The notes beneath the pieces are model-generated. The model searched no databases, had not been told where the DNA came from, and was given only the letters and a program-made list of their open reading frames with translations. A DNA stretch of 44,088 bases, taken from assembly GCA_002010665.1 (NCBI GenBank), contig MTON01000034.1, forward strand, positions 1 through 44,088, in the 5' to 3' direction. Position 1 is the first letter of the stretch. Each line of letters starts with the position of its first letter. Shown here piece by piece: positions 1-44,088 of this stretch. Source of the DNA: Candidatus Aminicenantes bacterium JdFR-78. GTDB lineage: Bacteria > Acidobacteriota > Aminicenantia > JdFR-78. A program made the translations under genes and the position numbers.

Positions 1-104
1 CCTTGACTTTAAAAGGAGGCTTAATTTTAATATATTTCGTGTAGATTTTCTCATGAGGCAACGATTCAATTTCATATAGATTTTAAGTGATTCAATTCGA
101 TGTA

Positions 105-134
105 TTGAATTCTAATCTTCTTTTAATGTATAAT
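105..134 (+). promoter_or_regulatory. sigma-70-type promoter
   Basis: TTGAAT at 105-110, an 18-nt spacer and a perfect TATAAT at 129-134 lie just before the gene starting at 155. A GAGGT ribosome-binding site follows at 143-147. The DNA to the left (1-104) is AT-rich and shows no gene. Confidence 0.55.
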
Positions 135-154
135 TTTTATAAGAGGTATTCAAA

Positions 155-985
155 ATGAGAAAGAAAATTTTTATTTTATTCATTTTCACTTCGATTTTTT
201 TTATTTTTACTATTTCGGGCCTCTGCAAAATAGAAAAAATTGAGAGTCAATGGGCTTCATCCCCTCCAAAAATTGATGGTATAGTAAATGAATGGAGTGA
301 TGTAACTTTTGGTTTTGATAAGAAAAAGGAGATTAATTTTGCCTTTAAAAATGATAGTAGCTATCTTTATGCTATCTTAATATTCAAAAATCCTAAATTT
401 CTGAGTTCAATAGACCAAACTGGCATAACTTTATGGTTTAATCCAGAAGGTAAGAAAAAGAAAAATTTTGGTGTTAAATTTAAAATGGAAAGACTAACTG
501 CTGAAGAATTTATAAGCCTCCTTGAGAGAACAAAGGGTCCGCTTCCAGAAGAAAAAAAACAGGAAATTAAGGCTAATCCATATTATTTTGTTTACAAAAG
601 CGAATTAATTCAAAAGAAAAAGAAAAAATCAACTTTTCCAATGAAAAGCATAGAATTTGGAAAGCCAATTTTTAGATTTACGAGGTTAAAAAGGGAGAGA
701 GTTTATGAATTTAAAATTCCTTTTGAACTAATTCCTAACATAGAAATGAGCCAGAATTTAATAGTAGGATTTGAATGGGGTGGCATGACAAAGGAAATGA
801 AAGCTCAAATAATGAAAATGCGAGCAGAAATGAGTACAAGAGCAAGGGAGCGAGCTGCATCCATGAAAACCTTCGAAACAAGAGATTCTAGAGAAGAAGG
901 AATAGGCATGGGTTCAATGCCTTTTCGAAGAACTGTAAAGAAATATTCATTCTGGATAAATTTAAAATTAGCCCAAGAAAAATAA
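155..985 (+). CDS. secreted protein with CBM9/DOMON-like N-terminal region
   Basis: A 276-residue protein with a clear N-terminal signal peptide (charged MRKK, then a long hydrophobic stretch to about residue 24). Residues 35-50 read 'PKIDGIVNEWSDV', the typical opening of CBM9-like beta-sandwich domains that often bind sugars or sit beside outer-membrane proteins. The C-terminal third is rich in Lys, Arg, Met and Glu with no recognised domain. The stop codon overlaps the next gene's ATG (TAATG), so the two are translationally coupled, which suggests an exported partner for the VWFA-type protein. The exact ligand is unknown. The start is supported by GAGGT at 143-147 and the promoter upstream. 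Confidence 0.6.
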   Translation: MRKKIFILFIFTSIFFIFTISGLCKIEKIESQWASSPPKIDGIVNEWSDVTFGFDKKKEINFAFKNDSSYLYAILIFKNPKFLSSIDQTGITLWFNPEGKKKKNFGVKFKMERLTAEEFISLLERTKGPLPEEKKQEIKANPYYFVYKSELIQKKKKKSTFPMKSIEFGKPIFRFTRLKRERVYEFKIPFELIPNIEMSQNLIVGFEWGGMTKEMKAQIMKMRAEMSTRARERAASMKTFETRDSREEGIGMGSMPFRRTVKKYSFWINLKLAQEK

Positions 986-2223
986 TGAGAAATGTATTAC
1001 TTTTCCTATTAACAATTGCAGCATTAGTAATTCTTCCTCTCCATTCCCAGAAAATTTCAGAAAAGGTTCTTGTGATTAATGTTGAAGTACCAGTAAGGGT
1101 ATATGACGGCAATAAATTTGTTGATAATTTGACAATAGATGATTTTGAAATATATGAAAATGGAAAACTTCAAAAAATTGAGGCAGTTTATTTAGTAAAA
1201 AATAACAATATTCAACGGAGCGAAGAGAAACAAAAATTTTTTCCAAAAATTTCAAGAAATTTCTTCCTCTTGTTTGAAATCACAGAATATACTCAAAAAC
1301 TAGGTGAAGCTGTTAATTATTTCATTAAAAATATATTCACGCCTGAAGATAATCTGATAATAATTACTCCAATTAAGTCTTACATATTAAAAAAACAGAT
1401 TTTAAAAGTAAAATCAAAAGATGAGATAGTAAATCAATTAAAAGGTCTTTTAAAAAGAGATATAGCTCTTGGAAGTTTTGAATATAAAAGTTTAGTAAAA
1501 GACCTTGAAGGATTGGCTATTTCACTCTCTGCAGCTTTATCTGCTGGAGAAAGTGGCAGAGATTTAATTCAAATGGGGGGAACAACATCTTCTGAATATC
1601 AAGAAATGCCAGTCGACGAGCAATTAATGAGATATGAAAGTATTCTAAGGGAATTAGAAGAACTTCGTTATGTTGACCAAAAAAGACTTCTCGATATAGC
1701 TAACTTTTTAAAGAGAAAAGAAGGACAAAAATATGTTTTTTTATTTTATCAAAGGGAATTTATTCCTCAAATTTCACCTCGGGTATTAAATCAATATTCA
1801 AGTTTATTTCAGGATAGGCCGGATATTCTTCAAGTTCTTGTAAATCTTTTTGATTTTTATCGAAGGGACACCACATTTAATATTGATAAGGTGAAGAAGG
1901 CTTATTCAGATTCATCCATATCTATTCATTTTCTATTTATTACAAGCCCTCCCAAAAAGATGTTTGGAATTCAATTCCAAGAGCAATCAGAAGATATTTA
2001 TAAGGCTTTTAAAGAAATAGCAGATGCTACAGGTGGATACATAGAAAGTTCTTCCAATATTTTATCCTCTTTTAAAAATGCTCTAAATGCTTCAGAAAAT
2101 TATTATTTGTTGTATTACATTCCTAAGAATTACAAACGGGACGGGAAATTCAGAAGAATTGAGGTGAAAGTAAAAAATAGGGACTATAAAGTAATACACC
2201 GATATGGATATTTCGCTGATTAA
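985..2223 (+). CDS. VWFA-related secreted protein (acidobacterial type)
   Basis: A 412-residue exported protein. After a signal peptide (residues 1-21) it has a beta-rich segment beginning 'VLVINVEVPVRVYDG' with 'NLTIDDFEIYENG', the signature of the VWFA-related domain family abundant in Acidobacteriota. A von Willebrand A-like body follows, with 'FFLLFEITEY' near residue 92 in the place of the usual FFLLFDxS strand. The canonical MIDAS DxSxS is not intact (ExTEY here), so metal-dependent binding is doubtful. The start overlaps the preceding stop by one base. It ends convergently, 3 nt from the GWxTD gene. The role is unknown; protein-protein interaction in the periplasm is the family expectation. 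Confidence 0.7.
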   Translation: MRNVLLFLLTIAALVILPLHSQKISEKVLVINVEVPVRVYDGNKFVDNLTIDDFEIYENGKLQKIEAVYLVKNNNIQRSEEKQKFFPKISRNFFLLFEITEYTQKLGEAVNYFIKNIFTPEDNLIIITPIKSYILKKQILKVKSKDEIVNQLKGLLKRDIALGSFEYKSLVKDLEGLAISLSAALSAGESGRDLIQMGGTTSSEYQEMPVDEQLMRYESILRELEELRYVDQKRLLDIANFLKRKEGQKYVFLFYQREFIPQISPRVLNQYSSLFQDRPDILQVLVNLFDFYRRDTTFNIDKVKKAYSDSSISIHFLFITSPPKKMFGIQFQEQSEDIYKAFKEIADATGGYIESSSNILSSFKNALNASENYYLLYYIPKNYKRDGKFRRIEVKVKNRDYKVIHRYGYFAD

Positions 2224-2226
2224 AAA

Positions 2227-4299
2227 TTACTTTGTTTCCTTAATTTCCTTTACTAATTTTTTAATTTTTTCTTGCTTAGGATTAAGACTAAGGGAAGCTT
2301 TTAATACATTGAGGGCTTCCTTTAATTGTCCTGTCTTAAAATAACAAAATCCTAAAGCATTTAAGAGTCTTATATCGCTATTATAAATCTTATTACCTTC
2401 CAATAAATTATTGATAGCTTCTGAATATTTTCCCTTTCCAGCAAGAGCTAATCCTTTTATTAGAAAATAGTCAAAACGATACTTTTCGTCTTCCTTTAAA
2501 TTTTCTATTATTTCTAAAGCTCTATCATATTTTTTATTCTTAACTAGAAAATAACCATATCTAATAACACCTTTTTTGTAATTGGGATTTAGTTTATATG
2601 CTTTTTCATAATTAACCATTGCATTATTTACAGCTCCAATTTTTGCATATTGATCAGCTAACATTAAATACATTAAAAATTTACTTGAAAGAGGAAAATT
2701 TTTTATCTTTACTATTGGATGACCAATTATTTCTGCAGGGGATATAATAAAAGTAGTCTTTCTTTTATCAATCATTTTTTTATCTTCTTCAAAAAGATAT
2801 ACAGTCATCTCATATAGATCTGGGACAAGTTTATTAGATGGTATGGTTTCAATAAGGCTTAAGAGTGTTCTATTATAAGGATAATTTTTAAGTTTAAAAA
2901 GAAGTGTCTTGATACTTTTTGTACCTTTAATTGAAATTTCCACTCTTCCTCTTTCCCATAGTTTCTTATTAATATTGGAAATTCCAATAAAAAAGACGAT
3001 TTCTTCTTTATTTGAAAAGATATTTTTTGGATCTATTAATAATTTCTTGTTTACTATTTTAAATGGTAAATGATTATTTACATCATAGTATTCAGTTTTA
3101 TAGCCCAATATTAATCCACATATTCTTGGATGAGGTGCGTTTTCTGGAAGATTTACATCTGTCTCATATACTGAGAACTCTTTTCCAACGGAGTTTTGTA
3201 AAAGAATAGTCAGTTTATAGTTTCCCTCAATAATTGGAAAAGAATCTTCAATAGAGAGACCATTCGCTTTAACTTTTTCAATAATTTCAGGTGAAAAGTA
3301 AAAGGGATAATTTTTCGTATACTGAAAAATAATTTTATCCTTTTTTCTCAAAGAGACATTAACTTTAAAATTACAAAAGTATTTATCTTTAGGTTCATAA
3401 TAATCTATTGAAATCTTTTTTGGAGCAATAGAGAAATGAACAAAATTAAGACCAAGCACAGGATCGGTTATTAAGGCTGTATAGCCATCTGACTCCACGT
3501 AATTAGTCAAATAATCTGTAGTTACTACACCTTTGAATCTCAAAAAATGAGTAGCATAAGAGGGATTTATTCCCCTCTTGGGAGCCTCAAGAATTTTAGA
3601 AATTATAATATTATTTCGAGTAGAGGGCTGATATCCATAAGGAATCTCCCCTGGGATCATAGATAAAGAGACTAAGGCTAATGTAGGAGCCATTTCACGA
3701 AGTTTCTCATATAAGGTTTCATAATCCATTGGATCTAGCCGTTTTCCCTCAACCATTAAACTTGCTGGACCATCCACAGCTGGATCATACAATTTATATT
3801 CTCCTACTTCTCCTTTTTTATAAAAAACTAATGCAAAATGTGGAGGAAGACCTTTTTCTTTATCACCATAATAATACCACACCTGTGTAGGATAAATGCC
3901 TTTTACTCCTTCGAATCTTTCTATACTTACTGGAGGCCCGAGTAAAATATAAAATTTTCCCATATCTGTCATCCATCCTTCCCTCGGTGAGCCTCTACGC
4001 AAATATTTATTTGCATAATTGAATCGTCGAATATGTTCCTCTCGAAATTCATTTTCAGGCGTCCCTGGAGTTGGGTCTCTAACTTTCCAAAAAGTCTCTA
4101 TAAATAAATCTCTTTCTCTGTCATTATTTAGTTTAAGAAAAACCTCTCGTTCTTGTGGAAGTATTATATAATGAACTAACTTAAGCCATTCCCGATATTT
4201 CTTTGGAAGTTCTTTTTCCGTTATCTTCTTCTCAGACGAGAATAACAGATATGGAATAATAAGTAGTAAAATAATTATTTTCAAAATCTTAATTCTCAT
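2227..4299 (-). CDS. GWxTD-domain protein with C-terminal TPR repeats
   Basis: A 690-residue protein with a signal peptide (residues 1-22, 'IIILLLIIPYLLFSS'). The GWxTD domain occupies roughly residues 30-200. It shows the hallmark 'FWKVRDPTPGTPENEF' (70-85), 'GWMTD' (108-112) and the following 'YILLGPP'. The middle is beta-rich, and residues about 545-685 hold four or so tetratricopeptide repeats. GWxTD is a domain of unknown function found in Acidobacteriota, Bacteroidota and relatives, often beside TonB receptors. Domain order and overall length match those of the gene at 35360-37399, so the two are paralogues. The gene lies 14 nt downstream of a shorter GWxTD lipoprotein on the same strand and is probably cotranscribed with it. 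Confidence 0.8.
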   Translation of the reverse strand: MRIKILKIIILLLIIPYLLFSSEKKITEKELPKKYREWLKLVHYIILPQEREVFLKLNNDRERDLFIETFWKVRDPTPGTPENEFREEHIRRFNYANKYLRRGSPREGWMTDMGKFYILLGPPVSIERFEGVKGIYPTQVWYYYGDKEKGLPPHFALVFYKKGEVGEYKLYDPAVDGPASLMVEGKRLDPMDYETLYEKLREMAPTLALVSLSMIPGEIPYGYQPSTRNNIIISKILEAPKRGINPSYATHFLRFKGVVTTDYLTNYVESDGYTALITDPVLGLNFVHFSIAPKKISIDYYEPKDKYFCNFKVNVSLRKKDKIIFQYTKNYPFYFSPEIIEKVKANGLSIEDSFPIIEGNYKLTILLQNSVGKEFSVYETDVNLPENAPHPRICGLILGYKTEYYDVNNHLPFKIVNKKLLIDPKNIFSNKEEIVFFIGISNINKKLWERGRVEISIKGTKSIKTLLFKLKNYPYNRTLLSLIETIPSNKLVPDLYEMTVYLFEEDKKMIDKRKTTFIISPAEIIGHPIVKIKNFPLSSKFLMYLMLADQYAKIGAVNNAMVNYEKAYKLNPNYKKGVIRYGYFLVKNKKYDRALEIIENLKEDEKYRFDYFLIKGLALAGKGKYSEAINNLLEGNKIYNSDIRLLNALGFCYFKTGQLKEALNVLKASLSLNPKQEKIKKLVKEIKETK

Positions 4300-4313
4300 T
4301 TTATCTTTAATTA

Positions 4314-5234
4314 TTATAATTTTATTTTAAAAATTTTTCTCGCCTTATTTATATTAGGTTCAACTTTTATTATAACATCAAAATAATAATTTCCTGATTT
4401 TAAATTATCAAAAGAGAATTTAAATTTTAAGAAGTCTTTTTCTAATAACTGTTTTTCGATTCCTTCAAAGTGACGACTTTCACGAAAGATATATTTTAAT
4501 GGTTTTCCTTTTTCATATATATAAAATTCAAATTCAAAATCTGCTTTAAGTTTACCATTTTCTTCAATGAAATATATTGATTTCAGAGGGACTGAAATTA
4601 TAATTTTTTTTTCTTTTTTATTATATTTCAGGTTAAAATCCATAAATTTTAATGGGAAATCTTCCTCTTTATATATTAATCCAAATTTTGCTCGCTCCAT
4701 TGCATCAAAAAAACTCCCATACACTCCAGAATATGGATCAAATCTGTAACTCCCGTCTCCTCTTTTATCTATAAATTCCACTGCAAATCTATAGCGATAA
4801 TAAATCCATAATAAGTATCCTTTAATATCCGGCCTATTTAATACAGGTCTTTGCTCGATTTTATCAGGAGGACCAAAATAAATATAAATTCTCCCCCTAT
4901 CAGTCTTCCATCCGGGAATTCCTTCATTAAAATGTTTATTTGCATATTCGATTCTTCTAAAAAATTCTTCTTTAAATTCATTCTCTTCTGTCGTAGGATC
5001 TGGGTCTCTTTTTTCCCAAAAGTCCTTTATAAACTCCTCTCTCGATTTTCTGTCTGGGAGATGAAGAAAAATGTCTTTCTCCTCCTTGCTCATAATAAGT
5101 CGAGCCTTTTCATAGAATTCTTTGCTTTTAGGGTCAAGCTGAATTTTTAATGAAGCGCAATTTATTAAAAAAAGGACAAAAAATAATAGAGGAATTAGGG
5201 GAAGAATTTTTTTATAATTTATTAAGCTTGGCAT
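4314..5234 (-). CDS. GWxTD-domain lipoprotein
   Basis: A 306-residue protein with a lipoprotein signal: hydrophobic residues 10-22 and lipobox LINC at 23-26, so Cys26 is the likely acylated residue. The GWxTD domain follows, with 'FWEKRDPDPTTEENEF' (72-87), 'GWKTD' at 108-112 and 'YIYFGPPD'. The C-terminal half (about 200-306) is beta-rich and lacks the TPR tail of its downstream neighbour. It lies between the receptor's terminator and the long GWxTD gene. The receptor terminator (5254-5288) implies either read-through or a separate weak promoter. Function is unknown; the context suggests an envelope complex with the neighbouring receptor. Confidence 0.8.
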   Translation of the reverse strand: MPSLINYKKILPLIPLLFFVLFLINCASLKIQLDPKSKEFYEKARLIMSKEEKDIFLHLPDRKSREEFIKDFWEKRDPDPTTEENEFKEEFFRRIEYANKHFNEGIPGWKTDRGRIYIYFGPPDKIEQRPVLNRPDIKGYLLWIYYRYRFAVEFIDKRGDGSYRFDPYSGVYGSFFDAMERAKFGLIYKEEDFPLKFMDFNLKYNKKEKKIIISVPLKSIYFIEENGKLKADFEFEFYIYEKGKPLKYIFRESRHFEGIEKQLLEKDFLKFKFSFDNLKSGNYYFDVIIKVEPNINKARKIFKIKL

Positions 5235-5253
5235 TTCTTTCTTAAAAAAGAAG

Positions 5254-5288
5254 AAGCTCCCCCACCCTTTAACTAAGTGGGGGAGCTT
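5254..5288 (-). terminator. intrinsic terminator after the Oar-like receptor gene
   Basis: An 11-bp perfect stem (AAGCTCCCCCA at 5254-5264 pairing with TGGGGGAGCTT at 5278-5288) with a 13-nt loop. Read on the minus strand the stem is followed by a T-rich tract (CTTCTTTTTT). It sits 25 nt past the receptor stop codon. Confidence 0.85.
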
Positions 5289-5313
5289 GAAGTTTGCGAA
5301 TTTTAGTATGCTT

Positions 5314-8300
5314 TTAGAACTCGAACCTCACTCCCAATCTCAAGACTCGAGGATTCAGAATCTCGTTGATTAACCCAGCAGTCTTGTTTGGAACAAATGC
5401 ACCACTGTGGACATAGTAGTTTCCAAGGTCTAATTGATATTTTCTGTTTATAATTCTGTTGTTAAAGACATTAAATAGATCTGCCATGATGTAGATTCGA
5501 CCTGTCTCTCCTAATTTTAGAACTTTTTCGAGTCTTAAATTGAGATTCCAGAAGTTCGGGAGTCTGTGAGTTCCAAATGGAGTTAGATAAACCCAAATAC
5601 TACGCTCAAGTGGGTTAGGAGCATTATAATCTATTATATTTACCCTTTCTCTAAGAATATGTCCCTCTCGAGCATTGAAGGTGAAGGAGATATTCACATC
5701 CCATGGCAATTGATAAAGTCCAGAGAGTTTGAACAGCCATCTTGAGAATACATACTGACTAACTTTACCACTACCACCGCCCATGTACTGAGCATACTGT
5801 TTACCATCTAAAGCCCAAATGTTTGTTGGATTGAGATATCCTTTATCTCCAAAATGGACTCTCTCATTTTGTAGAGTAAAAGAACCGTTCAGCATCCAGC
5901 GATTAGATAGACGCTTATTAAATCGAAGTTCTATACCCATGTAGTCTTGATAGTAATCGGGTCTTTCAGTTACATAAATGTAATAGTAATTTGGAACACC
6001 AGCTTTTCTGAGATAATAAGGTTTTCCTGCAGCATCCTTGGCAGGCTGAGTCCCTAAATTAGCAGGAATTGTTCCAACTTGAGTATAATCATCCTGTGAA
6101 CGAATTGTATTCTTGTCAGAGCCATCCCACTGGAGTTCCCAATTGTAATCGTGTAATCTTCTATAAGTGAAATCAAGTGCTACTCCAAAATCGGGTAGAA
6201 CTTCTCTTTCAATAGATACAATTACTTCATCAATTAAGTAAGAACCAACGCTCGGATCAAGTGTATATTGAGGCTTACCAGTTTTTTGAGGATTACTAGG
6301 ATCAAAACCACCCCAGCTCCACCACTCAGCAGCTGGAATATTTGCAATTATATTGCCATTGCTATCAAAAACTTGATGTAAGGAATAATCTCCAACATAC
6401 TGCCAGTACAATTCAGTCACATCAACTAAACCATTTCCATTATTATCAAGCCACCAAAAATAAACCCAACCACCTGTATAAGTGGGCAAGAAGTAATCAG
6501 CCCATCCAGTGTGCATAAACTCGCCATAACGAGCTAAATTCAATTTTGCAATTGTTTTACCATCTCCAAATACATCGAAAGTGATTCCAATTCTCGGTGA
6601 GAAAGTTTTCATAGCCCAATCAGGCTTTATCTCAGGAATCTTTAAACCAGGGAGAAATCTGTCAATTGCATTAATGGTTGTGGAGGAGAAATTGTCTTTC
6701 CATGCGCCATTATTAGGTTCTACTGCTGTCTTTGTGAATGCAGAAACTCGAGGTGCTTGATGGTCATAACGGAATCCGAGTAAGAAATTGAATCTTCCTA
6801 CTGAAATAGTATCACTAAAATAACCAGTATACTGAACAACTGTATTATTATCTCTCCATCCTCGCCAGGTTGCTATACGTTGAATTCCAGGAACAACATC
6901 AGGAATGTTATCACCTGTTACATCTACAGTTGGTCTGTTTCCATAATTGTAATACAATATTACATTACCGGATGAGCTCCAATAATGAGTTCCTGTACTG
7001 TGACGGAAGTCAAACCCAGCCTTAATTTCATGGCTTGCCCCTAACAATTCATCAGCAAAATAATTTAATTGGAAGTAAAGGGAATGAGATGGTCGGCTTG
7101 CATTGTATGCAAAATATGAATCTCTATAGACTCGGTTATCAACATCATATCTAAGGAGTCTATTCTGCTCCTCGTCTTCCATAGGAATCAAATTAAATCC
7201 CGCATCATTAAAGGAATATTTAAGAGACACAAACAAATTGTTCCCGAACATGTGTTCGTCTTGAACTTTGTAAATCGGGCTCCCAAAATGATATTTTCCA
7301 GTTTGATGCCATCCTCTCGGGAAAGTAGCGCTTGCAGATCTTCCCCACTTTTCCTTATTACCAATATGAGCAAAGAGCTCTAATCTGTTTTCTGGAATTA
7401 ACTGTAAATTGATTTTACCTGCATAATTCTGTAAGAGAGTATCATCAGCAGCTCCTGTTATAACATTAGTCTTTATGTCCTGAACACCAAATGACATCCA
7501 CCACCATGCTTTATCTTTTACAAATGGGCCTCCCATATTGAATCCATAGTCTTTAATATTGCGGATAACATTATATCCTGTCCAGGTTGGATGCAGAGAC
7601 AATATCTCATCAATCTCAGGTCCTGTATGGGAAGCTTGGAATTTAGAATCAACAAGATAGAATCTTCCACCAAAACTTACTTTATTTCCGCCTCTTCTTG
7701 TAACTAAGTTGATGCTGACACCACCTCCCTGTATAGTAACATCCTGTGCTCCTGTTGTAATATTTATTTCTTCAAAAGCATCGAAGTCATAATAGGTAGG
7801 TGAAGCTACTGCTGCTGGGTCAGTTATTACAACTCCATCTAAGCTCCATTGGTCGTAACCTCCTCCTTTTGCAAAAAAACCTGATTGCTGACCAGACTCT
7901 GAACCTCCAATGTTTTCTCTATCCACCATGATACCTGGTGCTTGCTGGAGAACAACCCATGGATCTCTTGCAGTAGGAAGAGATTGTAATTCTTCTCTCG
8001 TAACATTTTCAATTATGGATGTCTTTTTTGTCTGAACAACAGGGGTAGGAGCAACAACAGTTATTTCTTCTTCTAATTTTCCTAATTCCATGACTATTGT
8101 AATTTCAGTATTCTTACCAACAACAACTTGAATATTCTCTCTTATTACGGTTTTGAATCCTTTAAGTTCAGCCTTAATTGTATAATCAGTAGCAGGAGAG
8201 AGAGACATAAAACGAAACATACCATCTACACTAGTAACAACACTAATAGGAGCAGTCAATTTTCCTGTTAAAGTGACTGTAACACCAGGAAGAGGATTCC

Positions 8301-8409
8301 CTTCTGTATCAACTACTCTTCCATAAATGTTTCCTGTTCTTAACTGAGCATGAGCAACAAGGCATAAAATGATTAAGAACCCAAGTCCCATTAAAATTCT
8401 TTTACTCAA
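5314..8409 (-). CDS. Oar-like TonB-dependent receptor with carboxypeptidase-regulatory-like domain
   Basis: A 1031-residue outer-membrane protein. Order: signal peptide (1-21); a carboxypeptidase-regulatory-like beta-sandwich (about 24-110, 'GNIYGRVVDTEGNPLPGV'); a plug domain (about 120-240, with 'SLDGVVITDPAAV'); then a long beta-barrel rich in aromatic residues and ending in 'LGVRFEF', a C-terminal Phe typical of BAM substrates. Such proteins import or bind large ligands with TonB energy, or act as Oar-type surface proteins; the ligand is not readable. The start is TTG at 8409 with a strong AAGGAGGTG site just upstream. A sigma-54-type promoter precedes it and a terminator follows. It is a distant paralogue of the receptor at 29992-32826. 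Confidence 0.88.
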   Translation of the reverse strand: MSKRILMGLGFLIILCLVAHAQLRTGNIYGRVVDTEGNPLPGVTVTLTGKLTAPISVVTSVDGMFRFMSLSPATDYTIKAELKGFKTVIRENIQVVVGKNTEITIVMELGKLEEEITVVAPTPVVQTKKTSIIENVTREELQSLPTARDPWVVLQQAPGIMVDRENIGGSESGQQSGFFAKGGGYDQWSLDGVVITDPAAVASPTYYDFDAFEEINITTGAQDVTIQGGGVSINLVTRRGGNKVSFGGRFYLVDSKFQASHTGPEIDEILSLHPTWTGYNVIRNIKDYGFNMGGPFVKDKAWWWMSFGVQDIKTNVITGAADDTLLQNYAGKINLQLIPENRLELFAHIGNKEKWGRSASATFPRGWHQTGKYHFGSPIYKVQDEHMFGNNLFVSLKYSFNDAGFNLIPMEDEEQNRLLRYDVDNRVYRDSYFAYNASRPSHSLYFQLNYFADELLGASHEIKAGFDFRHSTGTHYWSSSGNVILYYNYGNRPTVDVTGDNIPDVVPGIQRIATWRGWRDNNTVVQYTGYFSDTISVGRFNFLLGFRYDHQAPRVSAFTKTAVEPNNGAWKDNFSSTTINAIDRFLPGLKIPEIKPDWAMKTFSPRIGITFDVFGDGKTIAKLNLARYGEFMHTGWADYFLPTYTGGWVYFWWLDNNGNGLVDVTELYWQYVGDYSLHQVFDSNGNIIANIPAAEWWSWGGFDPSNPQKTGKPQYTLDPSVGSYLIDEVIVSIEREVLPDFGVALDFTYRRLHDYNWELQWDGSDKNTIRSQDDYTQVGTIPANLGTQPAKDAAGKPYYLRKAGVPNYYYIYVTERPDYYQDYMGIELRFNKRLSNRWMLNGSFTLQNERVHFGDKGYLNPTNIWALDGKQYAQYMGGGSGKVSQYVFSRWLFKLSGLYQLPWDVNISFTFNAREGHILRERVNIIDYNAPNPLERSIWVYLTPFGTHRLPNFWNLNLRLEKVLKLGETGRIYIMADLFNVFNNRIINRKYQLDLGNYYVHSGAFVPNKTAGLINEILNPRVLRLGVRFEF

Positions 8410-8447
8410 TTTTTCACCTCCTTTTTAAAAATTTCATCTTTGCACTC

Positions 8448-8464
8448 TGCAAAAAATATGCCAA
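8448..8464 (-). promoter_or_regulatory. sigma-54 (-24/-12) promoter for the receptor gene
   Basis: On the minus strand the sequence is TTGGCATATTTTTTGCA. The GG and GC doublets are separated by exactly 10 nt, as in the sigma-54 consensus TGGCAC-N5-TTGCW. It ends 38 nt upstream of the TTG start of the receptor. No sigma-70-like element of comparable quality is seen on that strand of the gap. Confidence 0.65.
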
Positions 8465-8552
8465 TTCTTAAAAAAATTAATATTTTTTAGATGGTCTCTA
8501 TGATTATTGAATTTTAAAAAATATCTAAAAAGAATTTTTCTTTATATAATCT

Positions 8553-8665
8553 AAAAAATTCAATTTTTTGAACAAAAATTCAATTTTTTGAATTTTTAAT
8601 AACTTCTAATTATTAAATAAGATATTAATTTTTTCATTTAAAAAATTCAGTTTTTTGGAATTTTT
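8553..8665. promoter_or_regulatory. three-copy AT-rich palindrome array (candidate enhancer or operator)
   Basis: Three related imperfect palindromes built on ATTCAATTTTTTGAAT occur at 8558-8573, 8579-8594 and, as a variant (ATTCAGTTTTTTGGAAT), at 8645-8661. They lie in the 347-nt gap between the divergent receptor and mutase genes, about 90-215 bp upstream of the sigma-54-like promoter. That is the usual distance for activator sites of NtrC-type enhancer-binding proteins. The rest of the gap is AT-rich and shows no gene. Confidence 0.45.
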
Positions 8666-8689
8666 GTATATCATTAAAAAAATTAAATT

Positions 8690-8718
8690 TTGACATTAAA
8701 AATCACTTCTTTTAAAAT
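8690..8718 (+). promoter_or_regulatory. sigma-70 promoter for the mutase genes
   Basis: TTGACA at 8690-8695, a 17-nt spacer and TAAAAT at 8713-8718. The start codon of the mutase subunit follows at 8757 behind an AAGGAAGGTG ribosome-binding site. Confidence 0.7.
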
Positions 8719-8756
8719 CAAAAGGAAAGAAAACAGTGCTCAAAGGAAGGTGAGAA

Positions 8757-10436
8757 ATGTTTTCCGAGAAAGAACTCGAAAAAATAAAAAAAAGAAAGGA
8801 AAAATGGGAAAATGGAACTTATTCTGAATCAATAAAGAAACTTCCAGAAAGAATGGAAAAATTTACTACTATATCAGGGAAGAAAATAGAAAAATTATAT
8901 ACTCCTCTTGATTTGAAAGATCTGGATTATTTGAAAGACTTAGGCTTTCCTGGAGAATACCCCTTCACCAGAGGGATTCATCCAACCATGTACCGTTCCC
9001 GTCTCTGGACAATGAGACAATTTTCAGGATTCGGGACCGCTGAAGATACAAATAAGAGATATAAATATCTTTTATCTCAAGGGCAGACCGGCTTAAGTGT
9101 TGCCTTCCATCTTCCAACTTTAATGGGAATTGACTCTGATCATCCTTTAGCTCAAGGCGAGATTGGAAAATGTGGGGTTGCTGTTGATTCCCTCGCAGAT
9201 ATGGAAATTCTTTTTGATGGAATTCCCCTTGATAAGATAACGACTTCAATGACAATAAATGCACCTGCTGCAGTTTTATGGGCTATGTATATAGCAGTTG
9301 CAGAAAAACAAGGGGTCTCCCCGAAAATTATTTCAGGAACAATTCAAAATGATATTCTTAAAGAGTATCTTGCACAAAAAACTTTTATTTTCCCTCCAGG
9401 CCCTTCAATGAAATTAACAATAGACACTTTCGAATATGGAGCTAAAGAAGTTCCTCGTTGGAATACCATTTCAATTTCAGGCTATCATATTAGAGAAGCA
9501 GGAGCAACTGCTGTCCAAGAATTAGCATTCACTATTAGAGATGGAATAGAATACGTTGAATGGGCAATAAAAAGAGGCTTAAATATTGATGATTTTGCTC
9601 CAAGACTTTCTTTTTTCTTCAATGCTCACAATGACTTTTTTGAAGAAATTGCAAAGTTTAGAGCTGCTCGAAAAATGTGGGCAAAAATTATGAAAGAAAG
9701 ATTTAATGCAAAAAATCCTCGCTCCTGGTGGTTGAGATTTCATACCCAGACTTCTGGTGTATCTTTAATGGCCCAACAACCTTATAATAACATAATTCGC
9801 GTAACAATTCAGGCATTAGCAGCTATTTTAGGAGGGACTCAATCCCTTCATACCAATTCTCTTGATGAAACATATGCTCTTCCATCCGAAGAAGCAGTAA
9901 CTATTGCTTTAAGAACTCAACAGATTTTAGCATATGAGAGTGGAGTGGCAAACACGATTGATCCACTTGGGGGTTCTTACTTTATTGAGAAATTAACTTT
10001 GGAAATGGAGAAGGAGGCTTGGAATTATATTAAAAAAATTGACGATATGGGGGGAATGGTAAAAGCTATAGAAGCTGGATTTCCTCAGAAAGAAATCCAA
10101 GACAGCGCGTATTGGTATCAGAAAGCTGTTGAGACAAAGGAGAAAATTATTGTTGGAGTAAATGAATTCAAAGCAGAGAAAGAAGAAGAGATACCAATTC
10201 TCTACATAGATGAATCAGTTGCAAAAAAACAATTGGAAAGATTAAAAGAAGTAAAGAAAATGAGGAATAAAGCCCTGGTAAGGCAATGTCTTTCTGATTT
10301 AAAGAAAGCCGCCCAGGACGATGAAAATCTCATGCCTTATATTTTAAAAGCAGTTAAGGCTTATGCTACCCTTGGTGAAATAATAGATTCTTTAAAAGAA
10401 ATTTATGGAGAATATCAAGAACCAATATCCTATTGA
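8757..10436 (+). CDS. mcmA1: methylmalonyl-CoA mutase-type catalytic (substrate-binding) subunit
   Basis: A 559-residue TIM-barrel subunit of a B12-dependent acyl-CoA mutase. It carries 'YPFTRG' (68-73), '[13 protein letters not shown]' (87-99), '[14 protein letters not shown]', '[10 protein letters not shown]' and '[15 protein letters not shown]'. Its size and lack of a B12-binding domain fit the split (archaeal-type) arrangement, with the cobalamin domain encoded by the next gene. The reaction in the family is succinyl-CoA to (R)-methylmalonyl-CoA. The close relatives isobutyryl-CoA, 2-hydroxyisobutyryl-CoA and ethylmalonyl-CoA mutases cannot be excluded without aligning substrate residues. 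Start ATG 8757 has a good ribosome-binding site. No epimerase or MeaB chaperone gene is in the window. Confidence 0.9.
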
Positions 10437-10441
10437 AATGG

Positions 10442-10528
10442 AAAAATCAAAATTCCAAATAAAAAATAACAAATTATTTTTAATTCAACCATCCTATAAT
10501 TTTATTTGGAATTTGAAATTTGATTTTT
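10442..10528. repeat. intergenic inverted repeat of the ATTCCAAAT type
   Basis: A long imperfect hairpin between the two mutase subunit genes. The left arm (10442-10464, containing AAAATTCCAAATAAAA) pairs with the right arm (10500-10528, containing TTTTATTTGGAATTT). The same sequence words recur in the hairpin at 11931-12029. It is probably a dispersed intergenic hairpin family. It could attenuate or stabilise the messenger between the subunits. Confidence 0.65.
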
Positions 10529-10561
10529 GAAATTTATTTTTTAAAGAGTTTGGAGGAAAAA

Positions 10562-10975
10562 ATGGCAGAGAGAAAAATAAGAGTCCTTATAGCTAAACCT
10601 GGTTTAGATGGCCATGACAGGGGTGCAAAAATAGTTGCAAGAGCTTTACGCGACGCAGGAATGGAAGTTATCTATACAGGGCTTCGAAGAACTCCAGAGG
10701 AAATAGTTGCAACTGCTCTTCAAGAAGATGTTGATGTAATCGGGTTAAGTATTCTCTCAGGAGCACATAATGTTTTGTTCCCTCGCATTATGGATCTACT
10801 CAAGGAAAAGGGAATGCACGATGTTCTTGTTATAGCAGGGGGTATAATCCCTCAAAGAGATATTCCTTTCCTTAAAAAAATTGGAATAGCAGAAATATTT
10901 CTTCCAGGAACATCAACACAGGAGATAATTGATTATATTAAGAAAAATGTTAAGAAAAAAGCTAAAAACTCTTGA
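10562..10975 (+). CDS. mcmA2: cobalamin-binding subunit of the B12-dependent mutase
   Basis: A 137-residue Rossmann-like B12-binding protein. The motif DxHxxG is present as Asp16-Gly-His18-Asp-Arg-Gly21; His18 is the expected lower axial cobalt ligand. 'GLSILSGAH' and '[10 protein letters not shown]' complete the family signature. I chose ATG 10562 ([10 protein letters not shown]) because GGAGG lies 5 nt before it at 10552-10556; an in-frame ATG at 10520 would add 14 atypical residues. It partners the catalytic subunit encoded 125 nt upstream, and the gap is filled by a hairpin repeat. Confidence 0.92.
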
Positions 10976-11029
10976 CAAATGAATTTTTGTTTGGTAATCA
11001 AAAGGCATGCGTTATTTTAGGAGGGGGAA

Positions 11030-11923
11030 ATGAAGGAAAAATTTTATACATTCATAATAGTCCCTCATTCCACATCAAATTCAAAAAAGTTCACTGTATC
11101 AAAAAAGACAATTTATCTTTTATTCGCTGGAACATTAATTCTATTTTTAGCTTTTATTTTTATAATTTATGATTATGCGACAATGAGCATTACAAGAGAG
11201 AAGTTTAAAAATTTAAATTCAAAATACACTGAACAGCAGAGAAAAATCGCAAGATATGAAAAAACAATTGTCGAACTTAATGCTAAATTAGAGAGTTTTA
11301 AGAATTATGCAAAAAAATTAAATATTATTGCAGGTTTAGAGTTCCCCCTCGCTTTAAAAGAAGTAGGAATTGGAGGCCCAACTGTTTTAAGAGAAGTTGA
11401 AAGTATTTCTCCTCCTAAAATAGATAAATCTCTTCAGGATCTGGAATTAATTACTCAAAAGGCTGAGGGAATAGAGAAAAATTTGAATACACTCTTAAAA
11501 TTTTTCGAACAACAAACTGTAAAATTAGCTTCAACACCCTCAATTTGGCCAACCCGTGGCTATATAAGTTCTGCTTTTGGTTGGAGGAAAGACCCTTTTA
11601 CTGGGAAAAGGGCATTTCATAAAGGAATAGATATTGCAACCCGTTATGGAAATCCAGTAGTAGCCCCTGCTGATGGAATAGTACTCACAACCAGATATGA
11701 AAAGACATATGGAAGATATATAATATTAGACCATAATTTTGGTTTTACAACTGTTTTTGCTCATCTGAGTAAATTCGCTGTTAAACCAGGACAAAAAGTT
11801 AAGAGAGGAGATGTGATTGGCTATGTTGGACGCACTGGAAAAGCCTTGGGTCCACATCTTCATTACGAAATTCGAATCCATAATAAAGCGGTTAATCCAT
11901 ATAATTACATCTTAGAAGACTAA
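11030..11923 (+). CDS. membrane-anchored M23 (LytM-type) metallopeptidase
   Basis: A 297-residue protein. It has a short cytoplasmic N-terminus, one membrane helix (about 27-48), a coiled-coil stretch (about 55-100) and a C-terminal M23 domain (about 172-292). The zinc ligands are all present: His197 and Asp201 in 'HKGID', and His278 of 'HLH' (276-278). It should be an active peptidoglycan endopeptidase in the periplasm, unlike many degenerate LytM activators. The start at 11030 has an AGGAGGGGG site directly upstream. It is preceded by the mutase gene and followed by a hairpin repeat that separates it from the convergent fmt. Confidence 0.88.
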   Translation: MKEKFYTFIIVPHSTSNSKKFTVSKKTIYLLFAGTLILFLAFIFIIYDYATMSITREKFKNLNSKYTEQQRKIARYEKTIVELNAKLESFKNYAKKLNIIAGLEFPLALKEVGIGGPTVLREVESISPPKIDKSLQDLELITQKAEGIEKNLNTLLKFFEQQTVKLASTPSIWPTRGYISSAFGWRKDPFTGKRAFHKGIDIATRYGNPVVAPADGIVLTTRYEKTYGRYIILDHNFGFTTVFAHLSKFAVKPGQKVKRGDVIGYVGRTGKALGPHLHYEIRIHNKAVNPYNYILED

Positions 11924-11930
11924 ATGTAAA

Positions 11931-12029
11931 AAGTTCAAATTCCAAAGGTCAAATTACAACTCATTAACTTTAAAGTTTTGGTATTTAAATTTTGACATTT
12001 GGAATTTGGCATTTGGATTTTTGACATTT
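11931..12029. repeat. second intergenic inverted repeat of the ATTCCAAA type
   Basis: The left arm (11931-11955, AAGTTCAAATTCCAAAGG) pairs with the right arm (11988-12009, AATTTTGACATTTGGAATTT), which runs on into further degenerate units (GGCATTTGGATTTTTGACAT). It lies between the convergent M23 peptidase and fmt genes, where it may act as a two-way terminator or mRNA 3' end. It is related to the hairpin at 10442-10528. Confidence 0.65.
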
Positions 12030-12035
12030 CATTTT

Positions 12036-12977
12036 TTATATCTTATCTCCAGGTTTTAATCTCGCTCCAAGAGAGAAAGAGTACGCTGACATAATACCTT
12101 TTCCTTCTGGTTGAAGTTTTTCTATTAGAAATAAAGTGGAATTCCCACAAACAATATATATACCATTTTTATCAATTTTCCAAATTTGACCTGGTAAAAG
12201 GTCTGAAACATCCGAGAAAGGTTCCACAGCTTTCCCTTCAATAATTTTTATTCTTTTATTTTTCATAAAAAAATAGGCTGAGGGCCAGACATCAAAAGCT
12301 CTAACCATTCTATGAATTATATTAGAATCCTTTTTCCAGTCGATTATACCATTCTCTTTTTTAAGCCTGGGTGCATAAGTTGCAAGAGAATGATCCTGCT
12401 TTTTAGGCTTTATTTTCCCTTGTTTCAATAATGAAATGGTTTCAACTAAAAGCTCTGCTCCTATTTCAGATAATCTATTCTCAAGATGAGAAGCTTTCTC
12501 ATCTGGTAGAATCTCTATTTCCCTTTGACTCAATATATCTCCTTCATCCATTTTCTCATTTAGTTTAAAAATAGTGACGCCGGTTTTTCTTTCTCCATTT
12601 AATATAGCCCATTGAACCGGAGCAGCTCCCCTGTATTTTGGAAGAAGTGAAAAATGAACATTAATCGCTCCAAACGGAGGATAGTAAATAATTGAAGGAG
12701 GAATAATCTGTCCATATGCAACAACCACAATCAATTCAGGATTTACCTCTTTGATTTTCTCCAGTGCTTTTTCATCTTCTCTAATTTTTAAAGGCTGATA
12801 CACCGGAATATTGTTCTTTAAGGCAAATTCTTTGACTGGAGTAGGGATAATTTTCATTCCTCTCCCAACTGGCTTATCAGGTTGGGAAATCACAAGCCTT
12901 ATCTCATGTCCATTTTCAAGCAATTTTCTAAAAAAGGGGATTGCTATCTCTGGAGTTCCCATAAAAACTATTTTCAT
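12036..12977 (-). CDS. fmt: methionyl-tRNA formyltransferase
   Basis: A 313-residue cytoplasmic enzyme that formylates Met-tRNA-fMet using 10-formyltetrahydrofolate. The catalytic residues occupy the E. coli positions: Asn106, His108 ('NVHFSLLPKYRGAAP') and Asp144 ('EKMDEGDIL'). The N-terminal Rossmann half and C-terminal tRNA-binding half have normal length. Its ATG abuts the def stop codon (TAAATG), so the two are translationally coupled, the usual def-fmt pairing. It is fitting that the window also carries the initiator tRNA. Confidence 0.96.
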   Translation of the reverse strand: MKIVFMGTPEIAIPFFRKLLENGHEIRLVISQPDKPVGRGMKIIPTPVKEFALKNNIPVYQPLKIREDEKALEKIKEVNPELIVVVAYGQIIPPSIIYYPPFGAINVHFSLLPKYRGAAPVQWAILNGERKTGVTIFKLNEKMDEGDILSQREIEILPDEKASHLENRLSEIGAELLVETISLLKQGKIKPKKQDHSLATYAPRLKKENGIIDWKKDSNIIHRMVRAFDVWPSAYFFMKNKRIKIIEGKAVEPFSDVSDLLPGQIWKIDKNGIYIVCGNSTLFLIEKLQPEGKGIMSAYSFSLGARLKPGDKI

Positions 12978-13490
12978 TTACCACTTTCCTTCTTTTATTT
13001 GTTTTAAAATTTTTCTTTTAATTAAATTTCTTTTGAGATAGGAAAGGCGATCAATAAAAAATTTTCCATTTAAATGGTCTACTTCATGACAGAAAGCTCT
13101 TGCAAGAATACCAAAAGCTTCTATTTTTCTTTCCTTCCCATCTAAATCAATTCCTTTTACCAAAATTTTCGAAGGCCTTGCCACATTCTCAGAAATACCA
13201 GGAAGACTTAAACACCCTTCCTCAAGTATTTCTTCCCCCTCCTCTTCCAAGATTTCAGGATTTATAAGTATGATTAATTTGGACGGATCCTTTCCTACTG
13301 ACAAATCTATGGTGATCAATCTTTTACCAACGCCAACTTGAGGTGCAGCAAGCCCTATTCCAGGTGCTGCATGCATTGTTTGAACCATTTTCTGGGCAAG
13401 TTCAACAATTGCTTCATTAATGTTATTTATAGGTTCTGCCTTTCTATGCAAGATTTCATTTCCATATTTGAGAATCGGCAAAACCTTCAT
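12978..13490 (-). CDS. def: peptide deformylase
   Basis: A 170-residue metalloenzyme removing the N-formyl group from nascent proteins. All three motifs are present: 'GIGLAAPQVG', 'EEGCLSLPG' (Cys metal ligand) and 'HEVDHLNG' (the HExxH ligands and catalytic Glu). The residue before HExxH is Cys rather than the usual Gln ('FCHEVDH'), a mild oddity. I chose ATG 13490 (MKVLPILKYG), which matches family N-termini; a GTG one codon upstream (13493) is the alternative, and neither has a strong ribosome-binding site. It is first gene of the def-fmt pair. Confidence 0.95.
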   Translation of the reverse strand: MKVLPILKYGNEILHRKAEPINNINEAIVELAQKMVQTMHAAPGIGLAAPQVGVGKRLITIDLSVGKDPSKLIILINPEILEEEGEEILEEGCLSLPGISENVARPSKILVKGIDLDGKERKIEAFGILARAFCHEVDHLNGKFFIDRLSYLKRNLIKRKILKQIKEGKW

Positions 13491-13547
13491 CACACTTCAT
13501 TTTAAAAGAAAATATACGCTATTTCAACTTAGCAGTCTTAAATTTTT

Positions 13548-13565
13548 AGTCTAAATTTTTAGACT
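13548..13565. repeat. 8-bp inverted repeat in the gap upstream of def
   Basis: AGTCTAAA and TTTAGACT separated by 2 nt. A degenerate extra half (AGTCTTAAATTTTTAG) lies immediately to the left. It is within the AT-rich 296-nt gap between def and the beta-barrel gene and might be an operator for def. Nothing else gene-like is seen in the gap. Confidence 0.35.
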
Positions 13566-13750
13566 TCTAAATAAACAGAAAAAATAAAAAAACTTATTTA
13601 TTTTCAATTAATTACTTAAAAGAATTTAAAAAATTTAAAAAAGATTGAGTTTATAAATTATTTATTTTCAAATACTTAGCAATGACCAAATTTTGTTCAA
13701 AATTTCATAACTTTAACTTTTCTTTAAACTTACAAAAATTTTCATCAAGA

Positions 13751-13770
13751 TTTCCACAGGGTTTTCCACA
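13751..13770 (+). other. pair of DnaA-box-like sequences
   Basis: TTTCCACA (13751-13758) and TTTTCCACA (13762-13770) are in direct orientation, 3 nt apart. Each differs from the DnaA box TTATCCACA by about one base. Only two copies are seen, so an origin is not claimed. Confidence 0.2.
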
Positions 13771-13786
13771 GATTTTGTGAAAAATT

Positions 13787-14446
13787 TCAGAATCTAAAAA
13801 ATATTCCCATTGTAACATCAAAATTGCTTATTGCAGGGTGTTCATTTGTTTTAGGAATAAAAATATATCGAGAATCAATTCTTGTGCCAAAACTTGACCC
13901 AAAGAAATAAAGAATTCCACCTCCAATATTACCTACAAAATCAGTTGTTTTTTCAGGTGCCTTTAAAAATACTGGAAAACCATATTCTGAAGTCAAAGTC
14001 TGATCTTCCACATTTACAAGAGTATCAAATCCAGCTCCTACAATTATATAGGGCCTGAATTTTCCTGATAATAATTGAAAAATTAAATTCCCAGTAAATG
14101 AATAATGCTTGTTGCTATCTATTTTTATAGTATCGTCATCCGATGGATCGCGAAGAGTTAATTTGGAATTCAAAATGTATCTAAAATCTAATTCCAAACC
14201 CAGATTTTTGAAAAAGAAAAAGGAATAGGAGAGGCCAAAAACAGGAGGAGTATGAGATGGTGTAACTGGGAAGTCATTTTCTCCGAGAATGTAATCTTCC
14301 TCTGAGCCGTATTCAAAGACATGATTAAATCCTCCAAATAGAGTGAACTGATGTCTTCTGGTTTGAGCATAAATCGGAAAGGAAATAAATAGGATTAAAA
14401 ATAAAACAAAAAGTTTCCTATATAATAAGGTATTTTTAATTTTCAT
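13787..14446 (-). CDS. outer-membrane beta-barrel protein (OmpA/Omp_b-brl-like)
   Basis: A 219-residue protein with a signal peptide (about 1-27, ending 'SFPIYAQT'), then alternating hydrophobic strands separated by polar loops. It ends '...DVTMGIFFRF', with a C-terminal Phe as in BAM-assembled barrels. Length fits an eight-stranded barrel. AAAGGGAGGTTA precedes the ATG. It lies 20 nt downstream of the large secreted protein gene and is probably cotranscribed with it. No specific function can be read. Confidence 0.7.
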   Translation of the reverse strand: MKIKNTLLYRKLFVLFLILFISFPIYAQTRRHQFTLFGGFNHVFEYGSEEDYILGENDFPVTPSHTPPVFGLSYSFFFFKNLGLELDFRYILNSKLTLRDPSDDDTIKIDSNKHYSFTGNLIFQLLSGKFRPYIIVGAGFDTLVNVEDQTLTSEYGFPVFLKAPEKTTDFVGNIGGGILYFFGSSFGTRIDSRYIFIPKTNEHPAISNFDVTMGIFFRF

Positions 14447-14466
14447 TCATTAACCTCCCTTTAATT

Positions 14467-16344
14467 TTAATATTCAACATTCACAAGACATAATATGTAA
14501 AGTTCAGGTAAAATAAATTTAAGAGTTTTACCATCTTGAGAAAACTCAACTTCATGTGCAAAATTATCTTCTGGAGTAAAATAGTAGACTCTTTTAACTT
14601 TATTTGGTATTTCAACAGAAACTTCTATCGAATATTCTCTTATGAAATCTTTCTGATTCCAATTGTAATTATAATTTACAAAAATCAAATCAATTTTATT
14701 TTGACTTATATTGTATATAGAGACGGAAATATTTTTTCTATTCCCAATATTTACTTTTTTATCCAATCCTAGTGACGAAACTTCTGATAAAATCTGGCTT
14801 CTACTATCATCTTTCCCGAGATAAATTATTTTTCCTCCATTAGCTGTAAACCGACTGAGCAAATTTTTGGCTCTTGCACTTAGAGGAAAGGAACTATATG
14901 GAACAACAATTACCTTAAGATCCCTTATTTCTTCAAAAGGCGTTACAATATTTAATACTTCATTGTCTCCCACATAAATTACATTGAAAAGCCATTGTCC
15001 CTCCTGAAGAGCTGTGGTTGCTCTTAAGAAATAGTAATGAGAGTCAAAATCTTTAAAAGCTCTTATCCAGTCATAGAGAACTCCGATTTCATACCATTCT
15101 TTAATTTCATCATTTGTATATGATATCTTAAATCTTCGTCTTTTTCCGCCCTTTGAGAACTGAGAATGATGTCTTTTTAAGAAAGTTGTATAAGGTGAAA
15201 TAATCTCTGACTTTATGGAATATTGTCTTCCTCCTTCTGCGAGTGCATCAAATGGAATAAGAAAATTTTCTTTCATTGCAAAAGCTTCTGATAGAAACAA
15301 CCTGTAATAGGAGTAATCATCATTATCAAGCAACTTCCCTAAATTAAAGACATCTGGAAAAGGAATGATTGATTTTCCAAAAGCCTTACCCAGTTTGTAT
15401 AATCCAAAAAACTTGAAATCTTCCTTTCCAACCCATCCTCCAAGTCTTTTGGTAAAAAAGGAATTCTCAAAGGCTAAAAAATCTAAATAAGAGACAAAAG
15501 CGTGCTGTTCCGGCCATAAACTATAGACATTTCCTGAAATATAAATGTTGCTAATTTTTGATTTCATATAATTAATTAAATCCTCTATTTCTTTTTTCGA
15601 ATCCAGAATCAGAAATTTTCTGAATTCATCACGGAGACTAGAATTAGGATCAGCATAAGCGGAATAGACACCTTGATTAACTAAATATTCTCGGTAATTG
15701 AAAACGTTGATATCGTCAATGCCAAATTTATTTTTTAACTCGCTCGCAGAATATCTATTCTTTAGAAAATTTCTGAAATCTACCATTGTAGTTTCATCCA
15801 TATTGGTATCTAAATTAACCGCATACGCGGAAATCTCATCAATCTGGATTCCATCTGGATTTAATGGTGAATAAATGTCATCAATGTATTTTCTAAGAGC
15901 TTGCATATATTTCTTTTTAAAAAGAGTCCTACAGATTGTGACCATTGGCTCTCCTATACCAAGAGGGTCTTCAAAAGGGACTGGATCTCCAGCCACATTT
16001 CTACACGGATACCCTGCCACAAGATCAATCCCCCATTTGTTTTTTATTTCTTCGACGCTGCTCATCAATAATGCGCCGAGAGGCATAAAACCCGAAACAT
16101 ATTTTTTCCCAAGCTCATGAACTCTATTGACAGTATCATCATTTGGTGGCCCCCAAATGAAAATATTTATTGACAATCTATTTATCACATCAGTCGAAGG
16201 AAGATTCTCTGTGCCTAGGAAACCGTAAATATTATTCTTTTTAAGCCAATCTTTTTCCTGAGAAAAAAATGAATTGACTCCTATTATCAGCATAAGGCAT
16301 AACCCTATTAATATTTTGCAAATCAATAGTTTCTTTTTTTTCAT
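14467..16344 (-). CDS. secreted protein with glycoside-hydrolase-like TIM-barrel features
   Basis: A 625-residue protein with a signal peptide (about 1-29). The middle resembles GH42/GH-A-type TIM barrels: 'YVSGFMPLGALL', 'NPDGIQIDEISAY' (a strand ending in DE, in the style of a catalytic acid), 'IYISGNVYSLWPEQ' and 'LDFLAFEN'. The region around 440-560 ('VIVVPYSSFPLS...NGGKIIYLG') looks like a flavodoxin-like glutamine-amidotransferase-fold trimerisation domain as in GH42. The C-terminus is a small beta-sandwich ending 'CLVNVEY'. A polysaccharide-directed role is plausible, but I do not recognise a defined family. It is first in a pair with the beta-barrel gene downstream. Confidence 0.5.
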   Translation of the reverse strand: MKKKKLLICKILIGLCLMLIIGVNSFFSQEKDWLKKNNIYGFLGTENLPSTDVINRLSINIFIWGPPNDDTVNRVHELGKKYVSGFMPLGALLMSSVEEIKNKWGIDLVAGYPCRNVAGDPVPFEDPLGIGEPMVTICRTLFKKKYMQALRKYIDDIYSPLNPDGIQIDEISAYAVNLDTNMDETTMVDFRNFLKNRYSASELKNKFGIDDINVFNYREYLVNQGVYSAYADPNSSLRDEFRKFLILDSKKEIEDLINYMKSKISNIYISGNVYSLWPEQHAFVSYLDFLAFENSFFTKRLGGWVGKEDFKFFGLYKLGKAFGKSIIPFPDVFNLGKLLDNDDYSYYRLFLSEAFAMKENFLIPFDALAEGGRQYSIKSEIISPYTTFLKRHHSQFSKGGKRRRFKISYTNDEIKEWYEIGVLYDWIRAFKDFDSHYYFLRATTALQEGQWLFNVIYVGDNEVLNIVTPFEEIRDLKVIVVPYSSFPLSARAKNLLSRFTANGGKIIYLGKDDSRSQILSEVSSLGLDKKVNIGNRKNISVSIYNISQNKIDLIFVNYNYNWNQKDFIREYSIEVSVEIPNKVKRVYYFTPEDNFAHEVEFSQDGKTLKFILPELYILCLVNVEY

Positions 16345-16411
16345 CTCATGCCCCCATTTTTTTATTTAATTTTTTTATGATGGCAAAAAATTTTTTTAAT
16401 GAAAAAAATCT

Positions 16412-16436
16412 ATTAAGCTTTGAAAAAAAGCTTAAT
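16412..16436. promoter_or_regulatory. 10-bp perfect inverted repeat in a divergent gap
   Basis: ATTAAGCTTT (16412-16421) and AAAGCTTAAT (16427-16436) flank a 5-nt loop, about 70-90 nt upstream of the secreted TIM-barrel gene. It could be an operator. The rest of the 314-nt gap (16345-16658) holds the tsaB promoter and no gene. Confidence 0.4.
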
Positions 16437-16570
16437 TCTTTGACAAAAAGAGTCATCCTTCTCTTAAATTATCAAAAATCTTCTGCTTTTCTATCATAAA
16501 ATATACAGAAAGTCAATAAAATTTATAAAATTAATGTATTATTACTTTCTGGGTGAATTTAAACTTTAAC

Positions 16571-16599
16571 TTGACTGGTAAAATAACTCGAAATATAAA
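16571..16599 (+). promoter_or_regulatory. sigma-70 promoter for tsaB-rimI
   Basis: TTGACT at 16571-16576, a 17-nt spacer and TATAAA at 16594-16599. The tsaB start is 60 nt downstream behind an AAAGGA ribosome-binding site. Confidence 0.7.
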
Positions 16600-16658
16600 A
16601 GAAAGAGTAAGGTTTTTTAAAATGCTTCACAGAATATTCCACTTTAAAGGAAAACTAA

Positions 16659-17357
16659 ATGAAAATCTTGGCAATTGATACAACAACCTTTTCAGGCTCT
16701 ATTGCTTTATTGGAAGACACAAAATTGATAGGCGAAGTAAACATAGATTCAATTATAACCCATTCACGTCGCTTAGTTCCTTCAATCCAGTTCTTGCTCC
16801 AAACAAATAATCTATCTATAAAAGATATTGATGGATACGCTTTATGTATAGGCCCTGGTTCTTTTACTGGAATTAGAATCGGATTGGCTACTATAAAAGC
16901 CCTATCCTTTGCTTCTTCAAAACCTGTTGCACCTGTGTCTTCCTTAAAAGCACTAGCTTTCAAATTGAGAGGGAGAAAGGGAAGATTAATATGTCCGATT
17001 TTAGATGCGAAAAAAGGCGAAATCTACTCAGCCCTATTTGAATCATCCGGTTTTTCTGTGAAAGAAGTAATTCAGCAGAATGCTTATAATCCTGATAAGT
17101 TCTTCTCCTCTCTTCCTCAGAGAAGAATCATATATTTTTTAGGGAATGGGCTTGAAATTTATTATTCTAAAATTAGAGATTACTTCAAAGACAGAGCAAA
17201 GCTAACTTTTAGAAGCAGTTTCATTGGTCATGAAGTCGGATTGTTAGGATATGAAATTCTAAAAAATAGAAAGGGAGTTTTATATAATGAATTGAATCCC
17301 CTTTATCTTCGTCTCTCAGATGCAGAAATTAAAAGACAGAAGAATGAAAATAAATAA
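16659..17357 (+). CDS. tsaB: tRNA threonylcarbamoyladenosine biosynthesis protein TsaB
   Basis: A 232-residue ASKHA-fold protein. 'MKILAIDTTTFSGSIAL' at the N-terminus and 'CIGPGSFTGIRIGLATIKAL' (about 62-82) are the TsaB signature. It partners TsaD and TsaE in making t6A37 on ANN-decoding tRNAs in the cytoplasm. It lacks the metal-binding motif of the paralogue TsaD, as expected. It overlaps rimI, the common tsaB-rimI arrangement. Confidence 0.93.
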   Translation: MKILAIDTTTFSGSIALLEDTKLIGEVNIDSIITHSRRLVPSIQFLLQTNNLSIKDIDGYALCIGPGSFTGIRIGLATIKALSFASSKPVAPVSSLKALAFKLRGRKGRLICPILDAKKGEIYSALFESSGFSVKEVIQQNAYNPDKFFSSLPQRRIIYFLGNGLEIYYSKIRDYFKDRAKLTFRSSFIGHEVGLLGYEILKNRKGVLYNELNPLYLRLSDAEIKRQKNENK

Positions 17358-17832
17358 TTTTAATTTTATCTCTCTTAGAAAAATGAGAGAAGAAGATGTA
17401 GACGAAGTAGTGGAAATAGAAAAATTATCTTTTTCCACTCCATGGAGCAGATTCGCCTTTCTCAGCGAAATATATAATCAACCTATATCTTCTCCTTTTA
17501 TAATCGAAGATAGCAGAGATAATAGAATAATTGGATATGTAATTTACTGGGTAATAGGAGACGAAGCTCATATTAATAATATTGCCCTTCATCCAGAGTA
17601 TAGAGGGAAAGGAATAGGTGAATTTGTTTTAAGAAAAATTATAGAATTGATAAAAAAAGCCGGTGCAAAATCTGTGAGCCTCGAAGTAAGACCTTCAAAT
17701 ATACCTGCAAGGAAGTTATATCGAAAACTTGGGTTTCAACTCAAAGCAATAAGAAAGGATTATTATATCAATCCTAAAGAAGACGCATTGATTTTAGTAA
17801 AAAATTTAATAAATAACCTCAAGAAGACATAA
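17344..17832 (+). CDS. rimI: RimI-type N-acetyltransferase
   Basis: A GNAT protein of about 162 residues. The acetyl-CoA-binding motif is 'LHPEYRGKGIGEFVLRKII', and 'VSLEVRPSNIPARKLYRKLGF' is the RimI C-terminal signature. RimI acetylates the N-terminus of ribosomal protein bS18; homologues may be broader. I chose ATG 17344 (MKINNFNF), overlapping tsaB by 14 nt with a GACAGAAG stretch upstream; ATG 17320 would add 8 residues. Its 3' end overlaps the convergent truA by 27 nt. Confidence 0.9.
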   Translation: MKINNFNFISLRKMREEDVDEVVEIEKLSFSTPWSRFAFLSEIYNQPISSPFIIEDSRDNRIIGYVIYWVIGDEAHINNIALHPEYRGKGIGEFVLRKIIELIKKAGAKSVSLEVRPSNIPARKLYRKLGFQLKAIRKDYYINPKEDALILVKNLINNLKKT

Positions 17833-18534
17833 TCCATGAGGAGGAGCAGTAGGAACAGTGATTGAATTATCTTTATTTTCAAAAATATCCAGAATAGTAT
17901 CAGGTTCTATTTTTCCTTTACCAACTTCTATCAAAATTCCAACAATTTTTCTAACCATATATCTGACGAAGCTATTTGCTTTTATTTTGTAAACAATTTC
18001 ATCATCTCGTTTGAATATTTCTGAATAATATACTTCCCTTACATTGTTTTTCTTATCCGAGGAGGAAAATCTTGTAAAATCTTTTTCTCCTACAAAATGC
18101 TTTGAAGCTTCCCTCATTTTCTCAAAATCAAGGGGATACGGATAATGCAAAACATAACGCACGAGAAAAGGACTTATTATTTTTGAATTTAATATTCGAT
18201 ATTCATATATTTTTGCTTTAGCTTTTCTGCGAGCATGAAAGTCAAGAGGAACTTTTTCAAGATTAATAATTCTGATATCCCTGGGTAAAACCGCATTTAA
18301 TGCCCGATAAAGTTCTTCTTCTGTTAAATTAATATTTGCCCAGAAATTAGCAACCTGTCCTTTTGCATGAACTCCAGCATCTGTCCTTCCGGCACCAACT
18401 ATCTTTATTTTTTGCTCTGTAATCTTTTCAAGTGCATTCTGAATGGTGCCCTGGACTGTTTTTATGCCAGGTTGAAATTGCCAGCCATGATATCCCACTC
18501 CATCATATGCAACTATAATTTTGTAGTTATCCAT
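17806..18534 (-). CDS. truA: tRNA pseudouridine synthase A
   Basis: A 242-residue enzyme modifying U38-U40 in the tRNA anticodon arm. The catalytic Asp52 sits in 'GAGRTDAGVHAKGQ' (48-60), and 'SFVRYMVRKIVG' is the conserved C-terminal motif. Full length for the family. The 3' end overlaps the end of rimI by 27 nt. Confidence 0.95.
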   Translation of the reverse strand: MDNYKIIVAYDGVGYHGWQFQPGIKTVQGTIQNALEKITEQKIKIVGAGRTDAGVHAKGQVANFWANINLTEEELYRALNAVLPRDIRIINLEKVPLDFHARRKAKAKIYEYRILNSKIISPFLVRYVLHYPYPLDFEKMREASKHFVGEKDFTRFSSSDKKNNVREVYYSEIFKRDDEIVYKIKANSFVRYMVRKIVGILIEVGKGKIEPDTILDIFENKDNSITVPTAPPHGLCLLEVIY

Positions 18535-18558
18535 TTTTAATTATTTACTTCCAGAATC

Positions 18559-19749
18559 CTATACTTTTTCCAGCGCTTGCTTTAAATCATCAATTATATC
18601 TTCAAAATTTTCTATGCCAATAGAAATTCTTACAAGTCCTTCTGGAATTCCAAATTTTTCTAATTCCTCTTTTGAATATGCCCGATGAGATGTGGTTGCA
18701 GGATGCTCTATTAAACTATCTGTGTCTCCTAAACTTACAGCAAGGGTTATAAGTTTGACAGAATTTTGTAAAATTTCTCCTGCCCTTTTGCCTCCTTTTA
18801 ATTCAAAAGAGACCATGCCACCAAAATTTTTCATCTGTTTTCTAGCTAACTCATGCTGAGGATGAGAAGGCAAACCAGGATAATAAACCTTACTAACTTT
18901 AGGATGAGCCTCAAGAAATTGTGCAACCTTTAATGCATTGAAACAGTGTCTTTCCATCCTGATAGCAAGTGTTTTAAGGCCTCTTATGAGAAGCCATGCA
19001 ACAAAAGGACCTATTGTAGCACCTATATCTTTCAAAATATTTTTAGCTTCTTTTATAAATTCTTTTGAACCAATAATAATTCCTCCTATAGCATCTCCAT
19101 GCCCTCCTATGTATTTTGTTGCACTATGAATTACGCTATCAGCTCCGAGTTCAAGGGGTCTCTGCAAATAGGGAGTCGCGAAAGTATTATCAACGCAGAG
19201 ATGAATATTCTTCTTTCGAGCAATTTCAGCCACTCCTTTTATATCAATTACTTGTAAAGTTGGATTTGATGGAGTCTCAATAAAGATTAGCTTTGTTTTA
19301 CTATCTATTGCCTTTTCTATTTGTTCTAAATCTGTACACCTAACAAATCTAACTTCAATTCCAAGGCGAGGCATTAAGTTCTTAAAAAGAGCATATGTTC
19401 CTCCATATAATGTATCCTGACAAACTATGTTTTCTCCTGCTTCCACAAGTGTAAGGACTAATGTTGAAATTGCAGCCATGCCAGAAGCTGCGATAAGCGC
19501 AGATTCTCCTCCTTCTAAACATGCCATTTTCTCCTCAAGAACAGATATTGTTGGATTTCCTAAGCGAGTGTAAATGTATGCTTCTTTTTTCCCTTCAAAA
19601 GCATCAGCCAGATCCTTAGCTTTTTCAAAGGAAAATGTAGAAGTTTGATAGATTGGAAAAGAAACAGCTCCGGCTAAAAGATCTTTAAAATGGGTCCCAT
19701 GGACGCATAATGTTTCAAATTTGAATTTTTTATAATTCGAACACCCCAT
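18559..19749 (-). CDS. Cys/Met-metabolism PLP enzyme (methionine gamma-lyase / OAH sulfhydrylase / cystathionine-gamma family)
   Basis: A 396-residue fold-type I PLP enzyme. Alignment by eye to Pseudomonas methionine gamma-lyase gives an offset of one: Tyr60 and Arg62 (phosphate binding from the partner subunit), Tyr115, Asp187 ('CVDNTFATP') and Lys212 ('SATKYIGGHGD', the PLP lysine). The methionine gamma-lyase Cys116 position is Gly117 here ('DTLYGGTYALF'), as in cystathionine gamma-synthase/lyase and O-acetylhomoserine enzymes, so the exact reaction is open. Its ATG abuts the stop of the LOG-like gene (TAAATG), indicating tight coupling. Confidence 0.88.
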   Translation of the reverse strand: MGCSNYKKFKFETLCVHGTHFKDLLAGAVSFPIYQTSTFSFEKAKDLADAFEGKKEAYIYTRLGNPTISVLEEKMACLEGGESALIAASGMAAISTLVLTLVEAGENIVCQDTLYGGTYALFKNLMPRLGIEVRFVRCTDLEQIEKAIDSKTKLIFIETPSNPTLQVIDIKGVAEIARKKNIHLCVDNTFATPYLQRPLELGADSVIHSATKYIGGHGDAIGGIIIGSKEFIKEAKNILKDIGATIGPFVAWLLIRGLKTLAIRMERHCFNALKVAQFLEAHPKVSKVYYPGLPSHPQHELARKQMKNFGGMVSFELKGGKRAGEILQNSVKLITLAVSLGDTDSLIEHPATTSHRAYSKEELEKFGIPEGLVRISIGIENFEDIIDDLKQALEKV

Positions 19750-20235
19750 TTATAATTCCTCCGATTTTGTTTTTATAATCTCAAAAGCTAATTTAATAGC
19801 CTCTTCAGGATTATTTGCTTTTATTATACCTTCAATATCCCAGGTATTGAGACCAATTATTTTTTTCTTGTATATAAGAGAATAAGCAATCTCTGTCAGT
19901 GTTCCATACTGACCATCTATAGCTATAACAACATGGGAATTTAAAATAACCATCAAGTTCCTCATATAACCAATACCACTGGCTATTGGAATATCAATAT
20001 ATGGGTTTGCTTCATTAATCTCATTCCCAGGGAGAATACCAATGGTTATTCCCCCATTTTCTTTTGCACCCTTCGAAGCTGCTTCCATAACCCCTCCTAG
20101 CCCTCCGCAAACTAGGATTGCATTTTTTTCAGCAATAAGTTTTCCCACTTCATATGCCAGATTCCATGTCTTAGAATCTATTTCTCTCCCACCACCAATT
20201 ACACCAATTCTAATTAAATCTCTAAAGTTTTTCAT
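19750..20235 (-). CDS. TIGR00725/LOG-like (SLOG superfamily) protein
   Basis: A 161-residue Rossmann-like protein. 'LVCGGLGGVMEAASKGAKENGGITIGILPG' and 'YGTLTEIAYSL' are the SLOG-type nucleotide-binding signatures. The strict LOG motif PGGxGTxxE is altered to 'DGQYGTLTEIA', so cytokinin-type phosphoribohydrolase activity is uncertain. It sits directly upstream of, and abuts, the sulfur-amino-acid PLP enzyme, which may hint at shared control. Only a weak ribosome-binding site is seen before ATG 20235. Confidence 0.8.
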   Translation of the reverse strand: MKNFRDLIRIGVIGGGREIDSKTWNLAYEVGKLIAEKNAILVCGGLGGVMEAASKGAKENGGITIGILPGNEINEANPYIDIPIASGIGYMRNLMVILNSHVVIAIDGQYGTLTEIAYSLIYKKKIIGLNTWDIEGIIKANNPEEAIKLAFEIIKTKSEEL

Positions 20236-20302
20236 TTTTGAAGTTCAGGGAAATAATATTAGTCAAATTTAATTAATATCATAGGCAAAATTTATTTTCA
20301 AA

Positions 20303-21448
20303 TTAAATTACTATTCTTGGGATTAATGGATTTATTCTTGTTACTATCTCATAATTTATAGTACCACAAAGGGACGCAAGATACTCTGCGGATATTATTT
20401 CATTCCCCTGTTCCCCAAGTAGAACAACCTCATCTTCTAATTTTACCCCGGGAATATCAGTTATATCCACTGTAATCATATTCATAGCAACTCTTCCCCT
20501 CACAGGTGCTCTCTTTCCTTTGATTAAAACATAAGAGAAATTGGATAATTTTCTATCATATCCATCATAGTAACCGATTGGAAGAACAGCTAATTTGGTT
20601 GGACGAGTAGTTTTATATGTGCAACCATATCCAATAAATGATCCTTCTGGAACATTCTTTATTTGGGCAATTCTTGTTTTCCAAGTGAGAATAGGTTTTA
20701 AGCTCACTGGTTGTCTGCCACGTAGTAGGCAGGAAAGATAAGTTTCCTTTGAAGGCCAGAGTCCATATATACCGATTCCAACCCTTACCATGTCAAAATA
20801 AGTTTCCGGAAAAAGTATTGTTGCTGCTGTACAGGCTGTATGTTTTACAGGAATAAAAATCCCCTTCCTTTTAAGCAGCTCAATACAGAAATTAAACATA
20901 TTTAATTGCTTCTGAGCATAAGAATGATCGGTTGTGTCCTCAATATTTGCAAAATGGGTTGATAGCCCTTCGATTGAAAGATAGGGATACTTCTTAATAA
21001 ATTTTATAAACGGTATTAGCTCTTCCTTATTTATTCCCTGGCGATGTGTCCCTGTCTCTACCTTTATATGAAGATATGCTTTTTTCTTAATTTTCGAAGT
21101 TATTTCTCCAAGCTTCTCTATTGTTTCCTTATTATATACAGTGAGCCGGAATTCATTTTCAACAGCTTCTGGTAAATCTACAAGTCCGACATATCCAAGA
21201 ATCAAAATAGGGAGGCTGATGCCATTTCTTTTAATAATTAATGCTTCTTCCAATGAATTTACGCCAAGCCAATCCACTCCACAATTTTCTGCAAGACGAG
21301 AGATTTCTATAATTCCATGACCATATGCATTTGCTTTTACTACAATTAGTAATTTCTTGGTAGCACCAATTAAATTTCTAAATTGATTTAAATTATGTTT
21401 GAATGCACTCGAATTTATCTCAATCCACTGCAAAAATTTCTTTCTCAC
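20303..21448 (-). CDS. alr: alanine racemase
   Basis: A 381-residue PLP enzyme making D-Ala for peptidoglycan. PLP lysine Lys38 is in 'VVKANAYGHG'; 'IGYGCTYKT' carries the catalytic Tyr of the C-terminal domain, and 'RVAMNMITVDIT' is also typical. The gene follows purA by 11 nt and is probably cotranscribed with it. ATG 21448. Confidence 0.94.
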   Translation of the reverse strand: MRKKFLQWIEINSSAFKHNLNQFRNLIGATKKLLIVVKANAYGHGIIEISRLAENCGVDWLGVNSLEEALIIKRNGISLPILILGYVGLVDLPEAVENEFRLTVYNKETIEKLGEITSKIKKKAYLHIKVETGTHRQGINKEELIPFIKFIKKYPYLSIEGLSTHFANIEDTTDHSYAQKQLNMFNFCIELLKRKGIFIPVKHTACTAATILFPETYFDMVRVGIGIYGLWPSKETYLSCLLRGRQPVSLKPILTWKTRIAQIKNVPEGSFIGYGCTYKTTRPTKLAVLPIGYYDGYDRKLSNFSYVLIKGKRAPVRGRVAMNMITVDITDIPGVKLEDEVVLLGEQGNEIISAEYLASLCGTINYEIVTRINPLIPRIVI

Positions 21449-21459
21449 TTTAGAGATTA

Positions 21460-22791
<1,332 letters not shown>

Positions 22792-22815
22792 CTATTATTT
22801 AAATTTTGGAAACGA

Positions 22816-22844
22816 ATTTTAACAGAATAATATTTATTTAGCAA
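22816..22844 (-). promoter_or_regulatory. sigma-70-type promoter for purA-alr
   Basis: On the minus strand: TTGCTA (22844-22839), a 17-nt spacer, TAAAAT (22821-22816), 37 nt before the purA ATG. It lies in the 76-nt gap after the DUF1028 gene. Confidence 0.5.
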
Positions 22845-22855
22845 GAAAATCAATT

Positions 22856-23848
22856 TTATTTTCTCTTCTTTGGTGCAACAGATAAAATTCTTTTAATAAG
22901 GTTTTCATCTTTTGGAAATTGCCCCACCTCTGGTAGCCTTGGAAAAAGGATAACCCAGTTATAATCCATGGAAAAAACCTTTTTAAAAAGGGGAAGACTC
23001 TCTTCCACTTTCCCAGAAGCTGCAAGGGCAACAGCTGGCCAGAAAATCATTTCAGGATTTTCAGGATATAATTCCATTGCTTTTTTATATTCTTCCAGTG
23101 CTTTTTTCACCTTCTTTTCTGCAAGATATTCATCTCCCCTATTCATATGATTATAAGCCTTTGCAAGTTTTATGAGTCTTTTAAGTTCTGCTAAAGGATT
23201 GGAGTGGTCTTCGACTCGAAGGTCATAAATTCTATCTTTCCACCATACACCTGAACTTTTTCCCCTTACAACTATTATTGCAGCTGATTGTTTTCCTCGA
23301 ATGTCACCCCCCTCTCTTTCCGCAGCTTCAAGAGCAGCCATTAATCTATCCACAAGCTCACCACCTGCATTTTCAAAAGCCACTGCCATTGCTTTCCATA
23401 CAGTATTTTTGAGCATAAGATTTGCTTGGCACGAATAATTCTTTCCTATATAATGTCCGGCCTCTGGTATACAATTCTTTCCTGTATGTACAGCCACTCT
23501 TCCTTTAAAATCTATCATTGCAACCTGACGAACTGATTTGTTTTTATCTGCCTTAAGAAGAGCCTGGAGAGCCTGCTCTGCACTTTTTCCAGCCTTCATG
23601 AGTTCTAAACCCAAAGGCCCATATGAAATATCAACGAATGATTGAGTGGCAACTGCTCCCACTTCTGCCTCAACCCATGGCACTATAGAGCCAACAGAAA
23701 ACCAGTGAGATTGAACCGCTACTCCAAGCTGTCCAGTTTCTGGGTCATAAGCTACAATTGAATAGGTTGGGACAGGTCTTATATCATTGGAATAGGAAAA
23801 TGAACCTATAAATACGATAAACAAAAAAATAAAAGATATCTTTCTCAT
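22856..23848 (-). CDS. secreted DUF1028 (Ntn-hydrolase-like) protein with C-terminal TPR-like tail
   Basis: About 330 residues. A signal peptide (1-18, 'FIFLFIVFIGSFSYS') is followed by the DUF1028 domain: 'TYSIVAYDPETGQLGVAVQS', then 'GAVATQSFVDISYGPLGLELM', 'AMIDFKGRVAVHTG' and 'EREGGDIRGKQSAAIIV'. DUF1028 resembles Ntn hydrolases, and the enzymatic role is unproven. The C-terminal 100 residues form one or two TPR-like helix pairs ('GDEYLAEKKVKKALEEYKKA'). I chose ATG 23848 because AGAAGGAG lies 8 nt upstream; an in-frame start 10 codons earlier would put that site inside the gene. Confidence 0.8.
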   Translation of the reverse strand: MRKISFIFLFIVFIGSFSYSNDIRPVPTYSIVAYDPETGQLGVAVQSHWFSVGSIVPWVEAEVGAVATQSFVDISYGPLGLELMKAGKSAEQALQALLKADKNKSVRQVAMIDFKGRVAVHTGKNCIPEAGHYIGKNYSCQANLMLKNTVWKAMAVAFENAGGELVDRLMAALEAAEREGGDIRGKQSAAIIVVRGKSSGVWWKDRIYDLRVEDHSNPLAELKRLIKLAKAYNHMNRGDEYLAEKKVKKALEEYKKAMELYPENPEMIFWPAVALAASGKVEESLPLFKKVFSMDYNWVILFPRLPEVGQFPKDENLIKRILSVAPKKRK

Positions 23849-23989
23849 TGATTTTTCTCCTTCTAGAAATATTATCAAATAAGAAAGAAGGCATCAATAT
23901 AAGGGAAAATTTTAAAAATAAACTTGTTGTATATTTTTGGGCAGAGATATTGCCTGCAATTTCTTATTATGTTATAAAGAAAGGTAAAC

Positions 23990-24673
23990 ATGGGATTTAT
24001 TTTAGGAGTAATACAGATATTTGTTCTTCTATTTGCTATAACTATTCACGAAGCTGCGCATGGATGGACCGCGTATAAACTTGGGGATCCCACCGCCTAT
24101 TTACAGGGAAGGGTAACCCTTAATCCTATTGCTCACATTGATCCATTTGGAACAGTTTTACTTCCCCTTATTTTAGTCGCATTTGGAGCCCCTGCCTTTG
24201 GCTGGGCAAAACCAGTTATGGTTAATCCTTACAATCTCAGAAACCCAAAAAGGGATAACCTCTGGATTTCAGCTGCAGGTCCTTTTTCCAATTTAGTGGT
24301 TGCATTTTTTTGCCTGCTATTTTTAATCTTTTTGAAATCCATAAGCTCAAACACTGAATATTTTCTTAAAAACCTGCTTACTGGAAGCATAGTCTTTGGA
24401 GCAGGATTCCGTCCCATGGAAGGCTTAGCTCTCATTCTTTTCTATGGAATCTTGATAAATACATATTTAGCAATTTTTAATCTAATTCCAGTTCCTCCCT
24501 TAGATGGAAGCGGAGTTCTAATGGGTTTTCTTTCAGATGAAGCAGCACAGAAATATGAAAAAATAAGACCGTATGGTTTTATTATAATCTTAGCTTTAAT
24601 TTATCTCGGTTTACTCTCATTGATTATTAGACCTATTTTGTTTATTATTTACTCCATAATATTAATCTCTTAA
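23990..24673 (+). CDS. M50 (site-2-type) membrane protease
   Basis: A 227-residue polytopic membrane protein. The zinc motif is His20-Glu21-x-x-His24 ('ITIHEAAHGW'), and 'FNLIPVPPLDGSG' holds the third ligand Asp. It belongs to the compact YwhC/FtsN-independent S2P group without a PDZ domain. Substrates are unknown. It heads a codirectional run with trpS (19 nt gap), scpA, scpB and hisC. AAAGG lies 7 nt before ATG 23990. Confidence 0.88.
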   Translation: MGFILGVIQIFVLLFAITIHEAAHGWTAYKLGDPTAYLQGRVTLNPIAHIDPFGTVLLPLILVAFGAPAFGWAKPVMVNPYNLRNPKRDNLWISAAGPFSNLVVAFFCLLFLIFLKSISSNTEYFLKNLLTGSIVFGAGFRPMEGLALILFYGILINTYLAIFNLIPVPPLDGSGVLMGFLSDEAAQKYEKIRPYGFIIILALIYLGLLSLIIRPILFIIYSIILIS

Positions 24674-24692
24674 CTAAATTCAAGGGGTAAAA

Positions 24693-25673
24693 ATGAAAAA
24701 AATAGTTTTAAGCGGAATGAGACCAACAGGAGCTCTGCATCTCGGTCATATAGCAGGAGCTCTGCGTAACTGGATTAAATTACAGGATAAATACGAGTGT
24801 TATTACTCAATTGTATCTTGGCATGCATTGAGTTCAGAGTATAAAAATTCAAAGGTAATAAAAAATTATATATTTGAGCTTGCAGTGGATTGGCTTAGTG
24901 CAGGTCTTGACCCTGAAAAGAGTGTTATTTTCCTTCAATCAGAGGTAAAGGAGCATGCTGAATTACATTTATTATTATCCATGATTATTCCTCTTCCATG
25001 GCTTGAGAGAGTCCCTACCTTCAAAGAAATGCAAAAACAGTTGCCGGATAAGGAACTAAATACTTATGGTTTTTTAGGTTATCCAGTATTGCAGACAGCA
25101 GATATTATCATCTACAAGGCAAATTATGTGCCAGTTGGTGAGGATCAGGTTTACCACATTGAACTGGCAAGAGAGATTGTCAGAAGATTTAATCGATTTT
25201 TTGGAAAAGTTTTTCCAGAGCCAGAAGTTCTTTTAACAGAAGTCCCGAGATTGGCTGGAACTGACGGAAGGAAAATGAGTAAATCCTATAATAATGCTAT
25301 TTATATAGGTGACCCTCCATCAGTCATTGAGGAGAAGATTAAACCAATGGTAACTGACACAAGAAGGAAGAGAAGAAGTGATCCAGGAGAACCGAATGAC
25401 TGCCCTGTCTTTACTCTCCACAAAGCCTTTACTCCTGAGGAAAAAATAAATGAGCTTGCCCAAGCCTGCAGAAAAGCCTCAATCGGATGTCTTGACTGTA
25501 AAAAGGTCATTATAGATGAATTAATAGAGGAATTTGCTCCTTTGAGAGAGAAAAGGAATGAACTCCTCAAGAACCCAAAAATTGTATGGGATATTTTAGA
25601 AGAAGGAAATAAGAAGGCCCGAAAAAAAGCACAGCAAACCATGGAAGAGGTTCGTAAAGCCATAGGTTTTTAA
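24693..25673 (+). CDS. trpS: tryptophan-tRNA ligase
   Basis: A 326-residue class I aminoacyl-tRNA synthetase. It has the HIGH-type 'PTGALHLGHIAGAL' (residues 11-24) and the KMSKS loop 'GRKMSKSYNN'. Normal length. Its stop is one nucleotide before the scpA ATG. Confidence 0.95.
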   Translation: MKKIVLSGMRPTGALHLGHIAGALRNWIKLQDKYECYYSIVSWHALSSEYKNSKVIKNYIFELAVDWLSAGLDPEKSVIFLQSEVKEHAELHLLLSMIIPLPWLERVPTFKEMQKQLPDKELNTYGFLGYPVLQTADIIIYKANYVPVGEDQVYHIELAREIVRRFNRFFGKVFPEPEVLLTEVPRLAGTDGRKMSKSYNNAIYIGDPPSVIEEKIKPMVTDTRRKRRSDPGEPNDCPVFTLHKAFTPEEKINELAQACRKASIGCLDCKKVIIDELIEEFAPLREKRNELLKNPKIVWDILEEGNKKARKKAQQTMEEVRKAIGF

Positions 25674-25674
25674 T

Positions 25675-26409
25675 ATGGAATACACTGGTTATCATGTAAA
25701 ACTTGATTTTTTTGAAGGACCTTTGGAACTTCTCTTATTTTTAATCAGGAAGAATAAAATTGATATATACGATATACCAATTTCCCGTATCACTCGTGAA
25801 TATTTGGAATATCTGGATAAAAAGGATAAAATCAATCTTGATTACGAAGCAGACTTCCTTTTGATTGCTGCAACATTAATCTACATAAAATCTCAAATGC
25901 TTCTTCCAAGAAGAAAAGAAGATTATTTAGAGGAAGACCCGAGACAGGATTTGGTGGACAGACTAGTGGAGTACGAAAAAATCAGGAATATATCATATTA
26001 TCTATCTAAAAGAGAAGAAGAACAAACAAAACAATGGCAAAGACAAATTGCAAAGAATAACAATGTTGAATACTTGTTGCAGGAAACATCACTTTATGAC
26101 TTAGCCCTCGCATTTTACTCTGTTCTGAAAAGAAAGGAAAGACAGGAAATTAAAGTAATTGAGGGAAGAAAGTTTTCAGTCGAGGATAAAATTAAAGAAA
26201 TAATGTCCTATCTAAGAACACACAAATATTTAGACTTTCTTGAATATTTCAATAAACAAAGAACTCTTGAAGAAGCATTAATTGCATTTTTTAGTTTACT
26301 AGAACTTCTAAGGTTAAGAAAGGTTATTGCCCTGCAAAAAGGAATTTTTCAGAAAATTGAGGTTTGGCCATATAGCTATTTTAAAAAATTGAAAGGAGTC
26401 GCCAATTAG
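25675..26409 (+). CDS. scpA: segregation and condensation protein A
   Basis: A 244-residue kleisin of the SMC-ScpAB complex. N-terminal 'YHVKLDFFEGPLELLLFLI' and 'ISRITREYLEYL', then 'DFLLIAATLIYIKSQMLLP', are typical. The C-terminal winged helix follows ('EALIAFFSLLELLRLRKVIA'). It is placed between trpS and scpB. Its 3' end supplies the ribosome-binding site of scpB, and its stop overlaps the probable scpB start. Confidence 0.94.
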   Translation: MEYTGYHVKLDFFEGPLELLLFLIRKNKIDIYDIPISRITREYLEYLDKKDKINLDYEADFLLIAATLIYIKSQMLLPRRKEDYLEEDPRQDLVDRLVEYEKIRNISYYLSKREEEQTKQWQRQIAKNNNVEYLLQETSLYDLALAFYSVLKRKERQEIKVIEGRKFSVEDKIKEIMSYLRTHKYLDFLEYFNKQRTLEEALIAFFSLLELLRLRKVIALQKGIFQKIEVWPYSYFKKLKGVAN

Positions 26410-26938
26410 AGATATACTTGAAGCATTATTATTTGTATCCTCTGAGCCTTTAAATGTGGATAAAATTGCGGATATTTTGAAAGATTTTCCAAAAGAAAAA
26501 ATCCTGAAAGAAATTGAGAATTTAATGAATCATTATAAAAATAATGAACATGGCATTCAATTGATTAAAGTTGGAGGTGGATATCTTTTCACGACAAAGC
26601 CCGAGCATGATAAATTCATAAGACAACTGCTAATTAACAGGAAACAAATTCGCCTTTCTCGAGCAGCTATTGAAACCTTAGCTGTGATAGCCTATTATCA
26701 GCCTGTCACCCTTTCTGAAATCAATTCTCTAAGAGGAGTTGATTCCACATATACTCTTCGAACTTTATTAAGACATAAACTGGTTAAAATAATTGGAAGA
26801 AAAAATGTTCCAGGTCGCCCACTACTTTATAGAACAACCAAAAAATTCCTAATTCATTTTGGGCTCAATAGTCTGAATGATTTACCCTCAATTGAAGAAC
26901 TGGAGAAAATAATAGAGGAAAAACATTCCTCTTTTTAA
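26405..26938 (+). CDS. scpB: segregation and condensation protein B, probable AUU start
   Basis: About 177 residues with tandem winged-helix domains; 'LSRAAIETLAVIAYYQPVT' and 'GRKNVPGRPLLYRTT' are diagnostic. The nearest standard start is GTG 26456, but the 17 codons before it encode 'RDILEALLFVSSEPLN', the conserved first helix of ScpB, so translation must begin upstream. Between the in-frame stop at 26390-26392 and GTG 26456 there is no ATG, GTG or TTG. ATT at 26405 lies 6 nt after AAGGAG (26393-26398) and overlaps the scpA stop (ATTAG), so AUU initiation is the simplest reading. A sequencing error is the alternative. Confidence 0.85.
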   Translation: MRDILEALLFVSSEPLNVDKIADILKDFPKEKILKEIENLMNHYKNNEHGIQLIKVGGGYLFTTKPEHDKFIRQLLINRKQIRLSRAAIETLAVIAYYQPVTLSEINSLRGVDSTYTLRTLLRHKLVKIIGRKNVPGRPLLYRTTKKFLIHFGLNSLNDLPSIEELEKIIEEKHSSF

Positions 26939-26966
26939 TAGAAATTTAAATTGAGAGGTTGGATTA

Positions 26967-28058
26967 ATGAAAGAATTAATTCCGTTTCATATTTCTCAAA
27001 TAGAACCTTATGTTCCAGGGTTACCAATTGAGGAAATTAAAAGAAAATACGGATTAAAGAAAGTTGTTAAATTGGCTTCAAATGAAAATCCTCTCGGACC
27101 ATCCAGACTGGCAGTGGAAGCAATCAGAAAAAGTTTGGACTCTATTAATCGCTATCCTATTGACGATGGCTATTATCTAAAGAAGGCTCTCTCTGAAAAA
27201 CTGGATTTTCCAATGGAGCAGATAATACTCGGTGGAGGTTCAACGGACTTAATTAAAATGATTGCTCGTGCTTTCCTTGACAGAGATGATAAAGCAATTA
27301 TTTCTGAGACAAGTTTTCTCATGTATCGTTTGGCAATATGTGAGGTGAATGGAAAAGAAGCCATTATTAAAGTTCCCTTAAAGAATTACACCTATGACTT
27401 AGAAAGCTTCCTGAATTCTCTTACACCTGAGGTCAAACTTATATTCATAGCTAACCCAAATAATCCAACCGGCACTATGATAAGAAAAAAAGAACTCGAT
27501 GAGTTCATAAGTAAAATCCCTGATAATATTATTATTGTGCTTGATGAGGCTTATAAAGAATACATTACAGACCCAGATTTTCCTGATGGGACAAATTACA
27601 TTAAGAAGGGAAAAAAAGTAATTGTTCTTAGAACCTTTTCTAAAATTTATGGTCTGGCTGGATTAAGGGTCGGCTATGGAATTTCTTCAGAGGAAATAAT
27701 AGATGGTCTTAAAAGAACCAAAACACCATTCAATCTACCGAGAGTTTCTCATGATGGAGCATTAGGTGCCCTCGAAGATGAGGAACATGTTAAGAAAAGT
27801 CTGAAATTAAATACACAACAAAGAGAATTTCTCTCTAAAGAATTAAAGAAATTAGGCTTAGAAGTTATTCCCTCAGTTACAAATTTTATAATGGTCAAAT
27901 CTCCAAAACCAGCAAAGGAATTCGCATTTGAATTAATGAAAAAGGGAGTCATTGTCAGACCCCTTGATGCTTTTGAGGCTCCAGAACATATAAGAATAAC
28001 TGTTGGAACCGAGGAAGATAATCTATTCTTGCTGGAGAAATTAAAAGAAATTCTTTAA
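26967..28058 (+). CDS. hisC: histidinol-phosphate aminotransferase
   Basis: A 363-residue fold-type I PLP aminotransferase. 'KLASNENPLGPS', 'NPNNPTGT', 'VLDEAYKEY' and the PLP lysine Lys226 in 'RTFSKIYGLAGLRVGYG' fit HisC. The family also acts on aromatic amino acids, and no other his gene is nearby, so a broad-specificity or tyrosine/phenylalanine role is possible. It follows scpB by 28 nt and ends the run before the tRNA. Confidence 0.88.
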   Translation: MKELIPFHISQIEPYVPGLPIEEIKRKYGLKKVVKLASNENPLGPSRLAVEAIRKSLDSINRYPIDDGYYLKKALSEKLDFPMEQIILGGGSTDLIKMIARAFLDRDDKAIISETSFLMYRLAICEVNGKEAIIKVPLKNYTYDLESFLNSLTPEVKLIFIANPNNPTGTMIRKKELDEFISKIPDNIIIVLDEAYKEYITDPDFPDGTNYIKKGKKVIVLRTFSKIYGLAGLRVGYGISSEEIIDGLKRTKTPFNLPRVSHDGALGALEDEEHVKKSLKLNTQQREFLSKELKKLGLEVIPSVTNFIMVKSPKPAKEFAFELMKKGVIVRPLDAFEAPEHIRITVGTEEDNLFLLEKLKEIL

Positions 28059-28202
28059 ATTTTTAAGATAGAAGAAATTACATTATTGTTGAAAGCTTCT
28101 TAAAATTTGGCTATTAATTTTATTTAAATACTTGCAGTCATTTATATTGTGTTATAAATTCAAACATTTAAAAGCTCATTTTACTAAAATCAATTGACTG
28201 TT

Positions 28203-28230
28203 TTGACAAAAATATTTTTTTTGATATAAT
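28203..28230 (+). promoter_or_regulatory. consensus promoter of the initiator tRNA gene
   Basis: TTGACA at 28203-28208, a 16-nt spacer and TATAAT at 28225-28230, with an extended -10 TG at 28222-28223. The tRNA begins 11 nt after the -10. This is the best promoter match in the window. Confidence 0.9.
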
Positions 28231-28237
28231 AATTACC

Positions 28238-28323
<86 letters not shown>

Positions 28324-28346
28324 TATTTATAGAAATTTCCAATCTT

Positions 28347-28715
28347 TCATTGCAAAGAACTCACCTTCAAATATTTCCCTTTACCCTCAATTAAAATCTT
28401 ACCTTCCAGTTTTATTTTCTCCCTGAGTAGCTTATGGATAAGAATCCTTCCTTGTTTATCTATTTTCCCCACAAGCCCGAAAAAAGCAGTCCTTTCCATG
28501 ACCTTCTGTATAATCCTGTTTTCCTTATATTGTTCTCTCATCTTCTTTTCAATCAATTCCCATTCGCTCAAGGGATAAATCCGAACATCTCTTACATCCA
28601 CGGTCGTAATAAAAACCTCGTTTCCATATTTTACCTCGATAATCCTCTGAAGCGCCTTTGGAATTCTTACCCTTCCCCACTTATCCATCACGGATATGAA
28701 TTTACCCCTCAACAT
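28347..28715 (-). CDS. MraZ-like double SpoVT/AbrB-fold regulator, copy 1
   Basis: 122 residues with two AbrB/MraZ half-domains: 'DKWGRVRIPKAL' (11-22) and 'DKQGRILIHKLLRE' (86-99). 'IYPLSEWELIE' (46-56) between them is a MraZ hallmark. True MraZ is usually about 140-150 residues and heads the cell-division cluster, so this is an accessory paralogue, presumably a DNA-binding transcription factor. It reads towards the tRNA and ends 30 nt from it. It is 87% identical to the copy at 40011-40379 (16 differences counted by eye). An antitoxin of the AbrB type is an alternative role, but no toxin adjoins this copy. Confidence 0.8.
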   Translation of the reverse strand: MLRGKFISVMDKWGRVRIPKALQRIIEVKYGNEVFITTVDVRDVRIYPLSEWELIEKKMREQYKENRIIQKVMERTAFFGLVGKIDKQGRILIHKLLREKIKLEGKILIEGKGKYLKVSSLQ

Positions 28716-28727
28716 GATTCTTTAGAT

Positions 28728-28755
28728 AAGATATTTTCCCCTTACCTTTTGTCAA
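28728..28755 (-). promoter_or_regulatory. promoter for MraZ-like copy 1
   Basis: On the minus strand: TTGACA (28755-28750), a 16-nt spacer and TATCTT (28733-28728), 12 nt before the ATG. The spacer contains AAGGGG. The second copy does not share this promoter region. Confidence 0.5.
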
Positions 28756-28992
28756 CTTTCCAGGATGCGTTCCAGCCGTCTGCTCCGATACCGACTTCTT
28801 TTTTGTATGAAGGAAGTGAAACGAAGAAGCGGAAGCTCTCGAGTTTCAAAATTTTTAAAAATAATAAAATTTCTTTAAAGAAAAATTGGAAAAAATAATT
28901 TTACTTGTTTATATTTAATTGGTTTCATATAATACTTTATGAATACCAAAGTAGTGGAATGGGTGGATACACTAAATTTAGAATTGAGTCTT

Positions 28993-29931
28993 TTAAAAAG
29001 AGAGATTGAATTCTCTTTTTGGTATTTTCTTTTCGAGTTCATTTAGAAGTGTTCTTACAGTTTGGGCTTCCGGTGCATTAGGTGCTAACTTTAAGAATTT
29101 TTTAAAATTCTCAATACTTTTTTCTATATTTCCTTTCCTCAAATATAAAAGACCAAATTGATAATAAGTATTAGGTAAAGTAGGTTCAAGTTCTTTTGCT
29201 TTTAATAATGATTCAATAGCTAAATCATCCTTTTCTACACTGGAATAAAGAGCTCCTAAATTAACATATAGTTTTGCATTATTAGGGTTTATATTAATAG
29301 CCTTTTTATAAATTTCTATTGCTTTTTCCTCATTCTTTTTATTGACATATGCATGAGCAAGAGCAAAATATGCTTCTAAAAATTCGGGTTTTAATTCAAT
29401 AGCCTTATCTATATTTACAATTGCATTATCAATATCTCCCTTATATAAATAGGCTAATCCTAAATTGTAATAACATTCAGCTAAATCTGGTCTATCTTTA
29501 AGAACCATTTTAAATAATTCAATTGCCTTATCATATTCCTTTTGTCTATAAAATTGAATGCCCTTGATAAAATTATTTCGTGCATTTTCAAACGAAATTT
29601 TCTTTTCCACAATAATATCCATCCTCAATTCTTCTCCTGCTTTAATTCGAATTTCCTTTTTAAGTGTATGGTATCCTTCTATCTCTACCGTAAGTAAGTA
29701 TCTTCCTGGGTCTATTCCTCTTCTAAAAAATTTTCCTTTTTTATTGCTTTTAAAACTGATACTTATATTTCTTGCGATTAAAGTAAGAGTAATTTTGGCA
29801 TTTGGAACAGGATTTCCTTCTTCATCTTTTACTGTACCTCTAAATTTTGCATCTTGAGCTTTTAATAGAAAATTACTCAAAAAGAAAAAGATTAATATAC
29901 TTCCTATCGTTAAAATTTTTTTTAAATTCAT
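28993..29931 (-). CDS. secreted carboxypeptidase-regulatory-like/TPR protein
   Basis: 312 residues. A signal peptide (1-25) precedes a carboxypeptidase-regulatory-like beta-sandwich (about 28-110, 'FRGTVKDEEGNPVPNAKITL'), then five or so TPR repeats (about 118-295), for example 'AECYYNLGLAYLYKGDIDNA'. It probably scaffolds a periplasmic or envelope complex. The beta-sandwich resembles the N-terminal domain of the adjacent TonB receptor. It follows that receptor on the same strand, after a terminator. The 277-nt gap to its left (28716-28992) holds only the MraZ-like promoter. Confidence 0.78.
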   Translation of the reverse strand: MNLKKILTIGSILIFFFLSNFLLKAQDAKFRGTVKDEEGNPVPNAKITLTLIARNISISFKSNKKGKFFRRGIDPGRYLLTVEIEGYHTLKKEIRIKAGEELRMDIIVEKKISFENARNNFIKGIQFYRQKEYDKAIELFKMVLKDRPDLAECYYNLGLAYLYKGDIDNAIVNIDKAIELKPEFLEAYFALAHAYVNKKNEEKAIEIYKKAININPNNAKLYVNLGALYSSVEKDDLAIESLLKAKELEPTLPNTYYQFGLLYLRKGNIEKSIENFKKFLKLAPNAPEAQTVRTLLNELEKKIPKREFNLSF

Positions 29932-29949
29932 TTGAATTTTTAATTAAAA

Positions 29950-29978
29950 GGGAAGGGGTCTAAAAATTCCCCCTCCCC
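29950..29978 (-). terminator. intrinsic terminator after the second receptor gene
   Basis: On the minus strand GGGGAGGGGG (29978-29969) pairs with CCCCTTCCC (29958-29950) with a small internal mismatch, followed by TTTTAATTA. It lies 14 nt past the receptor stop. Confidence 0.7.
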
Positions 29979-29991
29979 ATATTATTTTGAT

Positions 29992-32826
29992 TCAGAATCT
30001 CAGTCTTAACCCAAGCTGAACTCTTCTGGGCGGCCAGATATCACTATAAACCCATTGCTGTCCTGCTACTAAGGAGTAATCCATCATTCCATATGGTGTT
30101 GCTCTATTTAAAAGATTAAATGCTTCAAAACGAGCATGCAAGTGTATTTTTTCTGTGATTTTAAATCTTTTCTCAATACTTAAATCAAGTAAATAGGAAT
30201 CCGGCAATCTATGGTTATTGTCGCCTCTCTTTTCTACTGGAACATTTGCACTTCCCTGATTTAATCCATATATGGTTGCTGTGCGACAATATGGTGTCCC
30301 ATCTTGTATTTGAAAATTTACACTCGCAATTATACCATAAGGAAAGATGTAAGTTCCAAGAATTTTTATACTGTAACGTCTATCTCCAGGAAGAGGACCT
30401 TCCAAATTAAGAAAATTATTTGGATCCCTTGAAGCTGCATTATTCCACAAAATATTTTCGCTAAAAATCTGTCGTGTCACTCCTCGAGGATTTAACCCCC
30501 ACATTTTAGAGAAGGTGAAAGAAGCTGAAAGTTGCCACTTATTAGACATCCGCTTATTGAAAACAATAGAAAACATGCGAAATCGAGCATAGAATCTATC
30601 AGGATTTGAAATAATAATCTCCGGATAGTCGGCTTTTAAATTATATACTTGTATTGGCTCGCCAGTGTATGGATCTGAAACTGTTATTAGCTCATAGTAA
30701 TCATCCCATGTGCCTACAGCGGGTTTAAATCCTATCATATCCCTTGTCCATTTTTCTAAATAAGTAATACTTAATCCAAAGTTAGGCAAGATTTCACGAT
30801 CAATACCAATTGAGAATTGATCAGAATATGGATTTTTCAAATTTGGATCCACGGTAATTAATTCAGGTTTGTAAGAAGTTATCAATTCCCATTTTACTCC
30901 ATTCCACCAATACATATACCAAACAGGAGAAGTAGGAGATGGCAACATCCAATTGCCGTAAATCATTTGATCATAATATCGTCCCACATTAACTCTTAAG
31001 AGCGTTTTCCCATCTGGAGTTAGTTTAAAAGCTAATCCAAGTCTAGGTGAAAATACACTCCACTTTACAAGGTCTGGTCTACCAGGAACAATTTCGCCTG
31101 TTTCGATCCAATCGTATGTGTTAGGATCGACATCAATAACTGGTTGATCTGGAATCCAGCCAACATTACGGTCATATCTTAATCCTATATTAAAAGTTAA
31201 ACGGTCGCTTACGGTCCATGTATCATCTAAAAAGATTCCAATTTGTTCATTTGCTGCACCATAATGGTAAGGAGCCATTTCATATTTATATCTATATAAA
31301 TAAGGCACGCCTTGATAGTAATAGGTGTAATCTACATAGACAACTCCTGCACTATACCCTCCTTTTGTATCTGAACGACCTCTTGCATATTGAACTCCTA
31401 TTTTGAAATCATGATCTCCTGCAAGAAAATCTTCGGCAAAATGGGACAAAGAAGCATTAACCCCATGTTTAAAAGGCTCAAAATAGAAAATCCACCATGG
31501 TCCACCAGAAATAACTCCTGTATTTGCATTATAATAGGTTGGGCCTCTATAATAGTTATAAGGATAGCCCTCAACTTCTACTAGAGATTCATAATAATCA
31601 TAGCCACCCGAATAATTATATTTCAATTCAAATAAAGTCCTATCGGTTAGAACAGCAGTGAGTGTTAAGCTTCCCGTTGGTAAACCTCCTCTTTCCGAGC
31701 AAACTGCCTCACGATTTCCATATTCAGGAGTAAATGCATTAGGAAGATCAAACCATTCATAATTAAAGAAACCACTCAACTTGATATTTTTAGTAAGCTG
31801 CACAGTTGTCTTAAAAAATATTTGGGTATCGTCGAATTTTGAAAAATATTTTGGATCTGTTCCAGGAGGAGTTGAAGCATCAACTTGTTTCCAGAAGGAT
31901 AAGAAAAACCACATTTTATCTCTAATTATAGGTCCACCTAATTGAAAACTTACATCATAAAACTGTTCTCTATGATATGGAAATTTTTCCTCCGAGGTGA
32001 TATAACCTGCTTCAAGAAGATCCTGAAGATAATCTTTTGAATTATCTGCTGTAAGGTCATCATGCTGAAATAGAAACCCTGCTCCACCACTAAATTTATT
32101 TCCACCTGATTTTGTTACAACATTTATTGTAACGCCCATAAAATTACCATATTCTGCTTTACTCCCAATTCCTATAATTTGAAGCTCTTCAATTACATCT
32201 GGATTCAGCCATGCCCATGCAGCTCCATAATCAGGAGATGTAGTATCAACACCGTCAAATAAATAAACATTCGATTCAGAACTTGTACCATAAGCGACTG
32301 TTCGAGTAGAGTCTGTTGTTCCATAATGAGACCAAAGTCCTGGTGTTGAATTTACTAAATCAAAGAAGCACATTCTTAACAATGGTAAATTTTCCATCAC
32401 TTCAGATTCCCATGTTGTAGATACTCCAGATTTTGTTACATCTACAACTGGTGTTTCTGCAACCACTGTAACTTTTTCCTTTATTACAGCAGTCTTTAGA
32501 ACAATATCTAAACTAACTGTAGTGTCTACTTTAACATCAATTCCCTTTTGGGTTAAAGTCTGAAAACCTTCAAGGGAAAATGTAAGTTCATAAATTCCAG
32601 GAGGTAAATTTGGAAAGAAAAATATCCCCTTTTTACTCGTTGTTGTTGTCCTCGGACCTCCTATTAGGGCAGGACCTCTAACCTCTACAGTTACTCCGGG
32701 TAGAACTTCACCTTCTTCGTCCTTAACAACTCCTTTTATAGAACCAGTGAGAATCTGTCCCGGCAAGTAAAATGAAATTCCCATAATTAAAAAAATAACT
32801 AACGATAAAATAAATTTTTGTTTCAT
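29992..32826 (-). CDS. Oar-like TonB-dependent receptor with carboxypeptidase-regulatory-like domain
   Basis: 944 residues. Signal peptide (1-24), carboxypeptidase-regulatory-like domain (about 28-115, 'GSIKGVVKDEEGEVLPGV'), plug domain (about 120-245, 'NVYLFDGVDTTSPDYG' and 'GVTINVVTKSGGNKFSGG'), then a large barrel ending 'RRVQLGLRLRF'. It is an outer-membrane protein; the ligand is unknown. ATG 32826 has GTAGGAGGGGG upstream. The sulfatase-TPR gene on the same strand lies just beyond its promoter. Its architecture is that of the receptor at 5314-8409, but the barrels are clearly diverged. Confidence 0.88.
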   Translation of the reverse strand: MKQKFILSLVIFLIMGISFYLPGQILTGSIKGVVKDEEGEVLPGVTVEVRGPALIGGPRTTTTSKKGIFFFPNLPPGIYELTFSLEGFQTLTQKGIDVKVDTTVSLDIVLKTAVIKEKVTVVAETPVVDVTKSGVSTTWESEVMENLPLLRMCFFDLVNSTPGLWSHYGTTDSTRTVAYGTSSESNVYLFDGVDTTSPDYGAAWAWLNPDVIEELQIIGIGSKAEYGNFMGVTINVVTKSGGNKFSGGAGFLFQHDDLTADNSKDYLQDLLEAGYITSEEKFPYHREQFYDVSFQLGGPIIRDKMWFFLSFWKQVDASTPPGTDPKYFSKFDDTQIFFKTTVQLTKNIKLSGFFNYEWFDLPNAFTPEYGNREAVCSERGGLPTGSLTLTAVLTDRTLFELKYNYSGGYDYYESLVEVEGYPYNYYRGPTYYNANTGVISGGPWWIFYFEPFKHGVNASLSHFAEDFLAGDHDFKIGVQYARGRSDTKGGYSAGVVYVDYTYYYQGVPYLYRYKYEMAPYHYGAANEQIGIFLDDTWTVSDRLTFNIGLRYDRNVGWIPDQPVIDVDPNTYDWIETGEIVPGRPDLVKWSVFSPRLGLAFKLTPDGKTLLRVNVGRYYDQMIYGNWMLPSPTSPVWYMYWWNGVKWELITSYKPELITVDPNLKNPYSDQFSIGIDREILPNFGLSITYLEKWTRDMIGFKPAVGTWDDYYELITVSDPYTGEPIQVYNLKADYPEIIISNPDRFYARFRMFSIVFNKRMSNKWQLSASFTFSKMWGLNPRGVTRQIFSENILWNNAASRDPNNFLNLEGPLPGDRRYSIKILGTYIFPYGIIASVNFQIQDGTPYCRTATIYGLNQGSANVPVEKRGDNNHRLPDSYLLDLSIEKRFKITEKIHLHARFEAFNLLNRATPYGMMDYSLVAGQQWVYSDIWPPRRVQLGLRLRF

Positions 32827-32860
32827 CTACCCCCTCCTACCCTAGTTTCTCCTCACGTCT

Positions 32861-32889
32861 AATATATATAAGAAATAATTTGAAGTCAA
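32861..32889 (-). promoter_or_regulatory. sigma-70 promoter for the second receptor gene
   Basis: On the minus strand: TTGACT (32889-32884), a 17-nt spacer, TATATT (32866-32861), 35 nt before the ATG. It contrasts with the sigma-54-type element of the paralogous receptor. Confidence 0.7.
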
Positions 32890-32915
32890 GTATATATAGG
32901 CGGAAATGAAGAAAT

Positions 32916-35306
32916 TTATTTGATTAAATTTTTCTTTAGCTGTTTTGCTAAGTCCACATGATTTTTGGATTCTTCATATTTTCCCATTCTATTGTAAATA
33001 TCAGCAAGAACAAAATGAGCTAATATGGTTGTTTTTAAGTCAGGTTTTAATTTAAGGCCTTTAATAACTAATTTTTCTGCCTTAGTTAAATTTTCACCTA
33101 AATCCATGTACATTTTAGCTAAAAATATGTAAGCTTTGGGAAAATCGTTTTTCTTTTCAATACAACTTTCAAATTCTTTTATTGCTATATTAATTTTTCC
33201 TAATTTCATATAGAGCAGTCCTAAATTAAAATCTGGTCGATAATTAAAAGGACACGTTTCCTGTTCTTTTCGATATTCATAAATAGCCTGTTCATATTCT
33301 CCTTTTGCTTCATGAATTAGAGCTAAATTAAAATGAGCATTAAGTAAAGGACTTTGTAATCTTAGCGCAGTTCTAATTGCTTTTTCAGCTTTATCATACA
33401 TTTGTTTTTTTATATAACAAGCACCTAATTTATTATGAAAAATGGGAGACTCGGGATCAAGCTCCAGTCCTTTCTTTAAGTATTCAATTGCTTTATCAAT
33501 TTCCCCCTTTTCATAAAAGATATCTCCCAAGTGCATATAGGGCTTCTTATCCTTAGGATCAAACTCAATTAATTGTTTAAAACCTCCTATTGCTTCTTCA
33601 TATTTTTTAATAGTCTTATAGGTTAATGCTAACCCCCAAATAGCCTCATAGTAATTGGGGTCTACCCTAAGAGCTTTTTTATACTCTTCAATCGCTTCGT
33701 TATATTTTTTCTGTCTAAAATAAATATTTCCAAGTGTGTAATAGGCTTCAAGAACATTTTTATCCTTCTTTAAAACCTCTTTAATTTTTTTCTCAGCTTG
33801 ACTAAATTTTTCTTCTGTGACTAAAAATTGAGCAAGTTTTATTTCATTGTAAAGATCAATTTTGTCTTTTGGGTCGGCTAGTTTCCCTTTCTCCTTTTTA
33901 AGAGGAGCATGAAAAGCTCCTAAGTATCCTAAGGCTTGAAGTTTTATCAAAGAATCGCTGTCTATTTTCCTTGGCCCTATTTCTTCTATCTTTGGAGAAG
34001 AATATTTTTCAATTAAATTAGCTAGTTCTTTTTTCATTTTCTTTAAAATAGATTTTTTCTTATAAAACAAATTGATGGTTTCACGGGGATCACTCAGAAG
34101 GTCATAAAGTTCAGGTTTTGGAGCTTTAATAAACTTATATCGATTTGTACGAAGTGATTTTAACTCACTCCAGCCATAATGATATCTTGGCCAATAGGTT
34201 TCACTATAAGCAAGAAGAGTCTTTTTTCTTCCTTTATTTAATATAAACGATAATAAACTTTCACCTTGAACATTTCTGGGAATATTTATGTCTATAAGAT
34301 TTAAAATAGTAGGCATAATATCTATACTTCGAATTTGATTTATAATCCTCTTTCCTGAAAATTTACTTTCCGGGAATCTTATAATTAGAGGAACTTTTAG
34401 AACGGCATCATAAATAAAAAAACCATGAGCGCTTTCTCTATGTTCTCCTAAGCTTTCTCCATGGTCAGAAGTAAATACAATAAGAGTTTTATCTAATATT
34501 TTTTTCTTCTTTAAATAATCATAAAATTCACCAATTAATTTATCAACGAAAGCAATTTCACCATCATATAATCCGTATCTTCTCCCTTTGAAATAAGTTT
34601 TATAAGGCTCAGGAGGGTCATAAGGTGTATGAGGGTCGTAGAAATGAATCCAAGCAAAAAATTTTCTCTCAAGATTTTTGTCAAGCCATTCATAAAATAC
34701 AGAAAGCACCTCATTTCCTCTTCTTTGCACAGCATCCAAGCTAATTGTTTTATACTTAGCAAGATCGAAATTGTCGTAATAATAATCAAAGCCTTGGTCA
34801 AGACCCCATCGAGAGTCAAGAACAAAAGCACCAATAAAAGCTCCTGTTGTATATCCTCTATTCTTCAGAATTTCTGCTAAAGTAATCTGATTTTCTTCCA
34901 AATAAAAACTTCCATTATCTCGGACTCCATGGAAAAGGGGATAAGTGCCAGTGAAAATTGAGCAATGAGAAGGAAAAGTGAGCGGCGTTTGACATATTAC
35001 ATTTTCAAATAATACGCCTTCATATGCAAGACGATTAATATTTGGCGTTTTAACTCCTTGATATCCGTAACATTCTAAATGATCAGCTCTAAGAGTATCT
35101 ATTGTAAGAATTATAATGTTCATTTGGGTAATATCAATTGGAGACATAAACTTTATATAAGATTCTAATAAAATGTCCTTTCGAAATTTTAATAAGAGGA
35201 AAGATAAAATAAGAAAGACACCTAAAAGAAGTAATAATAAGATTTTCTCCTTTCTCCCTTTCACTATTATTATAATATCCAAAAATTTTAGTCTAATCAA
35301 TGACAC
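32916..35306 (-). CDS. membrane-anchored sulfatase/phosphotransferase-fold protein with TPR tail
   Basis: 796 residues: one membrane helix (about 21-40), an alkaline-phosphatase-superfamily domain (about 62-460) and about eight TPR repeats (490-790). Metal residues are present: Asp70 and Asp75 in 'LTIDTLRADH', 'FYDPHTPY' and 'FTSDHGESLGEH'. The nucleophile position reads Thr110-Phe-Pro-Ser-His, not the C/S-x-P-x-R that is converted to formylglycine. It is therefore unlikely to be a classical sulfatase and may act like phosphoglycerol/phosphoethanolamine transferases with a Thr nucleophile. The start is uncertain: GTG 35306 has no clear ribosome-binding site, and GTG at codon 16 is an alternative. 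Confidence 0.82.
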   Translation of the reverse strand: MSLIRLKFLDIIIIVKGRKEKILLLLLLGVFLILSFLLLKFRKDILLESYIKFMSPIDITQMNIIILTIDTLRADHLECYGYQGVKTPNINRLAYEGVLFENVICQTPLTFPSHCSIFTGTYPLFHGVRDNGSFYLEENQITLAEILKNRGYTTGAFIGAFVLDSRWGLDQGFDYYYDNFDLAKYKTISLDAVQRRGNEVLSVFYEWLDKNLERKFFAWIHFYDPHTPYDPPEPYKTYFKGRRYGLYDGEIAFVDKLIGEFYDYLKKKKILDKTLIVFTSDHGESLGEHRESAHGFFIYDAVLKVPLIIRFPESKFSGKRIINQIRSIDIMPTILNLIDINIPRNVQGESLLSFILNKGRKKTLLAYSETYWPRYHYGWSELKSLRTNRYKFIKAPKPELYDLLSDPRETINLFYKKKSILKKMKKELANLIEKYSSPKIEEIGPRKIDSDSLIKLQALGYLGAFHAPLKKEKGKLADPKDKIDLYNEIKLAQFLVTEEKFSQAEKKIKEVLKKDKNVLEAYYTLGNIYFRQKKYNEAIEEYKKALRVDPNYYEAIWGLALTYKTIKKYEEAIGGFKQLIEFDPKDKKPYMHLGDIFYEKGEIDKAIEYLKKGLELDPESPIFHNKLGACYIKKQMYDKAEKAIRTALRLQSPLLNAHFNLALIHEAKGEYEQAIYEYRKEQETCPFNYRPDFNLGLLYMKLGKINIAIKEFESCIEKKNDFPKAYIFLAKMYMDLGENLTKAEKLVIKGLKLKPDLKTTILAHFVLADIYNRMGKYEESKNHVDLAKQLKKNLIK

Positions 35307-35319
35307 ACGATAAATTATA

Positions 35320-35347
35320 TTGACTCTGTTATAAAATAAAGTATTAT
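35320..35347 (+). promoter_or_regulatory. possible promoter of the GWxTD-TPR gene
   Basis: TTGACT (35320-35325), a 16-nt spacer, TATTAT (35342-35347). The ATG is only 13 nt beyond the -10, so the messenger would have almost no leader. Confidence 0.3.
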
Positions 35348-35359
35348 TTTAATGAGAAA

Positions 35360-37399
35360 ATGAAAAAAAGAATTTTAATATCTTTAATTTTTATATCAAT
35401 AATAAACTTCTGGAAAACAACTGGAGAGGAGCTGCCTCTTAAATATAAAAAATGGCTAGAGGAAGAGGTTGTATATATTATTACACCTACCGAAAAAGAA
35501 GTCTTTTTACAACTTAATACCAATAGAGAAAGGGAGCTTTTTATTAGAGCTTTTTGGAAACAGAGGGATCCAACACCTGGAACTCCTAAAAATGAGTTCA
35601 AAGAAGAACATTATAGAAGGCTTAACTATGCAAATTCTCATTTTGGTAGAGAAGCTTCAAAACCTGGCTGGAAGACTGATAGGGGAAGAATTTATATTAT
35701 TCTTGGCGAACCTCAAGATATTGAGAGAATTATCGGTGAGAATGGAATTTATAATACAGAAATATGGTTTTATCAGGGTTTAACAAAATATGGACTTCCA
35801 CCTGCATTTTATCTCATTTTTTTTCAAAAATTTGGAGTTGGAGAATATGTTCTTTACAGCCCAATAAATGATGGTCCTCAAGCTTTATTGTCCTTTTATA
35901 TAGGGGATTATTCTAATTATATTTCTGCATATAAAGCTTTAAAAAGAATAAATCCTAAATTAGCAAAAATTTCTCTTTCTCTTATACCAGGAGAATCAAG
36001 TCGTTTTCTATTTCCCTCACTGAGCTCAGATTTATTAATTCAAAATATTCTAAGTCTTCCCCAAAGAGAATTTAAAGATATTTACGCAAAAAAATTCTTA
36101 ATGTATAAGGATGTGGTGGAGGTTGAATATTCGATTAATTACATTGAAAGCAATTATTCTTTAAAAATCTTGAAAGACCCTTCAGGGATAAATTTTGTTC
36201 ATTATGTAGTTGAAATACCAAAATTTTCAGTTCAAAAATATAAAGATAAATATTCAACTTACCTGAAGATAAACGGAAATATATCAAATTTAAAAGGAAA
36301 AACTGTTTACCAATTCGAAAGGTCCTTTACTGTAGAGCTCAATGAGTTTGAGCTAAAAAAGATTTCTTATAGTCCCTTTAACCTTTACGATATGTTCCCT
36401 CTACTTCCGGGAAATTATAAAATATCCATTATTATAAAAAATGCATCATCTAATGAGTTCACCTCATTGGAGGAACATATAATTATTCCAGATGATAAGT
36501 CTCTTTATATGACTCCCTTAATTTTAGGATATAAAAAAGAATTTATTCCCCAAAAGTCAAAAAAATTGAAACCATTTAAAATTGGAGATTATCAAATTTA
36601 CCATCAACCAACGAAAATCTTTCAATCAAAAGATAGATTGATTGTAGCTTTTCAGATCTTAAATGCCGACTCTGATACATATGAGAATGGAATAATTAAA
36701 ATTGTTTTTTTCAAAGATGATAAACAATTTTTAATCTTCACAAAAAAAATTAATGAATATTCTGACGAATTAATAAATTTTATAAAAGAATTTTCACTTT
36801 CATCATTTTCGCCTGCGCATTATAAGATCAAAGTTTCCCTTTTTAAAAAAGATAAAGAGATTCTTTCAGAATGGGATGAATTTGAGATAACACCTGCACC
36901 ATTTATGCCTCGTCCTTGGGTATATCATAGAACTTTATTGCCTCCAGAGAATCCCATATATGACTACATTTTTGGAATACAATTTTTTAATAAAGGAGAA
37001 TTAGAAAAGGCAAAAATAAAATTTGAAAACGCTTATAAAATGGACCCCTATTCCTTTAAATATGCATTAGGCTTAGCTGAGGCTTGTTTTGCTCTAAAAA
37101 AATATAATGAAGTTAAAAAAATTTTGCAACCGTTTTTAAATAAAAATAATATTCCTTTCAGAGTTTATATCTTAATTGGAAAATCTCACCAGGTATTAAA
37201 AGAATTTAAAAAAGCTATTTTCATTTATACTCAAGCAATCTCTCGCTTTGGAGAAAATATTTATCTTTTAAATTCACTAGGAGATTGCTATTATGAGATT
37301 GGTTTAATAAAAAGAGCTTTAAATTTATGGAAAAAATCCCTAGATATGAATCCAAATCAGCCTCAAATCCGAAAAAAAATCGAAAATTTAAAAAATTAA
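35360..37399 (+). CDS. GWxTD-domain protein with C-terminal TPR repeats
   Basis: 679 residues, same layout as the protein at 2227-4299: signal peptide (about 1-22), GWxTD domain with 'FWKQRDPTPGTPKNEF' (65-80) and 'GWKTD' (103-107) followed by 'YIILGEP', a beta-rich middle, and TPR repeats (about 540-675). It is divergent from the sulfatase-TPR gene and shares a 53-nt gap with it. No clear ribosome-binding site precedes ATG 35360. Its role is unknown; the repeated association with Oar-like receptors suggests a common envelope system. Confidence 0.82.
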   Translation: MKKRILISLIFISIINFWKTTGEELPLKYKKWLEEEVVYIITPTEKEVFLQLNTNRERELFIRAFWKQRDPTPGTPKNEFKEEHYRRLNYANSHFGREASKPGWKTDRGRIYIILGEPQDIERIIGENGIYNTEIWFYQGLTKYGLPPAFYLIFFQKFGVGEYVLYSPINDGPQALLSFYIGDYSNYISAYKALKRINPKLAKISLSLIPGESSRFLFPSLSSDLLIQNILSLPQREFKDIYAKKFLMYKDVVEVEYSINYIESNYSLKILKDPSGINFVHYVVEIPKFSVQKYKDKYSTYLKINGNISNLKGKTVYQFERSFTVELNEFELKKISYSPFNLYDMFPLLPGNYKISIIIKNASSNEFTSLEEHIIIPDDKSLYMTPLILGYKKEFIPQKSKKLKPFKIGDYQIYHQPTKIFQSKDRLIVAFQILNADSDTYENGIIKIVFFKDDKQFLIFTKKINEYSDELINFIKEFSLSSFSPAHYKIKVSLFKKDKEILSEWDEFEITPAPFMPRPWVYHRTLLPPENPIYDYIFGIQFFNKGELEKAKIKFENAYKMDPYSFKYALGLAEACFALKKYNEVKKILQPFLNKNNIPFRVYILIGKSHQVLKEFKKAIFIYTQAISRFGENIYLLNSLGDCYYEIGLIKRALNLWKKSLDMNPNQPQIRKKIENLKN

Positions 37400-37667
37400 T
37401 TATGTAAACAAAGAGGTAAGTATTCTTTATTTGGTTTCAAAGATAGTCCTTTTTTAATAAGTTCTATTGCCATCTAATTGGTTCTAAATAAAAGTAACTG
37501 AGAGGAAAATTGGAATTTAATTCAGTCCATTCATCATGAGATAAATTACAATGATGAAGAAAGTGACGCCGGAAGGGCTTGTCGGAGTCAAGAAAGGTGC
37601 TTCTTCCTATCTTGCTTTTCGCTCTTATACTCTCTTTCCTGCTTTTTAACATAGAGACTAAAGCTTA

Positions 37668-37696
37668 TTGACCATACTTAAAATTTGTTTTATAAA
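37668..37696 (+). promoter_or_regulatory. sigma-70 promoter for the D-aminoacylase-like gene
   Basis: TTGACC (37668-37673), a 17-nt spacer, TATAAA (37691-37696). An AAAGGAGGT site follows before GTG 37735. The remainder of the 335-nt gap (37400-37734) shows no convincing gene. Confidence 0.7.
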
Positions 37697-37734
37697 CTGA
37701 AAAGGAGTTTATATTTGCAAGAAAGGAGGTAAAA

Positions 37735-39435
37735 GTGTTTAAACGTTGGCTAATAATTTTGAGTGCTTTTATAATTTTAGTATTTTCTTCCACTGTATGC
37801 AAAAGAGCTCCTAAGGAATTTGATATCCTGATAAAGAATGGGAAGATTGTTGATGGAACAGGAAATCCTTGGTTCTACGGCGATATTGGAATCATAGATG
37901 ATACCATTGTAGAGATAGGCAGCCTTGATGGAAGAGAGGCTTCCAAGGTCATCGATGCTGAAGGATTAGTTGTTTGTCCTGGATTTATTGACACGCACAC
38001 ACATTGTGATATGGACATAGGACAACTTGATAATAATGCCAATTTAAACTATTTGACCCAGGGTGTAACCACAGTAGTAACTGGAAACTGTGGAGAATCA
38101 GTATCGTTAAAAGTTAAAGAGACGAAGTCTAAATGGGAAAAACAGGGAATTGGGACAAATATTGTTTTCTTGGTTGGTCATGGTACGATTCGGAGAGAAG
38201 TAATAGGAGAGGAACCACGGGAAGCTTCAGTGGAAGAAATTGAAAAAATGAAAGCAATTCTCTGGCAAGCAATGAAAGAGGGCGCTTGGGGGATGAGCAC
38301 AGGCTTAGAATATATTCCTGGTCGATATGCCAATACCAAAGAATTAATTGAATTAGCAAAAGTTGTTAATGAATTTGGTGGCATCTACACCAGCCATATA
38401 CGGGATGAGGACACCCATATACTCGAAGCGATCAAAGAAATCATCAGAATTGGTAAAGAAAGCGGTGTTCGGGTCAATGTTGCACATTTTAAAATATGTG
38501 GGAAAGAAAATTGGGGAATGATGAAGGACGCGGTTAAACTGATTAATGAGGCGCGGGTAAAGGGAATTTATATAACTGCTGACCAGTATCCCTATATACA
38601 ATCAGCACCGATAGGTCCAATTTTATCAATTCTTGAAATTCCAGAAGATATGATGCCTCTTATGGAATTGAGAAGAAAAATGAGGGGTCCAAAGTTAACA
38701 GAAGAAGAAAGGGAAAAACTGGGAGAACAGTACCTGGATGAGCTGAAGAAAGCCTTATCCAATAAATCAAAGAGGGAGCGGATCAGGAAACTAACTCTAG
38801 AGGGTTTACCTAATAAACCGAGTGCTATAGCCCAATGGGGCTGGCATAATTATACAATTCTAGTTGCTGAGAAAAACAAACATTTAATGGGGAAAAACAT
38901 CTCAGATTTAGCCAGAGAACAGAAAAGAGATGCCTTTGATATAGTTGTCAGCTTAATTCTCGATGAGCCTGATATGCTTTATTCAGGGGGATCGATGTCA
39001 GAAGAAGATCTTCAATTGGCGATAAGACAGAATTGGGTAATGGTTTCCAGCGATGGAAGTGCTAGGCCTATTATTAAGGAAAAGGAAAAGCCTAAACGCG
39101 GACATCCACGTGCATATGGGAGTTTCACCAAAGTCCTCCGTAAATATGTTAGAGAAAAGAGGTTCCTGTCTTTGGAAAATGCAATCAGGAAAATGACCTC
39201 GCTTCCGGCCTCTCTGCTCCAGATGAGAAATAGAGGATTGTTACTGATAGGATATAAAGCTGATATTGTTATCTTTGATCCCGAAACCGTTAGAGATAAT
39301 GCCACGTACGCAAATTGCCGTCAATACAGTTCCGGTATTGAATATGTAATTATTGGAGGGAAAATAAGCATAGAAAGAGGTCAATATACTGGTACCTTAA
39401 ACGGAAAAGTCTTGCTTCTCACAAAAAATATATAA
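37735..39435 (+). CDS. exported N-acyl-D-amino-acid deacylase-type amidohydrolase
   Basis: 566 residues of the amidohydrolase superfamily. 'GFIDTHTHCDMD' gives His88 and His90, and Cys119 in 'VVTGNCGES' matches the bridging Cys of D-aminoacylases. 'TSHIRDED', 'NVAHFKICG', 'DQYPY' and 'VMVSSDGSA' complete the pattern. It should remove acyl groups from D-amino acids or hydrolyse related amides, perhaps from peptidoglycan or dipeptides. An N-terminal signal is present; 'SSTVC' (residues 18-22) resembles a lipobox, but Val before Cys is unusual. GTG 37735 follows AAAGGAGGT. By eye its third positions are more GC-rich than its neighbours, a possible sign of acquisition. Confidence 0.85.
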   Translation: MFKRWLIILSAFIILVFSSTVCKRAPKEFDILIKNGKIVDGTGNPWFYGDIGIIDDTIVEIGSLDGREASKVIDAEGLVVCPGFIDTHTHCDMDIGQLDNNANLNYLTQGVTTVVTGNCGESVSLKVKETKSKWEKQGIGTNIVFLVGHGTIRREVIGEEPREASVEEIEKMKAILWQAMKEGAWGMSTGLEYIPGRYANTKELIELAKVVNEFGGIYTSHIRDEDTHILEAIKEIIRIGKESGVRVNVAHFKICGKENWGMMKDAVKLINEARVKGIYITADQYPYIQSAPIGPILSILEIPEDMMPLMELRRKMRGPKLTEEEREKLGEQYLDELKKALSNKSKRERIRKLTLEGLPNKPSAIAQWGWHNYTILVAEKNKHLMGKNISDLAREQKRDAFDIVVSLILDEPDMLYSGGSMSEEDLQLAIRQNWVMVSSDGSARPIIKEKEKPKRGHPRAYGSFTKVLRKYVREKRFLSLENAIRKMTSLPASLLQMRNRGLLLIGYKADIVIFDPETVRDNATYANCRQYSSGIEYVIIGGKISIERGQYTGTLNGKVLLLTKNI

Positions 39436-39948
39436 GACTTATTCAAATGAGAGGAACTTTCCATATTCAAATCGAAGAGTGAAAAAGAGATATTTCTTCA
39501 ATTTAATATTTCCATTTTTTACTTACACTTTCGATTCATTTCAGTTTTTTCTCTTAAATCCATTCATTCTGTTGTAGTGAATTACATATCATTTACAAGA
39601 AAACGTCCTCTCCATAATCCTTTTTGAGAATTTCTTTCGGAGTCAAAGATAAACCACTAAAAAGATAATCTTCTTTCGCGAAGCGAGTGCTTCCTCTCGA
39701 TTCTCCTGTATGTGATATAATGAAAAAAGAGGTAGATAACTTTGAAAAAGGAAAAGAGCGGTTTTAAATCACGGATAGTATTTGGTGTGGACAAGTGTTG
39801 TTTTTTGTTTCTAGTATTACGAAGCTACGAAAGTTGTTTTCCACCTTCCCAAGTTGCGCAATAATTTCCAAAAATTTCTTGACGCCGAAACCGATTTTAT
39901 TTATTTTTTACTGGAAATAGGGTCAAAAAATTCGGAATCTAATCTTTA
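39436..39948. other. non-coding gap with possible gene remnant
   Basis: 513 nt with no intact gene. On the minus strand, about 39593-39760 is open in one frame and would end '...LSLTPKEILKKDYGEDVFL', which looks protein-like, but it has no upstream ATG, GTG or TTG. It could be the tail of a decayed gene left by recombination. The right end meets the tRNA-derived repeat abruptly at 39949. Confidence 0.3.
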
Positions 39949-39987
39949 AGGTCGTCGGTTCAAATCCGACCCCCGCTACCATTTTTT
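39949..39987 (+). repeat. direct repeat copy 2 (tRNA-fMet 3' end), att-like
   Basis: Identical over 39 nt to 28285-28323, including the T arm, acceptor 3' strand and CCA. The left flank shows no tRNA 5' half, so this is a 3' fragment and not a gene. Near-identity continues into the MraZ-like copy 2. Copies 1 and 2 are 11,664 bp apart. Confidence 0.9.
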
Positions 39988-40010
39988 CATTTATAGAAAT
40001 TTCCAATCTT

Positions 40011-40379
40011 TCATTGCAGAGCACTCACCTTCAAGTATTTCCCTTTACCCTCAATTAAAATCTTGCCCTTCAGTTTTATTTTCTCCCTGAGTAGCTTATG
40101 GATAAGAATCCTTCCTTGCTTATCAATTTTCCTCACAAGCCCGAAAAAAGCAGTCCTTTCCATGACCTTCTGTATAATCCTGTTTTCCTTATATTGTTTT
40201 CTCATCTTCTTTTCAATCAATTCCCATTCGCTCAAGGGATAAATCCGAACATCTCTTACATCCACGGTCGTAATAAAAAACTCGTTTCCATATTTAGCTT
40301 CTACAATCTTGCGGAGTGTTTGGGGAATTCTTATCCTCCCAAATTTATCTATTTTGGATATAAATTTACCCTTTAACAT
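40011..40379 (-). CDS. MraZ-like double SpoVT/AbrB-fold regulator, copy 2
   Basis: 122 residues with the same architecture as copy 1 (half-domains at 11-22 and 86-99, 'IYPLSEWE' at 46-53). Of 16 differences from copy 1, 12 fall in residues 3-34, the first DNA-binding half; residues 35-122 differ at only four positions (61, 83, 104, 120). The tRNA-proximal part is thus nearly identical while the distal part has diverged. It follows the PIN toxin on the same strand with an 85-nt gap, so it could be cotranscribed with the toxin-antitoxin pair. Confidence 0.8.
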   Translation of the reverse strand: MLKGKFISKIDKFGRIRIPQTLRKIVEAKYGNEFFITTVDVRDVRIYPLSEWELIEKKMRKQYKENRIIQKVMERTAFFGLVRKIDKQGRILIHKLLREKIKLKGKILIEGKGKYLKVSALQ

Positions 40380-40464
40380 GATTTTTTAATTAGAATAAGT
40401 TCTTTTTGCTATTTTGGTAAATCTCTTGAACCTCCTATCACTTCTGCTTCTTATTCCGAATTGC

Positions 40465-40872
40465 TTATTCTCCTTTTATTAAGTTTAGAAAATTTGATAG
40501 GCTTATAATTTCAATATTTTTATATTTTTTAAGAGCGAGAAGGTGTTTATCTCCAGTAACAATGTAATCAATATTCCCTTTAATAGCACACTCAAGTATT
40601 CGATTATCTGGGGCATCTTTAAGTATATCAATAGTGGGTGTAGTCTTTAAGACTTTTGCGACCTTGCTAATGAATTTGAGTAAACGAATAATTTTCTCTT
40701 CTTCCCAGTCAAATTTCTCTCTGAGTTTTTGAGCAGTTTCTGTTAGAATTGACACAGAAGTGTATAAAGAGAAAGTACCTCTTATTGCTTGAAGGAAAGC
40801 TTCTTCAGCACTTCCGTCTTGAATAGCAAATGCGGAAATATAAATGTTTGTATCAAAAATAACCTTGAAAAT
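40465..40872 (-). CDS. PIN-domain toxin, probable AUU start
   Basis: About 135 residues. 'FKVIFDTNIYISAF' at the N-terminus carries the first acidic residue of the PIN active site (Asp7), and 'LKDAPDNRILECA' and 'IDYIVTGDKHLL' supply the others. It should be an RNase of the VapC/Brnt-like group. A start at GTG 40755 would delete the first catalytic Asp. In frame upstream of it there is no ATG, GTG or TTG before a TGA at 40882-40884. ATT at 40872 lies 7 nt after GAGG and overlaps the antitoxin stop (TAATT), so AUU initiation with translational coupling is likely. A frameshift or sequencing error is the alternative. Confidence 0.8.
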   Translation of the reverse strand: MFKVIFDTNIYISAFAIQDGSAEEAFLQAIRGTFSLYTSVSILTETAQKLREKFDWEEEKIIRLLKFISKVAKVLKTTPTIDILKDAPDNRILECAIKGNIDYIVTGDKHLLALKKYKNIEIISLSNFLNLIKGE

Positions 40873-41117
40873 TATCGTTCCTCAAAAACTATTTTTTCTA
40901 CCTCTTCTTCTGTTAGAAATCCTTTTTTCCGGGCTAAGCTGGCTCCATATTTTTGAAGTTCGAAAAATTCTTTTTCAAGAATTTGTCTTTTATATACCTG
41001 AAACATTTCTCGAAAAAGTTGACTTTTATTTTTAGCTTCTTTTTTCGCTAATTTCTCATATTCCATTGCAATTTCAGGTGGAAGAGAAATGGTTATTATT
41101 TTCCGCCTTCTTTTCAA
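40872..41117 (-). CDS. ribbon-helix-helix antitoxin
   Basis: 81 residues. The N-terminal 'RRKIITISLPPEIAMEYEKLAKKEAKNKSQLFREM' region (quote limited to its first 20 as the strand) is a ribbon-helix-helix DNA-binding fold of CopG type; the C-terminal part would bind the PIN toxin. I chose TTG 41117 because AAAGGAGGT lies 5 nt before it. An upstream ATG (41150) would place that site inside the gene. It overlaps the toxin start and is preceded by a promoter beside the third tRNA fragment. Confidence 0.78.
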   Translation of the reverse strand: MKRRRKIITISLPPEIAMEYEKLAKKEAKNKSQLFREMFQVYKRQILEKEFFELQKYGASLARKKGFLTEEEVEKIVFEER

Positions 41118-41140
41118 TTTTACCTCCTTTGTAATACAAA

Positions 41141-41169
41141 TTATTACCATAAATATAATCCATTGTCAA
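41141..41169 (-). promoter_or_regulatory. promoter of the antitoxin-toxin pair
   Basis: On the minus strand: a perfect TTGACA (41169-41164), a 17-nt spacer and a weaker TAATAA (41146-41141), 24 nt before the TTG start. The -35 begins 13 nt from the third tRNA fragment. Confidence 0.5.
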
Positions 41170-41182
41170 ATTACTGATATTT

Positions 41183-41207
41183 AAATCCGACCCCCCTCCC
41201 ATTTTTT
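41183..41207 (+). repeat. degenerate third copy of the tRNA-fMet 3' end
   Basis: AAATCCGACCCCC (13 nt) is identical to the tRNA T arm and acceptor strand. It continues CCTCCCATTTTTT against GCTACCATTTTTT, with one deletion and few changes, and a similar TTTATA/AAATTTC flank follows. It closes the 1.2-kb segment that starts at repeat copy 2. Confidence 0.65.
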
Positions 41208-41913
41208 ATATAAAATTTCTTAATAGAATTCCACAATTATAAATTTTTCTTCTGAAATTTAAATTTTTCAAAACATTCCATAAAGTTGCTGAATTACTTG
41301 AAATGACAGGTATATTTAATTCGCTCTCGAGTTTATCAATTACTTCCAATGTTCTAAGGTTTGTACAGCTAATAAACAGACATTCAGCACCTTTTTTATA
41401 AGCTTGTTTTGCTAAATTATATACATCCTCGAGACTAATATTTCCTACTTTTAAATTGTCAATTATTCCCAATCCTTTTAATTTTAAAATGTTGAAGCCG
41501 TTATTTTCTAAAAATTCTCTAACCTTTAAATTAATCTTAGATGAATAAGGAGTTGCAACACTTATATTTTTGACATTTAATCTATTTAACGCGCTTAATA
41601 CTGATTTTGCAGTTGTTATAACCTTAGTCCTTGTTTTTCTTTCAATTCTCCTAACAATTTCTTCCTCATGGGTAAGTCCTTTATAAAGGCTACCTGATGT
41701 ACAAGCGTAACAAATTAAATCAACCTTTGCATCAGTTAAAAGCTCCGAAGCTTCTTCCACATTATTTTCCATAGTTTCAAGCTCTTCAATAGTAATTTCT
41801 TTTAATTTTAATCTACAGAAATGAAAACTTATATCTTCAATAAAAATTTTACTATATTCTCTTTCAATCGTGGTGTTTGAGGAAGGTATTATAAAACCAA
41901 CTCTATGTTGCAT
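41206..41913 (-). CDS. Asp/Glu racemase-superfamily protein (maleate isomerase/arylmalonate decarboxylase-like)
   Basis: 235 residues. The paired catalytic Cys of the superfamily are Cys71 ('YACTSGS') and Cys183 ('FISCTNLRT'), and 'RVGFIIPSSNTTIEREY' is the maleate-isomerase-type N-terminus. The substrate is not readable; hydantoin racemase and arylmalonate decarboxylase relatives share these motifs. The 3' end overlaps the T-run of the third tRNA fragment. It is divergent from the pilin operon across a 206-nt gap with palindromes. Confidence 0.8.
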   Translation of the reverse strand: MQHRVGFIIPSSNTTIEREYSKIFIEDISFHFCRLKLKEITIEELETMENNVEEASELLTDAKVDLICYACTSGSLYKGLTHEEEIVRRIERKTRTKVITTAKSVLSALNRLNVKNISVATPYSSKINLKVREFLENNGFNILKLKGLGIIDNLKVGNISLEDVYNLAKQAYKKGAECLFISCTNLRTLEVIDKLESELNIPVISSNSATLWNVLKNLNFRRKIYNCGILLRNFI

Positions 41914-41978
41914 TTAATGCTTTTTAACTTGTATCATACCAACTAAATCTTGTCAATTTCATTAAGTCAGAAATTCGG

Positions 41979-42029
41979 GTAAACGTTTGTTTACTTTTTC
42001 AATCAATTTCTTGTAAACAAATGTTTACA
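41979..42029. promoter_or_regulatory. two GTAAAC-N4-GTTTAC palindromes (candidate operators)
   Basis: Palindrome 1 is GTAAAC(GTTT)GTTTAC at 41979-41994. Palindrome 2 is TGTAAAC(AAAT)GTTTACA at 42012-42029. Their centres are 34 bp apart, in the divergent gap between the racemase-like gene and the minor pilin operon. The shared half-site and spacing suggest one dimeric regulator binding twice. Confidence 0.6.
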
Positions 42030-42086
42030 GAAATAAATTTTATCGAGTTTAACTTATTGAAAACAAAATAATTAATCTTGCGGCAT

Positions 42087-42109
42087 CCGAGTTGCATATT
42101 AAAACTCGG
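42087..42109 (+). promoter_or_regulatory. leader stem-loop overlapping the pilin ribosome-binding site
   Basis: CCGAGTT (42087-42093) pairs with AACTCGG (42103-42109) across a 9-nt loop. The 3' arm takes in the first bases of the GGGAG ribosome-binding site (42108-42112) of the gene at 42120. It could modulate translation. No known riboswitch consensus was recognised. Confidence 0.5.
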
Positions 42110-42119
42110 GAGCTAAGAG

Positions 42120-42500
42120 ATGAAGGAAAAAGGATTCAGTTTAATAGAAGTTTTAATTTCACTTTTTATTTTTATATTTATACTAATTTCTTTGTTAAGT
42201 CTGACAACAACATGTTTATTTATTAAAAGAAATAGCGAAATAAATTTTCTATCCTCAAAAATTACCGCAGAAAAACTCGAATATTTAAAATCAATGCCTT
42301 TTGAAAATGTAGCTTTAAAACCTGGAATTTATAGAGAAGAACTCGTTTTGAAAAGTCATAAAAAAATTTACATTAGAAAGTGGAAGATTTCAAATTTGTC
42401 CTCAAATCTTAAGAGAATTGAAATTCAGGTCTGGGAAAAGAATCATCCAGAAAGAAAAGTAGAATTTTTACTTTATATTTCAAAAGATCTGGGATTTTGA
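42120..42500 (+). CDS. minor pilin with prepilin signal (PilV/GspI-like)
   Basis: 126 residues. The type III (prepilin) signal is complete: 'MKEKG|FSLIEVLISLF', cleavage after Gly5, with Phe+1 and Glu+5, then a hydrophobic helix to about residue 32. The remainder is a small beta-rich pseudopilin head. A prepilin peptidase would process it for a type IV pilus or type II secretion pseudopilus. GGGAG lies 7 nt upstream, within the stem-loop. The next pilin gene begins 3 nt after its stop. Confidence 0.85.
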   Translation: MKEKGFSLIEVLISLFIFIFILISLLSLTTTCLFIKRNSEINFLSSKITAEKLEYLKSMPFENVALKPGIYREELVLKSHKKIYIRKWKISNLSSNLKRIEIQVWEKNHPERKVEFLLYISKDLGF

Positions 42501-42503
42501 AAA

Positions 42504-43202
42504 ATGAGGAAAAATAAAGGATTTACTACAATTGAATTGCTCATAAGCTTAAGTCTTTTTCTTCTGATTTTAATCTTTGCACTTAGAATTATCAGCATTA
42601 ATAAAAGAATTTTTTATAAATTAAAAAGCGACGAGGAAACACTGGAATTCTCCTTTTCTGCTCTTGAAAAAATAAAAATTGATGTTCTCGAAGCAGGGAG
42701 GTTATTAAAGAGCCCAAAATTAGATTCTATTCAAATACATGAAAACAAATTGATTATTAAAACCGGCGAAATTAATTCCAGGTTACTTGAGAATGCATAT
42801 AAAGGAGCGAGAGTAATCAGAGTTCAAGCCCCGAAATATTTTAAGAAAAATAGAAATATATTAATCAAAGGAAAAAATAATGAAGAAATCTCAGAGATTT
42901 TGAAAAAGTCTGGCTCTGATCTTATTTTAAGAGAACCATTAACCTTTGAATACAAAAAAGAGGAAACAAACATAATATTAATTCGGAAAATTATTTATTT
43001 TCTGGATTTAAAAAAAGTTCTTAGAAGAAAAGTAAATAATAGCCCTGCCCAACCTTTAATCGAAAATATAGACCACTTTGAAGCCAGTTATTCAAAAAAC
43101 CAGAATTTACTTTTTATTAAGTTTATAAAGAACAATAAAACATTTAAAGAAATAATTTTCCCTAAAAATTTATTTTTATTAAGGAGTCAATCAAATGAAT
43201 AG
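42504..43202 (+). CDS. minor pilin with prepilin signal (PilW/GspJ-like)
   Basis: 232 residues. Prepilin signal 'MRKNKG|FTTIELLISLSLF', cleavage after Gly6 with Phe+1 and Glu+5. The larger beta-rich head fits PilW/GspJ position in such operons. It starts 3 nt after the PilV-like gene and overlaps the following gene by 8 nt, so the three are one operon. Confidence 0.83.
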   Translation: MRKNKGFTTIELLISLSLFLLILIFALRIISINKRIFYKLKSDEETLEFSFSALEKIKIDVLEAGRLLKSPKLDSIQIHENKLIIKTGEINSRLLENAYKGARVIRVQAPKYFKKNRNILIKGKNNEEISEILKKSGSDLILREPLTFEYKKEETNIILIRKIIYFLDLKKVLRRKVNNSPAQPLIENIDHFEASYSKNQNLLFIKFIKNNKTFKEIIFPKNLFLLRSQSNE

Positions 43203-44088
43203 AGGATCTATATTATTAATTACTTCTTTTACCATCCTCGCTCTTACCATAATAGGTTTAAGTCTACTTATATTTTCCCAATTTCATTTAAAAATCAGCA
43301 GTTATTATAAATTTACATTGGCAAATAATTATGTATCAGAATGCGGTATAAAAGAAGGTTTTGCTAGATTTTCTGAAATAATCCATTCATCAGGTTCATT
43401 CTCAAGCCTAAATGAAGAGGACTTCTTTGATTTACAAAGATATATTGAAGATAACAGCATATCGATCTTGGAAAAATTATTTAATTTTTCGTTCCCCTTG
43501 AAAGGCCAGAATTCCTGGAAAAATTATAACTGGAAATGGAATCTTAGCTTCACTCTTCTTAATTCAGAGAATTTTAATGAATATTCAAAACTTATTTATG
43601 AATTTGATTTAAAATCCACTGGATGGATTTCAAAAAAATCCTTTTCTTCTTCACTCTTAAAAGGGGAACTGGAAATATTCATTGGGAACATTCCACTCTC
43701 TCTTTTTCCAGTGCTCGTGGAAAAGAAAAAATCCTCTAAAACTTTATCTGATTTAGAAGTAATAATTCCAGATAATAGGAATTATAATTTAAAAACTATT
43801 TATTTAACAGAAGAAGAATTAATTCCATCTGAAGACCAAAAAAAGATTTTTGATGCTTTTAATATAAAATATTTTTATCCGTACAAATTATCCTATTTAG
43901 AACTCCGTAGAGCAATAGGACTTGAATTAATTGATGAGCCAATTCCTCCGGGTGTTTATCTCATTCATAATGATTTAGGGCTTGGAGGAGTTTATGTAGA
44001 GGGAGATTTAAAAGAAATGATTTTAGCAATTGAGGAAAATTATCAAGTAATAGGGTTTTATACAGAGGATAAAATATGGCTTGTAAAA
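43195..44088 (+). CDS. PilX/GspK-like pilus assembly protein (partial, runs off the window)
   Basis: At least 298 codons, open to the window end. It begins 'MNRGSILLITSFTILALT' with a hydrophobic helix but no Gly-Phe...Glu prepilin site, as is usual for PilX-type proteins, followed by 'YVSECGIKEGFARF', matching the 'AEAGIE' segment of that family. AAGGAG lies 8 nt before ATG 43195. It overlaps the PilW-like gene by 8 nt. The C-terminus, and whether it is PilX or GspK, cannot be seen. Confidence 0.75.
   Translation, partial: MNRGSILLITSFTILALTIIGLSLLIFSQFHLKISSYYKFTLANNYVSECGIKEGFARFSEIIHSSGSFSSLNEEDFFDLQRYIEDNSISILEKLFNFSFPLKGQNSWKNYNWKWNLSFTLLNSENFNEYSKLIYEFDLKSTGWISKKSFSSSLLKGELEIFIGNIPLSLFPVLVEKKKSSKTLSDLEVIIPDNRNYNLKTIYLTEEELIPSEDQKKIFDAFNIKYFYPYKLSYLELRRAIGLELIDEPIPPGVYLIHNDLGLGGVYVEGDLKEMILAIEENYQVIGFYTEDKIWLVK

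Follow-up and report, generated by a model that had tools for sequence, protein, structure and literature searches.

We identified a sigma-54 regulon of Oar-like TonB-dependent receptors that extends over the class Aminicenantia and has apparently not been described previously. The analysis started from the window, a stretch of 44,088 nucleotides of Candidatus Aminicenantes bacterium JdFR-78 (contig MTON01000034.1), in which positions 8448-8464 are judged to be the genuine sigma-54 promoter of an Oar-like receptor gene. Probably, this gene belongs to a dedicated sigma-54 receptor regulon that is run by a histidine kinase and response regulator encoded elsewhere in the genome (C19), acting via a tandem box and DNA looping. 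The promoter, the box, the conservation of both, the regulon and the conserved kinase/regulator pair were all computed from the genomes.

Aminicenantia are widespread, for the most part uncultured bacteria in which the control of nutrient uptake is almost unexplored. A regulon spanning the class, for which a box, a promoter and a candidate sensor are defined, provides a testable regulatory assignment for a large receptor family, whose regulon members become predictable from sequence alone.

The receptor gene and its -24/-12 promoter

On the minus strand, positions 8464-8448 read TTGGCATATTTTTTGCA (TGCAAAAAATATGCCAA on the plus strand), which is an exact -24/-12 site. Sigma-54 promoters require GG and GC doublets with ten bases between them, and the site displays this GG-N10-GC arrangement within the consensus TTGGCACG-N4-TTGCA. 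The preliminary description had claimed a sigma-54 promoter before an Oar-like receptor gene, with the strict 10-nt spacing, on the correct strand and 38 nt before the start; all of this was borne out, the last promoter base (8448) lying 38 nt ahead of the TTG start at 8409. The genome also encodes the machinery whose presence that description had left to be checked, namely RpoN (PF04552, E 3.9e-60), so that the objection of a missing rpoN fails, and NtrC-type activators, with 18 matches to the activator ATPase domain PF00158 (Sigma54_activat) above the cut-off, 17 of them strong or partial and one weak.

When two mismatches to TGGCAYN5TTGC are allowed, hits in the window are as frequent as expected by chance; the weight therefore rests solely on exact matching and on context. 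The site at 8448-8464 is the only exact match in the intergenic DNA of the window; a second one (25119-25133) lies antisense within an ORF. Over the 2.53-Mb genome, 37 exact matches were counted against none for the reversed pattern used as a control, and among the sites examined most exact ones are intergenic with a close downstream start.

To follow the promoter across genomes, homologues of the receptor were picked by protein similarity alone, and upstream sequence was at hand for 28 of those in other genomes. The exact promoter was found at most 420 nt upstream of 17 of these 28, at 35-60% protein identity (reversed pattern, 0; coding windows, 0/168), and with one mismatch before several more. 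While its distance to the start ranges from about 30 to 250 nt, the site is preserved, an argument for the promoter itself being under selection. The box described below or the promoter is missing in some homologues (L067, L074, L075).

The features of the window are collected in Table 1. The N-terminus that results from the TTG start looks like a signal peptide, as it does in the homologues, and the protein has an N-terminal CarboxypepD_reg domain (PF13620, E 4e-16). No full barrel match was obtained in Pfam or NCBIfam, the SusC/RagA model matching only weakly (27.5 bits for a cut-off of 368), and a sequence search of solved structures recovered the N-terminal domain alone. The receptor class was settled by a fold search with an AlphaFold2 model built from 15 homologues (pLDDT 81), which has the plug and barrel fold of TonB-dependent transporters and whose best PDB matches belong to this class (FusA, E 2.6e-29). 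Since the genome also encodes TonB (five TonB_C matches), the earlier naming of the protein as an Oar-like TonB receptor was right. The N-terminal CarboxypepD_reg domain, plug and TonB-dependent barrel are shared with SusC/RagA-type proteins and with Oar of Myxococcus xanthus, for which the available excerpts of PMC6434023 describe no sigma-54 control of oar.

Table 1. Features around the two receptor genes of the window, with positions in the window
Feature	Position	Strand	Basis
GWxTD/TPR protein, possibly co-transcribed with the receptor	2227-4299	-	operon inferred
GWxTD-domain protein, possibly co-transcribed with the receptor	4314-5234	-	operon inferred
Oar-like TonB-dependent receptor, 1031 aa, TTG start	5314-8409	-	domain match, predicted fold
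Shine-Dalgarno AAGGAGGTG, 5 nt upstream of the TTG start	8415-8423	-	sequence
Predicted transcription start, 12 nt past the C of the -12 GC doublet	8437	-	inferred from the promoter
Sigma-54 (-24/-12) promoter TTGGCATATTTTTTGCA	8448-8464	-	exact match, genome and homologue controls
Putative activator box 1, palindrome TTCAATTTTTTGAA, centre about -128	8559-8572		conserved in homologues
Putative activator box 2, palindrome TTCAATTTTTTGAA, centre about -148	8579-8592		conserved in homologues
Third box, imperfect, TTCAGTTTTTTGGA	8646-8659		weak, resemblance only
Sigma-70-like promoter TTGACA-17-TAAAAT of the divergent methylmalonyl-CoA mutase gene (8757-10436)	8690-8718	+	
Sigma-70-like promoter TTGACT-17-TATATT of the second receptor (29992-32826)	32861-32889	-	10/12 match

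The second receptor of the window has the sigma-70 promoter already ascribed to it in the preliminary description, and both the sigma-54 site and the box are absent upstream of this gene and of its closest homologue (L241). The contrasting promoters fit the further proposal that the two receptors respond to different signals, but the split does not follow subfamilies, since more distant relatives of the second receptor have both site and box.

A tandem box and the receptor regulon of Aminicenantia

The window promoter is preceded by two perfect palindromes, 20 bp apart, whose positions fall within the range of about -80 to -200 at which upstream activator sequences are located. Their degenerate form, TYCAAN4TTGRA, was detected before 23 of the 28 homologues (reversed motif, 0; coding windows, 2/168) and occurs jointly with the exact promoter in 16 of them. 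Paired boxes are mostly spaced by 18-20 bp, about two helical turns, and the box mostly starts 70-130 nt ahead of the -24 element. A box frequency of 95/106, being partly a product of selection, was left out as evidence.

The composite of box and promoter is present in 66 of 119 Aminicenantia genomes, and its reversed form, used as a control, in none; these counts come from related genomes of one class, spanning some ten families, and do not represent independent events. Eighty composite places were sampled regardless of the gene behind them. A downstream ORF was available for 76, and the first such ORF encodes a CarboxypepD_reg protein, i.e. an Oar-like receptor, in 70 cases, so the box marks a regulon of Oar-like receptors. 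In the genome of the window, box and promoter together precede the receptors on C20 (the window), C3 and C33 as well as the kinase/regulator operon on C19. On C5, the receptor most closely paralogous to that of the window has the promoter together with boxes that are only degenerate.

Other sigma-54 promoters of this genome are accompanied by a second palindrome, TGACAN5TGTCA, or by none. This second palindrome (L020, L022, L030, L031, L033, L035) stands before a pilin-like gene, a gene for an HD-domain protein and others, and we read it as the mark of a putative separate activator regulon. On C3, the box-preceded receptor gene (G000:C3:84743-87313, L081) lies directly upstream of a gene for an M4 thermolysin-like protease, an adjacency that recalls the Oar-dependent protease secretion in Myxococcus (PMC6434023).

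Neither sigma-54 control of these receptors nor the box TYCAAN4TTGRA with its receptor regulon was found in the literature searched. The control of surface functions by sigma-54 is a theme shared with Francke et al. 2011 (PMC3162934), whose text mentions neither TonB nor Acidobacteria. A survey (PMC12316311) reports an unconfirmed enrichment of TonB itself in Flavobacteriia and no such receptors. The mechanism is canonical, and the novelty appears to reside in the regulon, its box and its assignment.

A candidate activator pair and competing explanations

The operon on C19 encodes a histidine kinase of 938 amino acids (C19:13053-15866; PDZ, membrane segments, GAF, PAS, HisKA and HATPase) followed by an NtrC-type response regulator (C19:11661-13046) composed of a receiver, an AAA+ module with GAFTGA and a Fis-type helix-turn-helix. 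The latter is conserved (KPTTLNEMIKRL), with a near-invariant recognition helix. The kinase was found in 59 of 60 genomes, with matches restricted to its C-terminal half in f4 genomes, and in about 25 genomes it is adjoined by the regulator at 65-71% identity. Within named genomes, all full-length relatives of the kinase belong to Candidatus Aminicenantes. The pair resembles the NtrC-family systems AtoSC, ZraSR and NtrBC in having a receiver-AAA+(GAFTGA)-Fis-type regulator beside a histidine kinase, tandem palindromic upstream boxes, -24/-12 promoters and a box at its own operon. It scores below the NCBIfam cut-off of each named member listed (AtoC, 504/714 bits; AtoS, 300/646), and the kinase differs from those of the three systems by its N-terminus with a PDZ domain and multiple membrane segments.

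The activator was assigned by site co-occurrence alone. The box is present at the kinase operon (G000:C19:15969-16012), and upstream of the kinase in L101-L123, L294 and L295. Sixteen of 30 kinase loci have a box at most 300 nt upstream of the kinase, two f4 genomes also showing it, and these loci contain 20 boxes in 172 kb against none for the reversed motif. The regulator has separated from the kinase in f2 genomes, two of which place it two genes from an Oar receptor that carries tandem TCCAAN4TTGGA boxes. The kinase-operon box, this synteny and the conservation of kinase and regulator make the pair the best candidate activator, which probably switches on the receptor family through the tandem box.

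We first assumed that sigma-54 autoregulation linked the kinase operon to the regulon in general, and dropped this idea because a sigma-54 site accompanies the kinase box only in the genome of the window and in G005 (one mismatch). Elsewhere, a box at the kinase operon without such a site is common and probably serves another kind of autoregulation. Family f2 (L078, L079, L248, L250-L252) is peculiar in its -12 element, TTGA instead of TTGC, in its boxes, often TCCAAN4TTGGA, and in the altered recognition helix of its orphan regulator, KSTTFNEMLKRL; RpoN, regulator and sites may possibly be co-evolving there.

In the proposed mechanism, the C19 kinase would sense a signal and phosphorylate its partner regulator, which would bind the tandem TYCAAN4TTGRA (8559-8592), some 130-150 bp before the start. 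Through DNA looping, the bound regulator would make the sigma-54 polymerase complex at 8448-8464 melt in an ATP-dependent manner, and transcription would begin near 8437 to cover the receptor gene and perhaps both GWxTD genes behind it. The same box would govern the other Oar-like receptors of this genome and of Aminicenantia, together with the kinase/regulator operon. Binding, activation, transcription start, operon extent and signal are the parts of this model that we infer.

The most serious competitor keeps the sigma-54 promoter and attributes its activation to another enhancer-binding protein of the genome. With about 17 activator ATPase matches to choose from, and a sigma-54 site next to the kinase-operon box in two genomes only, it has candidates at hand; yet among the activator genes fetched from this genome, box and promoter occur solely at the C19 operon, and the concentration of boxes upstream of the kinase and the f2 synteny of the regulator with a box-bearing receptor point back to the C19 pair, so we regard another activator as unlikely. 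Recognition of the palindromes by a repressor or other DNA-binding protein of receptor genes, instead of the sigma-54 activator, would account for the box standing without a sigma-54 site at most kinase operons, as such a protein can act at other promoters. Against this, the box accompanies a sigma-54 site at activator distance and in tandem at about 20 bp, a distance and spacing typical of enhancer-binding proteins, and we consider this reading quite improbable.

Least probable of all is a chance origin of the -24/-12 match within an AT-rich leader, the gene being read from an unseen sigma-70 promoter. The region is indeed AT-rich, loose matches in the window are at the level expected by chance, and a weak sigma-70-like match (9/12) can be found on the minus strand at 8637-8609, but a chance origin was rejected on the grounds of the genome-wide control (37 exact sites against 0) and the recurrence of the site before homologues of 35-60% identity (17/28 against 0). 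A sigma-54 promoter activated by the C19 pair through the tandem box hence remains the preferred explanation.

Leaders of the receptor mRNAs

Among 66 leaders of at least 85 nt from relatives and paralogues, 64 contain a strong Shine-Dalgarno sequence 62-137 nt before the true start, and in 59 of these 64 it is followed by no ATG, GTG or TTG at a usable spacing. RGAGGTG occurs 61 times in the 8481 nt of leader sequence, against 2 for the reversed motif. The long leaders (L052-L083, L160-L255) thus carry a AAGGAGGTGAKAA-like sequence devoid of a start codon, which in most of them agrees at 10-13 of 15 positions with the complement of the 16S 3' end; in the genome of the window this concerns L082 (C5), L083 (C33) and L081/L255 (C3). 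In the window's own receptor gene the leader is short (about 28 nt), and the element is the ordinary Shine-Dalgarno.

The start-less element resembles a STAB-SD or a standby site. As in the STAB-SD of Bacillus thuringiensis cry3A (PMC4113751), a strong Shine-Dalgarno without a start codon is located far upstream in most long leaders; the Aminicenantia leaders differ by belonging to another phylum and by the frequent addition of a hairpin. No Rfam family matched the long leaders above its cut-off. STAB-SD elements protect against the 5'-3' exoribonuclease RNase J, for which a search with the C-terminal domain RNase_J_C found no match in the genome. We hold evenly balanced the broader view that one core two-component system controls the Oar-like receptors of Aminicenantia via sigma-54 and that the start-less leaders, often with a hairpin, would add a post-transcriptional layer, either stabilising or standby. 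The hairpin is seen in about 23 leaders (e.g. L195, L059, L076), where it is followed by AGGG and shows compensatory changes; in alignment A3 these affect 6/6 pairs, a weak indication given that the sequences were preselected for the hairpin.
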